A model generated the notes under the pieces. That model was not told the DNA's origin. It saw nothing but the letters and a program-made list of their open reading frames with translations, and did no database searches. Source: Apricaphanius iberus (taxonomy: Eukaryota; Chordata; Actinopteri; Cyprinodontiformes; Aphaniidae). From it: 64,000 nucleotides of DNA. A program made the translations under genes and the position numbers. Position 1 is the first letter of the stretch. Each line of letters opens with the position of its first letter. Below, piece by piece: positions 1-64,000 of the stretch. The stretch covers positions 712,501 through 776,500 of the forward strand of contig JAPXFQ010002690.1 in NCBI GenBank assembly GCA_028564705.1, given 5' to 3'.

Positions 1-1121
1 TTAGGAGATTTGATTCAGGTGTGTTGTAGCTGGGATAGATTCAAGAGAGTGATGCTTGATGACTGGAGATACAAATACCCTAAACATCCTAAAAGTATCA
101 GTGTTTTCAGTTAAATAATGGTGCTTAGCATCTTGGCCCTAACTGACATAACTGATCTGGTAACTGAAACATTATGATATCAGATTAATGCTTAAAGCCC
201 TCAACCAGTGTTAATCAGTAGTTTTACACATAATTCTGAAATTTGATATGTGTGTATCCTCCAAATTTCTCTGTTGCATCAGTTTTGTTGATGAAATTCC
301 AACTGGACCGTTTTTGTATATGAAACACTTTCATGCAGAATTCAAGGATATGCGTGGTGCCTGCCAGCAGCCCTTTTTGGGGGGAAACATATTTCTTGCA
401 CAAGGCTATAGAAAGACTCACAAAGATTCTACTAAAGTCGTACTATGCTGTATTATGAATTGGAAGACTTAATGGAAAGGGGGTAGAATATAGGAGAAAA
501 ACTGAGAGACGTGCCAGGTAATACCAAGTGCCAAATATTTCCTTTTGATAATGAAACACAAGAGTGGCTAACTGCAAAGACAAATCAGTGAACGAATTGT
601 TCACAAAGTGTAGCTGATAGTATTAAAGAGATAAATTGCCTCCCAGCGTGGTGGCATTGTGGATTCAGAGAAAGTGTGCAGCTGTATATCAGACAACAGT
701 AACTCTGCTTATTCCTGCCAAAGAAATTTCTCAATCCATTTCATGAAAGTCCTATTATCCGTTTGCACTCATCATCATCCTGCAAACTACTGCTAGAACA
801 TATAGTATGCAGTAAAATGCCCATCAGTACGCAGAGCAAGAAAATTGTCTTTTAAATGTCATCCCTCCCAGATAAATTATGGGATTATTCTGTAGCTGCT
901 ATCTTGACATTTTTGAAAAGTTATTTTTATAAATTATTATTATTTCTTCCAGCCCAAGGATTGTAGAACATGCCTGACCAATTCAGATGTCTTTATGTTA
1001 AAACGTATATTTAAAATATTAAACAGGCATATTGACTCTACTACCTCATATTTATATGCAAAGAAGACTTTTGAGAATCAGTTGATTTTTATTTTTATTT
1101 TTTATTTTTCCATAATGATCT

Positions 1122-1190
1122 AGATGGGGAGCCTAAGTCTCCTCCCCTTCTGGTCGGCCCATGGGTCCCCTGGCCGAAAAAATTATGAAT
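1122..1190. repeat. Dispersed repeat fragment, also present at 17841
   Basis: The string TGGGGAGCCTAAGTCTCCTC occurs here and again near 17842, followed in both places by a related CTTCT..TCGGC..CATGG stretch. Two copies 16.7 kb apart in the same orientation indicate an interspersed repeat. The family is not recognised and the outer limits are not visible. Confidence 0.5.
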
Positions 1191-1714
1191 GAAAGTCAAA
1201 AGAGTGATAAAAGTTGTTTTCGGGTCCCTTTGTCTGTGATTTAGGATTTATTTGAATGTAAAAATGTGTAATTAAAATGCCTACCAATCAGAAGTCGCAT
1301 ATATGACATCATTTGGCTAACGCAAGCTTGCACTAGCTATAGCACGTAAAACACTCATCAAGAGCTTGTAAAGCTTCCCCCGCATGCTGGGTCTCACTTG
1401 ACCGACTGCTTCTCGCCCAGCATAGCTGCTACTTTCCACATGGTCAGACTTATAGAGGTTTTCTCCATGTTTAATGCTCACTCCTTTGTTCTGCAGGCTA
1501 CGACCCTCTCCCTCTTCTGGAATTGTAGTCCGCTAAGTGTTTTTACACAAAACCTAAAGTAACTTTTTTTAAGACATTTGTCTTTAATATTTACGTAAAT
1601 CATAACTTTGATCGAGTGAACATTTGAAACGGGATCAGAAAATAAATTTTATCGCTCCATTGACTCTCATTCATTTTTTTCCACAGTAGGGGAACCATGG
1701 AAGTAGAAGGGTGT

Positions 1715-2392
1715 GGGTGTTTCTCAAGGCATCAAGGCGCCTCGCCTACCCCGCCTTGCTTTCGAGGACACTGTCCTTCCTTGGTCAAAGAAAACGGTTT
1801 GGAACAGACTTACCTCACGTGACCAAGGCTGCCAGCTTACGTGTTCTGTTTTTGTCCCGCCCCTCGTAGTAGCATTGTAGCGTAGTAACATTACTTCAAT
1901 CCATGGAACTGGAAATGTATAACAAGCGTTTTACTTTTTTTACATTGTGTATATGTCAGTTAAATCAAATGTGTAAGCGAATTAGTACCTGGTAGCCACT
2001 GAAGCTGTAACTACTAAGCAACTAATCAACCATACATAACTGCTTTGGATCTAAAAAATAATAATAATAAAAAGATTAAATAAACATTTTAGATATAAGC
2101 CCAATGGTTAAAATTAGTTGACTTACATTTTAAATAGAAACTCACCCCCGAAGTAGCTGCTGCCAGCTCCTACCACACTGTATTCTGGGAAATTTTTGAC
2201 CGAGAGAAGGCATCAAGGCACCTCTGATGTATCCTTGGTCAGTTAGCTAAGCGGCTAACAAACGGAGGATATATTCCTCCGTAGCACATGAACATTGGAA
2301 CACGCCTTGGCGGTCCCTGATGACGTATCTCCTAGGCAACCGGGGCGGGACCAAGGCATCGAGTCGAGGTTCCTGGGCATTGAGAAACACCC
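1715..2392. mobile_element. Non-autonomous DNA transposon with 13-bp terminal inverted repeats
   Basis: The left end GGGTGTTTCTCAA (1715-1727) and the right end TTGAGAAACACCC (2380-2392) are exact inverted copies. The trinucleotide TGT immediately flanks both ends (1712-1714 and 2393-2395), fitting a 3-bp target duplication. The motif CCTTGGTC or its complement recurs near both ends, as expected of subterminal transposase-binding motifs. There is no coding capacity. The 3-bp duplication would suit PIF/Harbinger-like or other 3-bp families, but the target is not TWA, so the superfamily is left open. The right end lies only 70 bp before the next exon. Confidence 0.6.
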
Positions 2393-2461
2393 TGTGACTT
2401 AGGCTTCCCATTCAGCATCCAGATGACTCATGTGTTTCCAATGTCTTCTTCTGTTCTGCAG

Positions 2462-2761
2462 TTCCACCGGTAATCTTAAGACTGGCTGAGCCTGAGCAAC
2501 GGCTTGACACCTGCATTGAATTCACAGTTCGTGGTTACCCACACCCCAAACTGCGTTGGTTCCACAAACAAAAGGAAATCCGGGAGAGTGACTATATCCG
2601 AACTGACATGGACTTCTTCCAGGACTACTTAGAAGGCTGTTTGACGTTTCAAAACCCAACCCACATCAATAATGGCAACTACACTTTGGAGGCCAGCAAC
2701 CCTTTGGGAACAGTCACTAAGACAGTGTATGGTCACTTCCTCATGGACCCCAATGAAAATG
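2462..2761 (+). CDS. ntrk3: TrkC receptor exon: second Ig-like (C2) domain
   Basis: This internal exon of 300 bp encodes about 100 residues of the membrane-proximal Ig-like domain of a neurotrophin receptor tyrosine kinase, the main neurotrophin-binding module on the cell surface. It has an acceptor (TTCTGCAG) and a donor (G|GTGAGT), with phase 1 on both sides. Visible hallmarks are the Ig cysteines in DTCIEF and EGCLTF, the core tryptophan in LRWFHK, the motif NPTHINNGNYT with an N-glycosylation sequon (NYT), and NPLGT..GHF near the end. The order PPxxxxLxEPE..CIEFxVRG, then NPTHxNNGNYTL, then NPLGT and GHFL matches TrkC better than TrkB, which has a different stretch after NNGDYTL. Teleosts often carry ntrk3a and ntrk3b; I cannot tell which this is. 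No stop or frameshift is present, so the exon looks functional. Confidence 0.93.
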
Positions 2762-3231
2762 GTGAGTGGAAAACCTTTTTTTCTTTCTCAAAATGTGATT
2801 TTAGCAAACTTCTCATGAGCTTATGAGAAAATTAAGCCAAGGTGGAGCAGAAGTACCGTCAAAAACATTTTCTGATTCCAAATACAGTTACCATGTCCAA
2901 CTTTTGAGGATTGACTTTTCAACTAGGCTTCTCATGAACTCTTAAGTTTTGTACATTTCAAGGTTTATTTTAAGTTCGGAACCCATTGGAGGATTCAATT
3001 TTATATAAAAAATCCCCAAGAGACCATGCAGGTTGTGCAGCTAATTCCTAGCACACTGTTTCACTTAAGTTCAATCAGGCTGGTTGTTCACTTGAAGTTC
3101 ACACTGAGTTCATAGACCAGGAAGAAAGAAGAGCCACAAGTCTTGCAAATTTCTCCCCATGGTCAGTATTCCAGGGTAGAACCTGTCAGTTTATTGATAT
3201 ACCATGACATTTTCTGTCTCTTCTTTTACAG
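2762..3231 (+). other. ntrk3: Short intron between Ig exon and microexon
   Basis: This 470-bp intron has a GTGAGT donor and a TTCTTTTACAG acceptor. I see no repeat or conserved structure in it. Confidence 0.8.
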
Positions 3232-3246
3232 ACTCAGTGGAAATAG
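3232..3246 (+). CDS. ntrk3: 15-nt TrkC microexon in the extracellular linker
   Basis: A 15-bp exon (ACTCAGTGGAAATAG) lies between a pyrimidine-rich acceptor TTCTTTTACAG and a strong donor GTGAGTG. It is phase 1 on both sides: joined to the G that ends the Ig exon it reads D-S-V-E-I and leaves a G for the next exon. The reading frame through 2462-2761, 3232-3246 and 8242-8291 stays open only with these junctions, and skipping it also keeps frame (15 nt). It would add five residues, two of them acidic, to the stalk between the Ig domain and the membrane. Human TrkC has a short acidic stalk segment at the same place, but the sequence is not conserved enough to prove homology. Confidence 0.75.
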   Translation, partial: TQWK

Positions 3247-4138
3247 GTGAGTGTTTCTATTTCTAATGCAACCCTCTGAGGTTCTATTTTTTCTGTCTTT
3301 GCCTTTTCATTTGCTACTCCTTGTCCTGTGTGGGTTTGCAAACACACACTGTTTGACTTGAAAAACACTTTCATGATAGTAACCATGGAAATATTTGTTC
3401 ACTTTGTGCTACTATCCATGAAGTAGTTCTTAGCAATGACCCTTGATCTACATTGCTAAGTAGATTAAATCCTCTTTGTAAAGACTAAACACTGTGTGGG
3501 GGCAACCATTTAGTAAAATAGTTTTTACAGCCAGATGTTATTGTTTTTTTTACTTTCTCCTCTTGTATTTCTACCTGAAGAATTTATTGAACATCTAACT
3601 CAGGGTAGAGACATCTCTTTGGATCATAATGGTGTCCGAATAACAATAGCAAGATGAAGATTCTGGTAACTAATTATTATCATTTGATAAAAGATGATTC
3701 AATTTTTTTATCCAAATTGTTATCATTTGAAATGTAAATTAATTTGTGGGCTGCAGAGTTGAATATTTGGTTGGAGGACCTTGAAAAACTTGATAAGTTC
3801 TCTGCTAATGTCAAAAAGCTTTTGGTGGAAGCAATGTGATGCACTGGGTTGTCTTCCCTCACAAAGGAAAAACATGATTTGTGTTCATTGGTGCCCATTT
3901 CTGGGCAGAAAGACATATTATATATACTTATTAAATGAAATGCAAGTTATTTCAAGTCTTTATAATAATTATTGCTTACAGTTTATGAAAACCGAAAATT
4001 TAAAAAATCTCAGAAGATTAGATTATTACATGAAATCAATAAAACAAGGAAACATTTTAAATTGAGAAATAATTTATAAAGCATGAGGTGATCCTAAATA
4101 TCATGGTAGATGACTGCATTGACACTTTGCATTTAAAT

Positions 4139-4318
4139 TAATAAAGCCCAGTGGACTAACACCAGCAGATGACATGGCTCACCAAATCAACACAGACTTC
4201 ACACTGGACTTCAAGCATCATGGATTGTGTGCCTCTCCATTCTTTTTCCAGACTCTCAAACCTTGGTTTTCAAATGAGATGGAGAATTTGCGTTCGTCAG
4301 CAAATAGTGATATCTCAG
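4139..4318 (+). repeat. Interspersed fish repeat fragment
   Basis: The stretch containing ACACCAGCAGATGACATGGC, then CTTCACACTGGACTTCAAGC and CCAGACTCTCAAACCTTGG, closely resembles an interspersed repeat that I recall from many teleost genomes. This is recognition from memory, not an alignment. It ends directly upstream of the duplicated splice-acceptor segment. Confidence 0.45.
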
Positions 4319-4324
4319 CACCCT

Positions 4325-4381
4325 TCCAGATGACTCATGTGTTTCCAATGTCTTTTTCTGTTCTGCAGTTCCACCGATAAT
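4325..4381 (+). repeat. Duplicated splice-acceptor segment of the Ig exon
   Basis: This 57-bp segment matches 2418-2474 at 55 positions. The copied unit comprises the last 44 bp of the upstream intron, including the pyrimidine tract and TTCTGCAG, plus the first 13 bp of the Ig exon. It sits inside a later intron, 1.9 kb downstream of the original. The copied acceptor AG is at 4367-4368. The two differences are in the polypyrimidine tract (C/T) and the exon start (G/A), so the acceptor signal remains intact. Confidence 0.9.
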
Positions 4382-4470
4382 AGCCTGTTGTGGTGTTTAA
4401 CAGTTCTTCCATGCAATGTCGAAACCCGTGTTTGCTAAAGAAATAAATTGTTAAGTTGCCGATATGTTTT
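4369..4470 (+). other. Possible cryptic terminal exon (TrkC ectodomain truncation)
   Basis: If the duplicated acceptor at 4367-4368 were used from the microexon (phase 1), the frame would continue V-P-P-I-I-A-C-C-G-V and stop at TAA 4398-4400. An AATAAA signal follows at 4442-4447, with T/GT-rich sequence just after it. The product would end before the transmembrane segment and so would be a secreted receptor ectodomain. Nothing here shows that this exon is actually used; the elements are seen, the exon is inference. Confidence 0.25.
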
Positions 4471-6861
4471 GTTTTTTTAAATAGCAATGCTCAAATTCAG
4501 TAAAAAACAGCAAACCAAAGTCAATTCCTGAATAAGCAGTTCAATTTAGTTTTTTATTGTCCCACATGGGATTTGGTGGACAGCAGCAATCAAAGACATT
4601 CAAGGCATAATCCACATGCCAACTGGAAAGAGAACAATATATTCTAAAAGGTTATAGTCTCTTCTGCATGGCTTTGCACTTTTTTACAGCTTATCTGTTC
4701 CAGACAGGGTTGAATGCTGATTACGTTCTGGCCGTTAAAAAAAAAAATAAAAAAAAATAAAACAAGTTGTCATACCAATAGAAAAAATACAAAAGTTAAA
4801 ATAGGCTAAATAAAAGATGTATGAAATCTAAGGGATTAGCAATGTGGATTTAGCAAGTTTATCATAAGGCACAACCCACAAACTCAGCAGTGCTGCTTAA
4901 CCTATAAAGGCATTTTTCTTACAAATTCACTAGAGAAAAGAATTTGACATAACGTAAGTACAATATATTTTGAATATAATTTCAATTTTTGCCATTTTTA
5001 AAGTAAGCACTTTAAATTTAGCAGAGTTTTGTTTTGCTGCTGAGCAAGGCATCGGTTTCAGTGTTGACATTCATTCTCTAGATAGAGTTTAAACAGCATA
5101 AATTGACATTCATTTTAAATGTCTATGATCATGGTGTAATCGTTAATTGAAAAAGTCCTTTCCTTGGTTGGGACAGCATGAATTACGGAAGGTTTGTTGC
5201 TAAACAGAGAAATTCCTGTCATACATAATGCATGCAAATAATCAAGAAATTGACCTCTTAACAATGATCCTAATGGGGTTATGAGCAACCCATGTAGTAA
5301 AGTTGGTAAGCATAAAATCGCCTCTTTTTGCTGTGAAGATAAACTGTAGGCTGCCTTGGTGATTTCTATTGTTGGCAGCCTAAACAATATGGTCCGGTCC
5401 AATCTTTGAACTTCATGGGGTTTTATGTCTACATATATAAGAAGCCATTGTTACCAGTCAGCTGCAGATTATGATTCTGCTGTATGACCAGCGAGGGAGA
5501 CGAATGGACTGTGGGGTCAGCTGGGCAAGGCGGGCTGTGGCCTCCTGTTGGCACACATGCACAAACTCCTACTGGAGAGATTTCAGTGACAGAGGATAGA
5601 CTGCTGACAGGCTGAGTGATGCTGACACCACTGAGCAGAGAGGACCGCAGAGGGAGGAGAGAAGATGGTGACATAGCCGAGAAGGAGGGACTCAGGGCTA
5701 GTTGGGGAAGACACACAAACACACACGTACACACACAATCAGACTGCACACACAGCAGTATTTTGTACTTGTGTGTGCCTGAGCCTGTGGCAGTTATCCA
5801 TTAATTTGCCTGCAATTACTTTCTAAAGTCCTGGCTGTAGGTCCCAGGATGCATCTTTCTTTTTTGTTTTTTTTAAGTTAATTTCCATTTACAATGTAAT
5901 ATCTTTACACTTCAGAAAGTGTTGTTTTTTTTTTTTTTGCCAAAATCTGTTATTAATTTTTACATGTATAAACCGAACTTTGAGAATGGAGGTTGTACAT
6001 TTTATGTTACTTAGTTTTAGTTTTTTCAAATTTTGTTCAAAACCATTTTTGGTTTTTCTTTGTGCTGTTTGTTTGTTGCAGTTTCTGTGTTTGTTTTTTT
6101 GGCCAGCTTTATTTCACCTGATGTGATATTTGGCACGCTAGCATCAGCTTCCCTTTATGCCTCTTGAATAACTATCTAATTCGACAGGAACTCTGCCTTT
6201 AACTCTGCTTTTCGTTTTTCAAGTACATGCATATGTTGCTGCAGTTTTGGCAAAAATGTTCAAATATCTTTGTTGTTCCATGTTGAAAAGCTTGAGTCTG
6301 GGTGCTGGACTATTTTGGTGTGTTTGCATATATGCTTAAACTTTTTAAAAAAAGCACATTTTAACATAGAAATTGGTGGCTTGTCAGCACGTTGTGTGCT
6401 TGCAGGCTTTTGCAGAGCCTTGTAAAAGCACTAAAACCCCTGATCTTATTTTCATTGCCACAGACGTCAGTGTATTTCGCAGAGGTTAAATATGATTTGT
6501 CAACACAAAGTAGTGTAAACTTCACAATTCTGAACTATAGTTTAGAATTTCGAAGTTGACACAAAGACAAAAACATGTTTTTTAAAAACATCTGAAACCA
6601 GTGAGACATTTAAAATGATGCTTGGTGATAAGGCAATACCCTGAGCTCTGACCATTACGCAGATCACAGTTAAGACATGTATCTAAAACCAATATATGAT
6701 TATGTATGAGCCTGGCACTGCATACTTACAAAAACATGGCCCTGCAACTTAACTGACAGACTGGGCAAGCTGAGTATTAGTTTGAGAATGACCAATTGGG
6801 CCATGATACATCCGAAGGAGTTTAAGGGATCACCAGCTCTTGTGTATTTACCCTTTTTACA

Positions 6862-7430
6862 CATAAATAGAATAGAATAGTCATTTTATCATCACAAAAA
6901 GGGGAAATTCAATGACATATAATAGAAGCATTCACAATCACCTGGAAAGGTATAAAAACAGAATTAAGATTAATATATGTACATTAAGGAGACAATTACA
7001 AAAACCAGAGTACAGTCCCGTTATTAAAACATAAAGTGGCATAGTCAGATTAGAATGTGCTGCTGAGTAGAATGATTTAAAAACTAAGTATTTATAGAAT
7101 GTGCATGTGTAGCTACAGTAGGCAAAAAAAAAAAAAAGCAAATGTATTATTTACTAGAAGTTATATGTTATAGTTACAATATAAAGTAAGAACTACAGCT
7201 GTGCAACTAGCAGCTGGAAAAATGTTAATTAAATTAGTCAAACAGTGCAAATTACAGCGGAGATGTAAACATTAATGAGTTTGTTGGGAGCATCACTGGT
7301 TATAGAGTCTAACAGCTGCTGGAGTAAGGCTCTTTAATTACACTCCCTCATGCACCGATCATGCAGCAATCTGTCACCGAAGAAGCTCTGCAGCTCAGCA
7401 GCATGTATTATAGGTTGGATATTTAACATG
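6862..7430. repeat. Probable interspersed fish repeat
   Basis: The block starts with repeated AATAG units (AATAGAATAGAATAG) and continues into text such as TCTAACAGCTGCTGGAGTAAGG and GAAGAAGCTCTGCAGCTCAGCAG. These are phrases I associate with a common teleost interspersed repeat. The orientation and class cannot be fixed from this copy. Confidence 0.4.
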
Positions 7431-8241
7431 AGAATGATAGCAAAATCTAGTTTATCTAGGTTGAAGTTACGACAATAAAAACTGTTCGGTTGCCTGGTTC
7501 ACCTGGATCACTATGCCCAGTGATCAACCTGAACTGTGTCCATTGAGGAATGTATTTTTGAGGAGTTTATCTAACAGCTAACGTTAGCAAAGTTAGCTAA
7601 TGAGATAGCTTACCAATTCAGGAGGAAAGTCTGTGTTTCTGCCTGTGTTTGATGCCGTTGAACGTTTTATGTGGGTCCATCTAAATGATGCTAAAAGCAG
7701 AGGTGTAGTTGAAGTGATATCAAACACTTAAGCCTGAGGTGAAGATTCACCTTTCAGTAGAACAATGTACCTAAACATACGCCCAGAGCTATAATGAATT
7801 GTTTAGATCAAGATTAGATTCAAGCCTCCGTACTGTATAAGCAAAAGGACAGATACAGTATATGCTAATAAAAAGTACAGAAAAATGTTATTTTTATGTT
7901 GAGATGACATTTTAAAATTTGCTTAGACTCAAAAACTTTAGAGCATGTCAAAGCTTCGTAATTTTGGCATTTTAGGATGTGTAAATATTATTTTCATTCA
8001 ATGCTATAACAGATACGGACCCATGGTGAAGCAGTAGAGTTAAACAACTGTATATTGGGAAAAATATTAGTCTGCTGTATTGACTGCTGTTTACGACACA
8101 ATATAACTTGGCAGAGAATTGAATGAATAAAGGAGTGGGCAGCCATCATACATTTTACAATGAAGGAGTAAACCAGAGCCATAAAATGGCCTATTCCCTC
8201 CCTGAGTCTCTGATGCCTTTTCCTGTACTTTTGTGTTGCAG

Positions 8242-8291
8242 GGGAGTCCTCCGAGGGAGACACGGGCCGACCTGAAGAAGATACATTTGGG
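8242..8291 (+). CDS. ntrk3: TrkC exon: extracellular juxtamembrane linker
   Basis: This 50-bp exon has acceptor TGTGTTGCAG and donor GTGAGTTT. It enters in phase 1 and leaves in phase 0. It encodes a Gly/Glu/Ser-rich stalk of 17 residues ending in RPEEDTFG. The PEEDTFG motif is the signature just before the membrane segment of vertebrate TrkC, which confirms the assignment. The segment links the ligand-binding Ig domain to the membrane helix and is a region where Trk receptors vary by alternative splicing. Confidence 0.9.
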
Positions 8292-8749
8292 GTGAGTTTT
8301 CTCTAGAAATATGTAGCTGAAAGAGCCGGTAAAGGCAGGACTTGTGATCTCAGTGGAGAGGCGCTTTAATTTTCCAAAAATACCTTCTAGGTGTTTGTTT
8401 TTTTAACAGAAGCATAAACAATTTATAGTGTACAGGTAAAATTCAAATAAATTGAAAATCATGCAAAGTTTTCAGTAATTCAATTAAAAGGTGAAACTAA
8501 TGTATGATATAGACTCATTACTTGCGAAGCGAGATATATCAAGCCTTTGTGTGTTATAATTTTGATGAACATGCCTTACAGTTTATGAAAACCCCAAAAT
8601 CAAAATTTCAGAAAAATAGAATATTGATAAAAGGGTCAATATTTTAGACTCAAAGTGTCACACGTTAATCAACTAATTATTCCAAAACATATGTGAAGTG
8701 TTCCTGAGCCTCTAAATAGTCTCAGTCTGGTTTAGTATGAATCACAATC

Positions 8750-9877
8750 ATGGGGAAGTTTACTGATCTGACAGTTGTGCAGAAAAACATCACTGACACC
8801 GTCCATAAAAAGGGAAAGCCTCAAAAGGTCATTGCAAAATAAGTTGGATATTCCCAAAGTCCTGTATCAATGCACTGTAGTGGAAGATTTATTTCCAGAT
8901 GAGTTATTTTTAGTGATTAGTAATTATTAGTGAAAGCAGCCAGGTTTTATTCCAGAATGCTGGAGAAACATGGATCTTGTACCTACAATATCTACATTTA
9001 CACGTGCAAAATAGAATTTCACATCTATCCGATTAAACAATGCATTTACATGCGCTACATGTCTGAACAGCATAAATTCTTTTGACAAGCGCAGAACTAT
9101 CAAAAACACTGGGAAGGGCCACAGAAGAAGAAATAATTGTCAGGGAGATTTACATGGAGTGGACTGGAGTGGATCCTGGACATGGCTTTCATAGAGTGTA
9201 TTCCTCTCGTTGAGCTGCTCCTGATCACCTCAGCTTTGTGTCTGGGTGCAGCATTGATCCATACATACAAACATAATGTTCTATGATATTTATTGAGATG
9301 AGAATGACGATAGCTGGAGTGGAGCAATGAAAGCAGAACACCAGACTGACATGAGATGAGCAGGTGGGAAACAGTATGAACCGACAGAATGTTAGAGGAG
9401 GTGAAGGGCTTAAATACACAAAGGGAATAAAGATCAGGTGGTGACTGAGATTGAAGACAAGTGCAGACAATAATGAGGAAGAGAGTGACCAGGACAGAGT
9501 GCCGAGGTTCTGACACAGCTCAGTAGTCCAAAGTCCTCTTTTCTGATAAGTCCTAGAGTTTGGAGGAAGAGGAACACAATCCAAGATACTTGAAGTCTAG
9601 TGGAAAGTTTCCACAGTCTGTGTTGATTAGGGGAGCAATGTCATCTGCTGGTGTTGATCCACTGGGCTTTATTAAGGCCAGAGTCAATACAGCCATTTAC
9701 CAGGACATTTTTGAGCACTTCATGATTCCTTTTGTAGACAAGGTTTATGGAGTTCTGACTTAATTTTCCAGTAGGACTGACCTGAATCCCATAGAGAATC
9801 TATGAGGCATTACCAAGAGAAAGATGAGAGACATGGGAATGAACTATGCAGAAGATTTTAAGGCCGCTATTCAATAA
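8750..9877 (+). pseudogene. Tc1 transposase remnant, interrupted
   Basis: The 5' fragment (8750 to about 8885) encodes the start of a Tc1 transposase DNA-binding domain, with an in-frame stop after QKVIAK. The 3' fragment (about 9516-9877) aligns by eye with the catalytic half: a VLFSD-like stretch, a piece resembling SAAGVDPLGFIKARVN, and a DLNPIENL segment followed by TGA. The second catalytic region (QHD...PAH) is missing. It cannot encode an active enzyme. Confidence 0.75.
8886..9515 (-). mobile_element. Insertion nested in Tc1 copy; LTR-like on minus strand
   Basis: On the minus strand the block begins TGTCAGAACCTCGGCACTCT and contains TATTTAAGCCC, a TATA-like core, and AATAAATATC about 150 bp later. 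This arrangement resembles a solo LTR of a fish retrotransposon. The + strand left part (8905-8960) also matches 17935-17998 in inverted orientation, so more than one repeat may be present. No coding domain, primer-binding site or polypurine tract is visible. Confidence 0.4.
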
Positions 9878-10424
9878 TATATATTCAAATCAATTCAGTA
9901 ATTGATGCAAAAGGACTCCAAACTAAGTTCGAACTACATATGCATGATTCTGCTTTTCAGAGGTCTGACATTTCTCTATTCAGAAATCCTTATTTTGTTG
10001 ATTTCATATAATATTCTAATTTTCCGAGATTGTGAATTTGGGGTTTTAAATCTAAGTCATAATCATCAAAATTATTACATATCTAGCTTTGTATGCAATG
10101 ATTACATTACATCATAATTTAGTTTCACCTTTTAAGTTGAATTACTGAAATAAATGAACTTTTTGCATGGTATTCTCATTATTTGAGTTCCACTTGTGGA
10201 TGTGTATTTCCTGTATTTTTTAAAAAAATCCTCTGTGAACAACCATCAGTTGGTTCATCAAGACCTAAAAAGTGTCTGTGTATCCCACATAAATCTGCCA
10301 CCATGTTATGCATTATTAAACAGGTCCATATTTCTTGTATTTTCTCATATTTTTCACTTCCCAAATGTGCAATGGTAGATAGAGTTAACCTTTAATGGGC
10401 TCTTAATAGACTTATAAATGGCAG

Positions 10425-10640
10425 ACATTTTGACATATGAGAGCAGGAACTGCACAGGTGTAATTAATAACATTCATAATGGCTGCTGTCACTCTTGTGT
10501 GACAGTTCTACTTTCTTGGGTAGACTGCATACCGGTCATTGGCATACTCTGATACCTGATGGAAGTGAGCCGCTGCAAAGTTATTAATTAAACATGTGTT
10601 TCACCTGCTATGACCACTACCCTGCTGAGAAAAATTGCTG
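10425..10640. promoter_or_regulatory. Candidate conserved noncoding block
   Basis: This block is a compositionally balanced island inside AT-rich intron. It has an E-box-like CAGGTG, homeodomain-type TAATTA/ATTAATTAA cores and direct ACACTC/GTGTGACAG motifs, without repeat structure or coding frame. This texture is typical of vertebrate developmental enhancers. Alignment would decide. Confidence 0.3.
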
Positions 10641-12469
10641 TGGTACCATTCACAATACTGACATGTAATATTTCACTGCTTCTACACCTGTTAACAGAGA
10701 CAATTTTTGAAGCATTTTAGTAAAATTATGGAGGCAAAAAAAAAAATAAGGTTAGGTATATTATAGTCAAGGTGTTTCAACTGTTTTCAAAATCTAACCA
10801 AGAAAAGAGTTTATTTAAAGCTTGTAAAGTAAAGAAAGTAACATGACATGCTGGAAAAAAAGAAAGAAAAAAAATATTTTCCTAATTTTCCTTGTAAACC
10901 CAGAAAATACTGCAAGATAAAATAATAGACTTTATTTTTTTATGAAAAGAATCTGTAAAAGCCCTGATCAGAATTTTTATCTGTGATTTCCATAATGTGG
11001 AAGAGAGGTTAATGATAAAAACTGTTCAGATTATCACCACAGGTGTGCACTGAAACTACTGTACATGTATCTTAAACTACCATTAATAAAATCCAAAAAA
11101 GGAGTTCAAACTACCCAAGTTCTTGAATTACATCGTACAGAATGTACTGAATTTGAGCAGAAACTTCTACCACGAAACTAGAACCGTGTTTAAGACATGA
11201 TGGCTAAACCCAACCTGATTACCGACAGACCCGTAGAAGCAAGAAATCACTTGAATAGAACCTGCCTGATAAAATGAAGAAGCAAAAAGTAAAACTCCAA
11301 TGTATAGAAATTGAAGGACAGAGTCATTGAGATTTATCAGTTTGAAAAGGATTACAATGCCATTTCTAAGGCTTTGGCTCGCCATGGAAGGAAACCTGTT
11401 GTCACACTGACATGTTTTAGATCATCAAGCAAATTATAACATATACAGTACCTGACATAGATAATAAATTGGGATACTAAAATCAGTTTTCAAATGATGA
11501 TTTTACTTATTAATGGCAGGGACTAAATCTTGGTTTTCCCACTCTTGGCTGCAACAACTGACATTAAGCATTTGAGATAACTGGTTATATATATATTTTG
11601 TACTACTGTGGAACATTATTGTACACTCATTTTCTGAGATTGTTTTTATTAAAGACACATCGGAATGATTTTTGAGCATAATGATCTAATTATGATTTAA
11701 CAAGGGGAGTTTATTAATTTACATCCACTACTCTGCAACATTTGAACGTTTAAAAAAAATAATTTGTCTTGAGAAATGTATTTACTCAGGTTATATTTCC
11801 CTGATGTTAGGAATTATTTAAGGATGTGACACATTTCAATTTGGAGAAAATTAAGAATTACTAGAAATTAGTATCAGCACATTTTTTCACAGCACTTTCA
11901 TACAGGTTTATTTTAGATTTGAAACATGTTTTTTTACTTTTTCAAACCGATACAGTATTGAGTTCTAGCGCCGATATTTCTACCACACAAAAAATGCCAT
12001 GAATTGGAAGATAGGTAGATGCAAACTAAAATATGAATAAAAATGACCACAAAACTAAGATTTCAAGTAAAAAAGAAAAATTGTCTGTGAAATTATTGCA
12101 GAGTTTCCATATTTTAAGTATAAGTTCATATGATTAGTTAACTAACCATTACGAGTACATTAGAACGTTATCGGCCCCGATACTCGTATAGGTATTAGTG
12201 CATCCTTCTTTTTGACATAAGGTTAGTCTGAATTAAAAATGAAATAAGCTCCAGGTGTAGTTAAGTCACTTTATACAGCACATGTTTGATAGATGAAAGC
12301 AGTGTTCACTCTTAATCCCATTCTTCCCACCAGTTTTGATGATAAACATCCTGTTTACCCGGTATAATCTTTGCCAGAGTGGAAACACAATTGATTTCCT
12401 TACATTGTGATTTAGAAGTGCTTAAATTATTTTTTTTGTTCTCATCTGACACCATTTTTTTCCTCATAG

Positions 12470-12572
12470 GTTACCATCGCTGTGGGTCTAGCGGGCTTCG
12501 CTTGTGTCCTCCTCCTCGTTCTTTTTGTTCTCATCAACAAGTATGGAAGACGCTCCAAATTCGGTATGAAAG
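12470..12572 (+). CDS. ntrk3: TrkC exon: transmembrane segment and start of cytoplasmic domain
   Basis: This 103-bp exon (acceptor TCCTCATAG, donor G|GTGAGTTC; enters phase 0, leaves phase 1) encodes 34 complete codons. Residues 1-23 form a hydrophobic helix starting VTIAVGLAGFACVLLL and ending in FVLIN. A basic stop-transfer stretch KYGRRSKFGMK follows. The wording IAVGLA.FACVLL.VLFV.INKYGRRSKFGMKG is that of TrkC, not TrkA or TrkB. The G left at the donor begins the glycine of FGMKG, and the next exon should start with the PVAVISG-type juxtamembrane sequence. I did not find that sequence in the remaining 51 kb. Confidence 0.95.
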
Positions 12573-14084
12573 GTGAGTTCACCCACATAGATGGACAAGG
12601 AGGAAAGCAGAAAAGCCACTCCGTTACTTGCCTTTTCTGGGTGATGTATCTCAGTGCAGAATCAATTCCACTTGTAAATCTTCCCAGCCTTTGTTGAGCT
12701 GAAAATCGTTCAAGAGTGACGACTGTTGCACACCGACATTTTAGCGCAGGTTAAATAAGCCAAGACTTCATTTTAGCTATATACTCTAGATGGAGTCATT
12801 TTGGGGGGAAAAAATCATGTTTTTCTATAGTTGGAGGAGACAGTGAATTAGGTTGATTTTTCTTCCTTTTTTTTGGGCTTGTACACAAAGTGAAACAGCT
12901 CAATATTTCTGGAGAGAGGTTTGTGCAAGCAGGTTGCTGCTTGCACAATTAATTTTTTGTTTGCTGCCTCTTATATTATGTCTTGCAAGTAGAGAGACAC
13001 TTATTAGAGTTTTGTGTCTCTGGTTTGTGTTTCTTTTACCCCCACAATGACGAAGGAATATAAAGGAAAAGCATTCACACTGTTCGTCTAGCCATTCTTC
13101 CATGATCAGTCAGTAATCTTTTATATTTTTTTTTAGCATAAAAAACTACATTATTACAGAAACAACCATTTTTATCATCTGATATTAGAAATCATCATAG
13201 AAATTCTCAGAAATCATGTGTTTATAATGTCTTAAACAAGAGATTACTGTACCGCAGACCTGCATAATAGTTATCACAACATATGACAGACTGAGGTTGA
13301 AAGCTTAAAAAGTTCAAAGTGAGCATTTTTGCTGTTATACATTTAACCTTTCTGTTATTTGCTCAAAGCCTTGCTCTCTCTAGATGTGTTGCAACCAGAA
13401 TCAGCCATAGTTATGACTTCCTGCATTTAAAATGTGTAGAACCCTTCCTAAAAAAAACTAACCGAGGCCAAAAGTTATCTTTCAGTTCACAGTATCTAAA
13501 ATAAAGAGTGTTGTTATGACTACGACTTGGTTGTGCTTGTGTATGGCTATCTCACGGATCTGTAGATGATTAGTCGTCATTCATTTTCATCAAGCATCAC
13601 TTTGATTCTGGTCACCAGTTGATGACTTGGCACATCTCTGCTTCAGAAGCTTCCAAAAAAGTTGGACGGACTTGGCTCTTTTGATGTTGAGTGCTCGCTT
13701 TAGGCCAGCTCCAGAATTTGCTCATTTGTTGGCTGTTGACTTCTTGACAGAGGGAAAACGCTGCTGTTGCCCTAATGTAGGCATGGATCAGGGCGGTTGG
13801 GAGATGTTAGTTTTTGTCAGGCTGATAAGAAGAGTGATGGCATGCGATTAAATTTGATTTGAACAAGCATGAGCAGCTCTGGAGTGTGTCAGTGTAAATT
13901 TAGTTTAATGTAACTAACCCTCTTGTTCATTTTAAGTATGTTGTAATTTCTGTCGTGTTTTTGAACCTTCAAACAGGAAACCCAAAGAAAAAAAAAATAT
14001 GAATATTAGCATGCTACTCTGACCCTCAAACATCTCCTTTTCTTCATTAAATGCTGAAAGTACGGCAATGAAGCGGAAGAACGA

Positions 14085-14240
14085 CTGCCACCTGTTAATT
14101 AGCTGTTTTAGAGGATTAGAGATTGTTATTTACCTCAGTGAAGAACTCTCCTGAAATAAGTTTAACGGGTGGCAATTGATGCAGGGGCCTAGACCTGTCT
14201 CTAATGAAGGACAAGTCTTAATGAGGGTTTAAACATTTAT
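14085..14240. promoter_or_regulatory. Candidate conserved noncoding block
   Basis: This is a non-repetitive stretch with CACCTG E-box, TTAATTAGC homeodomain core, CAATTGATGCAGG and CTCTAATGAAGG motifs and no coding frame. It resembles developmental enhancer sequence. This is inference from composition only. Confidence 0.25.
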
Positions 14241-14459
14241 GTATGTAACAATATATTTTTAGCTGTGTCTGCAAATATACAGCAAAGGTATTTATCATAT
14301 GTGAACTTATACGAATAATATTATTAAACTCTGTATGTAGAAAAAAGAAATGTTATCTTGAAAATATGTAATCTTAAAGTATTTTCAAAACATAGCCATT
14401 GTGATACTGTATATGATTACTACATTTCATTAAATGGAACCCACTGAGATTAACCACTC

Positions 14460-14925
14460 CCAGTGAAACCGTTAGGACCGCAACTCACTGTGCGCTCAGC
14501 GTTTCTTCAGCAGATGCAGTCAGTTGAAATGCCTCTTTGGGGAAAACAAGAAAAATATCTATATAAATGCCAGGTTTTGGTCATTAGAGTGTTAATTGCT
14601 ATTAGGTTATGTTGTGTGTGAATGGCATTTCTCGTTTGTCAGTGCTAAACTTATTTTGATTGTGGTGGCGCAGAGTTAAGACATACCTTTCAGAAGCGGT
14701 AAAAACAGACGCTAAAATAGCCAGCGCAAACATTTTGCAATTTCCGACAGAAACGCCCATATTGCACATTCAGCATACGGAAAAGCGCTAAATAGATTGT
14801 GTGCGTCTTGCTCTGGGTTGAACAGACGCAATGCTCTCTGCACCATGTTGGTAAATCAGCTACAGGCTATTGCGGCGGTTTTGACAAGCACTAACTGTTG
14901 ATGAATCAGGCCCAGTGTGTGTTGG
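14460..14925. repeat. Possible non-autonomous DNA element
   Basis: This GC-richer block, with many GCGC/CGCAAA-type motifs, ends in GATGAATCAGGCCCAGT. That is a phrase I associate with the end of a common fish miniature DNA transposon. Exact termini and target duplication could not be fixed. Confidence 0.3.
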
Positions 14926-15774
14926 AAAACAGACAACATATATGAACTTTACCACACTATAACTGTAGTAGTGAATGTATGAGATGCAGACACTGCAATT
15001 TGTAGTGTAATGTGTGCAATGTGTAAGAAGGACTTAGATAAGGTCCAAATCTAAATCTAAATGAGAGTTTATGCAAACTGATGTTGCCACATCCAGTCTA
15101 ATAGATCTTTAGCTATTTTGTGAAGAACAGGCAAAAATCTCCGCCTCTAGATTTTAAAAGCTGATATATACAAATATCAGAACACTGTAAATGAGGGTAT
15201 ATTCAAGGATCATCAAAAGGAAAAGGCTCAATACTGATGCATGCCACACTTTTCAGATATTTATCTGTAAAAAACCTTTAAGAACTAGGATCGCTTTTTA
15301 TTCTGACTGTTATTCACTACTTTGCGTTGGTCTATCCCCTGAGCACCAATTAAACACGTTGTAGCTATTGGCTGAAATTTAACAGAAAACAAAAAGTTCA
15401 AAGTGTTTAAGTATTTTTTTAATGCGCTCTATTACTCTTAAAAAATTAAGCTTAAATAAAAACAGCAAGTTGTCACAAGCAAGAGATCACACACAACTTG
15501 AGCAGTTGATTGAAGGCACTGAGACATTCTGCGTTACCGTAAATGAGATTTGCTTACTAATGATGCGCCCACTGCACCCTAACTTTGTCATTTCTCTTTT
15601 ATTCAAGTACCTTTATTCAGTTCATGTAACTGGATTTTGTGCAGCAGAGGAGTTTATTTACATCCATACACAGCCGTGAGCTGTGTGTGGGTATGATTTA
15701 GTTCGGCATCTAGTCTACGCAGCTTCAGAGAATCAATATGAATCTGGCTGTTAAACCCAGTCTGTCAGGAATTT

Positions 15775-15960
15775 GTGTTACAGCACAGCTTCACCTGTTT
15801 ATTTAATTTGATAATCTTGATGATCTTGCCATCTAAATCAAAGGTGATGCACTGCTTCAAAGCTGTTGTAGCAGGGAGAGTTAGCATGTGGTAATGCCCT
15901 GAGCAATGGTTGTTTCTGAGGGGGTGAACACTTAGCAGAGGGGTTCATCAGCTGCAATCT
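15775..15960. promoter_or_regulatory. Candidate conserved noncoding block
   Basis: This non-repetitive, balanced stretch contains CACCTG, ATTTGATAATCTTGATGATC and ATCAAAGGTGATG (a TCF/LEF-like ATCAAAG). No open frame or repeat is evident. Composition is the only evidence. Confidence 0.2.
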
Positions 15961-16590
15961 CAGTCCTTTAAGCATACGATGGTCTATACTTTTTCAGGAA
16001 ACCTCTTCTTTAGATGGCATTGTAAGACTTTTGACACTAGTCTAACAAGCCACTTATTGCATTAATGCAGCATATTTTAGGAGTGAGTGTAATCTTTGGT
16101 GTAAGAAAGATCAAAATTAAATACATCTGTAGAGTACTGCTTCCATAATGTTCACATTTAGTGCAATGTTTGGATAAACAGGTTGCAAATCAATAATAAT
16201 AGCTCTGTGCTTCATAATTAGTTACCGCTTTGATGCCCGACTGTAGCTTTGGCATTAATAGAGATGCTGCTGCTTGCTCTGCTGCCACTGAGAACGATTG
16301 AGGGAATGAACGACCTAAAATCTCTTTCAGGACCCCACACTGTTCTGAACAAAGGCCTGATTTGTCCACTGTGTGTGTTTTCTCCTTCCACTCTTGTTCT
16401 GGAGAATCAGCTGGGAGGCTTGAAAAAGTCATTACCTTTGGATGGAGCCATAATGGATTTTCGCTCCACTAAATCACCGTGGCTATTTTGGTTGTTGGAG
16501 TTTGATCTCCGACCGTTTCTGGCCCTCCAATAAAAAGTCCCTCTTTTATTTATTTTTTCTTCATCCTCTTTTTTTGTGGCTCTAAATAGT

Positions 16591-16638
16591 GGTGTGTGTG
16601 TGTGTGTGTGCGTGTGTGTGTGTGTGTGTCTGTGTGTA
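16591..16638 (+). repeat. (TG)n microsatellite
   Basis: About 48 bp of TG dinucleotides with one CG and one CT interruption. The His-Thr-rich open frame on the other strand is an artefact of this repeat. Confidence 0.95.
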
Positions 16639-17794
16639 AGGTGAATTCGGTTTATTTGCTGGTCCTCCACTGTTGGCCTTGCATTTCCGCCTGCTTCCTT
16701 TATGTAGATCCCTTGTGGTTTTACAAATGACACTTTAAGCTAAATGAGCACATCTACTCAGACTGCAGATAAGCTGTCGTTCTAATCAATAGGATGTCGC
16801 CATACCTCCCGGCTAAAGCGCCTTGCAGTCAAAGCATCAGGGTCATCTTTTAAGTGATGATTCACACCAGTGGGTTTTGAAGTGTCTTTCCTCACAGATT
16901 TTTGTCAGCAGGGAATCAATAATGCTTCTTTAGAAGAAGTCATGTCAGTAATAAGTATTGTTCTCTCCATCATATATGTTGCTAGAAGTGCCACTAATAT
17001 TCAGCAATATTTGTGAAACTGTATTCCCAAGTTCAGACTTTTAACCATTCATTTGGAAAAGCAGGATTTGATTGAGGTTGGACCTAAAATTAAAGTGCAG
17101 ATGCACTTTAATCCTGCTTTTGTGGCTGATTTCCGACCACCGATTTGGTGTGTTTCTGATGATTTTAATTTTTTGTAGATTTATTTTTTTTCTTAAAAAA
17201 TTAAAAAATTTAAAGAATTTGCATTGTCTCTACATTCTGGATTCAAGCAATTAATCAGCAATTAAGATGATTAGCACACTTTATGAGGTTAGCATCAATA
17301 AGTGTAGATTGCTAGGACACAACACAATGATTTCAGACAACTCAACTCTCACCTTCTCTGTGATGTTTACTAAAGGTCAACCACTGACAGTTTCTCTGAA
17401 CTATTCATGGGGATATAACAAAGCATTCCTACTGTAATAACTTCCCTTTTTCGATGTAACACAACTTCTACTAACACCCTGAATTTCTGTGGAAAACTTG
17501 TCTATTCACAGATCTTGTTTGAGAGCATGTCTAAAATATTTGAATGAAGCTACAGTAAAATCCCTAGGCATAACTTGACACTCTATTGGCTAGGATCATT
17601 TACAAAACAACTAGCTCTATTCATATCCCATCCCACTGATTGGCTGTTAAGGAGGACTGCAGATATTAGGTTCTACAGTAGTGCTAAGGTGGTTTCTACT
17701 GTGTGTATAAGTACATATTAAGATATATTAAATGTTTGAACAATTAAAATAGGCAGTTGTAAGTGTTTTTGGCCGGAGTCTTAAGTATTTGCAG

Positions 17795-17998
17795 ATTGTA
17801 GTGATCAGCCGGGGGGGGTTTGGTCCCTAACCTTGGTGAATGGGGAGCCTAAGTCTCCTCCACTTCTTCTCGGCACATGGTCGAGGGGTGGTCAAGGGGT
17901 GGCATCCAGCTGAATCCGTGTCAGTCAAAGTTCCATCATTCTCCAGCATTCTGGAATATTCCTCTGCTTCTCTTACTAATAATCACTAATCACTTAAA
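17795..17998. repeat. Composite dispersed repeat with copies at 1122 and 8905
   Basis: The part near 17841-17880 repeats the TGGGGAGCCTAAGTCTCCTC block seen at 1126. The part at 17935-17998 is the inverted counterpart of 8905-8960, sharing CTCCAGCATTCTGGAATA-type text and TACTAATAATCACTAATCAC. The two repeat units occur together here but apart elsewhere in the window. Their class is unknown. Confidence 0.5.
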
Positions 17999-20900
17999 AT
18001 AACTAATCTTGAAATTATTTCACTACAGCCTCACTTCGTCTTATACTTTTTATGTTATACTTTATTTGCTTTTTCCCACTGTCACATTTTCTGCACTAAA
18101 GACTTTTGTTGTCGGTATTGTTATTATTGTTGGTCTTCCACCAACCAATAAACGGTCAAGGCCATTAAATAATAAAACTGTCCAATTCTAGTCCCAGGAA
18201 CGTTAGCTCAAGATTACAAACTAATTGCAAATGAAAACATGTTTAGCTTTATTAATATGGGAGTTTAAAAGTGAAGTGAGACCTTCAATCTCATAAATTT
18301 GTTTGCAATAAATTAAGCAAATGCATTTGTAGGATACCTCAAAGCTACAATGTGTTGATGTGTAAGTTAAACATAGTGTACCTAGGCTTTTATATTTTTG
18401 TTAAACATTAAAGTCAAATGAATTTATTCAAATGTCGCATTTTTATTGCATATATGCAATAAAATGTGAAGTAATTCTGTTCTAACACTGCAAAGGTACT
18501 TTTTAAATGAAAAAACAAAACAAATGTATCAAATGTATACTTATATTAGAGTGCTTTTTATCATGTTCCTACTTTTTAACTATGCATAAAATCCTGAGCT
18601 AATTCTTAAGGTCCCAATAGGGTTTGAACGTCACATTAGGCTGCTCTCTGGTTCTTTGTGCGGCTCATCTACATAAGGTGCTAGGAGCTCCCGAGTGTTT
18701 ACATGAGCAGCAGATAATGCAGGTGCTATTTATGGCTCCTTTTTAACATCCCATTTTGATTCAAAATACGGTATACACTGTATACAAGCAAGTCAGGAGG
18801 ATGTGACAGATGATGGAAACAGGGAGGTACTAGTTCCAGAAAGAATTATGTTCTTAAACAAGAACATTTTCTCATTTTGTTTCGTTTACACAATAAACAA
18901 TGTCAGAAGATGACCTCATGTATGTTTTTGCTTCTCCATGCTAAAAATATATTTGCATGCTGAGGGGTTAACAGTCTTGAACACCTTCAAATTGTAGTTT
19001 GCTATCTAAAGCATTTGCTGTAGAAGTACATAATTTATGTGGTTATCTGTCAAGTTGCGAATGGTTGGTAATGACATCGTCAATATGAATATTGATGCTA
19101 AAAGTCAGTTTACATGTATTAAGCGGAGCAGAATGGACTTCAAATATACATTTACATATTTTGTGGTAGTTATTCTTATAATTATACATGTGCTGATAGA
19201 AAGCATTTTTAAAACCCATCAGTCCGTATGGCAATACATCTGAAGTTCTAATGAAGCCTTAAATTGAAAAGCAGTTCAAGCCGCAAAAGAAAGAATCCCA
19301 TCCATACTGTTAGTATTTGGGCTTGCTCAAATCAGGTTTGTTTTCATTAAAAATGTTCATTATTATTGTGATAAATCTTTGCCATGATAATGATAAATGA
19401 TTTCCATTTCTATCTGTGTATTATCAAAGACTTTCATCCAAAGAAATATTCTTAAAATATATAGTAAACTAGTCTAGATATTGAATTATGACTGTATTCA
19501 TCTTAGCCTATAGGTTAGTGTAATCTGGTCTGGCAATATACACTGGCCCGACTAGTAACCTAATAGCCGGGTAGAATAAACTACCTATTATAAGTTAATA
19601 TAACTCGCTGACATTGCCCAACACCTTTAACCCAGTGTTTGGGTTGAGAAAACAGAACAAGAGAATATTTTAGAGAATATTTGAACTGAACGTACTCTTT
19701 GAGTGTGAACTGACCCAATACTATAAACGTCTTTTGTTTTTATATTTTTAGAAATAAGCTTTTTCCTTTTTAAGTAATCTCAGATTGCATTTAAATATGG
19801 AAAGGTAGACACTGGTGATGAAAAAAAATTCCCCAAATGCACAGATATATATGCAGTTAGCTAGAGGCGTATGTCTGTTTCGAAGAAGACTTGATGCAAA
19901 CTAATTCAGAAAACCATTTTTCCAAAGCACGTCTGACGTGGCATGACATGAGTCACTGTGTCTTTATAGCCTAAGCTGACAAACAGTAGGTCATGTGACC
20001 TCCTGTCTTATTCTTAAAAAATGTTTTTCCTATATCCTTGCATAAAAAGGAAGACATTTTTCCACTTTGTGCTTCTGTTTAGTGCTCGACTTTTGTTTCT
20101 AGATGGAAAAAGTTATTCTTCCACTGCATAGCAACAGTGAGCATTATAGCCTTGCCTGCTTTGTCAAGGTCAGATAAAGTAGAGTTTGAACACCTTGGCA
20201 GTGCGCCACATGGGAGGCAATGTGTGTTATCGTACACACTCTTCCCATTTAACCATTTTAGTCACAGCCATTTAGTTATCATTGCTACTGAAAGCTACTG
20301 GATAGACGTCCTCCTCAGACACACGGCATGTCATCAAAATAAAAGAAACGTCGCCATTTTTCGGACGTTTGATTGATCCCTTCTAACAATTTCGACTAAA
20401 TCAGTGCGCACACTATTCTGATATTACACCGCAGACGTGCAGATAGACAGGTGGATAAATCTCAGACATGCCCTGTAGCTTAGTGCTGCACACATATAGA
20501 GTCCACACACAACCTCTACCCTGCAGCAGTCTGCCAGCCTCTGTGATCTAGATGTGAGTGTCAGGCCGACTTATCCTCTTCTCCGCTACATTACCTTAAC
20601 CAGGCTTGGGGATAATCAGCCCCCCTTCCCCGACACACACACACATTTACAGACCTACAGTCACACATGCGCGCACAGCAGCATTTCCTGCATCACTGAC
20701 TCGCTTGGCCTCCAGTGGCCGGGGCGATCTCTGCCGCCAAGCCGTGAGACGTGTCCGTCTGCAGAGAGGCCGGCTCCTGCCATATGTCTGAGCAAATGTC
20801 GAGCAAACCGGCAGAAAAAAAAAGCTTTCAGTTGAAAGCCCCGTGCTAAATCCCTGAAATATCTACATACTAACAAAGAGCAAGAATAAAACAGAGGTGT

Positions 20901-21829
20901 ACATTTAATCAAATATAGAGATTCAGTCGTATAGAAAAAACATTAAAAAAACCATAAAACTATCAAAAGCAGTCAAGCTTGACTTCTTATGATCTGCTTG
21001 TTTTTAAATAGATATTTCTGCTCCATATTTCTATACTTCTTTTCAATAGTTTGTAAAGTTTTAGCTTCATTTTGATAAGGAGGCGTGGGTTAGCGTTCTG
21101 TGACACAACGGTTTTCAGAGCTGTTTCTTATGCTCAGCAGGGATTCTCATCGCAGAACTCTTGTCTTTTTTTAAAGCTCTACCTTCTGTTGAGCATCAGG
21201 TTTTATATGATACACAGGAAGAAATTTTCTTTGACCTTTGACAAACTTTCAATTATATTTCACTTGACTGATGATGGATTTCCAAAAACTCTTTGCAAGT
21301 TTACTTTGACAGTAATTATCATTGTTTTGAGAGTCTTATTTTACCATTTTAATATTTTAAGTGTTACTGAGCACTTGCCAGAAAGTTTAACTGGAATTAT
21401 TTTATTATGTGTGGGAGGTTTTTTTTAAATACCATGCATATTTTTCTGGAGTTTATAGACTTACATATACTACAGGTAAAATAACACCATTCCTGTCCTA
21501 TTAACTGTGCCTAATCTATCTCATATTGTAATGTTATCCACGAAATAGACCAGAGTTTGTGAAAGTTTTGCTATGTAAACTTTAAAGGAGCTTTAATTCT
21601 AACTTGGGTATGTGGTTTTAAAAAAAATAGAGCGGAAATTGCAGGAAGCTTAAAAGGTCAACTTAAATTATGTTGCCTTGAACAGAACTACAAATGTAAT
21701 CCATCTTTTTTACTGGCCCATCGGTGCTGGCTCAAGGGTGCTGGTTTCAAGCAAATACTGGGCATATACTTATACTTAAATGGTTATTTAAAGAGTCAAA
21801 TTAACCTGAAAGTCTTATGTTGTATTTCA

Positions 21830-22150
21830 ATTAAATTCACTTCTATTTATATAGCGGCATTTCAAAACAAATGTCATCTCAAGGCACTTTACAACAAAAG
21901 TAATTTCATAACAATTATACAAACATTCCAATCAGTTAAAAGTTTTCTGTGTAATAAATCCCAGCAGATTGCGATGAGTCATCAATGTGAGGTTATGGAT
22001 CATGCAGACACAGCTATTCCTCAGCAATCCCTCATACTAAGCAACCATGTGGCAACAGTGGAGAGGAAAAAAAATCCCCTTTAACAGGAAGAAACCTCCA
22101 GCAGAACCTGGTTCAGTACAAGCGGTCATCTGCCACGAACAAATGTGTTA
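21830..22150 (-). mobile_element. LINE 3'-end fragment
   Basis: Read on the minus strand, this fragment ends in GTGCCTTGAGATGAC, then a TATATAAATAGAAG-type stretch and an ATTGAATTGAA-like tail. It shares CTCAGCAATCCCTCATACT and TAACAGGAAGAAACCTCC with the longer LINE copy at 23022. It is a 3'-only copy without coding sequence. Confidence 0.7.
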
Positions 22151-23021
22151 GGGGGTAGAAATTTCTGAAGAAACCATGCGTGTATGAGGAGAACATTAAT
22201 ACTCCATGCACAAAAAGTCCTAGAGTGGGATTAAAAAAAAATGTTTTTCCAAATAGAAAGGTGAACAAAACATTACAGACTTTAAACTAGTACACTAATC
22301 CTGCAAAAAAAGATAATGTCACCTGGATTTATCTCATAAAAAGGAATGTTACCCATTTTAATAGCTCAAACCCAAGAATCAGCTCTGACAGCGAAACGGA
22401 AGTATTAACACATCCTTAAAATATCGATAGAAAAAAAAACAAATTCAGTTCAGAAGTAAAATAGTCATACTCCTTAAGCCCTCCACCAAGTCACCTTAAT
22501 CTTTAGCTCCCTCCTCAAAATCTCTGTCAATTCAATTTACGCCTCTGGCCTGGTTGAAAAAATTTAATGTAAATTTGCTGGGGGTTCGAATGCTTTTAGG
22601 CTTAACTGCATATATACAAGGCAGTAAAAAAGGGCACCTTTAATCAAATAGAGTTTATAAGTATTAGTTTAAGTGCTGTTATCGGTCAGCTTTGTGTCAC
22701 AGACTATGTTGGTCAGCTCAGGCCAGTTTGCTGACCAACCATGCAATCCTTTGGTCATTTGACCATCTTTTCAAATCTTTAACAGTGTGGAGTGATATTA
22801 AATATATATTCAAAAACACTTACTAAAGGCCATAATGACTATAATGTTATATAAAAATCTTGATATTCAAAAATTAGGGATATGCTAGGCAACCTATTTC
22901 AGCTGCACATGTCCAACAAAATTAATGCATTTTTAGTGCAATGCAAATACATCAAATAACTATATGTAGCCTGCTGAGCATTATTACGTGTTTCGTGGAG
23001 CAGAAGATATGATGACTATTC

Positions 23022-24632
23022 AATTCAATTCAATTCAGTTTATTTATATAGCGCCATTTCACAACAGATGTCATCTCAAGGCACTTTACAAAAAGAGTTA
23101 TTATAATACAATGTTTAGTGTAGAAATTACAGAACCACAGAAGATTGCGTCGTGGAATTCTCAGCAATCCCTCATACTGAGCAAGCATGCAGCGACAGTG
23201 GGAAGGAAAAAATCCCTTTTAACAGGAAGAAACCTCCGGCAGAACCAGGCTCAGCACAAGCGGTTATCTGCCGCGACCGTCTGTGGCTTGGAGAATACAT
23301 AACAGAGACACAGAAAGAGCAATAGAACTGATGCAGAAGTTTGTTGCAGGACGTGGAGAATTTTCCGTCACTGCAATGCCATCTTAGTCAGGGTCGTCAA
23401 GCAGGGCTAATCCGGAGTACCTACTATTATAGAAAACAGGTTAGTGCTTGAATTGACAGCACATCATGCAGTTGGGGAGAAGTAGGAGAGAAAGTAGGAA
23501 CAGACCCTAATAATGTCCTCCAACAGCCTAGCCTAAAGCAGCATAGCTACTAACATTAACCTGTCTCCTAGCTACTAGGAGACCTGGCTACCAACACTCT
23601 GTCTGAGTCCTCCTGACCCGTGGACGGTGTAGGGCCGGTAACGGCCCCCGTCATGCCGGGGTCTTCTCGGAGTCGGGTTGTTTGAGAATGCAGCCCAAAG
23701 TGGGTGGTAAACTCCATCTAAGGCTAAATACCGGCACGAGACCGATAGTCGACAACTATCTTAAGGAAAAATAGACAGAACTGAGAGGACAGAGTTGAAG
23801 AGGGCGAGAAACGTTTAAGAGATAAACGGGTGGGGTCCGCACAGTCTGCCCGGGGGATTCAACCCGGCAGGTAATGGGCGGCCGCACTGTGCGGGAGGAT
23901 CCCCTTGAGGGACCTCTCTCCGGCGCTGGCTGGCCCCTGTGGGGCACATTTCTTCCGCGGCGGTAAGCCGCGACCGGCTCCAGATCTTTACCTGGCTTAC
24001 ATTAATCTATCTCTACCTAGCTACTCTACCTCTTCCTATCTCTTCCTAACTTTTGACACTCTGCCTGACTACTAACATTAACCTGTCTCTTCCTATCTAC
24101 CTGTCTGACCTGACTCTAACTACCTATAAACATATCTCTAACTGTAAGCTTTGTCAAAGAGGAAAGTTTTTAGCCTAGTTTTAAAGATAGACAAATTGTC
24201 TGCTTCACGAACCAACCCTGGGAGCCGGTTCCATAGGAGGGGAGCCTGATAGCTGAAAGATCTGCCACCCATTCTACTTTTAGAAATCCTAGGAACTACC
24301 AGTAAACCTGCAGTCTGAGAGCGAAGGTCTCTGTTAGGAACATATGGAACAATCAGGTCTCTTATGTATGATGGAGCTAGATTATTAAGGGCTTTATATG
24401 TCAGAAGGAGGATCTTGAATTCTATTCTAGATTTTACTGGGAGCCAGTGAAGAGAAGCTAAAACAGGGGAAATGTGATCTCTTCTTTTAATATTCATCAG
24501 AATCCTAGCAGCAGCATTTTGAACTAACTGAAGACTTTTAATTGTATTCTGTGGACTACCTGATAATAGACAGTTACAGTAATCCAGCCTTGAAGTAACA
24601 AAGGCATGGACTAGTTTTTCAGCATCATTCTA
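23022..24632 (-). mobile_element. 5'-truncated non-LTR retrotransposon (L2/Rex-like)
   Basis: The minus-strand copy has its 3' end at the left: an (ATTGA)n-type tail next to a GGCGCTATATAAATAAACTG stretch and GTGCCTTGAGATGAC. Its reverse transcriptase C-terminus lies at 24138-24632. The 5' side stops abruptly near 24632, as expected from incomplete reverse transcription. About 1.1 kb of noncoding 3' sequence includes a GC-rich stretch (23590-23960) that stands out in this AT-rich region. It cannot be autonomous. Confidence 0.8.
24138..24631 (-). pseudogene. LINE ORF2 C-terminal fragment
   Basis: The frame is open for about 165 codons and ends at TAG/TAA next to 24138. It contains hallmarks of the region after the reverse transcriptase fingers and palm of L2/Rex-type LINEs: [23 protein letters not shown], then [48 protein letters not shown] and [10 protein letters not shown] near the end. 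The catalytic YADD region and the endonuclease are absent because the copy is 5'-truncated. The intact frame suggests a fairly young insertion. Confidence 0.85.
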
Positions 24633-24878
24633 ATAGACTAGTTGCCTATTTGCAATGATGTAGTCTCTGCCATGGACATCTTTGAACTTGTCAACATACG
24701 TCTGCTTCGTCTTGGTTAGATTTGGAAGTGGTATGGGTTATATGCAGCCCTAGGTCAACTACACAAAAAAAACTCAGCTTTTTAAGTCATCAGGTGTGTC
24801 CTACACACACCAATGGTGCTTTATTTTTAATTAGTGTACATCATTACAATTGAAATATTATGACTCAAGATTGTTTAG

Positions 24879-24879
<1 letters not shown>

Positions 24880-24920
<41 letters not shown>
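24880..24920 (+). repeat. (GACA)n microsatellite
   Basis: GATA units followed by nine or so uninterrupted CAGA/GACA tetranucleotide units. Confidence 0.95.
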
Positions 24921-27900
24921 TTGAAACTGTCAGCGCGTCTGCACCAAATGGTCAGGGGTGTGAATTGTAATATAGAAATATTTTTTCCGCATGTGGAAGA
25001 TTTGTTAATCCCTTTAGTTCCTGCTCAGATGTTTTACGTTGAGCACTTGGAAGGGGGATCTTGCAAGGAGATCAGAGCTTTATTTCTCGGTTTTAAAAGA
25101 AGTGCTTGGGATTATTTATTGATTTCCTTATTTTCTCAACCAAATTTTCTGAAATTCAGGTCAGTTATCGCTACAACTTTAACAGAAAAGGAAAATATAG
25201 AGGGAGAAACATACTCTCCATCGTCACTTATACAGATAAACAAATTCATTCCAATGCTGCACTAGCATTGTTTACCATTCGCTCAGTTTGCTGCAGGACT
25301 GTCACCCTAATTGGCTATAATTCATTCTGCTGAACACATGCGACAGATGGGCATTGCCAGACAACAGCAACAGGGCCACCGGGAAGCACGTCCCGCTCTC
25401 CCTTCCTTTGCTGTCGCTCTTCCCAGAAAAACAGGGAAGCTTTTAGAAAGCAAACTTTATCTCTCCATCGTCTCTGTCATCACTGTGTTGTTGGTTTTTT
25501 TAGACCTCTTCAGTCTCTGATGCATCAGGCCACAGACCGCCGGTGCTTTTAGTTGAATCCTAAAAGGATTTGGATGCAGCCTGCAACCTTTTATGTTTTT
25601 TTTTTTGTTTGTGGTTTTTTTCTAGTCTATTTGGAGATAACAAATAGCAAAAAATGGGGTCTGTTTACTAATTTATTGCATTTTAAGTTGCATGAGAGCC
25701 ATCTCAAGGAGTTTGGCAGCTGTGCCATCTGTCACTAAATGGATATAGAGTGCTAGCATGACCTGGAGATGCTGCTGTGGATATATTTTACTCAGTTTTT
25801 TTTTTTTTTTTTACTTTTGATTTTATTTTGTGCATTCAGCGCTAGACTGCTAATAGCTTAGTTTTTTAATGTTCCTTCTGTGGAGATGTTCACAGGTCTG
25901 TTGCTCCCACTGAAAGGCCAAAGCTGCAGAGTGCACTAGATGAGTGCACTTTAACCGAGTGTTTGGAAGCTTCTTTCCTTTTAAATCTGAGCTATCGATA
26001 GTTCAGAAAACAGACTGAGTACTTCTAAGTTTACCAATAGCTCAATATAGTATTTTTCAAAATGTTAAGAGTGAGGTCAAAATGCCAATGGGGGGTGTAT
26101 GAGAAGTTTTTGTGAACTGCTGCACCTTTTACTGTGCTATCCTCAAGCAGGACAACACAGAAAGGAGCAGGATTTAATCTTTTTAACCACTGTGAGATTT
26201 TACAATACGATATGGTGTACAGCATGTGCATAATAACATGCATCAGTGAATTTATTTTCTTTGCTTTTTAATAAGTATTGTTTTTGAAACCTTGAATGTG
26301 CTGCAGAATCCAAATAGGGTATCTTTGCTAACACTATAGCCTTGCAGATTTTGTTTGAATACATAGTGGTTCATGTGTAGTAGGTTCTCTCTGGGTTCCC
26401 TGTTTTCCTTCCTGTAATCCACAGACATTCCAGAGACAAGCATGTTATGTCTATGGACATAATGAGTGTGTGTGCAAACATTGTGCATACTGTTGGTTAC
26501 TTAACTGAAAGTTCAGTAATATTTCAAGAATACTTATCTAACAATAACTTGCATCGCTTGAGATTTATTTTTTAGAGGGATACCTGACAATAGCTGAACA
26601 GTTCACCCCGAAGCATAGCCAGGAAGCTACGTCAAGCAACGAAAAGTATCGCATTTAGTTTGTGCTTTATTTTGGAGGATACACATTTTTTTGTACTGTT
26701 TCTTTGGGCAAATCAATAAAGTAACTTAAATAACTTGCAGTTTACATTATATTAAGTTCAATATCAATTCCATCTGTGTTTTCTGCAATACTGAAAACAC
26801 CAGGTCCTATTTGCAGATATAATACCTCCAATTTGGCAGGCCATTAATCCTTCAGGATCTGATACTGTCCAATCACTCAATCAAATAATGTGATAGTCCA
26901 GGGCAATACTATGCAGATATGGACAGCCCTAAATTATGTCACACATCTCTGTAGGAGATACAACAGATTCCCTAAGACTGATCGGAGGCAAACCCATCTC
27001 TCCTTAACGCCACAGTTTATAGTGAACATTCTTTCATGATATGCCTTCCTGTTCTCCAGCTAAACGGTTCTGCTGTCCAAACACCACAGCACGGAGACAA
27101 GCTCAACTATTTTGGTTCTAAAGCATAAGGTTTTCCTCATTTAGAGATTGCTCTAAAGCTTTTTTATAATGGCATATTTAAAAAGACTAAAGGTCTCTTA
27201 TATTTAATATAATCTCTTTACATGCTTGTCAGAAATGACTCATAAAAACACAGTAAAGATTCCTACTGAAACCTTGTTTAAAATAAAGTTGATGTTTTCC
27301 CAGGAAATTCTAAACTCATTCCCAGTTAGCTGAATTGTTTTCCATTTCAGATGCTAAAAGTTCATTTTTTTGCCCCAAATTACACTGTCTTTTCCAAGGC
27401 AACAGTCAAGCATTGATGGAATCAATCTGCAATCTTCAATGTAATGTGTTGCAAAAAAAATATGACTAAAATTTGACCCACAATATGTATATATAATTTG
27501 AAAAGTTGCAATGCTTAATATAAGTTTGTGCAAGTAAGGAAAAAATTATTCTCTCAGCTTGATTTTCTCTATGGCACCACCAGAAACATGCATGTAAAAA
27601 AACGTCTAATCATTTTTCAGCCTGAAAGCATAAAGAGGATACTGTCTGACATTTTTATAGTTCCTTTGCCTGAAGTTTACATCCGCCACAGTCTTCCTTT
27701 TTTTCATGATAATCTTAATATAAGCATCCTTCAGTAAGTGATCATATTCATTCCTGCCGTAAACTTTAATTCAACCTCCCATCCATAAAGTCTATCCCTT
27801 TTCCTGGAGGACTCTGCTGATGATTGTTATGCTCATTTTGTCTGCAGTTTACATGATGCCTCGGAATGGACTCGTTCTATACCGTTGATGCGTTTCTCCT

Positions 27901-29163
27901 AAGTTAATGAACATTAAGGGAGCGGGTCTCACCAGGCAACCCTGGAGTACGTGCAGAGTCAGCTTGGGCAGCATTTTCCACATGTTGTAATTCAGCTCTT
28001 ACGGTTCCCTTTTGTCTCCACCGTGTCAGCATAAAATGGTTATAAATGCTGCCTGCTTTATTATGATCAAACAAGCCAGTTAAAGTAAGGCTGCAGGTAA
28101 AAAAACCCCGCCCCATATGGAGGGGGGGGGCATTTCTTCTTTTTTGGATCCTTGATTTAAAATGCTCCATTTGGGAAAACATTTAGTATGAGTCCAGTTG
28201 GATTTTCTGCATGTGGGGGTGCTTCTCCTCTCATAGCGCAAGAGAGAACACACAGAGGTAGGAAGGTAATTTCCAAGGATGAAATTCATGCTTAATTCTT
28301 TTAATCACAACCCTAAAAAGGAGAAGCAAGCTGTGAGGGATTTCAGCTCCCGTTCAAACCACAGCTTAATTTAGTGAGATTTTTTTGCTATGGGTCCAGG
28401 AAACAGCTCGCTGTTATGTAACAAGCAAATGTGGGACAGTGCAGGCTGACTCCCACGCTGGACAGGATTGTATCCTTTTTGTATTGACAGATATGAAATT
28501 GCAATTCTCACACAAAACTAATTTGTCTGCTGAATTAAAGATGATGTGTAGAAAGTACATCACTCCAAATGTACATCTGACTTTTATGTTTTTACTATTT
28601 TTCACTATATTTGTAATGGTGAACATATTTAAACATCATAGCTTATAAATTAATGACAAATTACAATTTCAATTTTGCACCTTAGCCTAACCTTTCTTTT
28701 TATTTTTTACACACTGTATACTAAGCAATGATTTATTGCAATAATGGAGTTGCAGTGTTAGAATTGCTTCAAATTATACATGTATTATCATTGTCCAAAT
28801 ATAAAAAGTACTAAAAATAGTGTTTATTAACCTTTTTTAGCTGAACATAAATCATGTTGAAATCCCTTACTGCCCCACAAGTTTTTAAGCAGACAAATGG
28901 AACGTATTCTGATACAAAGACCACCATTTAATCATAGCGCTGGTTATCAGTGACCTTTGAGTACGACTACAGTGGAAAAAAATTGCTAATATTTATTTGC
29001 CAGAATTAACAGATATTAAATGCGTTGGTACACATTTGTCTTGAGAAACAGAAAACAAATCAGCCTTAGGTTTGTAACAATTTGAAAAAATATGCAATTT
29101 ATATTAAAAAAGCCTACCATTAAAATAATTGTTCTGAGCAGGGTCATGGGGCTTGTGGATATA

Positions 29164-30731
29164 CAGGTCCTTCTCAAAAAATTAGCATATTGTGATGAAG
29201 TTAATTATTTTCTGTATTGTACTGATAAACATTAGACTTTCATATATTTTAGATTCATTAGACTCAACTGAAGTAGTTCAAGCCTTTTATTGTTTTAATA
29301 TTGATGATTTTGGCATACAGCTCACGAAAACCCAAAATTCCTATCTCAAAAAATTAGCATATCATGAAAAGGTTCCCTAAACAAGCTATTAACCTAATCA
29401 TCTGAATAAACGAATTAACTCTAAACACCTGCAAAAGATTCCTGTGGCTTTTAAAAACTCCCAGCCTGGTTCATTACTCAAAAACGCAATCATGGGTAAG
29501 ACTTCCGACCTGACTGCTGTCCAGAAGGCCATCATTGACACCCTCAAGCAAGAGAGTAAGACACAAAGAAATTTCTGAACGAATAGACTGTTCCCAGAGT
29601 GCTGTATCTAGGCACCTCAGTGGGATGTCTGTAGGAAGGAAATAGTGTGGCAGAAAACGCTGCACAACGAGAAGAGGTGACCAGACCCTGAGGAGGATTA
29701 TGGAGAAGGACCGATTCCAGACCTTGTAGGACGTGCGGAAGGAGTGGACTGAGTCTGGAGTAGAAACATCCAGAGCCACCGTGCACAGGAGTGTGCAGGA
29801 AATGGGCTACAGGTGCCGCATTCCCCAGATTATGCGACTTTTGAACCAGAAACAGCCGCAGAAGCGTCTGACCTGGGCTAAAGAGAAGCAGCACTGGACT
29901 GTTCCTCAATTTTGCATTTCATTCAAAAATCAAGGTGCCAGAGTCTGGAGGAAGACTGGTGAAAAGGAAATACCAAAATGCCTGAAGTCCAGTGTCAAGT
30001 ACCCACAGTCAGTGATGGTCTGGGGTGGCATGTCAGCTGCTGGTGTTGGTCCATTGTGTTTTATCAAGGGATGGGTCAATGCTGCTAGCTATCAGGAGAT
30101 TCTGAAGCACTTCATGCTTCCATCTGCTGAAAAGCTTTATGGAGATGAAGATTTCATTTTTCAGCACGACATTGCACCTGCTCACAGTGCCAAAACCACT
30201 GCTAAATGGTTTACTTACCATGGTATTACTGTACTTAATTGGCCTGCCAACTCTCCTGACCTGAACCCCATAGAGAATCTGTGGGATATTGTGAAGAGAA
30301 AGTTGAGAGACGCAAGACCCAACACTCTGGATAAGCTTAAGGCCGCTATCGAAGCATCCTGGGCCTCCATAACACCTCAGCAGTGCCACAGGCTGATTGC
30401 CTCCATGCCATGCCGCATTGAAGTAGTCATTTCTGCAAAAGGATTCCCGACCAAGTATTGAGTGCATAACTGAACATAATTATTTGAAGGTTGACTTTTT
30501 TTGTATTAAAAACACTTTTCTTTTATTGGTCGGATGAAATATGCTAATTTTTTTAGATTTTGGGTTTTCATGAGCTGAATGCCAAAATCATCAATATTAA
30601 AACAATAAAAGGCTTGAACTACTTCAGTTGTGTGTAATGAATCTAAAATATATGAAAGTCTAATGTTTATCAGTACATTACAGAAAATAATGAACTTTAT
30701 CACGATATGCTAATTTTTTTAGAAGGACCTG
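29164..30731 (+). mobile_element. Tc1-like transposon, complete ends, inactive
   Basis: The ends CAGGTCCTTCTCAAAAAATT (29164 on) and its complement ending GGACCTG at 30731 are near-perfect inverted repeats. TA dinucleotides flank both sides (29162-29163 and 30732-30733), the classic Tc1/mariner target duplication. The length of 1568 bp is normal for the family. Conserved ATATGCTAATTTTTT / AAATTAGCATATTGTGA terminal stretches suggest relatively recent insertion. The transposase inside is broken and lacks its first catalytic residue, so any movement would need a transposase supplied from elsewhere. Confidence 0.93.
29492..30461 (+). pseudogene. Tc1 transposase pseudogene, DD34E catalytic half mostly intact
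   Basis: It starts at ATG 29492 (MGKTSDLTAVQKAIIDTLKQ) with the paired-type DNA-binding domain. A 1-base deletion near 29565 breaks the frame, and two in-frame stops follow before 29733. From 29733 to 30461 a 242-codon frame encodes the rest: a VMVWGGMSAAGV core, QHDIAPAH with the second catalytic Asp, and SPDLNPIENLW with the catalytic Glu 34 residues later. A short internal deletion near 29900 joins HWTVPQ directly to FCISF. In relatives an FSDES stretch carrying the first catalytic Asp lies there. The enzyme would be about 340 aa if intact; this copy is catalytically dead for two separate reasons. Confidence 0.9.
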
Positions 30732-31124
30732 TATCAGTGAGACCCTTTGGCCCTGCTCGTTCGCTCCCAGGTTTTTTTTTATGGATGGACAGATTGATGT
30801 TGACTTGGGGCTGAGTGAACCTGAGGCCATCAGATTTAATCTGTTCCTGTGTTTTGATTGCATGAATAGCTCTAGTGGAAACCCTGCTTAACCACACAGT
30901 AAGTGGGACACAGACACATGGGATGTTGTGTATTTGTGGGCGAAGGAATCGACCCAGAAGATAGGTCATGTTTTACTGACCACACCTTTACTTTGTCTGA
31001 GCCATTGTCCCTTTGGAAGTCCTTGTCTTTCATCAGCGTGCCCACCATTAGCATGCAGCCGCCCCCCGTCAGCAACAAAAATGTTCACTGGCCCATACAA
31101 CATTCTAAACCATACCACATCATA

Positions 31125-31465
31125 CCATACCATATCCAACCTAGTTTATTTGTAAAGCACTCTTAAAAACTGTCTGAGAGCTGACCAGGGTGTTGCATGG
31201 AAACACAAAACAAAATTTAAAAATACATACAAACATGAAAGATACAAAAAGAGAGGATAAAATAATGTAAAATGAGTAAAACTAGATTAAAACTAGATTA
31301 GATCAAAGTTAGGAAGAAGGAAAAGCTAATGAATGAAGGTAAGGTTTTAGTTGAGACTTAAAAACATTTACAGATGGGGACTGTCTTATCAAAAGTGGGA
31401 TCTGGTTCCAGAGTGATGGGCCACAGGCTGAGAGGGCACGATTACCACGACCACAACTAATTATT
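31125..31465 (-). mobile_element. LINE 3' fragment
   Basis: Read on the minus strand, this has LINE-tail text: a CTCTGGAACCAGATCCCACTT-type segment encoding ...WNQIPLL..., ending in GTGCTTTACAAATAAACTAGG. This fits the C-terminus and 3' end of an L2-like element. It is short and degraded. Confidence 0.5.
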
Positions 31466-31519
31466 TAATTTGAACGCCCACTGGGGGGTGTTACAGCCCC
31501 AGTTGAGAAACCACGTACA

Positions 31520-31740
31520 AGGACAGGGGTGTCAAACACCAGTCCTCAAGGCCTTTAGTTGTGTTGATGGTCCAAAGCACCTGAATAAAATTGTTAAACT
31601 GGCTCCTCATCAAGCGGTCTGATTCTGTGGGGGTCCTCTTGACCTAATTATTTGATTCAGCTCTATTGAAACAAAGACATGTCCATACAGCTCTTGAAAA
31701 ACCATGTTCTAGAACATAAAGGCAACGCTATTCAGAAAGC
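31520..31740. repeat. Interspersed repeat beginning GGGGTGTCAAACACCAGTCC
   Basis: The GGTGTCAAAC...CCTCAAGGCC opening and the later CTCTTGAAAAACCATGTTCTAG resemble a very common teleost interspersed repeat, probably a non-autonomous hAT element. Recognition is from memory, and no target duplication was identified. Confidence 0.4.
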
Positions 31741-34700
31741 TCAGTTTTCATAAAGGTAAATGCAGAGTTAAAGACTACAGGGTTTTGTTAGATTTGGCTT
31801 CCCATCAACTACACTTTTGTTGGATGTTTTAAGATAGTCGACATTATTAATTCATCCACCTTTCTGTTTTTGTTGTTTCCTTGTTTTTTTGCCCGTCGTT
31901 CTAGTTTGCTTCCCTTTCTTTCATTTTCTATCCTTGGAACTCACTGCATCTTCATGTAGTAAGTTATTTATCAATGACAAAGATGGTCATATGTTTCTGG
32001 CCTATAAGAGCAATCAAATGCAATAACTGAAAGTCAGTGTTCTATGAAAAAGGAATTAAATCCAACCTTTCCTCCTTAAGTCGACTGTCTACTGTGATAC
32101 CTCCAAAACCTTTCAGCTTGCTGACCGTAACCTGATAACGGCAAGACTTGTAACTAAAGGTGTAATAATAAATCTAGCTAATGAGACGATATCATACAAT
32201 GAGACCAAATTGGGATGAGAAATGACTTATGTCCTCCTATGTTTTTTAGACATTCATTGTAAAACTTCAGTGTGTGCTTCAACGGATGTTTGACAGTACA
32301 TCTGTCTCCATTACTATTGTTTTAGCAACCTCAGCTCGCCCTTTTGGGACACTTTGCTTTAGTCTCATTATACTTTTCATTCAACTGATCTAGTTTCAGA
32401 TGCCAGAGTGCCATGCACTTCACCTGTACATAAAATTACTACTGACATTTTCACAATGATGCCATTAATGTTCTCTCAGAAACTTAAAGCTCTGCCATCT
32501 AGCACTTCAGCAGCAGGGGAGATGGTTTGAAGTACAGCTAGATTCAGAGCCACTCAGGCCTTTCAGAAACCATACTGGCACATTAGATTCTCTGCAAAAG
32601 AATCAACCAGAACTGGAATTTTTGACTGGAAAAAATTACGTTTTCAAAATATGTTCATAATATCCACCTGCTATGCACAGTGACTTCCAGTGTTCCCATT
32701 AAATGTGTACCCTTTTGCCTCAATATAACTTCAATTTCCATAGATTTTTTTATTATTATTGAAAGACCAACATAAATTGGGGCCCAATTAAACATATGGC
32801 AAAGCTACCGAGAAATTACATACGAAACTTTTTGTCTACAGGCAAAACATTTATTAGAATATCATGCCTACATACTGTACCATGTTTTCGGAATACTCGT
32901 AATGGAATCCTTCTGCACCAATACTGTGCGCGTGTTTGTGTTACCATATGGCATAATAATCCAATGAAAGAAAATGTTTTGGGAAGGGGAATACTTTCAC
33001 AGAACACTGTAAAATTGAGTTAATTTAATCTCCAAATATAATACTTTTGAGATCTGAGATCAAGCAGTGAGGAATTGGTTAGCTGCGCAATTATCACCCA
33101 GAATCAAGTACCCAGTTAACAGGGTTTAAAACACAATTGTAAAAATGAAAGTTGGTCAGAAAGCATTTTAACCTTTCCAGCAGTCTATCTACACTTTGAA
33201 GTTGCAAAGAGGTCTTCTAAAAGGGTTGGGAGTTTCTTTGGGGAATAATAAATAACATTGGCTGTAGTGATGTGCTCCAGAATATAGAGATATTGTGCAT
33301 GAATCATTACTGTGGCTGATCCTGCTGGAGCTGCGCCTATCTGGAACCTTGGTGAGAAAGCAGGAAATAAATCTTTTCTCTGCGTTAAGATTTGAGACAC
33401 AAGTTGTCTGCACACTCCAGAACCTCTTTTTTTTCTTTTAATCAGTTTAAAAATTTAGAAACTGCAGTGTCAGAAAAATCTGCTATAAATATCAGATATG
33501 CTCCAATAAGGCCTTGCCTGGCAAATAGCAATTTCCAGTGTTTTTCACGGGCCAATCTGACAATTCCAATTTTTCTTCATCTCAAGCCCACACATGCATA
33601 GAGTATGAAAATGTGATGCAATCTCTTCCAGAATTAGCTGACGTCTCCAAGAAAAAAAATCTTGTTTTGTCTCTATGTTCCTGTTTTTTTTTTTAAATAA
33701 CAGAGAAACTACAACATACATTCAATACATCAATAGAGAAAGAGACTTTACTTCTGAGTATTGAATGCCCTGAATAAAACAATAAGTTAACAGCCCATGA
33801 AGACCTTTACTCTCCTAGTCCCCGAGTGCAAAATACACAGAAGCTTAAAACAAAGTAAATTAAATGGAGGGAGGGAAATATACCAAATCTGAGATTGCAA
33901 GCAAATTACAGCAAAATAAACAGCTTGTTTTTTCACACTAAAACGTCACAAAATATAATACTTAAAAACAATGCTAAGAACACAAATCATTTGCACTTAC
34001 CCACAATTGTTTTAATTTTCTTTCTCAATCAGTGTTGACAGACTATAAATGACCTTTTTGTAGTTGCTGCTGAATAGACTGGAAGCTTTGAAAGGATTGC
34101 TTTGGGGTTTTGAACCTAAAGAGTTGAACTGTTAATCTAGGTCTGTTACAATTACTGTTAATATTGGATTTTAATGAGAACTTATCTCATTTAACTTTCT
34201 TGTGAGTCATGTTAAAAGAAAAGCAGGAAGATAAAAAAAAAAAACACTGGGTTAATCTGCATTTTACCTGAATGCTGGTGTCTGTGTTTTGTTGTTTTTG
34301 TCCTAACTCAGACACATTAAAAGTTATATAAAATATTTAGAGAGTTTTAGATAGATAATGGAATTTAGATATGTTTAATCTACTCACAATTTTTGGATTG
34401 AACAAAACCACCAAATTCCTCTACTGCTGATTTATTGAAACGTTTAAATATTAAATAAAGATAACGGAGATCAATGACCCTTTCAAGACTTGTTTTATGA
34501 AACTGAGAATGAAAATAAAAAAGCTTACCTTCCATGATTTAAAGGGCTTATATGTATAATCAAACTTTTTGTTTTGTTACCGAAGGGCTTCCTCTGGCCA
34601 TATTGTTAGTAAGCTCTGGTGTTTTGGCAGCTGTATATAAAGTCGTGTTATCTGCATATTGTATTATCTCCCACTTTGGCCAAGGTTTTTGAAAGGAGAT

Positions 34701-34966
34701 AACGAAACTGAGATTTTGTCACTTCCCCCCCAAAAAAGTGGTACAGTTCAGATCAAAATAACATTTGATGATGTGTGGTAATGACTATCTAAAACATTTG
34801 CTATTTTTGCTTTTTGTTCTTTCTTACAGAGAAAAAAGCATTTTGTGTGTGTGCTATCCTCATCGATGCAAAGTCAACATCTTCATCATCGCAACGCAAC
34901 TTCTCCAGAGTCTCAACCTTAGGTCATCCCATTTCCCCTTCTATATACCTTAGGTCATCCCAGTTC

Positions 34967-34969
<3 letters not shown>

Positions 34970-35049
<80 letters not shown>
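34970..35049 (+). repeat. (TA)n microsatellite
   Basis: About 80 bp of uninterrupted TA. Just upstream the phrase CCTTAGGTCATCCCA is tandemly repeated (around 34918 and 34949). Tyr/Ile-alternating frames across it are artefacts. Confidence 0.97.
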
Positions 35050-35052
<3 letters not shown>

Positions 35053-35384
35053 CTTGCATGAGCCATTGCTGCCATCTCCTCATATATCAGCACTATGTTT
35101 CCATTAGTTTCACATCGGTTTGCATTAACACACCTATGAGATAGGCTAAACAAATGTTTTACGGCCGGTGAACATACCTACATGTTTTGCAAGGGTTGGT
35201 TAAAGTTACAGCTCCACGGAGTAATTGTTATGTAATCACAACAAAGCGATTAATTATTTATAGAGGTGTGCACGCACACATGCAAAGCGAGGCCCCTGCA
35301 ATGTCGCTGTCTCTCCGCGTTCTTCAGCCTTCAGTTATGTCTCTCTCCGTACCCGCCGCCCACCCCTCGTTTCCTCTCTAATGG

Positions 35385-35570
35385 TGTTAGTGAGCACCAA
35401 GGCTGGAACAATTAAAACAAAATTCATTTGAATGAATTAAAGCGCGGGGAGCCGTGGCAGCTGACACTTCTGAGGCAAGACGAATTATCCTGCATGGCTG
35501 CTTTACTAGCATTTTACAGTCGCCTTGTCTCACCCCATTAACCTGTGTATTAACCCATGGAAAAGCATTG
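35385..35570. promoter_or_regulatory. Candidate conserved noncoding block
   Basis: This non-repetitive stretch contains GAACAATTAAAAC (SOX-like ACAAT), ATTTGAATGAATTAA, GACGAATTATCC and CCCATTAACCTGTGTATTAACC. It sits in a region richer in GC than its surroundings (35300-36000). No coding frame is evident, and the call is based on composition only. Confidence 0.3.
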
Positions 35571-36155
35571 TTAGTACACAGTGATGCAAAATAGATTGAG
35601 GGGATATATGTCTAAATGAGGAAGAGAACAATTACATCTATTTGTTCACCCCTCTGGTGGCTGGATTCATACAGCTTGTAACTCTGCGGCTGCACATAGT
35701 GGGGGATATGTTGACGTTTTCTGCGTGTATGTGTCGATGCCTCCCAAGCAAAAAGAGATGCACAAGTTCTGCAGCCAGCCTCATGACAGTCTTCAGAGGC
35801 CGTTAAGGAAATGCCAAGGCCATCTGTGCTGCTCTAAGAGGGTGTGAAATGAAGACGGAGAGTATGTCACCCTGCGATGAGAGGTCATTACCGGCTCCTC
35901 AAAGGCAGCACATCATGTCAGTTTTACAGGTCACAGTCTCGTGGCCAGCCGCGTTTCTTATTCGCATTGTCTCTGCGACATTTTAACACTTCGTAATGAG
36001 TCCTGAAGTGCTTGGTGTGAAAATGAGTTCTGTGTTAGTGCTGCACGACCTGGAAGTGGTGGCTAAATGGCAGCTGAAGATGATGATATGCCACCAGATG
36101 GCAGGGAGATGTTGCCGCTTGTAACCGTAGCAACAATGATGCTGTGCCAAATACA

Positions 36156-37502
36156 GTAGGTCAAAAAATATTTGATACAAAATGATTTTGCAAATTTTAC
36201 CACTTCAGAGAGATCTCAAATTTTTTATCGGCTAAACTTCAACTATGAGAGACAGAATGTAAAAAAAAACAGGAAATCACATATGATTTTTGAATTACTG
36301 ATATTTATAGTTGTGCAGAAAATAAGTATTTACAACCTACAAGCAAACAAAAGTACTGGACCTCCTAGGCCTATTACTTCTTCTTTGAGAAGCTTTTCTA
36401 TGGTCCACCCCTGAGTTGTATTAATGCCACCTGTTTGAACTCTTTATCTGTATAAAAGACACCTGTCCACACCTTCAAACAGTCAGACTCCAAATTCCAC
36501 AATGAACAAGATCAAAGAGCTGTCTAAGGACACCAGGGACAGATTGAACATCTACACAAAATTGGGATGATCCAATCTACAATAGGCAACCACCTTGGCG
36601 AGAAGAGATCAGCTGTTGGAGCAATTATTCGACAATGGAATAAATACAAGATCATTAACAGTCTCCCTCAACCAAGGGCTCCATGTAACGTGAAGAAAGA
36701 TCTACATGGACTACATGGGTGGTATTGGAATTGGTCAATGACCCGAAGAGAGATGGGACCACAGTATCAAGGGTTACCATTAGTAACACACTACATTGTA
36801 TTGATTAAAATCCTGCAGGTTAATCCAGCACATGTAAAGGGCTTATTTAAAGTTTGCCAGAGACCATCTGGATGATCCCGGGGAGGATTGGGAGAATGTC
36901 ATGTGGACAGATGGGACCAAATTGAGCTCTTTGGTATAAACACCACTTACCGTGTTTAGAGGGGGAAGAATGCTGAGTTGCATCAAAGGAACACTTTAAC
37001 TACTGTAAAGCATGGTGGTGGAAACATTATGGTTTGGCTGCTTTTCTGCAAAAGGGACAAGACATCTGACTTGTATTAAAGACAAGATGAAAGGGGTCAT
37101 GTATCATGCGATTCTGGGCAAAAACCTCCTTATATCACTGTGAGCATTCTAGATGAAACATATCCAATAGAGTATCTGGCAACAAAGTATGTGTTGCCAG
37201 AGAGAATTGGGAAAAATACCAGCTACTCTGTGTGCAAACCTAGTAAAGACCTATAGGAAATGTTTGACCTCTGTCATTCCCAACTAAAGTTACATTACAA
37301 AGAATTAATGTAAACTTTCAGTATTGACCAAATACTTATTAATTAAATTCTTTAAAAATCTTGCAATTGGTTTCCTGTTTTTTTTTTTTATGCCCTGTCT
37401 CTCACAGTTGAAGTGTACATATGTGGAACATTACAAATCTCTCTCGTCCTTTAAAGTTGGAGATCTTGCACAATTGGTCGATACCAAATGCTTGTTGCCC
37501 AA
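36156..37502 (+). mobile_element. Degraded Tc1/mariner-like transposon with long terminal inverted repeats
   Basis: The left 170 bp and right 180 bp are diverged inverted copies. Examples are CTTCAACTATGAGAGACAGA on the left against CTGTCTCTCACAGTTGAAGTG on the right, and GTCAAAAAATATTTGATAC against GTCGATACCAAATGCTTG. In between, the remnants of a transposase frame start near ATG 36502 (MNKIKELSKDTRDRL) and continue through a region with TAAAGCATGGTGGTGG (KHGGG motif of Tc1-type enzymes). Many stops and a large deletion before the second catalytic Asp are present. It is a different family from the copies at 8431 and 29164. Confidence 0.8.
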
Positions 37503-38394
37503 CTGTATGACTGCAGATTGACACTTAATATTTTTAAAGGTGCAGTAAAGGCTCAAACTTGTTCAGTGTCAGTTTACCTAAACCAAATACCTGTCCATTC
37601 AATGTCATAAGAAAGATATACGATAGTTCTAGGTGTCCCAGCCAGTTTTTAGATTCCATGTGGGATTATTTTAGAGCTAATGCTCTTTGGAGATGTATTC
37701 AAGCACACAGCAAGAATAAATATTACAACTAAATCCCCATCAAATGTCAAAATGTTGTGTGGCTCTGTTTGAACTCTGTTCCATAGGGATTGTGTGGTGC
37801 TGTGAAACTGTAGCTCTCTTAATGTAGTAAATCTGAGCTTGTGTTTCTGTTTTGTGTCACTTCCTATTGCTCTGAGAAATACACAAGGATGTTGGCTGTT
37901 GTACAATGTGTTTCAAATGTGTTTCAGATACACTCAGTAATGTTCTTTGTTGCTCTAATTAATAACATGTTGCAAACATAATTAGTGATTTGTCATTCAA
38001 TAAAACAACTTGGATACCTCTAGAAAATGAATTACATTTTCTCATTGGTCATGTGCCACAAAATTGACTTGCCTTTTCAGCCAATCCTGCCTCTTTCTTC
38101 TTTATTACAACAATTAATTTTTTCTCTTGCCACTCTTCTATAAAGACTAGATTTCACGTAAGCTGCAGCTCCTCTAGAGGAATCACTGGAATAGTGGCAA
38201 CTTCTCTTACTGTTGCTGTTGAGTTGCACAAGATTTCAAAGCATACGACTATAATAATATTATTCAATCTTGATATTGGTTGCAATAAACCAACAGTATA
38301 TCTCAATGTTGTTTCTTCAGTCTTTTCATCCTTTCATTTCTTTAATTCTTTCCTTGTCAAGATCTATGGAACCGATCAAATAAACCAAGTTAGA

Positions 38395-38645
38395 GTAGAA
38401 CCACTGTTCCTCCCCACTGAGAGGACCCAGTTGGGGTGATCGGGGCATGCGACCTGGAGGCGACCATGAGACTTAGAACTTAGAACACACTGTAGGGAGT
38501 GTGTTCTTGGCTTAACTGTGAACGCCTTGGGAATCCCCTGGAGGAGCTGACCCAAGTGGCTGGGGAGAGGGAATTATGGGTTTATCTCATTAGGCCGCTC
38601 TCCCTGACACCCAATAACTGATTGATTCGAAGATGATGGGTGAAT
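38395..38645 (+). mobile_element. 3' end of a Rex/RTE-like LINE
   Basis: One frame reads ERLGNPLEELTQVAGERELW, then VYLIRPLS and TPNN before a stop. This is the C-terminal signature of fish non-LTR elements in which WERLGIP.EE..VAGEREVW is usual. It is followed by GAAGATGATGGGTGAATGG, the usual 3' tail type. Only the last ~80 codons remain. Confidence 0.75.
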
Positions 38646-38789
38646 GGAAGTAAGAGTTAGAACACACCCAAATCCCTAAATAGCTAGTCCAACATTTTTG
38701 GTTGATATAACTTTTAGACCAGTTTGTTAGCTAACCACAATTCATGATAAAAGTCTGAGAAAATATTTCCCTGGTCCTAACAGTAATCT

Positions 38790-39030
38790 GTGAGAAGTTT
38801 CAGTTTTTTTTGTTGCATGTACAGTCTTTTTCTTGTCACTCCACAACATGTTGGTTGAGATCCAGGCTTTGACTTGGCTCAGGTATTTCCAATGATTCAT
38901 TCTCAGGCAGTCCTGAGTGAATATCCTGGTATGTTTTGGGTCAGTGTCATGTTGAAGGGTGGTTTATGGGGGGGTTTATGATCCCCAGGAGCATGTTCCT
39001 GCTGCAGTTCCTGTGGTGATGCTTCTGAGT
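38790..39030 (-). repeat. Probable DNA-transposon fragment
   Basis: Phrases such as TATGTTTTGGGTCAGTGTCATG and GAGATCCAGGCTTTGACTTGG read, on the minus strand, like pieces of a degraded Tc1/mariner-type transposase in fish. No ends are visible. Confidence 0.35.
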
Positions 39031-39489
39031 ACTTGGAGACTATTTTTTACTTTTTCCAACCGGGTTGGATGGTCGGTTCAACCAACCCGGTCCGAGACGA
39101 ACCCAACCCAGGTCTTTGGGGCGTAACACCGGGTCCACACTTGGTGAGAGGCGTGCAATCAGCTGATGTGCCCATGCCTTTGTGCAACACTAATCTGGCC
39201 CGGGGCTCTGCGTTAGAGGCAGAAACCCACAGAGACGATCAACACCACCAGAGAACAGAGTTAACATTAGTATTGCATTGTCACATGCTTTCTTCTGGAC
39301 AGGTAACAACATTCACTGTAATGTTTTTTTTGTTTGGTTTGTTTTCAAACAAGCGACAGTCACAGTGAAACCACACCGAAATGTATTTTGTTGCCTTCCA
39401 ACATTACAGTGTATTCATTAAAGAACTATCTGAATAATATCACTACCTACAAAATGCTGAAAATCTTTGCCAGTCACAAATGTAGTTGT

Positions 39490-39565
39490 TTCACCTTGAA
39501 TTGCCCTGTGTTGAAAGTGTGCTATACAAATAAAATTGCCTTGCCTTCCCTTGCCTTGCCTTTCA
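39490..39565 (+). mobile_element. LINE/SINE 3' tail
   Basis: TTGAAAGTGTGCTATACAAA followed by TAAAATTGCCTTGCC and CCTTGCC units is the typical 3' terminus of fish L2-type LINEs and their SINE partners. The body is not recognisable. A similar tail lies at 53320. Confidence 0.6.
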
Positions 39566-40724
39566 TACTCTTCACTCACTGTCTGTGATGAAAGAGAATC
39601 TGATGTGTTTCTCATTTCACTTTAGTTTGAACTATGTGCCTTATAGTAATCGCACGATTGCAATTTTTGGCCTGTATGGCAATCCGTTGGTAAGGTTGTC
39701 ACTCGAACACAAAAATACCATTTGCTTGCAATGATTTAGGTGTGTACTCCCCTCTGTCGCCAGGAAGCTACACACCGTCACTTTAAATATTTATATGAGC
39801 AAATATGTTAGAGAAAAATGTATGGTCTCTTTTCTTTTTCCGTTTACATGACTTTAGCTTGTGAATTACGTTGACTTTGGTCTTTTTAAATTAAAATTTA
39901 CCCTAAAAATGAAAGGACTTTTTTCTTTCTTCACACAGTGTGAAAACGTTTATTGATTGACTCTTAGCTGTACATTCATTGGCCTGTGTTCAAATTGATA
40001 ATCTGAACAGTGCTTACACTCCAAAGTGAAAAGGATAAAAAGATACATTTATTGAGTTAAAACCTGGTGGCACAAGAGAATCATTACAACAAAAAAGTCC
40101 TAAAGAAATGTGATCTTCCTGCTTGGTTTTTCAGTAATTTTGAAAATCCAATAGGAGCTGTAATATTCTCTTGTAGTGGTGATACTGTTCTTCAGCTGCC
40201 TGGCAAAGTGACTTTATTTTTGTGTTTGAGCTTCATGGCAGCTAACTGGCAAGAAGATAAACTCCTTGTAGCCCAAGGGAGAGTGGTGATGATGAGCTAA
40301 ACAAACAGGCTAACAGCGCTTCAGCATAACGGAGTCTGCTGAACACAGCAGGTTCTCAGCACATGGAGAGGAGAGCCAGAGGAGAAGAAGCATGACAGAA
40401 AATAGAGGAGATAAAGTGCAGAGAGAGGACAACGAGAAGGAAGGCTTTTAGGGAGCCCTGATAGGCTGCCTCAGCTGGGTTTTAGCTAATGGCTGCTCTG
40501 CTGACTCTCCTTTGTGATTGAGGGGTTGAATGTTTCCCTGTAGGAGGCAGCTGATGGACTGAAATAAATCTCCCTGCTCCTGAAATGTGTACGGTAAGCT
40601 TAAGGTTCAAACAACCACTTTATCTCAATGCAAATTCAAATCAGTTACTTTGTTCTCAAAGCTTCAATTGAACCAGTTACATTTTAGCAACACAATTCTC
40701 TGAGACATCTATATGCGGTAAAAT

Positions 40725-41510
40725 AGGACTGTCAAAATTTTCACATCACGGTATTTTTAAAAAACATCGGTATTACAGTATTTAATGGTATTTTCTTCCA
40801 TTTAAGACCGTTCATGTCCCCATTATCTTGTATCTTTAATATAAAAATGGGGTTTAAATAGCTCATTTTAATGTCATATGGACTGCACCGTGTTTTTTTT
40901 CCAGAAACAGGTCAATTAATTAAAATTATTATGATTCTAGTAGAAGTTCTTGATATTGTAGGCTGAAAGTATACTTGTTTTTTATCCTCATTTTGACGCA
41001 AGCACCAAATTGCATCTCATACTGGTTTTGAGTGTAGTACTGAAGAATTCTACTAGGAGGCAGAGTACAGACTCAGACCGGATTTTGACAAAGAAGAAGG
41101 AAAATAAACATGGCGACCGTAGGAGATCATTCGCTGGTTGATATTCAGATAACTACAGAAAAAAAGACAGCTGTAGTATTGTAGATGTTATGGAAAACAT
41201 ATTCACCGCTATTTTTGATTTCTTTCCTACTGGTTTTGGCTCCGTTGACCTACAAACGGTCAATTAGTGCTAGACTCTCCCCCCTACTGGTTACTCAGAA
41301 TAGCACTTGTAAAAGATCTGCTGTTTCGGTTGTCGTCTGACCATTTAAAGCTTCTGAACTACAGATGTGACTCTGCTTTTTGTAATTACTTAATCAGCAT
41401 TATGCACTTTGCTATGATAGCTATACAACGGTATAGCGGTATATTAAAAATTCCTATCATAACCAAAATAAACACTGGTTTTCAGTATAAACCGGTATAT
41501 TGCCTAGGCC
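40725..41510. repeat. Probable non-autonomous DNA element (GGTATA-ended)
   Basis: The block opens with GGACTGTCAAAATTTTCACATC and CGGTATT, and closes with CAGTATAAACCGGTATATTG, so related GGTAT motifs sit inverted at the two sides. A diverged relative lies at 62395-62700, sharing the order ...CATTATC..., ...TAGC(T/C)CATTTTA..., ATGGACTG, CAGGTCAA/CACAGGTAAG and TGAAA(G/A)TATACTT. No coding sequence is present. Confidence 0.5.
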
Positions 41511-42354
41511 TAGGGTGAAGACTTGCAACTTGCTGAAGTTAAAACTGAGAATCAGAATTGGAATCAAAGGAGCTTCACATGGCTTTTATTGTGGAATGAT
41601 TTCTGTTGCCATCGGGCTGTTCAGTGTATTAGATACCGCTGTTTCTTTGAATGTAAAAACATCTCTTGAAATATCCAGAGAGTGAACAGCAGAGAAGAAC
41701 GGGCAGAATGGTTCAGGATGACTCAAATGAAACATCAATGTAAATCACAAATTCAAAGACTTTGTTACAACTAACATATCTAGCATTGTACGGTACGTTT
41801 TTTGGCATACTTTAGGTATCCTTACCCCTCCTTACCAATAAGCAGCACGCAACGTCCTGGAAACATAACACACAGCTGATAGCCACCATTAAAGTCAATG
41901 GGACAGTTTCTACCAACACACATCTCAGAAGTTTAATGTCGTAGCCCTCTCTTAAATGTATGGGGCTGTTCTATTTTTTACGTACTACACTTCTAAAATG
42001 TGTCAAGCTCACCAGTTTAGATCAGACCAGACAGGAAATCAGACACGGGATCAAAGTAAAATTCCCAGAAATGTCAAAATAAAGGGCATGTGCAAACTTC
42101 CCATCGCTTGACTACGAAAAACAAACAAAATAAAACTTATCTACCTGTGACAACAGGGTTAAAGTCAGTCGGTCTGTGGGTCTAATTTGTTGGTTTTCAT
42201 CATGGATGTTTAGAATTTAATCCTTAAAGTGGAGAATCACCACTTCAAGGTGATACCATTGATAATTTTTGCAAGGACAACATGAAAAAAGGAGAAGGCA
42301 TAGACAGAAATATGAGCAGTTCCGGGAGTGGATAATGAGTTTATGATACTTATT

Positions 42355-43143
42355 TGGGATGGGTATTGTTAAGGATTAACGATACTACTACTCTTAATGA
42401 TACTCCTTATCGATCCTGTACTTTTTCGGTATGCTGTTGGTACTTTTTTTTGAAAGACTAAAACAAAAGGGGAAAAACACAAATAATGAAATACAATTGT
42501 TTTACTTTTTAACAATTGGAACAGTAAAGCACACAATATAAATAACTACAGAATAATAAGTACAAAATGAATAATTTAATTAAAAGTATATAAACAACTT
42601 CTTTTATATATCAAAAACTAAAAATACTATGTTGTCTATTTAAAAAAGTTTAAGGTATTCAAATAAAAAATATCAAACATAACTTCCCCATAAAAAATGC
42701 AATTAAGAACCAAAATGAAAGATTTTGAATGCCAAACTTTATAGTGCAAAATAAACCTTGAGAACATTGAGAACAACAATATAACATCCACCCATCCATT
42801 TTCTATACCGCTGCATCCTGCTGCAGCACTCAGGCACCCAAAAACTGTGCATCTCTCTGTTTGTAATTGGTGTATTTTAGCAAGGTGTTTGATCAAATTA
42901 CACGTGTTCTAGTCTTTGGAAGCAAAGCTTTTATTGCATTTGTGAGGGGGTGCATTGTTGTATTCTATTTTTGAAAAACAAAGCCAAAGTTTGGATCTTT
43001 TCGTTCGCTCTGCCTTTGTGTCTTTGTAACTACTGGTGAGCGGAGCTTTTAGTCAGAGCGCAGCAGTTGCCCCTCCCACCATCAGTTCCCGCGGCGTGTG
43101 TGTTTGTTAAGGAGGAGCGGGCTGCCAATACAGAGTTTGTTTA

Positions 43144-43184
<41 letters not shown>

Positions 43185-43275
43185 ACCTTTAAGAGGACCA
43201 TTAAGGCTGAAGAATCAACCCCAGGGCTAATTTAATACTGGGTTTCGGTACATATGCCTGATACCTATGAACATA
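42355..43275. repeat. Probable old hAT-like repeat
   Basis: The left part GGGTATTGTTAAGGATTAACG with CTTATCGATCCTGTAC and the right part CTGGGTTTCGGTACATATGC resemble the ends of hAT-derived non-autonomous elements in fish. Inside is an (AT)n run (43149-43180) and a GC-rich patch with GCAGCAGTTGCCCCTCCCACC. No transposase was recognised. Confidence 0.35.
43149..43180 (+). repeat. (AT)n microsatellite
   Basis: Uninterrupted AT dinucleotides, about 32 bp. Confidence 0.95.
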
Positions 43276-44269
43276 AAATTTAATTTTTTCCCCAGATAGT
43301 ACCATTTAAGTTTTGCAATTGCAATTATCCTTTGATTTCATGAAACCCCTGAGACCAGCTGGATGGAACGCATCTGAAACACACCCAGTGGGAAGGGACG
43401 CGCTGCTGAATCCGCGAGTAAAAAATGTCTGTTACAATGTCCGCCGTCTATGAAAGAAGGGTTAGCATAATTTTAGCACCATAGCCTTTCTGAGCAATCA
43501 TGTCCATCAACTTTCGATCACAGTGTATGCATCAGTATAAACTCTTTTTCAACTGGATGCCTGGCTATGAAAATGAGTCCTCCAAAGGTCTCCTCAAACA
43601 ACGTTTCTTAAGCACCTTTGAAATATGGTGGAACGGGATGTTCACATCATGCAAAGGGCAACAGATGAATCCATTTCATCAGTGTGGACCAATATCTGGA
43701 GAATGTCCCTAAACCCTTATTGGATCTATACCATAAAACAATCAAGAAGGTCTGAAGACAAAATTACATCCTGGTGGACATAAGGTGAACCTAGGCGTAA
43801 AGAGGGTGAGTATATCTGAACCAGTAGATGTGTTCTTTACCAAAATGACAAATAATAAAGAAGAGAATGTAAAGTTTTTGGATCTATATGTTAGCTTTGT
43901 CAGTGCTACCTTTGCTCCGTTAACAGTAAAGCCCAGCTGAAGCCCATTTCCACTGAGAGAGGGCCAGCAATATGTTTTGGACCCTTGCTGCAGCAAAAGA
44001 TAAGATCCACGCTTCTGCAGCAGGAATCTAATTCTGCCTCTGTGCCTGAGGGTGAAATCCAATTTCCTGCATGCTCCGACAAGAAAAGGAAAAGAGAAGA
44101 AAAACAAGAAGTCCAAAACATTTTTTAATTAACAATTAATGCCTTGGAAAGGGATAACAATTTATCTCTAGCATATTCTCATGAGACCAAAAATATCACC
44201 TAATAGACTTGAACCCCAAAAGGTTTTTGAAGGAATAGTTGTCTGGCATGTCTTTAATCTGAACTTTTG

Positions 44270-44660
44270 TCTTTCCCTGGGCTTCTTCCACCAGGCCATG
44301 TTTGCCTTCACGCAACATGACATTTGGACCGCAAATTGTCTGGCCTTTCAGAAGGCTGGAATGTCTAGCTCGCACTGACATGACAGAGAAAAACAGTCTC
44401 TCAGATAACTGCTCCGGCCTCAATTATTAGGCGTCTTTTAGCTGAATGTTCTCTACGCTGGGCATGTCTGGCATCGACTGGTGATAAGCAGAACTGCTCA
44501 TGGTGCATCTACATCTCCACGCTTGAATCAGACCCTATCACTGTGACACCGTGGGTGGGAGGGAACACTTGCTCATAGGTCAGCGTACACAAACATCAAG
44601 ACATTTGGCACTCGGCTCATTTAGTAAGCTGTGGCAGGCCTGATGAGCTGGGACTCTCTT
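44270..44660. promoter_or_regulatory. Candidate conserved noncoding block
   Basis: This is a 390-bp stretch of balanced composition without repeats, containing CCTCAATTATTAGGCG, GGCATGTCTGGC (p53-like half-sites by shape) and CTCATTTAGTAAGCTG. No frame is conserved-looking. It is inferred as a possible enhancer from texture only. Confidence 0.25.
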
Positions 44661-45808
44661 GCATACTGAAAGGGGAGTAAGATGCTGCTGCAGATACCTT
44701 CAATGAACAGTACAATTTTGATTTCTTAATTAGTTGATATGATTAAAGGCATTTCATACTATATGTATTCAGAGGGTTAACTTCTAGACATAAGCCATGT
44801 TGTTAACAGCTATGTTAACAAGGCAATTAGCTTAAGATCACTTTTTCTAGCAACGTTATTATCCATCGACTCAAGGACTCTCCATCACCTACGCAAAGAT
44901 GCACGGAGTAAATGCCCAATTTTTTACTATCCGTCTCCGTCAACGGGGAGTGTATGCATCTGATTGGTCAGTTTCAGCAACAGCTAGAGATCGCTTCTCC
45001 AGAAAGGGCTCTATAGTTGCGGTAATGAGTAGTTAATGCAGCGTTTGGGCACTACATGCTTTATATTGAAAGGATAATTTATCTAATTTGGTCTTGTGGC
45101 GATTTTGTACATTTTGTTGTTCATTTTTCCCTGAGGAAGAAATGCGTTCACAAACCTAGAAAAAACTGAAACGACACTGTCATAGTAGGCAGAGACGGCA
45201 TGAAAAGTTAGCACCCCCTGCTGTCCTGGTCAAACAATGCTGAAAAAACAATGCAGAGCGGAGAGAAAAAAACGGACTACTATAAACGTAAAATGTCTCC
45301 GTAAAATACGTCTGTGTCAGAGTGCAAATTTGCGGTCGGAAAAGCATAAACTAAGCTTCATGTTTGTGTTTTAAATTCAAACTATTGCCCCCTTTCATTA
45401 AAGGAAAATAGTACAGTGGCAATATAAGGCCTTAAAGAACCTGCTATATTATGCAGATGCTCCGTTTACACACTATCGCTGACCCTTAATATTAAAAACA
45501 GGCTAAACTACTTTGTTGATAAATTTGTTTACTTATTTGTAATACTTGAGGTGAGGTTGATATAACTTTAATTCTAAATTGGACAAGTGATCCCTTAATA
45601 TGAGAAAATGAATGAAAATTAGACAATGTGAAACCATTCATATAAACACAACAGAGTGAGTTTTGCTATCTTTCTCCCAATATTGTCAAATTATTCTAAG
45701 CAAGTGTGCATAAAATGCATTAAAAACGTTTTCATGTTTCATGATATTATAATGGAGAAGAATTTGACATTCTGCCAAAGTAAGAACATTTGTGAAAGCT
45801 GGCAGGCT

Positions 45809-45814
45809 CTGAAA
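45809..45814 (+). repeat. Left target-site duplication CTGAAA of the foldback element
   Basis: CTGAAA immediately precedes the left terminus TATGGCAAGCCGA. The identical hexamer follows the right terminus at 52060-52065. Confidence 0.7.
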
Positions 45815-46200
45815 TATGGCAAGCCGAATGAGCATTTATTCTGATATCTTGATATCAGGCATGATTATCATGAACATGCAAGCCATTTCTGTCCACTAGT
45901 TAACTAGTGAGCCATGTTTGTGTGAACTAGTTAACTAGTGACAGCCAAAATGTCCACTAGTTAACTAGTCAGACCCAAATTCCCTCTAGTTAACTAGTTC
46001 TTATGTTTCGTGTCTTACTAGTTAACTAGTATTGCTCAGCATGTTCACTAGTTAACTAGTGCACATTTCAATGTGCACTAGTTAACTATTTAAAAGACGT
46101 TTATATTTTACTAGTCAACTAGTAAGGTACAAAAAAGTATACTAGCTGACTACTGAATGTGAAATTCTCACTTGTTAACTTCTACATAATTTGGCCAACT
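45815..46200 (+). repeat. Extra terminal block of the left arm (duplicated end)
   Basis: The CTGATAT..TTGATATCAGG segment near 45841 recurs at 46216, offset 375 bp. It is again followed by ACACGCCATTTTAGTCCACTAG and GTGAGCCATGTTTGTG. The right arm has one such terminus, and its body aligns with the left arm only from the second copy on. The left end is therefore a terminal duplication. Confidence 0.75.
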
Positions 46201-46695
46201 GCATGATAATTTGTTCTGATATATTGATATCAGGCCAACATACACGCCATTTTAGTCCACTAGTTAACTAGTGAGCCATGTTTGTGCACACTAGTTAACA
46301 AGTGAAGGCAAAAATGCCCACTAGTTAACTAGTGAACACATCTTGGCTTCACTAGTTAACTAGTGAGAGCTGTGAATGTCCACTAGTTAACTAGTAAATG
46401 CCAAAATGCATACCAGTCAGCTAGTTGAAGGTTTTATTGTCTCACTAGTTAACTAGTGGCAGTCAAAAATGTGCACAAGTTTACTAGTGAAGGCATAACT
46501 CCTCACTAGTTAAACTAGTTGGAGTAGGTCAATGTCACAAGTTAACTAGTGAAACATAAATGGCTTACAAGCTAGCTAGGTGATGGCAGCAGGCTCACTA
46601 GTTGATGCATCCTTTGTCCAAACTAGTTAACTAGTGAGGTCATAAATGTATACTAGTAAACTAGTTCAAAGCTAAATCCACACTAGTCAGCTAGT

Positions 46696-46840
46696 GGCGC
46701 AGAATTCTAATTAGGAGGTGGAGAATTCCTGAAATTGAGGCTTTCTATTGGCTCCCTATGTCCAAGTAATTTATGGCATCCAATCACAGTGCACAATTTC
46801 ACAAAATCCCACCCAAAACATTTGGATGTGCCACACAAGT
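46696..46840 (+). repeat. CCAAT-containing block inside the left arm
   Basis: This is non-palindromic sequence with AGAATTCTAATTAGGAGGTG, CTATTGGCTCC (an inverted CCAAT), ATCCAATCACAGTGCAC (a direct CCAAT) and ACAAAATCCCACCCAAAAC. It is copied in inverted orientation at 51366-51502. It is the only conserved interruption of the palindrome array. A promoter or protein-binding role is possible but unproven. Confidence 0.7.
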
Positions 46841-49800
46841 TACCATGCTGGCCAAAGGAACTTTAGCTAGTAAACTAGTGGCTTCAGTGCGACACTTACA
46901 TGTAAACTAGTGAAGGCAGAACTGCTCACTAGTTAACTAGTGAAGATAAAAATGTCCATTAGTTAACTAGTGAGGTGCAAAAAGTGTCACTAGTTTACTA
47001 GTGTGCCCCAAAAGGCCCACTAGTGAACTAGTGATGGCAATTTCCATTTGACTAGTTAACTAGTGAGGTGAAAAAAGTGTCACTAGTTTACTAGTAAGCC
47101 CCAAAACACCCACTAGTTAACTAGTGAGGGCCATTTCAGGCCCACTAGTTAACTAGTGAGATGCCAAAATGGTCACTTGTTAACATGTAAAGGCAAAAAT
47201 ACCCCCTAGTTTACTAGTAAGTTGTTGGGGGCCTTACTAGTTAACTAGTGGCATGCATATTTTGTACACTAGTAAACTAGTTACACCTAAAAACACAAAC
47301 AAGTGGAGCATTTTTTTCCACTAGTTAACTAGAGGAACAATTGAAGTCTCACTAGTTTGCATGTGTGGCAGTGAAGCAGCTCACTAGTTAACTAGTGCCT
47401 GAAACAGTTATTATGCAAATTCTAATGAGAGGGTGGGTAGAAGACTCCTATTGGGTATCCTGTAAGAATACCACCCAGTCTAAAATGTAAATGTGCTGTT
47501 CATAGTCATCAGATCCTGCTGGGTGCCCCTAGTGGCTAAAGTAATACACTGCTATGCAACAGTGATACAGTGTTGGACCTAGACGTCTTCGTCTCCGAAA
47601 AGTGCTTCTTGTATTTCTCAACATGTTGTCTTCCTGTGATGATGATAACTCCCGCCTTGCGACCTCAAGCGCATTCCAAACTCGGTTTATGACATTGACA
47701 AAACCCCTCTCGGGAGCTTCCTCCTCTGTTTGGCTCATGTCCAGTATTAGATAGTCTAGTAGTCCGGTAGGCCTTAACAAATTCTTGTCGTCCGCACTTG
47801 ACTAGGCGCGCTGAACTGTAAATGGCGGTAGAACTGTGCACTTCCTGTGCGTGATTTGAACACTGAAAAATCAGACCCTTTGATAAAAGGGTGATAAAAA
47901 AAGACAAGTATATCATATTAGTATGAGATACTTTTAACCACAGAATTCTGTGAAAATGGTTTATAACAGGGAAACTACATGCTTTACCAAGTGAGCTCTT
48001 TAGTTGCTACGCATCCACAGACATAAATGCATACATTTCAGTCGCGCTCTTCTGATAGGTGAATAGTGAAAAAAAGTTATCTAAGATAGTCAACATTGAA
48101 ACTTGACACACTTATCCTAAAACAAACATATTTGGTATTACAAGTTTTGATATAAATTTTGTTTACATACAAATGAGTTGTAATCTTATTACATTTTTTA
48201 TTAATTTGTATGTTGACGTTATTCTTCTTGGGATATATTGGCGAGTGGCACTCATCTGTGCATTTTCAGGCGCCTACAGTATCGGAGTGAGAACCCGTGT
48301 CATGTTCCAAATATCCTAAATAAATAAGTAAAATAAAATAAAAAGATATTTTTACTAAAATGGTGACATTTGTTAGACCTATCATTATGTACAAAACAAA
48401 TATGTATTGCTGGTTACACCCCTTTTAACAGTGTTATTGAAATATAGGCTACCAATCATTTACAAAACTGTCCTATACTGTAGGAAGTAGTTTTAATTAG
48501 GAAATACTTTCTAGTTATAGAAATAGTCATAAACATATTTACACCAGAAGAATACATGATTCATAAATAAATACAAATAAATGATTCGCTGGTAAAGAAA
48601 CCAACCATAGGATTTGATTAAAAACATTAGTTTAAGAAAGGCAAAAACGGATAAAACAAATGAATCAATAAAAGAAAACATTCAGCATTTACTTAAAAAC
48701 AACAATTTAGGAAAAGCATAAAAATAAAATATACATCAAAAATCTACATTTGAATATTAGCCTACTCAAATGCAGCTCAAAACAATATAGTTTTAATCTT
48801 TGATTTAAAAAGGCCTAATGATTCAGCAGCTTTATAAACTATCTCTAAAAATGTACAAAAAAATATCCACCTCTACAATAAAAAAGTAAGCTGTGACAAG
48901 TATTGTTACACACAGCCACAAGTCACATATATATTCATAAATATATTTATTAGCCATGAGATAATATTTTAAACAGTAAAAGGGTTCTTCAAAGCACTAT
49001 ATAGAACCTGAAGCAGCTAGAAAAGGTTCTTCAACAGAAAAATGTTCTCCAGAGCACTCAAAGTGCTTCAGAGCAATTATAAAGAACCAGTTTTAATTAG
49101 AGTGTTTATATTTTGAAAATGTTTTATATTTATTTATTTTGCTATATTATATATATATTACTCATTAGATTGTCTTTTCTTTGAAATACTCCTGAAACAA
49201 GATCAGACTGTGTCCACTGGACTCAAAGAAAGTATATATACTAATTTAGACCATGACCAAGGCCTTCAGGCAAAATAAAAGGAAACTACATGTAGGTCGG
49301 TTGACACTTTATTTAATCCTTAATTACTGGGAGGATGTAAATAGTAATTGAAACTACAGCGTCTGTCAGTCACATAGACTGTCTTGAAAACTTTTGGCTG
49401 GCTGCTGCACAGTACATCTCGTACACGAATCTTGTAGGTGACCTATTTTGGATTCAAAATGGTGAACTTCAAAAACTGGTGATGATTTTTTTATGACTGG
49501 GATGAGGAAACTGTACCCCATAACACCTTTCGTGGCAAAATGCACCGTATAACATTCTCCATCCCTCTCACAAGAAACAGAGTGTTTATGAAAGGTGATA
49601 CCATCAGATATCAGGAGAAATTCGGGAGTATGGTGGCTGCAGGAGAACGCAGACATAGTCAGCTACCCAATAAGATGTTTTATTCAATTCGAGCAAAGAT
49701 AATGACTTACTCATATGATAGTCATACTCGGCAAAAGTGCATTATCCGTACCGGATACTCGTTTCAGGCTAAATTCTTAATAATTATGACACGTACGTTT

Positions 49801-49857
49801 ATTGCCTTCTGTTTTACAGGGACCCAAAACAAAATGCGAAACATATCAATTTGATCA

Positions 49858-49935
49858 ACGAAAGAAATTCCCGATCGGGAGTCGAACCACCAATTCGTGG
49901 ATGCCAAGCGCGGATCTTAACCACTCTGCCACATG
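49858..49935 (-). ncRNA. tRNA-like sequence with Pol III A and B boxes (SINE head or tRNA pseudogene)
   Basis: On the minus strand, box A TGGCAGAGTGG (49921-49931) and a perfect box B GGTTCGACTCC (49878-49888) lie about 32 bp apart, normal for a tRNA gene. The run GTGGCAGAGTGGTTAAGATC looks like a D-arm of Ser/Leu-type tRNAs. However, the T-stem and acceptor stem do not pair properly and no clean anticodon stem forms. It is therefore more likely a tRNA-derived SINE head or a tRNA pseudogene than a working tRNA. Confidence 0.55.
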
Positions 49936-50004
49936 TGCAACATGAATAACACGTAACCAGTATCTCATAACACATGAATCCCCGACATTGTTGCATGTGA
50001 TTGA

Positions 50005-50095
50005 TGAGTCCGTGAGCATGATTTAATAAACCGAAGGAACGCATTAGGAATCCGTGCGCATGGTTTAGTAAACCAAGAGGGAACGTATTCCATAA
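50005..50095 (+). repeat. Two imperfect ~40-bp tandem units
   Basis: TCCGTGAGCATGATTTAATA with AACCGAAGGAACGCATTA is followed by TCCGTGCGCATGGTTTAGTA with AACCAAGAGGGAACGTATTC. The two units are alike with a small insertion. Confidence 0.7.
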
Positions 50096-50402
50096 TATCA
50101 GCGCTTCCACATCAACAGAAACAGACTACCGCTGCTTTCAGACTGCAGGCTTTTTCAGACTAATAACTGAAAAACTAAAGACTGTACACATTAACTGAAC
50201 GAAGATTACAGCAATGCACCACAACTTTGTCGCTAGAAATGTTATGAAAACATATTTTTAAGGTCAAACAATCTTAGTTTATAACATTTGCTCTAAGAAC
50301 AGCCTGGACGAAGTCAGCCATGCTTTCTAGAGTTTTGACTCCTAAATGGACCAATCAACATCCTTGTTCCGCCTTCTTCATTTGCATGCAAGTGCAACAT
50401 TG

Positions 50403-52059
50403 CTCACTAGTAAACTAGTGGCCAGTGTTGCAGTCCTACTAGTTAACTAGTAGCACAAAATGCCAGCCGTTTGTGTATTAATTCAAATTCCAATAGTTTA
50501 CTAGTGTGAGGGACATTTTCCTCCAGCTAGTTCGCTATGTACACTGTTTTGTCTTCACTAGCTAACATGTAAGGCTCAATTTGCCCTCTATAAGCAGCTG
50601 AAAGATATTATAATGCAGATATGCTCACTAGTTAACTAGTGAGTCTGTCATGTTCCCTTACAAGAGAACTAGTAAGGCCAAATATGTCAACTAGTTAACT
50701 AGTGAAGGCCAATTGTCACTAGTTAACTAGTAAGAGCACATTTTTGCATTACATGTTAACTAGATAGCTCCAAAAATAGCCACTAGTGTGTGTTTTGTGC
50801 GCACTAGTTAACTAGTGAGCTGCTTCACTGCCACACATGCAAACTAGTGAGACTTCAATTGTTCCACTAGTTAACTAGTGGACAAAAATGCTCCACTTGT
50901 TTGTGTTTTTAGGTGTAACTAGTTTACTAGTGTACAAAATATGCATGCCACTAGTTAACTAGTAAGGCCCCCAACACCTTACTAGTAAACTAGGGGGTAT
51001 TTTTGCCTTTACATGTTAACAAGTGACCATTTTGGCATCTCACTAGTTAACTAGTGGGCCTGAAATGGCCCTCACTAGTTAACTAGTGGGTGTTTTGGGG
51101 CTTACTAGTAAACTAGTGACACTTTTTGCACCTCACTAGTTAACTAGTCAAATGGAAATTGCCATCACTAGTTCACTAGTGGGCGTTTTGGGGCACACTA
51201 GTAAACTAGTGACACTTTTTGCACCTCACTAGTTAACTAGTGGACATTTGTATCTTCACTAGTTAACTAGTGAGCAGTTCTGCCTTCACTAGTTTACATG
51301 TAAGTGTCGTACTGAAGCCACTAGTTTACTAGCTAAAGTTCATTTGGCCAGCATGTTAACTTGTGTGTGACATCCAAATGTTTTGGGTGGGATTTTGTGG
51401 AATTATGCACTGTGATTGGTTGTCATATATTACTTGGACATAGGGAGCCAATAGAAAGACTCAATTTCAGGAATTCTCCACCTCCTAATTAGAATTCTGT
51501 GCCACTAGGTGACTAGTGTGAATTTAGGCTTGAACTAGTTTACTAGTATACATTTATGACCTCACTAGTTAACTAGTTTGGACAAAGGATGCATCAACTA
51601 GTTAACTAGTGAGCCTGCTGTCATCACCTAGCTAGCTAGTAAGCCATTTATGTTTCACTAGTTAACTTGTGACATTGACCTACTCCAACTAGTTAACTAG
51701 TGAGGAGTTATGCCTTCACTAGTAAACTTGTGCACATTTTTGACTGCCACTAGTTAACTAGTGAGACAATAAAACCTTCAACTAGCTGACTGGTATGCAT
51801 TTTGGCCTTTACTAGTTAACTAGTGGACATTTCTAGCTCTCACTAGTTAACTAGTGAATCCAGAAAGTGTCCACTAGTTAACTAGTGGGCATTTTTGCCT
51901 TCACTTGTTAACTAGTGTGCATATTTTGACCCTCACTTGTTAACTTGTTTACACAAACAAGGCTCACTAGTTAACTAGTGGACAAAAATGGCTTGCATGT
52001 TCATGACAATTGTGGTTGATATCAAGATATCAGAATAAATGTTCAATCGGCTTGCCATA
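50403..52059 (+). repeat. Right arm: palindromic array in inverted orientation
   Basis: From 50802 to the end, the units and spacers are the reverse complement of the left arm read from 47397 outward. For example, GAGCTGCTTCACTGCC, GGACAAAAATGCTCCACTTG and ATGCATGCCACTAG all have left-arm partners. Positions 50403-50801 carry about ten further, more degraded units that have no left counterpart. The block at 51366-51502 is the inverted CCAAT block. At 51597-51612 this arm keeps one more half-unit than the left arm (46592), an 8-bp slip difference. Confidence 0.9.
51366..51502 (-). repeat. CCAAT-containing block inside the right arm
   Basis: Inverse copy of 46696-46840, with TTTTGGGTGGGATTTTGTGG, TGTGATTGGTTG, GGAGCCAATAGAAAG and CACCTCCTAATTAGAATTCT. 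There are a few substitutions and small indels relative to the left copy. Confidence 0.7.
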
Positions 52060-52065
52060 CTGAAA
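52060..52065 (+). repeat. Right target-site duplication CTGAAA of the foldback element
   Basis: CTGAAA directly follows the right terminus, identical to 45809-45814. Confidence 0.7.
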
Positions 52066-53319
52066 CCACTGCCTGACTTCTCTGTCTCTTTCTTATATAC
52101 ATTATGTGCCCCTACCGACTATGAAACCTAGTAACCACACAAAGAAAAACGGATATTTCAAAACTTTTAGCATCATTTTCTTGGCAGATGGAAAGCTCAC
52201 TATATGCATATGTATATACTGTATATTTGCCAGCACAAAGCATCAATCTTTTCATAAATACTGTCCTGTGGTGCCAAGTTGGATGGAAACAAGTTTTCAA
52301 TATACAGCTTTCCTCCCGCGGTCCTGCTATAACACACTTCTGTGTGATATCACTCTTGGAATGCAAACACATAGCGTCACTTTTTCTTCATTTTTGTGGC
52401 TTCCTTTGTTTAATGGCTGCCCAGTTGTTCCATGGTGAAAATGTAACCAAGTAGAAAAGTGCATTGTGAGAATACAAATCTACAGCTGTGCCCTGTGTGT
52501 GGTTTACACACCCCATTTTCAATCTGCGGTCTTCATAATCATTGTAAATAACAGGCCTCAGGAGCACAGTGTTTGCAGTGTCTGTCTCTTTCTCGAAGCA
52601 CAATCGTAGCGTTGAAAATAGACATGGATGAAAAACCTGTAGGGCAGAAATAATTTTTGGTGTCGCCAGTTTTGTTTCGTTGTTTAAAGCAATGAATGTG
52701 AGACAATGCAAAAGAGCAACTGGTTCCTCACAGAATTATTTTGGTTTTGCTTCATTTTTTCACATCATCAAACAGTTTTTTTACATAGATATATTAGACA
52801 GACAAGAATCGAGTGGACAGAAAAGCTGTTATCAAATTAAGATTCCCTCCTTTGATTTGGGGGGAAAGGGGTACAAAAAAAAATATATCCAGACCAGTCT
52901 TGCTGAGTTACAAATGAGCCACTGTCACAATCCTATGATACACAGTAGGGATACACATGTATGAGTGCCACCTTCCTTTATAGAAGATCATTGTCACTCA
53001 GCTGGAGCTGTGGTTAAGGCGCTGCTGATTCAGAAGGAAATGAATAGACTACGCCAAACAACCTGCTTTGTAAAAATAAGAAGAGTTAAACCAGTTAATA
53101 ACAACAGAAAACACAACAAGAAGTCCTCCTCCTTCCCTGTCGATTCTTTTATTTTACTACTCGCTGCTGAAACTGTCCTGATACATTCAGAAAGAAAAAT
53201 AATGTAATTTCCGAATCACTGCTCTTAGCTGCTCATGTACATCCACATAGGCATCATCTTGAACAAAAACAATCCTTTTACTTCAAGTTAATGTACTCCT
53301 TTTTAAACATTTTTTAATT

Positions 53320-53395
53320 TATGCAACTGTGAAGCACTTTGAATTGCCTTGTGTATGAATTGCGCTCTGCAAATGAACTTGCCTTGCCTTGCCTG
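53320..53395 (+). mobile_element. LINE/SINE 3' tail
   Basis: GAAGCACTTTGAATTGCCTT, then TGAATTGCGCTCTGCAAATG and CTTGCCTTGCCTTGCC: the same 3'-tail type as at 39490, preceded by no recognisable body. Confidence 0.6.
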
Positions 53396-53530
53396 ACTTA
53401 GACTTATCTAACTTAGTTACTTTTCAGATTAATTAATCAGTCTTTCCTTTTGGACAGAGTAATCAGTGGTCAGTAATCAGATTGCTATTTCAAAGGTACT
53501 GTGACAATAATGATGGTATGGTATGGTATG

Positions 53531-54099
53531 CACTCCTGAACAAAAAAGTACAAAGTATCAGATACACAGTGTTTTTAGAAGTACAATTTCTTGTCGCTGC
53601 GGTGGTACCTTCAAAGGAACTATTTTGTACCCATAACTGTAGGTACCTATTTGTACCCACTGTACTCTTTACCTGTTATCAGTGCTACCTTGTCAGCAAA
53701 TTATTATTGACTTGACATGACTGACATATCACCTGACTACAATGTAGCCAGTAGTCACCTATTTATTTAATTGTTTGTTTTAAAAAAGATGTACAAATAA
53801 CATTAAAAAATGTGTTAACGATAAAACGATGAAGTTCATGTTCATACATCTAACGTTGCTTATCGATGTATTTTTTTTATTAAAAAGGATAATCATCAGA
53901 AATTGTACCCTATCCAAGAAATGGTACAAATCTGTACCATTAGGACTGAGGAACACATACCGTTCAGACCCCAAAAGGTTTTTGAAAAAGGTACAGATAG
54001 TTGAACGGAAGTCCAATATTTGTCGTTAGACTGTTAATTTCTTTTTCATACCTTGGAGCACAGTAATGTACCTATTTTGTACCTCTATTTCTGACAGTG
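53531..54099. mobile_element. CACTA-like miniature transposon in a TATGG repeat
   Basis: The ends CACTCCTGAACAAAAAAGTAC (left) and the complement of the right end, CACTGTCAGAAATAGAGGTAC, are imperfect inverted repeats beginning CACT. TATGG units flank both sides (53512-53530; 54100-54117), so TATG or a longer multiple of the unit is duplicated. Inside are many GTACC/GGTAC motifs (for example TGTAGGTACCTATTTGTACC), typical of subterminal repeats of En/Spm (CACTA) elements. It is 569 bp with no coding capacity. Confidence 0.6.
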
Positions 54100-54759
54100 T
54101 ATGGTATGGTATGGTAGCTAACAAGGGAGGGATGTAAATTTCATGCAGTGCCAGGATGATATGAATAGCTTTTTCTCTCAACATGTGAAATGTACATGTT
54201 GTATTCATTCAGTTTGTGTCTGTTTAACAATTACATTTGTTACATAATATGGAATGTTAAACTGTGACAAAATGAAAAAAAATCTAAGAAATTCTGAAAT
54301 GCAGCAAATGCTTTATCACAGCATTGTGTGTAATCAGAGTAATGCTCCATGAAACTAAAAACATGAATGAAAAAGTCCTCTCCTCTTACATTGCCATCTT
54401 AGTTTTCTACCACGACTTAATCTTACAGCAGCTATCAGTGTCTTGCAAACTAGAATCAAGATAGAGATGTTTAATGAGATGAACAAAATGTCATGTAAAT
54501 TTGAGCCATGGAATGTTTGAGTTTAGTAATTTTAAAATAGAATAGCTTCATTATTTTGCATGTTTGTAATGAGGACAGACATTTGCATGCGGTTGTAGGA
54601 GTGGTTGTCATTTTAAATCAAATCCAGCATGATTGTAGGGTTTTTTTTTATTCATGCATTAGTCGACTTAGGCAAATGGAAAAACAAACTTTGACTGCCT
54701 CTTGAGAATCTTGGCAAAGTGCATCTGCAGTTCATCAGACATCCAGCACAGAGATTTAA

Positions 54760-55070
54760 TGCCACAGTAGCACCATCTGTATATAATCCTCTGTTGATTA
54801 GCATGTAACGCTACTGTATCCCTAAAATAGCCAGCCCCTCATGCTGCCCCCAGAGTCTTAATCCTTCCTCCGCCTGTTGTGTTTCTGCTCTGCTGGGGAC
54901 ACCTCGTACCAGTTCCACTCATTGAGCTTGATAATTAGTTACAATTGTAAAACTAATTTACAAACTCAAGCAATGCCGTGGAGCAAATGGTGCAAATTAA
55001 GTGGAGATGCTAATGTGGGGAGAAATGCATAAAAAGGCACCATCCAACCCCCATTACAGTTAAAGGAAGC
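54760..55070. promoter_or_regulatory. Candidate conserved noncoding block
   Basis: This stretch contains CTGTTGATTAGCATGTAACG, CTTGATAATTAGTTACAATTG and AAAACTAATTTACAAACTC, then GGTGCAAATTAAGTGGAG. Dense TAAT homeodomain cores and a SOX-like ACAAT are set in non-repetitive sequence. This is typical enhancer texture with no frame. Unconfirmed. Confidence 0.35.
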
Positions 55071-57149
55071 GGTGTCAGGAATAGGTCCTCCACATGTCAG
55101 AATGAATTACCTGGAGAGGAGGGAAGAGGCGGTGTCCAAAGTCGAACTAGACCTGTGACTGAACTGTTGATTAATCCCACAGATTGAGTAGTGTGACTGA
55201 GCCAACTGCATTTTATTTACATTTCAAACAATTAGAATGTAATATAAACCCCAACTTGAACATTGATGACAGTGCAGTTCTTGGAAATCCTGCACATAGT
55301 ATGCAACATCAGGAGCAGGGATAAAGGTGAACTGTCTTAAGAGCATTGCCTTATAGATAAGCTTTCCAAGCTCAATTTGTTTCTCCTCTGACATAAATGT
55401 GCAGTGCCTCGCAGGAATGGCCAGACAATTTAGACAGGGCACTCAGGAAACGCACTTTTTGGTGGAAGTTTCTATTCCACACCCCATGTGATGCTCTCAA
55501 GTGTTCACTGAAGGACATTTGTTCTTTAACATCATATATATGGATCCCCTGTGATCATGTGCTAGGAGCCTTGTGGACTTTCAGTTCATACAGCAGAAGC
55601 TGAGGAACAAAAGGAGTGTGGCATGTGATCTAAAGAAGGCTTATCAGTAAATCAACCAATCAAACATTATTTTAAAAGCTTTTCATGCAAAGATTGCAAC
55701 TCAAAGCTAATCGGATTTTAAAATGACCCCATATTAACCCAATTCCCATCCCTCCCTTGCAGATTTTAAAAGCATGATCATATGTATACCCCGCTCCCAT
55801 CAACTCAACCCCTATGTGCAGACACACTCTTAAGAGCAACATTAAAAAGGACATTAAAACAGACATTAGACCATACGATACATGATGCCTTCCAAGGCAT
55901 TGGTGCAGACTATGCTGACACTTTTCAAAGAAGCAATACTTCCGGAAAGCCCTGGGCTCTTTCAGCAAAATAATTTGTGGTGCCTCAAAGCAAAAAATTT
56001 CCAAGAATCATTTTAGGAGCACAAGTTTTCAGGTGTCGTCTTGGCCTTCCAGTTCCCTAGATCTGTGTCCAACTGAGCATAGGTGAGATGTGATGGACAA
56101 AAAAAGTCTGATCCATGTAAGCCCGACTTCCAAAACTTTAAAGGATCTGCTGCTAAAATGTTGTCGAAAGAAATTACTAAACACCTTTGGAGGGCTTGTC
56201 TAAACCTCAACGCTTTAGGTCTGTTTTGACAGAAGAAGGGTGACAAACAAACTTTTAGAAGTAGGCCTCATCCGTTTACACAATTTAATGAGGGGAAAAT
56301 GACTTATATGGCTTTGTCTTTTATTTTCGTAAAATTTACTATTTCCTGCGAGACAAACTCAGTTAAATTTAAAGTGACATTTTTAAAGGTCTGGCTTTTC
56401 TGCACTTTATTCCCTTGTCAGTTTTTCTCAAGTACACATATAATAGCATATATATTTTGAACAAGTTCATTTAAACCCAACTGATTTATATTGGGCTTTT
56501 CTGCTGACCTCTTTGGCTTCCTCACTGAAGTCTTGGCAGTCCTTTTAAAAAAATAAATAAAACAAACGTCTTTTTTTCTTTTTGCAAGTATACTTGGGCT
56601 CTCTGTGAAAATCTGAACTGACAGTCCAACCTTTAATCAAAGCAATTTAACTTTGGGATGGTTCGTGCTTTCATTCAGGTAATTGGATATATTAAACCCG
56701 AATCTGTGTTTAAGCAAAGGGAGTGTGTTGAGGAGGCTTGTTGCATGAAGTCAAGGCCTCACTGCCTCATTACGACTGTTGTTTTCGTTGCTCGGCTTCA
56801 CGCTTTCAGCTTTCCCAGACCTAAAAAAGAATCTTTAATGGGACTAATCCAGTGTTAGCAGGAGGGGGCCTTGTGGTTTGCGCTACTGCTTGCCCCTTAT
56901 TGTGTCAAAATAGCTACTTTTCTCTAACCCCCCCTTTCTCTCTCCTCACCATCCGCCCTTCCTCCAGGATTGGAAGTAGGAGGTGTATTCCCATTCTGTC
57001 AGTCACATCCGCTCTGCCTCGTAGGGCCTCAGCCTCTATCTATGTAAAGAGAAGCGGGGAAGGGGTGTTTGGTGTTTTCTCCTGTCTCAAAAAAATAAAA
57101 TAAAAAATCCTTTTGGTGTCTCTTTGATCCTGGGCACAAGAATAATAAT

Positions 57150-57370
57150 TACTATCACCTATGAAACAAAATGACAAGTGCTGCCAACAGCTTTCCAATG
57201 CAAATATGAAAGGAATTGAGAACAGAGAGAAGTGGGGATAGAGAGCTGTGAAGGAGCGTTAGCCGCGGCCCTGAGCCGCCAACTGGGATGAGTTTGATTG
57301 TAGAGGGAGGTGTGGGATGATTTATGAGGGAGGAAGATATCTTTTTAACTTCATCTAATTTATTCAAACT
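57150..57370. promoter_or_regulatory. Candidate conserved noncoding block
   Basis: Balanced, repeat-free sequence with TCCAATGCAAATATGAAAGG (an octamer-like ATGCAAAT), a GC-rich TTAGCCGCGGCCCTGAGCC and GATGATTTATGAGGG. No coding frame is evident. Confidence 0.25.
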
Positions 57371-57479
57371 GTTTATTCTTTTTTAAACAACAATCCGGGA
57401 GGGATGATGCTTCCGTAAGAGCTTTTTTTTTCTTTCAGTATTTCAAAGCAGAGCCAAAGGCAACTCTTGATGCTAGACA

Positions 57480-57940
57480 TATTTAAAGCATCCTCACATG
57501 AACTGCATTGACATTTCTGGAGTGACAGCTTGCATAAAAGCAAGCGCAAACCCGAGCCAGTGAGTAAACACCCAGTAAAGCACATATATATTACAAGAAA
57601 TCTTTCCAGAGGAGAAGAGTGCCAGACCTACTACTCTAGGAACCGAACCTTGGGCCCGTTTTTGGCTTTCATGAAGTGGACGGTGCCCGAGCCAAATGGC
57701 TGTTTGCTGCTTATTCAAACAGCATGCAGAGAGACAGAGATGATGAAGCTGGACTGCTCCTCTTCCCTCTTTCAAAGCTGCAAGATTGGATAAGCCCCTG
57801 GTGTTATTCAGAGGCCCCTTCTGACATTTTCTGTTGATGTTTATTTAAATGATCGGCTTCCAGATCGGCGTGGAAGCCGTCCCGTAGCAAGTGCCCAGCA
57901 GGACGCAAAACAGCTGGAATCTGGAAGCGAAACCAGGATA
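57480..57940. promoter_or_regulatory. Candidate conserved noncoding block
   Basis: This is the longest repeat-free, GC-balanced stretch in the distal intron (about 460 bp). It includes CTGGAGTGACAGCTTGCAT (a PBX/MEIS-like TGACAG), GATGTTTATTTAAATGATCG (a forkhead-like GTTTATTT) and an inverted GATCGGCTTCCAGATCGGCG. Frames through it are short on both strands. Confidence 0.35.
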
Positions 57941-59904
57941 TAGAGAGAGGGGAGGGGTTTGAAAAAAAGGAGGAAAATAAAGAAGGGGGGTCAGGACGGT
58001 GTAACCCTGTATTCACCAGTTATCATTTAAGCTCATAGGGTATTTTTGCTGTGTTTTGTTGTTTGCTGACATGAAAAATTCATTTTGATTCACAAAACGA
58101 ACATAACCTTTTTTTTCTGACCATCATCTCTAAACCTCAGTAATGGTTGGGTGAGGAAAATGGCAATTTTCTCTCTCTTCATTCTGATTCTTGGTTTGAC
58201 CATCCATAACTAGATGACTAAGCGCTCTGGGTTCTTGTGTGATAGGCGGATTTGCTGTTTGTGATATAAAACAATTGAACAGGTATGCTTAACAAAGTGG
58301 TCAGTGATTATTGTTTATTATTTTTTCCCAATTGTTCAGTGTCATAAAATATAAACATGTCTTTTACTCTTTAGCCTGTGCCCTCTAAATGCAACTCTAC
58401 ATTTGGTTTCACACACTCATTGCTTCTTCCTGTAATTTTACAAACAGAAAAATAACACAAAAATGAACTCGGTGATGCACAGAGCTAATTACCTTCAGTA
58501 CAACTAAGGTACTAAGAACCTACATTGTACCATGTTACAGTAATTTTGCTTTCGTTTGTCCTTGAGCTCTTTCTGGAGGTTTCTCTGCATCATTAACTAC
58601 TTTTGTGTTCTCATCTTCCATATCATTCTCAACTCCACTGAAAACTTCTTTATCCGGAAATCTTTTCTCACTAATCCTTTGGGTTCCCATCTAGTGTATC
58701 AAATTCCTTCCTTTTTTGCGAGACGTGCGTAGTCATTTTCATTAGTGTCACACTAATTTTACTTTGATTTAAGCTCCATTACTCTACCAGCAAGTCTTGC
58801 TGTCATGTACAGTACTGCACTTCAGCCTTATATAACAAAATGCAAAATAGACAGAAATGAGCAAGCTCTCACAATGTTTATTGTGATTATTTTCGTTCAA
58901 GTAGTTTCCGCATAGAACCCATCTGATTTTTGTTTCTTGCAAACTGAGCTCACCTCTTAAATTTAATTGCTATGATCCATATGTATTTAACATTCATTTG
59001 TGTTTTGATCATTTCTCAACAGTATAATATTGTTTATATGCATATTTAGTCCATTTCTCTGTGTTGATCATGTTTGTTAGGGTCTCCATGTCTTTTCATA
59101 CCAATTTCTTTTGTTCATTCCTGTGTACATTTTAGTGTATTATCTCACGCTAGGCATTTTCCCATTTTAAATTTTATGTAGTTAAATTTTTTCAAAATTA
59201 ACTTCCTCCTGTGTTTAGTCTCCTTCCATTTTAAGCTGCTTCTTCTGTTCCAACATTCCCACGATTAGACTAACCTGGTGTCATTGAACACCTCGATCCA
59301 TTCATTCATTGTCCTTTCTTATGCATATCTCCAGTGGTCACTGGATAAAAGTCTAGGTACATCCTGAACATGTCGTTAGTTAGGATAACCGATAGACCAG
59401 TTGACTTAAGATTCTTGTTTTGGACAGTGGGAAAAAGCCAAAGAAAACCTACGCATCCATGGGGAGAAGATGCAAATTCCATGCAGAGATTTACATTGTT
59501 ATTAAAATCCTTTCTATTCACAATGTAATTTGTTTAAAAACGATAGTATTTATCAGGCTTTTCATTTTCTCTTTTAAAAAAAGGCTAAACCTTCTTATGG
59601 TGACTTGAATCCCTGGTATCCAATGTTAGCTCTTAAGGGTTAGAAACCTGCATGATACTGTGTTGTTAAAAACACAGCTAGTTTAAATGCCGTAGTTTCC
59701 TCCTTAACATGTCATCAAGTTGTCAAGAGGCTTGGTAATGAACCAATCATTTGATTAAGATGTGTTTATCCATGAAGACATCTAAAATATGTAGGACACT
59801 GGGCCTCAAGGCCTAAATTTGGACCGCACTGTCCCCACTATAGCATTCCTTGCAATATTCTGATTAATAAAAAACTAAAGAAACGTAATCTTAAAAAGGG
59901 GAAA

Positions 59905-59940
59905 CATATATATATATAAAATATATATGTGTGCGTGTGT
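59905..59940 (+). repeat. Short (AT)n/(GT)n microsatellite
   Basis: ATATATATATAAAATATATA followed by TGTGTGCGTGTGT. Confidence 0.85.
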
Positions 59941-59959
59941 TTCTTTTCAGTTGAAAAAA

Positions 59960-60345
59960 AAAACCCAAGTAGGTATTTTCCAGCTGCATTACATCTCTAT
60001 GTAGCTGCTGGCCTGCATCAGGACCAGAATCCAACATCTACTGTGTATCAGTAGTGAGAAAATATGAGAACCTCTTTAAAACCAAAAAAGCTCAAGAAGC
60101 TGGAGCCTGCTGCATGACAATGACCGAAAACATTCAGTTATGTGTGAAAGCGCAGATTCTGATCTCATTGAGATGCTGTGGGACGACTTGAAACATGCTT
60201 CACTTCCAAGAACTTCCTCAAAGTTCTCAGAGCTGAATTTGAAAGATGCAAATTTCCTCAGACTGATGCCAGGGACTGGTGGACAACTACAGGAGTATAT
60301 CTACCTTTTTTTCACAGGGAGATTTGTTGATATCATTATCTTCAT
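59960..60345 (+). mobile_element. Decayed Tc1-like transposase fragment
   Basis: The text around 60110-60210 reads HDNDRKHSV and, after a gap, DLIEMLWDDLKHA. It resembles the QHDNDPKH...LNPIEHLWDxLKR catalytic segments of Tc1 enzymes with the part between the second Asp and the Glu region deleted. It is followed by a C-terminal-like MPGTGGQLQ. No termini remain. Confidence 0.5.
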
Positions 60346-60689
60346 GAAATAAGGGGTTTATTTGTGTTTTAAGAGAGTAATAAGTAAAATAATATCTTAA
60401 TATAGAACTGAAAATATTTAATGGAGTGGCCTTATTTTTAACATGACTTGCAGCATTTGAATGTTATAGGTAGAAACATTTATACATGAAAAGGAAATAA
60501 GCTTTGTGAATTATCAGGGCCCAGTTGTGGTGTTCTGAGACTGTGTTACTTTGAGCTAAAAAGAAAAGCTCTTCTCTTTCGCTTGTTTTTGTTTCTTTTT
60601 TGTCTGCCTGGTGCTGGTTGTTGGCTGCTGCAGTGGGTCCATCCTCCATTTCACAAAAGCACTCTGGCATTCTATTTGGTCAGATTTAG

Positions 60690-61490
60690 TCATCAGGCTG
60701 TTCGTGAGGCAAGGGTGTCATTTCAGGGCTCCTGCTGGGGGGATGGCTTTTTCTTCCAGGACATTCTGACACAGAGTGCTAATAATGTCACTCCTCTTTT
60801 CTAGCTCACACAAACTCAGCCATCGACCCAACGTGGCCAACAACTGAAAATGTCCTCTTGCTCTGCAATCACCTGCTGCTGTCCTTTCTGCTGTATTTTT
60901 TTTCCCCTTAGTGTGGAAGGTGAAGGACACCCATTTTGCTTTTGCAGCATGGGGTCTCTGTTTTCCCAGCGTGATGAGCTCCATTTGACAGTCCCAGGCT
61001 CCAATACCAAGCCCACTTACGGCCAGCTCGTTTACTTTATCGCCTTTAGCTGATGGCAGCACTTTGGAGGGTTTGCCAAAGCAGGGTGGGGTGGCAGGCG
61101 GCGTCTAATTGGCTGTATGAGTTGATTTGCCTCTTCTCTTCTTTCTTGAGCCCAAGAAGTCCCAGTGAGCCAGATGGGTGACACATATTTTGAGATGTTC
61201 CAACTCCTTTTTCTGCCGTTCCTTGATTCCTGGCATCGTGCTTTGAATTCTCTTCGTCTTTAGCCACTTCTGTCAAATCGCGCATTTGCACGTTTGATTT
61301 GAGGAAGAAGGAATCGCGCTGGGAAACTGCATGGGGCTCCAGTCCACGTTTCTCCGCGTTCACAGCAACACGCATGTGTTGATGCGGATTGCAGCAAAGT
61401 TAAATTTAGCTTGCTTCATCACAGTGCACATGACATTGATTGACAGGCCGCTGTAAGTAATGATGTTTTCTCTTTCACAATGAGTTGCCC
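60690..61490. promoter_or_regulatory. Candidate conserved noncoding cluster
   Basis: This is an 800-bp GC-balanced region inside AT-rich intron. Examples are GGCGTCTAATTGGCTGTATG, GTCAAATCGCGCATTTGCACG and TCATCACAGTGCACATGACATTGATTGACAGGCC-type text (61420-61450, with a PBX/HOX-like TTGATTGACAG). Open frames on the minus strand (up to 114 codons) lack splice context and family resemblance. Confidence 0.3.
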
Positions 61491-62394
61491 ACAGACGGTT
61501 TTAAGATTTGTTTTGTTTGAAATGTCTGGATACTCTTGTACACATACTCTGAGAATCCTTCAGAATGTTTGGGATGAAGTTTTCATGTGGAAATAGGCAG
61601 TTAGACTGAACTTTTAGTAGAATAAACTGTTGATCACTTTCTTTTTGATTCTGAATTGGTAATTCAATATAACATGCCTTCAAAATGAGCAAAAATTTTA
61701 CTCAGGTAACTTTAACTTGCACCATTAAGCTTTCCTTACTGCATAAAAATATAGATATTTCACTTGAAGTACCCTCTGCATTAACAGTATGAATAGGAGA
61801 GCTTATAGCCTGTGATGGGGTTCATTGATTAGGACAAAATAAAAGAGAAACAAAAGGATGGAGGCATTATTTAATGGCATTTAGTGACCTAGACAAGTTA
61901 CCTAAAATTATGGTGTTGCAGTAGCATATTCCCACCATGAAAAAATGTGCGAACATGCTGCGGATAGTGGACATTTTTAGATCAATTATGTGTCCCTACT
62001 GTTAATTCTACAACCCTCTTTAGACAGTGAATCACTTAGTCTTACACTCTTTCATATAAAGGATTTAAATTGCAACTCACCACAAAACTCACTTTTTTTG
62101 CTAATAAACTCTATAAATGAGTGTCAATAGTGTACATGTCTGGTCATTATTTTTGAATTATAGTACATTTTAATAAAAATAATAATTTTGTGCCAAAAAT
62201 TATTAGCGGAGTACCATCTTAATATTTAACACCGTACTGCACTGTACTTGAATTTGGATCAGGCTTTGGTACTGGCTCAGCCTGGGTAACTGAGATCGGC
62301 TCGGATTTCTGACGACAGCTTTGTCCTGCTGTGGAGAATTAAACAGACGTTCAGTCACAGCTACATCTCTGCAGCGAGTTTGCAACTGACAAGT

Positions 62395-62780
62395 TTTTTA
62401 AAATATACCAGTATTATGGTATTTTACCGTTTTTTTCTTTCTCCAGACAAGACCTTTCATACCCACATTATCATATAAGCAAAGAATAAATGCCCTAGCT
62501 TAGCTTTAAGTAGCCCATTTTACTGTTATGGACTGAATTGCATCATGTTGTTATTTCCAGTCACAGGTAAGTTCTATGAAAATAAGTAAAATTATTATTA
62601 TTCTAGACAAAATAGACTTTCTTGAGGCTTTAAGGCTGAAAACATACTTTTTAATCTGTGCGGACTTCAGCGAAGGGTATAACTCATATCCATTGCTGTG
62701 TGTCGCATTTTGTGACAAAAACACGAAAATCCGGCTCCAGCTGCTTCTCTGAAAATTGTATTTTCAAAGGTAAAGGCATT
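62395..62780. repeat. Diverged copy of the repeat at 40725
   Basis: It shares with 40725-41010, in order, a GTATTATGGTATTTTACC-like opening, CCACATTATC, TAGCCCATTTTA, ATGGACTG, CACAGGTAAG and GGCTGAAAACATACTT. It is older and 3'-incomplete. Confidence 0.5.
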
Positions 62781-63484
62781 AGTTTGTTCCTGTTTGAAGA
62801 TTGCTGGGGACGAAATATTAATTAATATATAAATTTATCAGATTGACGTTTCATTACAACATCCACTGTGATGTATTAACAGATTTTGAAAAGCGGATTT
62901 TCTTTCAATCAATAAAAGTTTAAAGCCAGAGGCTACATGTTTTGTATTGTTTTTCACATAACTCTTAAAACCATCATCAGCCTGTTGGCAAAGGGAGAAT
63001 GACTGCTGTTGACCATCTGTACATTAATTAAATGGGTATAGTGTTTGACACTTTACTTTCAAAAGTATTGCAGAATTTTGTTTTTGTTGTTGTCCAAAGA
63101 ACATATCTTTCTCATGGTTTTCGCAATATTCTTGTTCTTGTCTATTATAGTTATGTAAACAGAGATGGCTTGACCTGTATGAGAATCTTAACGTATGATA
63201 TCCTTGAGCAAAAGTAGCTGTTTCACCGTCCAAAGATAAAAATTTAAATGATCTAATAATTTCATTTGAAAGGCAAATATTACTGCTGTTAGAATACAAA
63301 TCATTCAGTCGGTTGTTTCTTAACATTTAATCATTTCTGTTTAGATAATTCATACACCACCAATTTACAAACAAGTTAATCAATAAACAGGTCAAATTGA
63401 TGCCCAGTTATACAGAATCCCATCCGGCATTCAAAGCAGTCCAGTCAAATGCAGATCCAATAACCTAATACATAACAGTAAAAC

Positions 63485-64000
63485 TTAGGCCTTGTCCACA
63501 CGTAGCCGGGTATCTCACAAAACGGAGATATTTTTCTACGGTTTGGCCTGTCATCCACACGTAACAGGAGATTTTCTGAACCAAAAACGAATCTTTTTAA
63601 AAACTCCAGCCAAGATTTGAGTTTTCTCCGTTTTCAGTATCTGCGTTTGGACTGTTGAAAACAGATTTTTAAGAGCCGTAACGTCACCATCCGCGACAAA
63701 AAATGCTCAAACATCACTTGTGCAACCTGTGTTTAATTTAAAAAACAGCATTTATGCCATTAGAGCTGTGTTGGCATTCATTGTTAAAGCGCGTTAGGTT
63801 TGTTTGCTTTTATAAGCTACATGACTGCTGCTTGCTGAAGTTAGAGGATAGAAAGTTACTCTGAGCGGACAGGATTTGGGAGAACTACCCCTACTGGTTT
63901 GCCACGTCTATGAATGTGCTGATCCGGTTACGTGTGGAGGGAGATTTTTTTTTTTTCAATCTCATCCAAACAGTAAAATCTAAAGGCCTTATCACACACT
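63485..64000. repeat. Non-autonomous DNA element beginning GGCCTTGTCCACACG (cut by window end)
   Basis: The opening TAGGCCTTGTCCACACGTAG, an internal repeat TCATCCACACGTAAC, exponential CCGTTTTCAG / AAAACGGAG motifs and a late TTACGTGTGGAGGGAG are features of a widespread fish miniature element whose ends read GGCC..TCCACAC. The right end AAGGCCTTATCACACACT near 63983 may be the inverted terminus or a second copy. No coding sequence is present. Confidence 0.5.

Follow-up and report, generated by a model that had tools for sequence, protein, structure and literature searches.

The interval 45815–52059 of the DNA analysed here (one continuous stretch of 64,000 nt, referred to below as the window) holds a foldback-type element of ~6.2 kb, present there as one copy and showing the features expected of mobile DNA with foldback architecture. 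In our reading it belongs to the IS3EU superfamily of DNA transposons, as a non-autonomous member that came to adopt this architecture, and we give this reading, including the mechanism proposed below, a probability of roughly 0.55. The host is probably a vertebrate, since a TrkC-like exon lies at 2398–2826 of the window.

Element limits and target-site duplication

The element starts and stops with perfect 13-bp inverted ends, TATGGCAAGCCGA, at 45815–45827 (forward strand) and 52047–52059 (reverse strand), and this sequence had no other exact match in the whole window. With up to three mismatches allowed it gave 11 window matches, both ends included, against 11.1 expected by chance. The inverted similarity continues through the outer 43-bp end modules (45815–45857 and 52017–52059), which are identical at 41 of 43 positions. 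Immediately outside the ends lies a perfect 6-bp target-site duplication, CTGAAA (45809–45814 on the left and 52060–52065 on the right); a 6-base match at such a fixed place would arise by chance with a probability of ~3e-4. The preliminary description of this DNA had reported exact-type inverted ends and a perfect 6-bp flanking repeat, and both were borne out.

All TAYGG (n = 62) and CCRTA (n = 66) sites of the window were paired at distances of 60 to 15,000 bases, and the sole pair with a 6-bp flanking repeat was formed by the element ends. Markov-resampled windows (n = 100) contained on average 0.43 TAYGG/CCRTA pairs flanked by a 6-bp repeat, and none of the 100 held such a pair matching at least 11 of the 13 end bases (the best matched 9).

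Palindrome units of the arms

Both arms are built from units of ~31 bp centred on a 16-mer palindrome, CACTAGTTAACTAGTG. With up to three mismatches this palindrome had 67 matches in the window, every one of them within the element (chance mean 0.29), and with up to four there were 76 in the arms and none in the other 57.7 kb. Relaxing the search to five mismatches gave 82 in the arms and 18 elsewhere in the window, and to six gave 86 in the arms (43 in each), 95 elsewhere in the window and six in the loop; unit counts beyond four mismatches therefore lean on position and similarity, since such matches also occur outside the arms. The ~90 palindromes first claimed for this element were thus slightly too many at 86 arm units, while the account of the arms as palindrome arrays stands.

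The spacing of the units is nearly constant, with 67 of the 84 gaps between neighbouring units (those below 200 bases) measuring 30–32 bases. Mean spacing was 30.6 bases in the left arm (sd 1.3, n = 39) and 30.9 in the right (sd 1.1, n = 36), gaps of 40 bases or more being left out, in agreement with the tandem units of ~30 bp described previously. The outermost unit lies 79 bases from the element end on both sides.

Across 82 units the 14-bp core ACTAGTTAACTAGT is nearly fixed (commonest-base frequency 0.82 to 1.00 per position), and outside the 16-mer the commonest base reaches a frequency of 0.57 at most. Among 39 left-arm units the palindrome was 82% pairwise identical compared with 34% for the flanks and 27% for random sequence, a contrast that is inflated by the picking of units for their resemblance to the palindrome and by the ungapped comparison of flanks, and to which the between-arm test described below is less exposed.

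Exact two-unit palindrome arrays had no match in prokaryote genomes and none in viral contigs, a result that is not informative for fish. Single 16-mers were found in two viral contigs, at one site apiece, and were taken as chance matches. As a text string the 14-mer core occurred in one paper, which by its abstract deals with how the eukaryotic replicative helicase is loaded. Promoter-like motifs were noticed in the arms by eye.

Mirror symmetry and history of the arms

The preliminary description had the two arms mirroring each other unit by unit. This is so for ~1.2 kb of each arm, to which close mirroring is confined, and it fails for an outer block on the left (45815–46189) and an inner one on the right (~50400–50800). 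Within the mirrored left array (46190–47397, forward strand), the part from 46285 to 47397 aligns collinearly with its right-arm partner and differs from it in 34 of 1112 columns; the partner array and the right end together occupy 50802–52059 (reverse strand). Both arms share a stretch of 137 bp that is free of palindromes (46697–46833 on the forward strand and 51366–51502 on the reverse), in which nine of 137 columns differ. Each of the 32 mirrored left-arm units had its closest match among the right-arm units and not among the other units of its own arm: the nearest unit across arms differed at 0–4 of 31 bases for 30 of them and at 11 and 12 bases for the other two, against 2–14 for the nearest unit in the same arm. 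As the units pair across arms and in collinear order, the array would have been built and diversified before either arm was overwritten by a copy of the other. The 34 substitutions between the arms, together with indels reaching 32 bases in length, speak against a fold-back artefact of assembly.

Two blocks have no such mirror partner. On the left, the extra outer block (45815–46189, forward strand) consists of an end module and 10 palindrome units (at most four mismatches); aligned with the outermost part of the right arm, it shows 76% identity over 376 columns. It abuts a decayed second element end lying within the left arm (46190–46232, forward strand), which agrees with the right end at eight of 13 terminal bases and 33 of 43 module bases and has kept the inner 19-mer TTCTGATATCTTGATATCA with one mismatch. 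On the right, the extra inner array (50405–50801, reverse strand; ~400 bp) is more diverged and has no close counterpart in the left arm. In the simplest history, the inner left end at 46190 would once have been the end of the element and would have degenerated once a new one had come from a related copy, and later copying from arm to arm would have stopped short of the decayed end.

Conservation, symmetry and base composition

Differences between the arms are rarer in the palindromes than elsewhere. Only five of 511 palindrome columns differ compared with 29 of 601 other columns, about five-fold fewer (Fisher p = 1.6e-4), a test based on 34 substitutions; p stays between 1.5e-4 and 1.7e-4 whether units are defined from either arm or from both. 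Against the array spacers alone, with the palindrome-free stretch of 137 bases left out, the contrast is five of 511 versus 20 of 465 columns (p = 0.001). By position, cross-arm mismatches are thinned across the 16 bases and two more on either side. This lower divergence suggests that the palindromes are candidate binding sites.

Among the 656 half-site pairs of 82 units, 113 showed a one-sided change and 14 a two-sided one (eight complementary, six not). Independent change at the outermost pair alone would yield about nine two-sided changes, by arithmetic from the base frequencies of the units, so there is no clear compensatory change, and the pattern fits half-sites bound by protein better than hairpins kept by selection. 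Predicted folding was strong (z −9.7 for a typed two-unit model and z −9.4 for a native stretch of 139 bp), as a plain consequence of the units being palindromes. At a relaxed threshold Rfam returned 23 matches in the element (22 to miRNA models and one to a bacterial sRNA model), all well below gathering scores; a structured-RNA reading of them was rejected on those scores, the palindromes explaining the matches.

The mirrored arms each contain three CpG where 47–48 are expected, while the loop contains 62 against 96 expected and the window as a whole has an observed/expected ratio of 0.38. With arms so much poorer in CpG than the loop or the window, arms and loop differ in their histories.

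The loop

The loop extends from 47398 to 50404, close to 3.0 kb as had been proposed, and blastn matched it neither to the arms nor to anything else in the window. None of seven loop ORFs gave a Pfam match above cut-off, and a six-frame translation, stops written as X, gave none with E up to 1. Two loop ORFs had no homologue in a comparison with proteins of similar length, in a database that need not contain fish genes. The single Pfam match, to ERCC3 (E 0.025), was discarded as below its cut-off and missing from the six-frame scan; the single PDB match had E 0.68. By these searches the loop is without recognisable coding sequence. It contains GGTTCTT/AAGAACC motifs at 48983–49088 and tRNA-like A and B boxes (49921–49931 and 49878–49888 respectively, both on the reverse strand); ARAGORN found no tRNA gene in the window and Rfam called none in the element.

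Proposed assignment to IS3EU

Superfamily placement is drawn from the ends and the length of the duplication alone. According to excerpts from PMC10045372, TA..TA termini are constant in complete IS3EU families and 6-bp duplications are the usual case; the element has TATGGC..GCCATA with CTGAAA on both sides. The duplication length is common to other groups, in that the same excerpts give 6 bp for Polintons and both TA..TA and 6 bp for GingerRoot. An IS3EU set from rust fungi, as presented in portions of PMC12730594, has terminal inverted repeats longer than 30 bp, ends of the form TAYGG..CCRTA and 6-bp duplications; the element, with TATGG..CCATA and modules identical at 41 of 43 positions, conforms to this motif, which is that of fungal families. 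IS3EU is also listed for teleosts: portions of a four-teleost survey give 17,838 copies (0.21%) in one filled column, taken here as zebrafish (PMC4746887), and a passage of PMC9945428 lists IS3EU for yellow catfish.

The element differs from IS3EU in its kilobase arms of palindrome arrays and in having no transposase. The loop gave no match to the IS3EU DDE transposase (Pfam, six frames, E up to 1), so the element would at best be a non-autonomous member, and no transposase, second element copy or empty site was seen within the window. Our best reading of the DNA is that the element would work like a foldback element and, on its ends, would belong with IS3EU.

Zebrafish repeats are well catalogued in Repbase and Dfam, and the family of this element may already be listed in one of them. 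Within the open-access literature, as far as the available excerpts extend, we found no IS3EU element with foldback architecture and no description of a foldback element from fish, the excerpts including those of PMC9659126, PMC8268682 and PMC5844308. In the portions of PMC5638112, PMC8277862 and PMC6431247 that use the word, 'foldback' refers to Drosophila elements only. Satellites with some similarity to IS3EU, or labelled as such, are mentioned in extracts on oyster (CgiSat35 and CgiSat47) and beetle (TCAST10).

Comparison with other long-armed transposons

The element has the hallmark of foldback architecture, an unrelated loop enclosed by long inverted arms that consist of tandem repeats. 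Arm units of the Drosophila FB element are 31 bp in length; duplications are 9 bp in FB and 7–8 bp in Galileo and P elements (7 bp in Galileo), against 6 bp in the element. Foldback and Tetris resemble it in their tandem-repeat inverted arms of variable repeat number and in a middle without apparent coding capacity, but Tetris, itself of Foldback type, has units of 220 bp and duplications of 8–10 bp (excerpts from PMC4079207), which the 6 bp of the element do not reach.

Likeness to Galileo, of the P superfamily in Drosophila, lies in its inverted arms of 0.5–1.2 kb. According to excerpts from PMC3688188, some Galileo subfamilies have internal tandem repeats in their terminal inverted repeats that carry sites for the THAP domain of the transposase, the outermost of them ~70 bp inside the terminus. 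In the authors' proposal specificity comes from the repeats, and higher-order multimers take part in the assembly of the ends; this 2013 study calls the binding sites the first shown function for very long arms. The word stem 'palindrom' is absent from the main text of PMC3688188. Galileo is unlike the element in its P-type transposase with a THAP domain; the loop had no match to a P-type THAP transposase, which a non-autonomous copy would lack too. Sleeping Beauty and Bari-like elements have few sites per end and TA duplications, compared with ~40 sites per arm and 6 bp in the element. Their ends are similar in that secondary transposase sites occur as repeats inside longer terminal repeats (in a passage of PMC3688188). 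The preliminary description had left the architecture as either convergent with or related to Foldback and Galileo; as far as the termini tell it is convergent, and relatedness finds no support in the 6-bp duplication and TATGG..CCATA, which agree with IS3EU and not with Tetris.

Alternative explanations

The main rival to reading the palindromes as transposase sites accepts an IS3EU-type transposon and has them bound by a protein of the host, be it a transcription factor or a chromatin protein, making the arms a promoter, an insulator or a platform for escape from silencing. A dyad core of 14 bp, near-constant spacing and conserved sites between diverged spacers would all be expected of it, a host-protein site would leave the same pattern of conservation, and the CpG-poor arms imply a history separate from that of the loop. 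We nevertheless consider it rather unlikely: the outermost sites are placed symmetrically, 79 bp from the ends, and both arms have retained the array, as recognition of the ends predicts, and we know of no host factor for the 16-mer site. Less probable again, if still to be reckoned with, is a DNA transposon from a different superfamily, perhaps one not yet described, sharing the 6-bp duplication and TA..TA with IS3EU by chance. Dada also makes 6-bp duplications. So do Polintons (in an excerpt from PMC10045372), the loop gave no transposase match and assignment from termini is indirect; yet the five terminal bases on each side, the length of the end module and that of the duplication all agree with the fungal IS3EU set as given in portions of PMC12730594.

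An improbable account dispenses with a protein reading the 16-mer and lets the arms act as DNA or RNA structure, with snap-back or hairpins of single units driving transposition, rearrangement or small RNAs. The strong predicted folding speaks for it, and the sub-threshold matches to miRNA precursors reflect the same pairing, but the 113 one-sided against eight complementary two-sided changes offer no clear compensation, and it is the sequence that is conserved, not symmetry alone. That the element is a true member of Drosophila Foldback or of Galileo/P is highly improbable: an unrelated loop between inverted arms of tandem ~31-bp units speaks for it (FB units are 31 bp), but its 6 bp fall short of the 7–9 bp of Galileo and FB and the 8–10 bp of Tetris (excerpts from PMC4079207), and the loop has no coding match to P or NOF. 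Equally hard to credit is a local satellite or a fold-back artefact of assembly in place of a mobile element. A single copy in one window speaks for it, but the ends are fixed, the duplication is perfect, the loop is unrepeated in the window, and 34 substitutions, several indels and unequal extra blocks separate the arms.

Proposed mechanism

On the preferred reading, a DDE transposase of IS3EU type, encoded at another site in the genome, would have excised the element and joined it into CTGAAA. The sites themselves are observed, with their spacing, their symmetry relative to the ends and their conservation; for the protein that reads them and for its role, we infer the following. The 16-bp palindrome would be a putative dimer site for the IS3EU transposase or a partner protein and, since a repeat of ~31 bp amounts to about three helical turns, the palindromes would lie on one face of the DNA. 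With the first site 79 bp from each end, the array would raise occupancy and help to unite both ends, a role also proposed for the THAP sites in the long terminal inverted repeats of Galileo. We liken the palindrome to the THAP sites of Galileo, of which it may be the equivalent in these long arms.

The array would have expanded first, and copying of a whole arm onto the other would have come later, probably by gap repair or conversion between arms. In view of the decayed internal end and the diverged outer left block, the new left end was perhaps acquired by recombination with a related copy.

Implications

The kilobase arms of tandem repeats carried by some transposons call for an explanation, and here what looks like the same architecture as that of Foldback and Galileo occurs on a different transposon. 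The fuller account, which we put at somewhat less than an even chance, is one in which an integrase-like IS3EU transposase underlies a foldback family of vertebrates, with ~80 selected dyad sites spanning both arms while the spacers decayed; it would combine a separate origin of the foldback form, a DNA-binding module other than that of Galileo and recopying of whole arrays from arm to arm. In this element a dyad site is found in a naturally occurring tandem array and, if this account is true, the arrays of binding sites as a cause of foldback architecture could be put to the test with a second transposase, unrelated to that of Galileo, and in the usual fish cell systems.

Base composition and divergence within the foldback element

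The two mirrored arms of the element (46190-47397 on the left and 50802-52059 on the right) were nearly devoid of CpG, with 3 observed in each against 47-48 expected, whereas the loop between them displayed a CpG observed/expected ratio of 0.65, exceeding that of the window (0.38). This contrast suggests that arms and loop have different histories, and the near-absence of CpG in the arms perhaps reflects long methylation. Both arms share a palindrome-free stretch of 137 bases (46697-46833 and 51366-51502), containing CCAAT-like motifs recognised by eye, in which arm-to-arm divergence was higher (9/137) than in the palindromes (5/511).

Within the loop, CpG-rich patches at 47648-47897 and 49648-50147 (12, 14 and 12 CG per 250 bases) could be captured promoter-like DNA. 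A homologue search among proteins of similar length found no relatives of two ORFs overlapping these patches. The loop also carries GGTTCTT/AAGAACC motifs at 48983-49088, which resemble a short inverted-repeat insertion.

Other features of the window

We detected a fragment with a match to eukaryotic 28S rRNA at 23443-24135 (+; 92.6 bits), covering model positions 24-664 but aligning closely only at about 23660-23850. It adjoins an ORF on the minus strand (24138-24629) whose product, by eye, resembles a LINE reverse transcriptase at its C-terminal end. Similarly judged, a 243-amino-acid ORF at 29730-30461 (+) looks like a Tc1-type transposase; 13-mers in inverted orientation, flanked by an AT repeat, occur at 29248-30647. 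An exon-like ORF at 2398-2826 (+) matched best, among solved structures, the Ig domain of TrkC, the NT-3 receptor (E 4.6e-30), with TrkB a weaker match (E 2.5e-18). The foldback element lies 43 kb downstream of this TrkC-like exon, possibly in the same gene.
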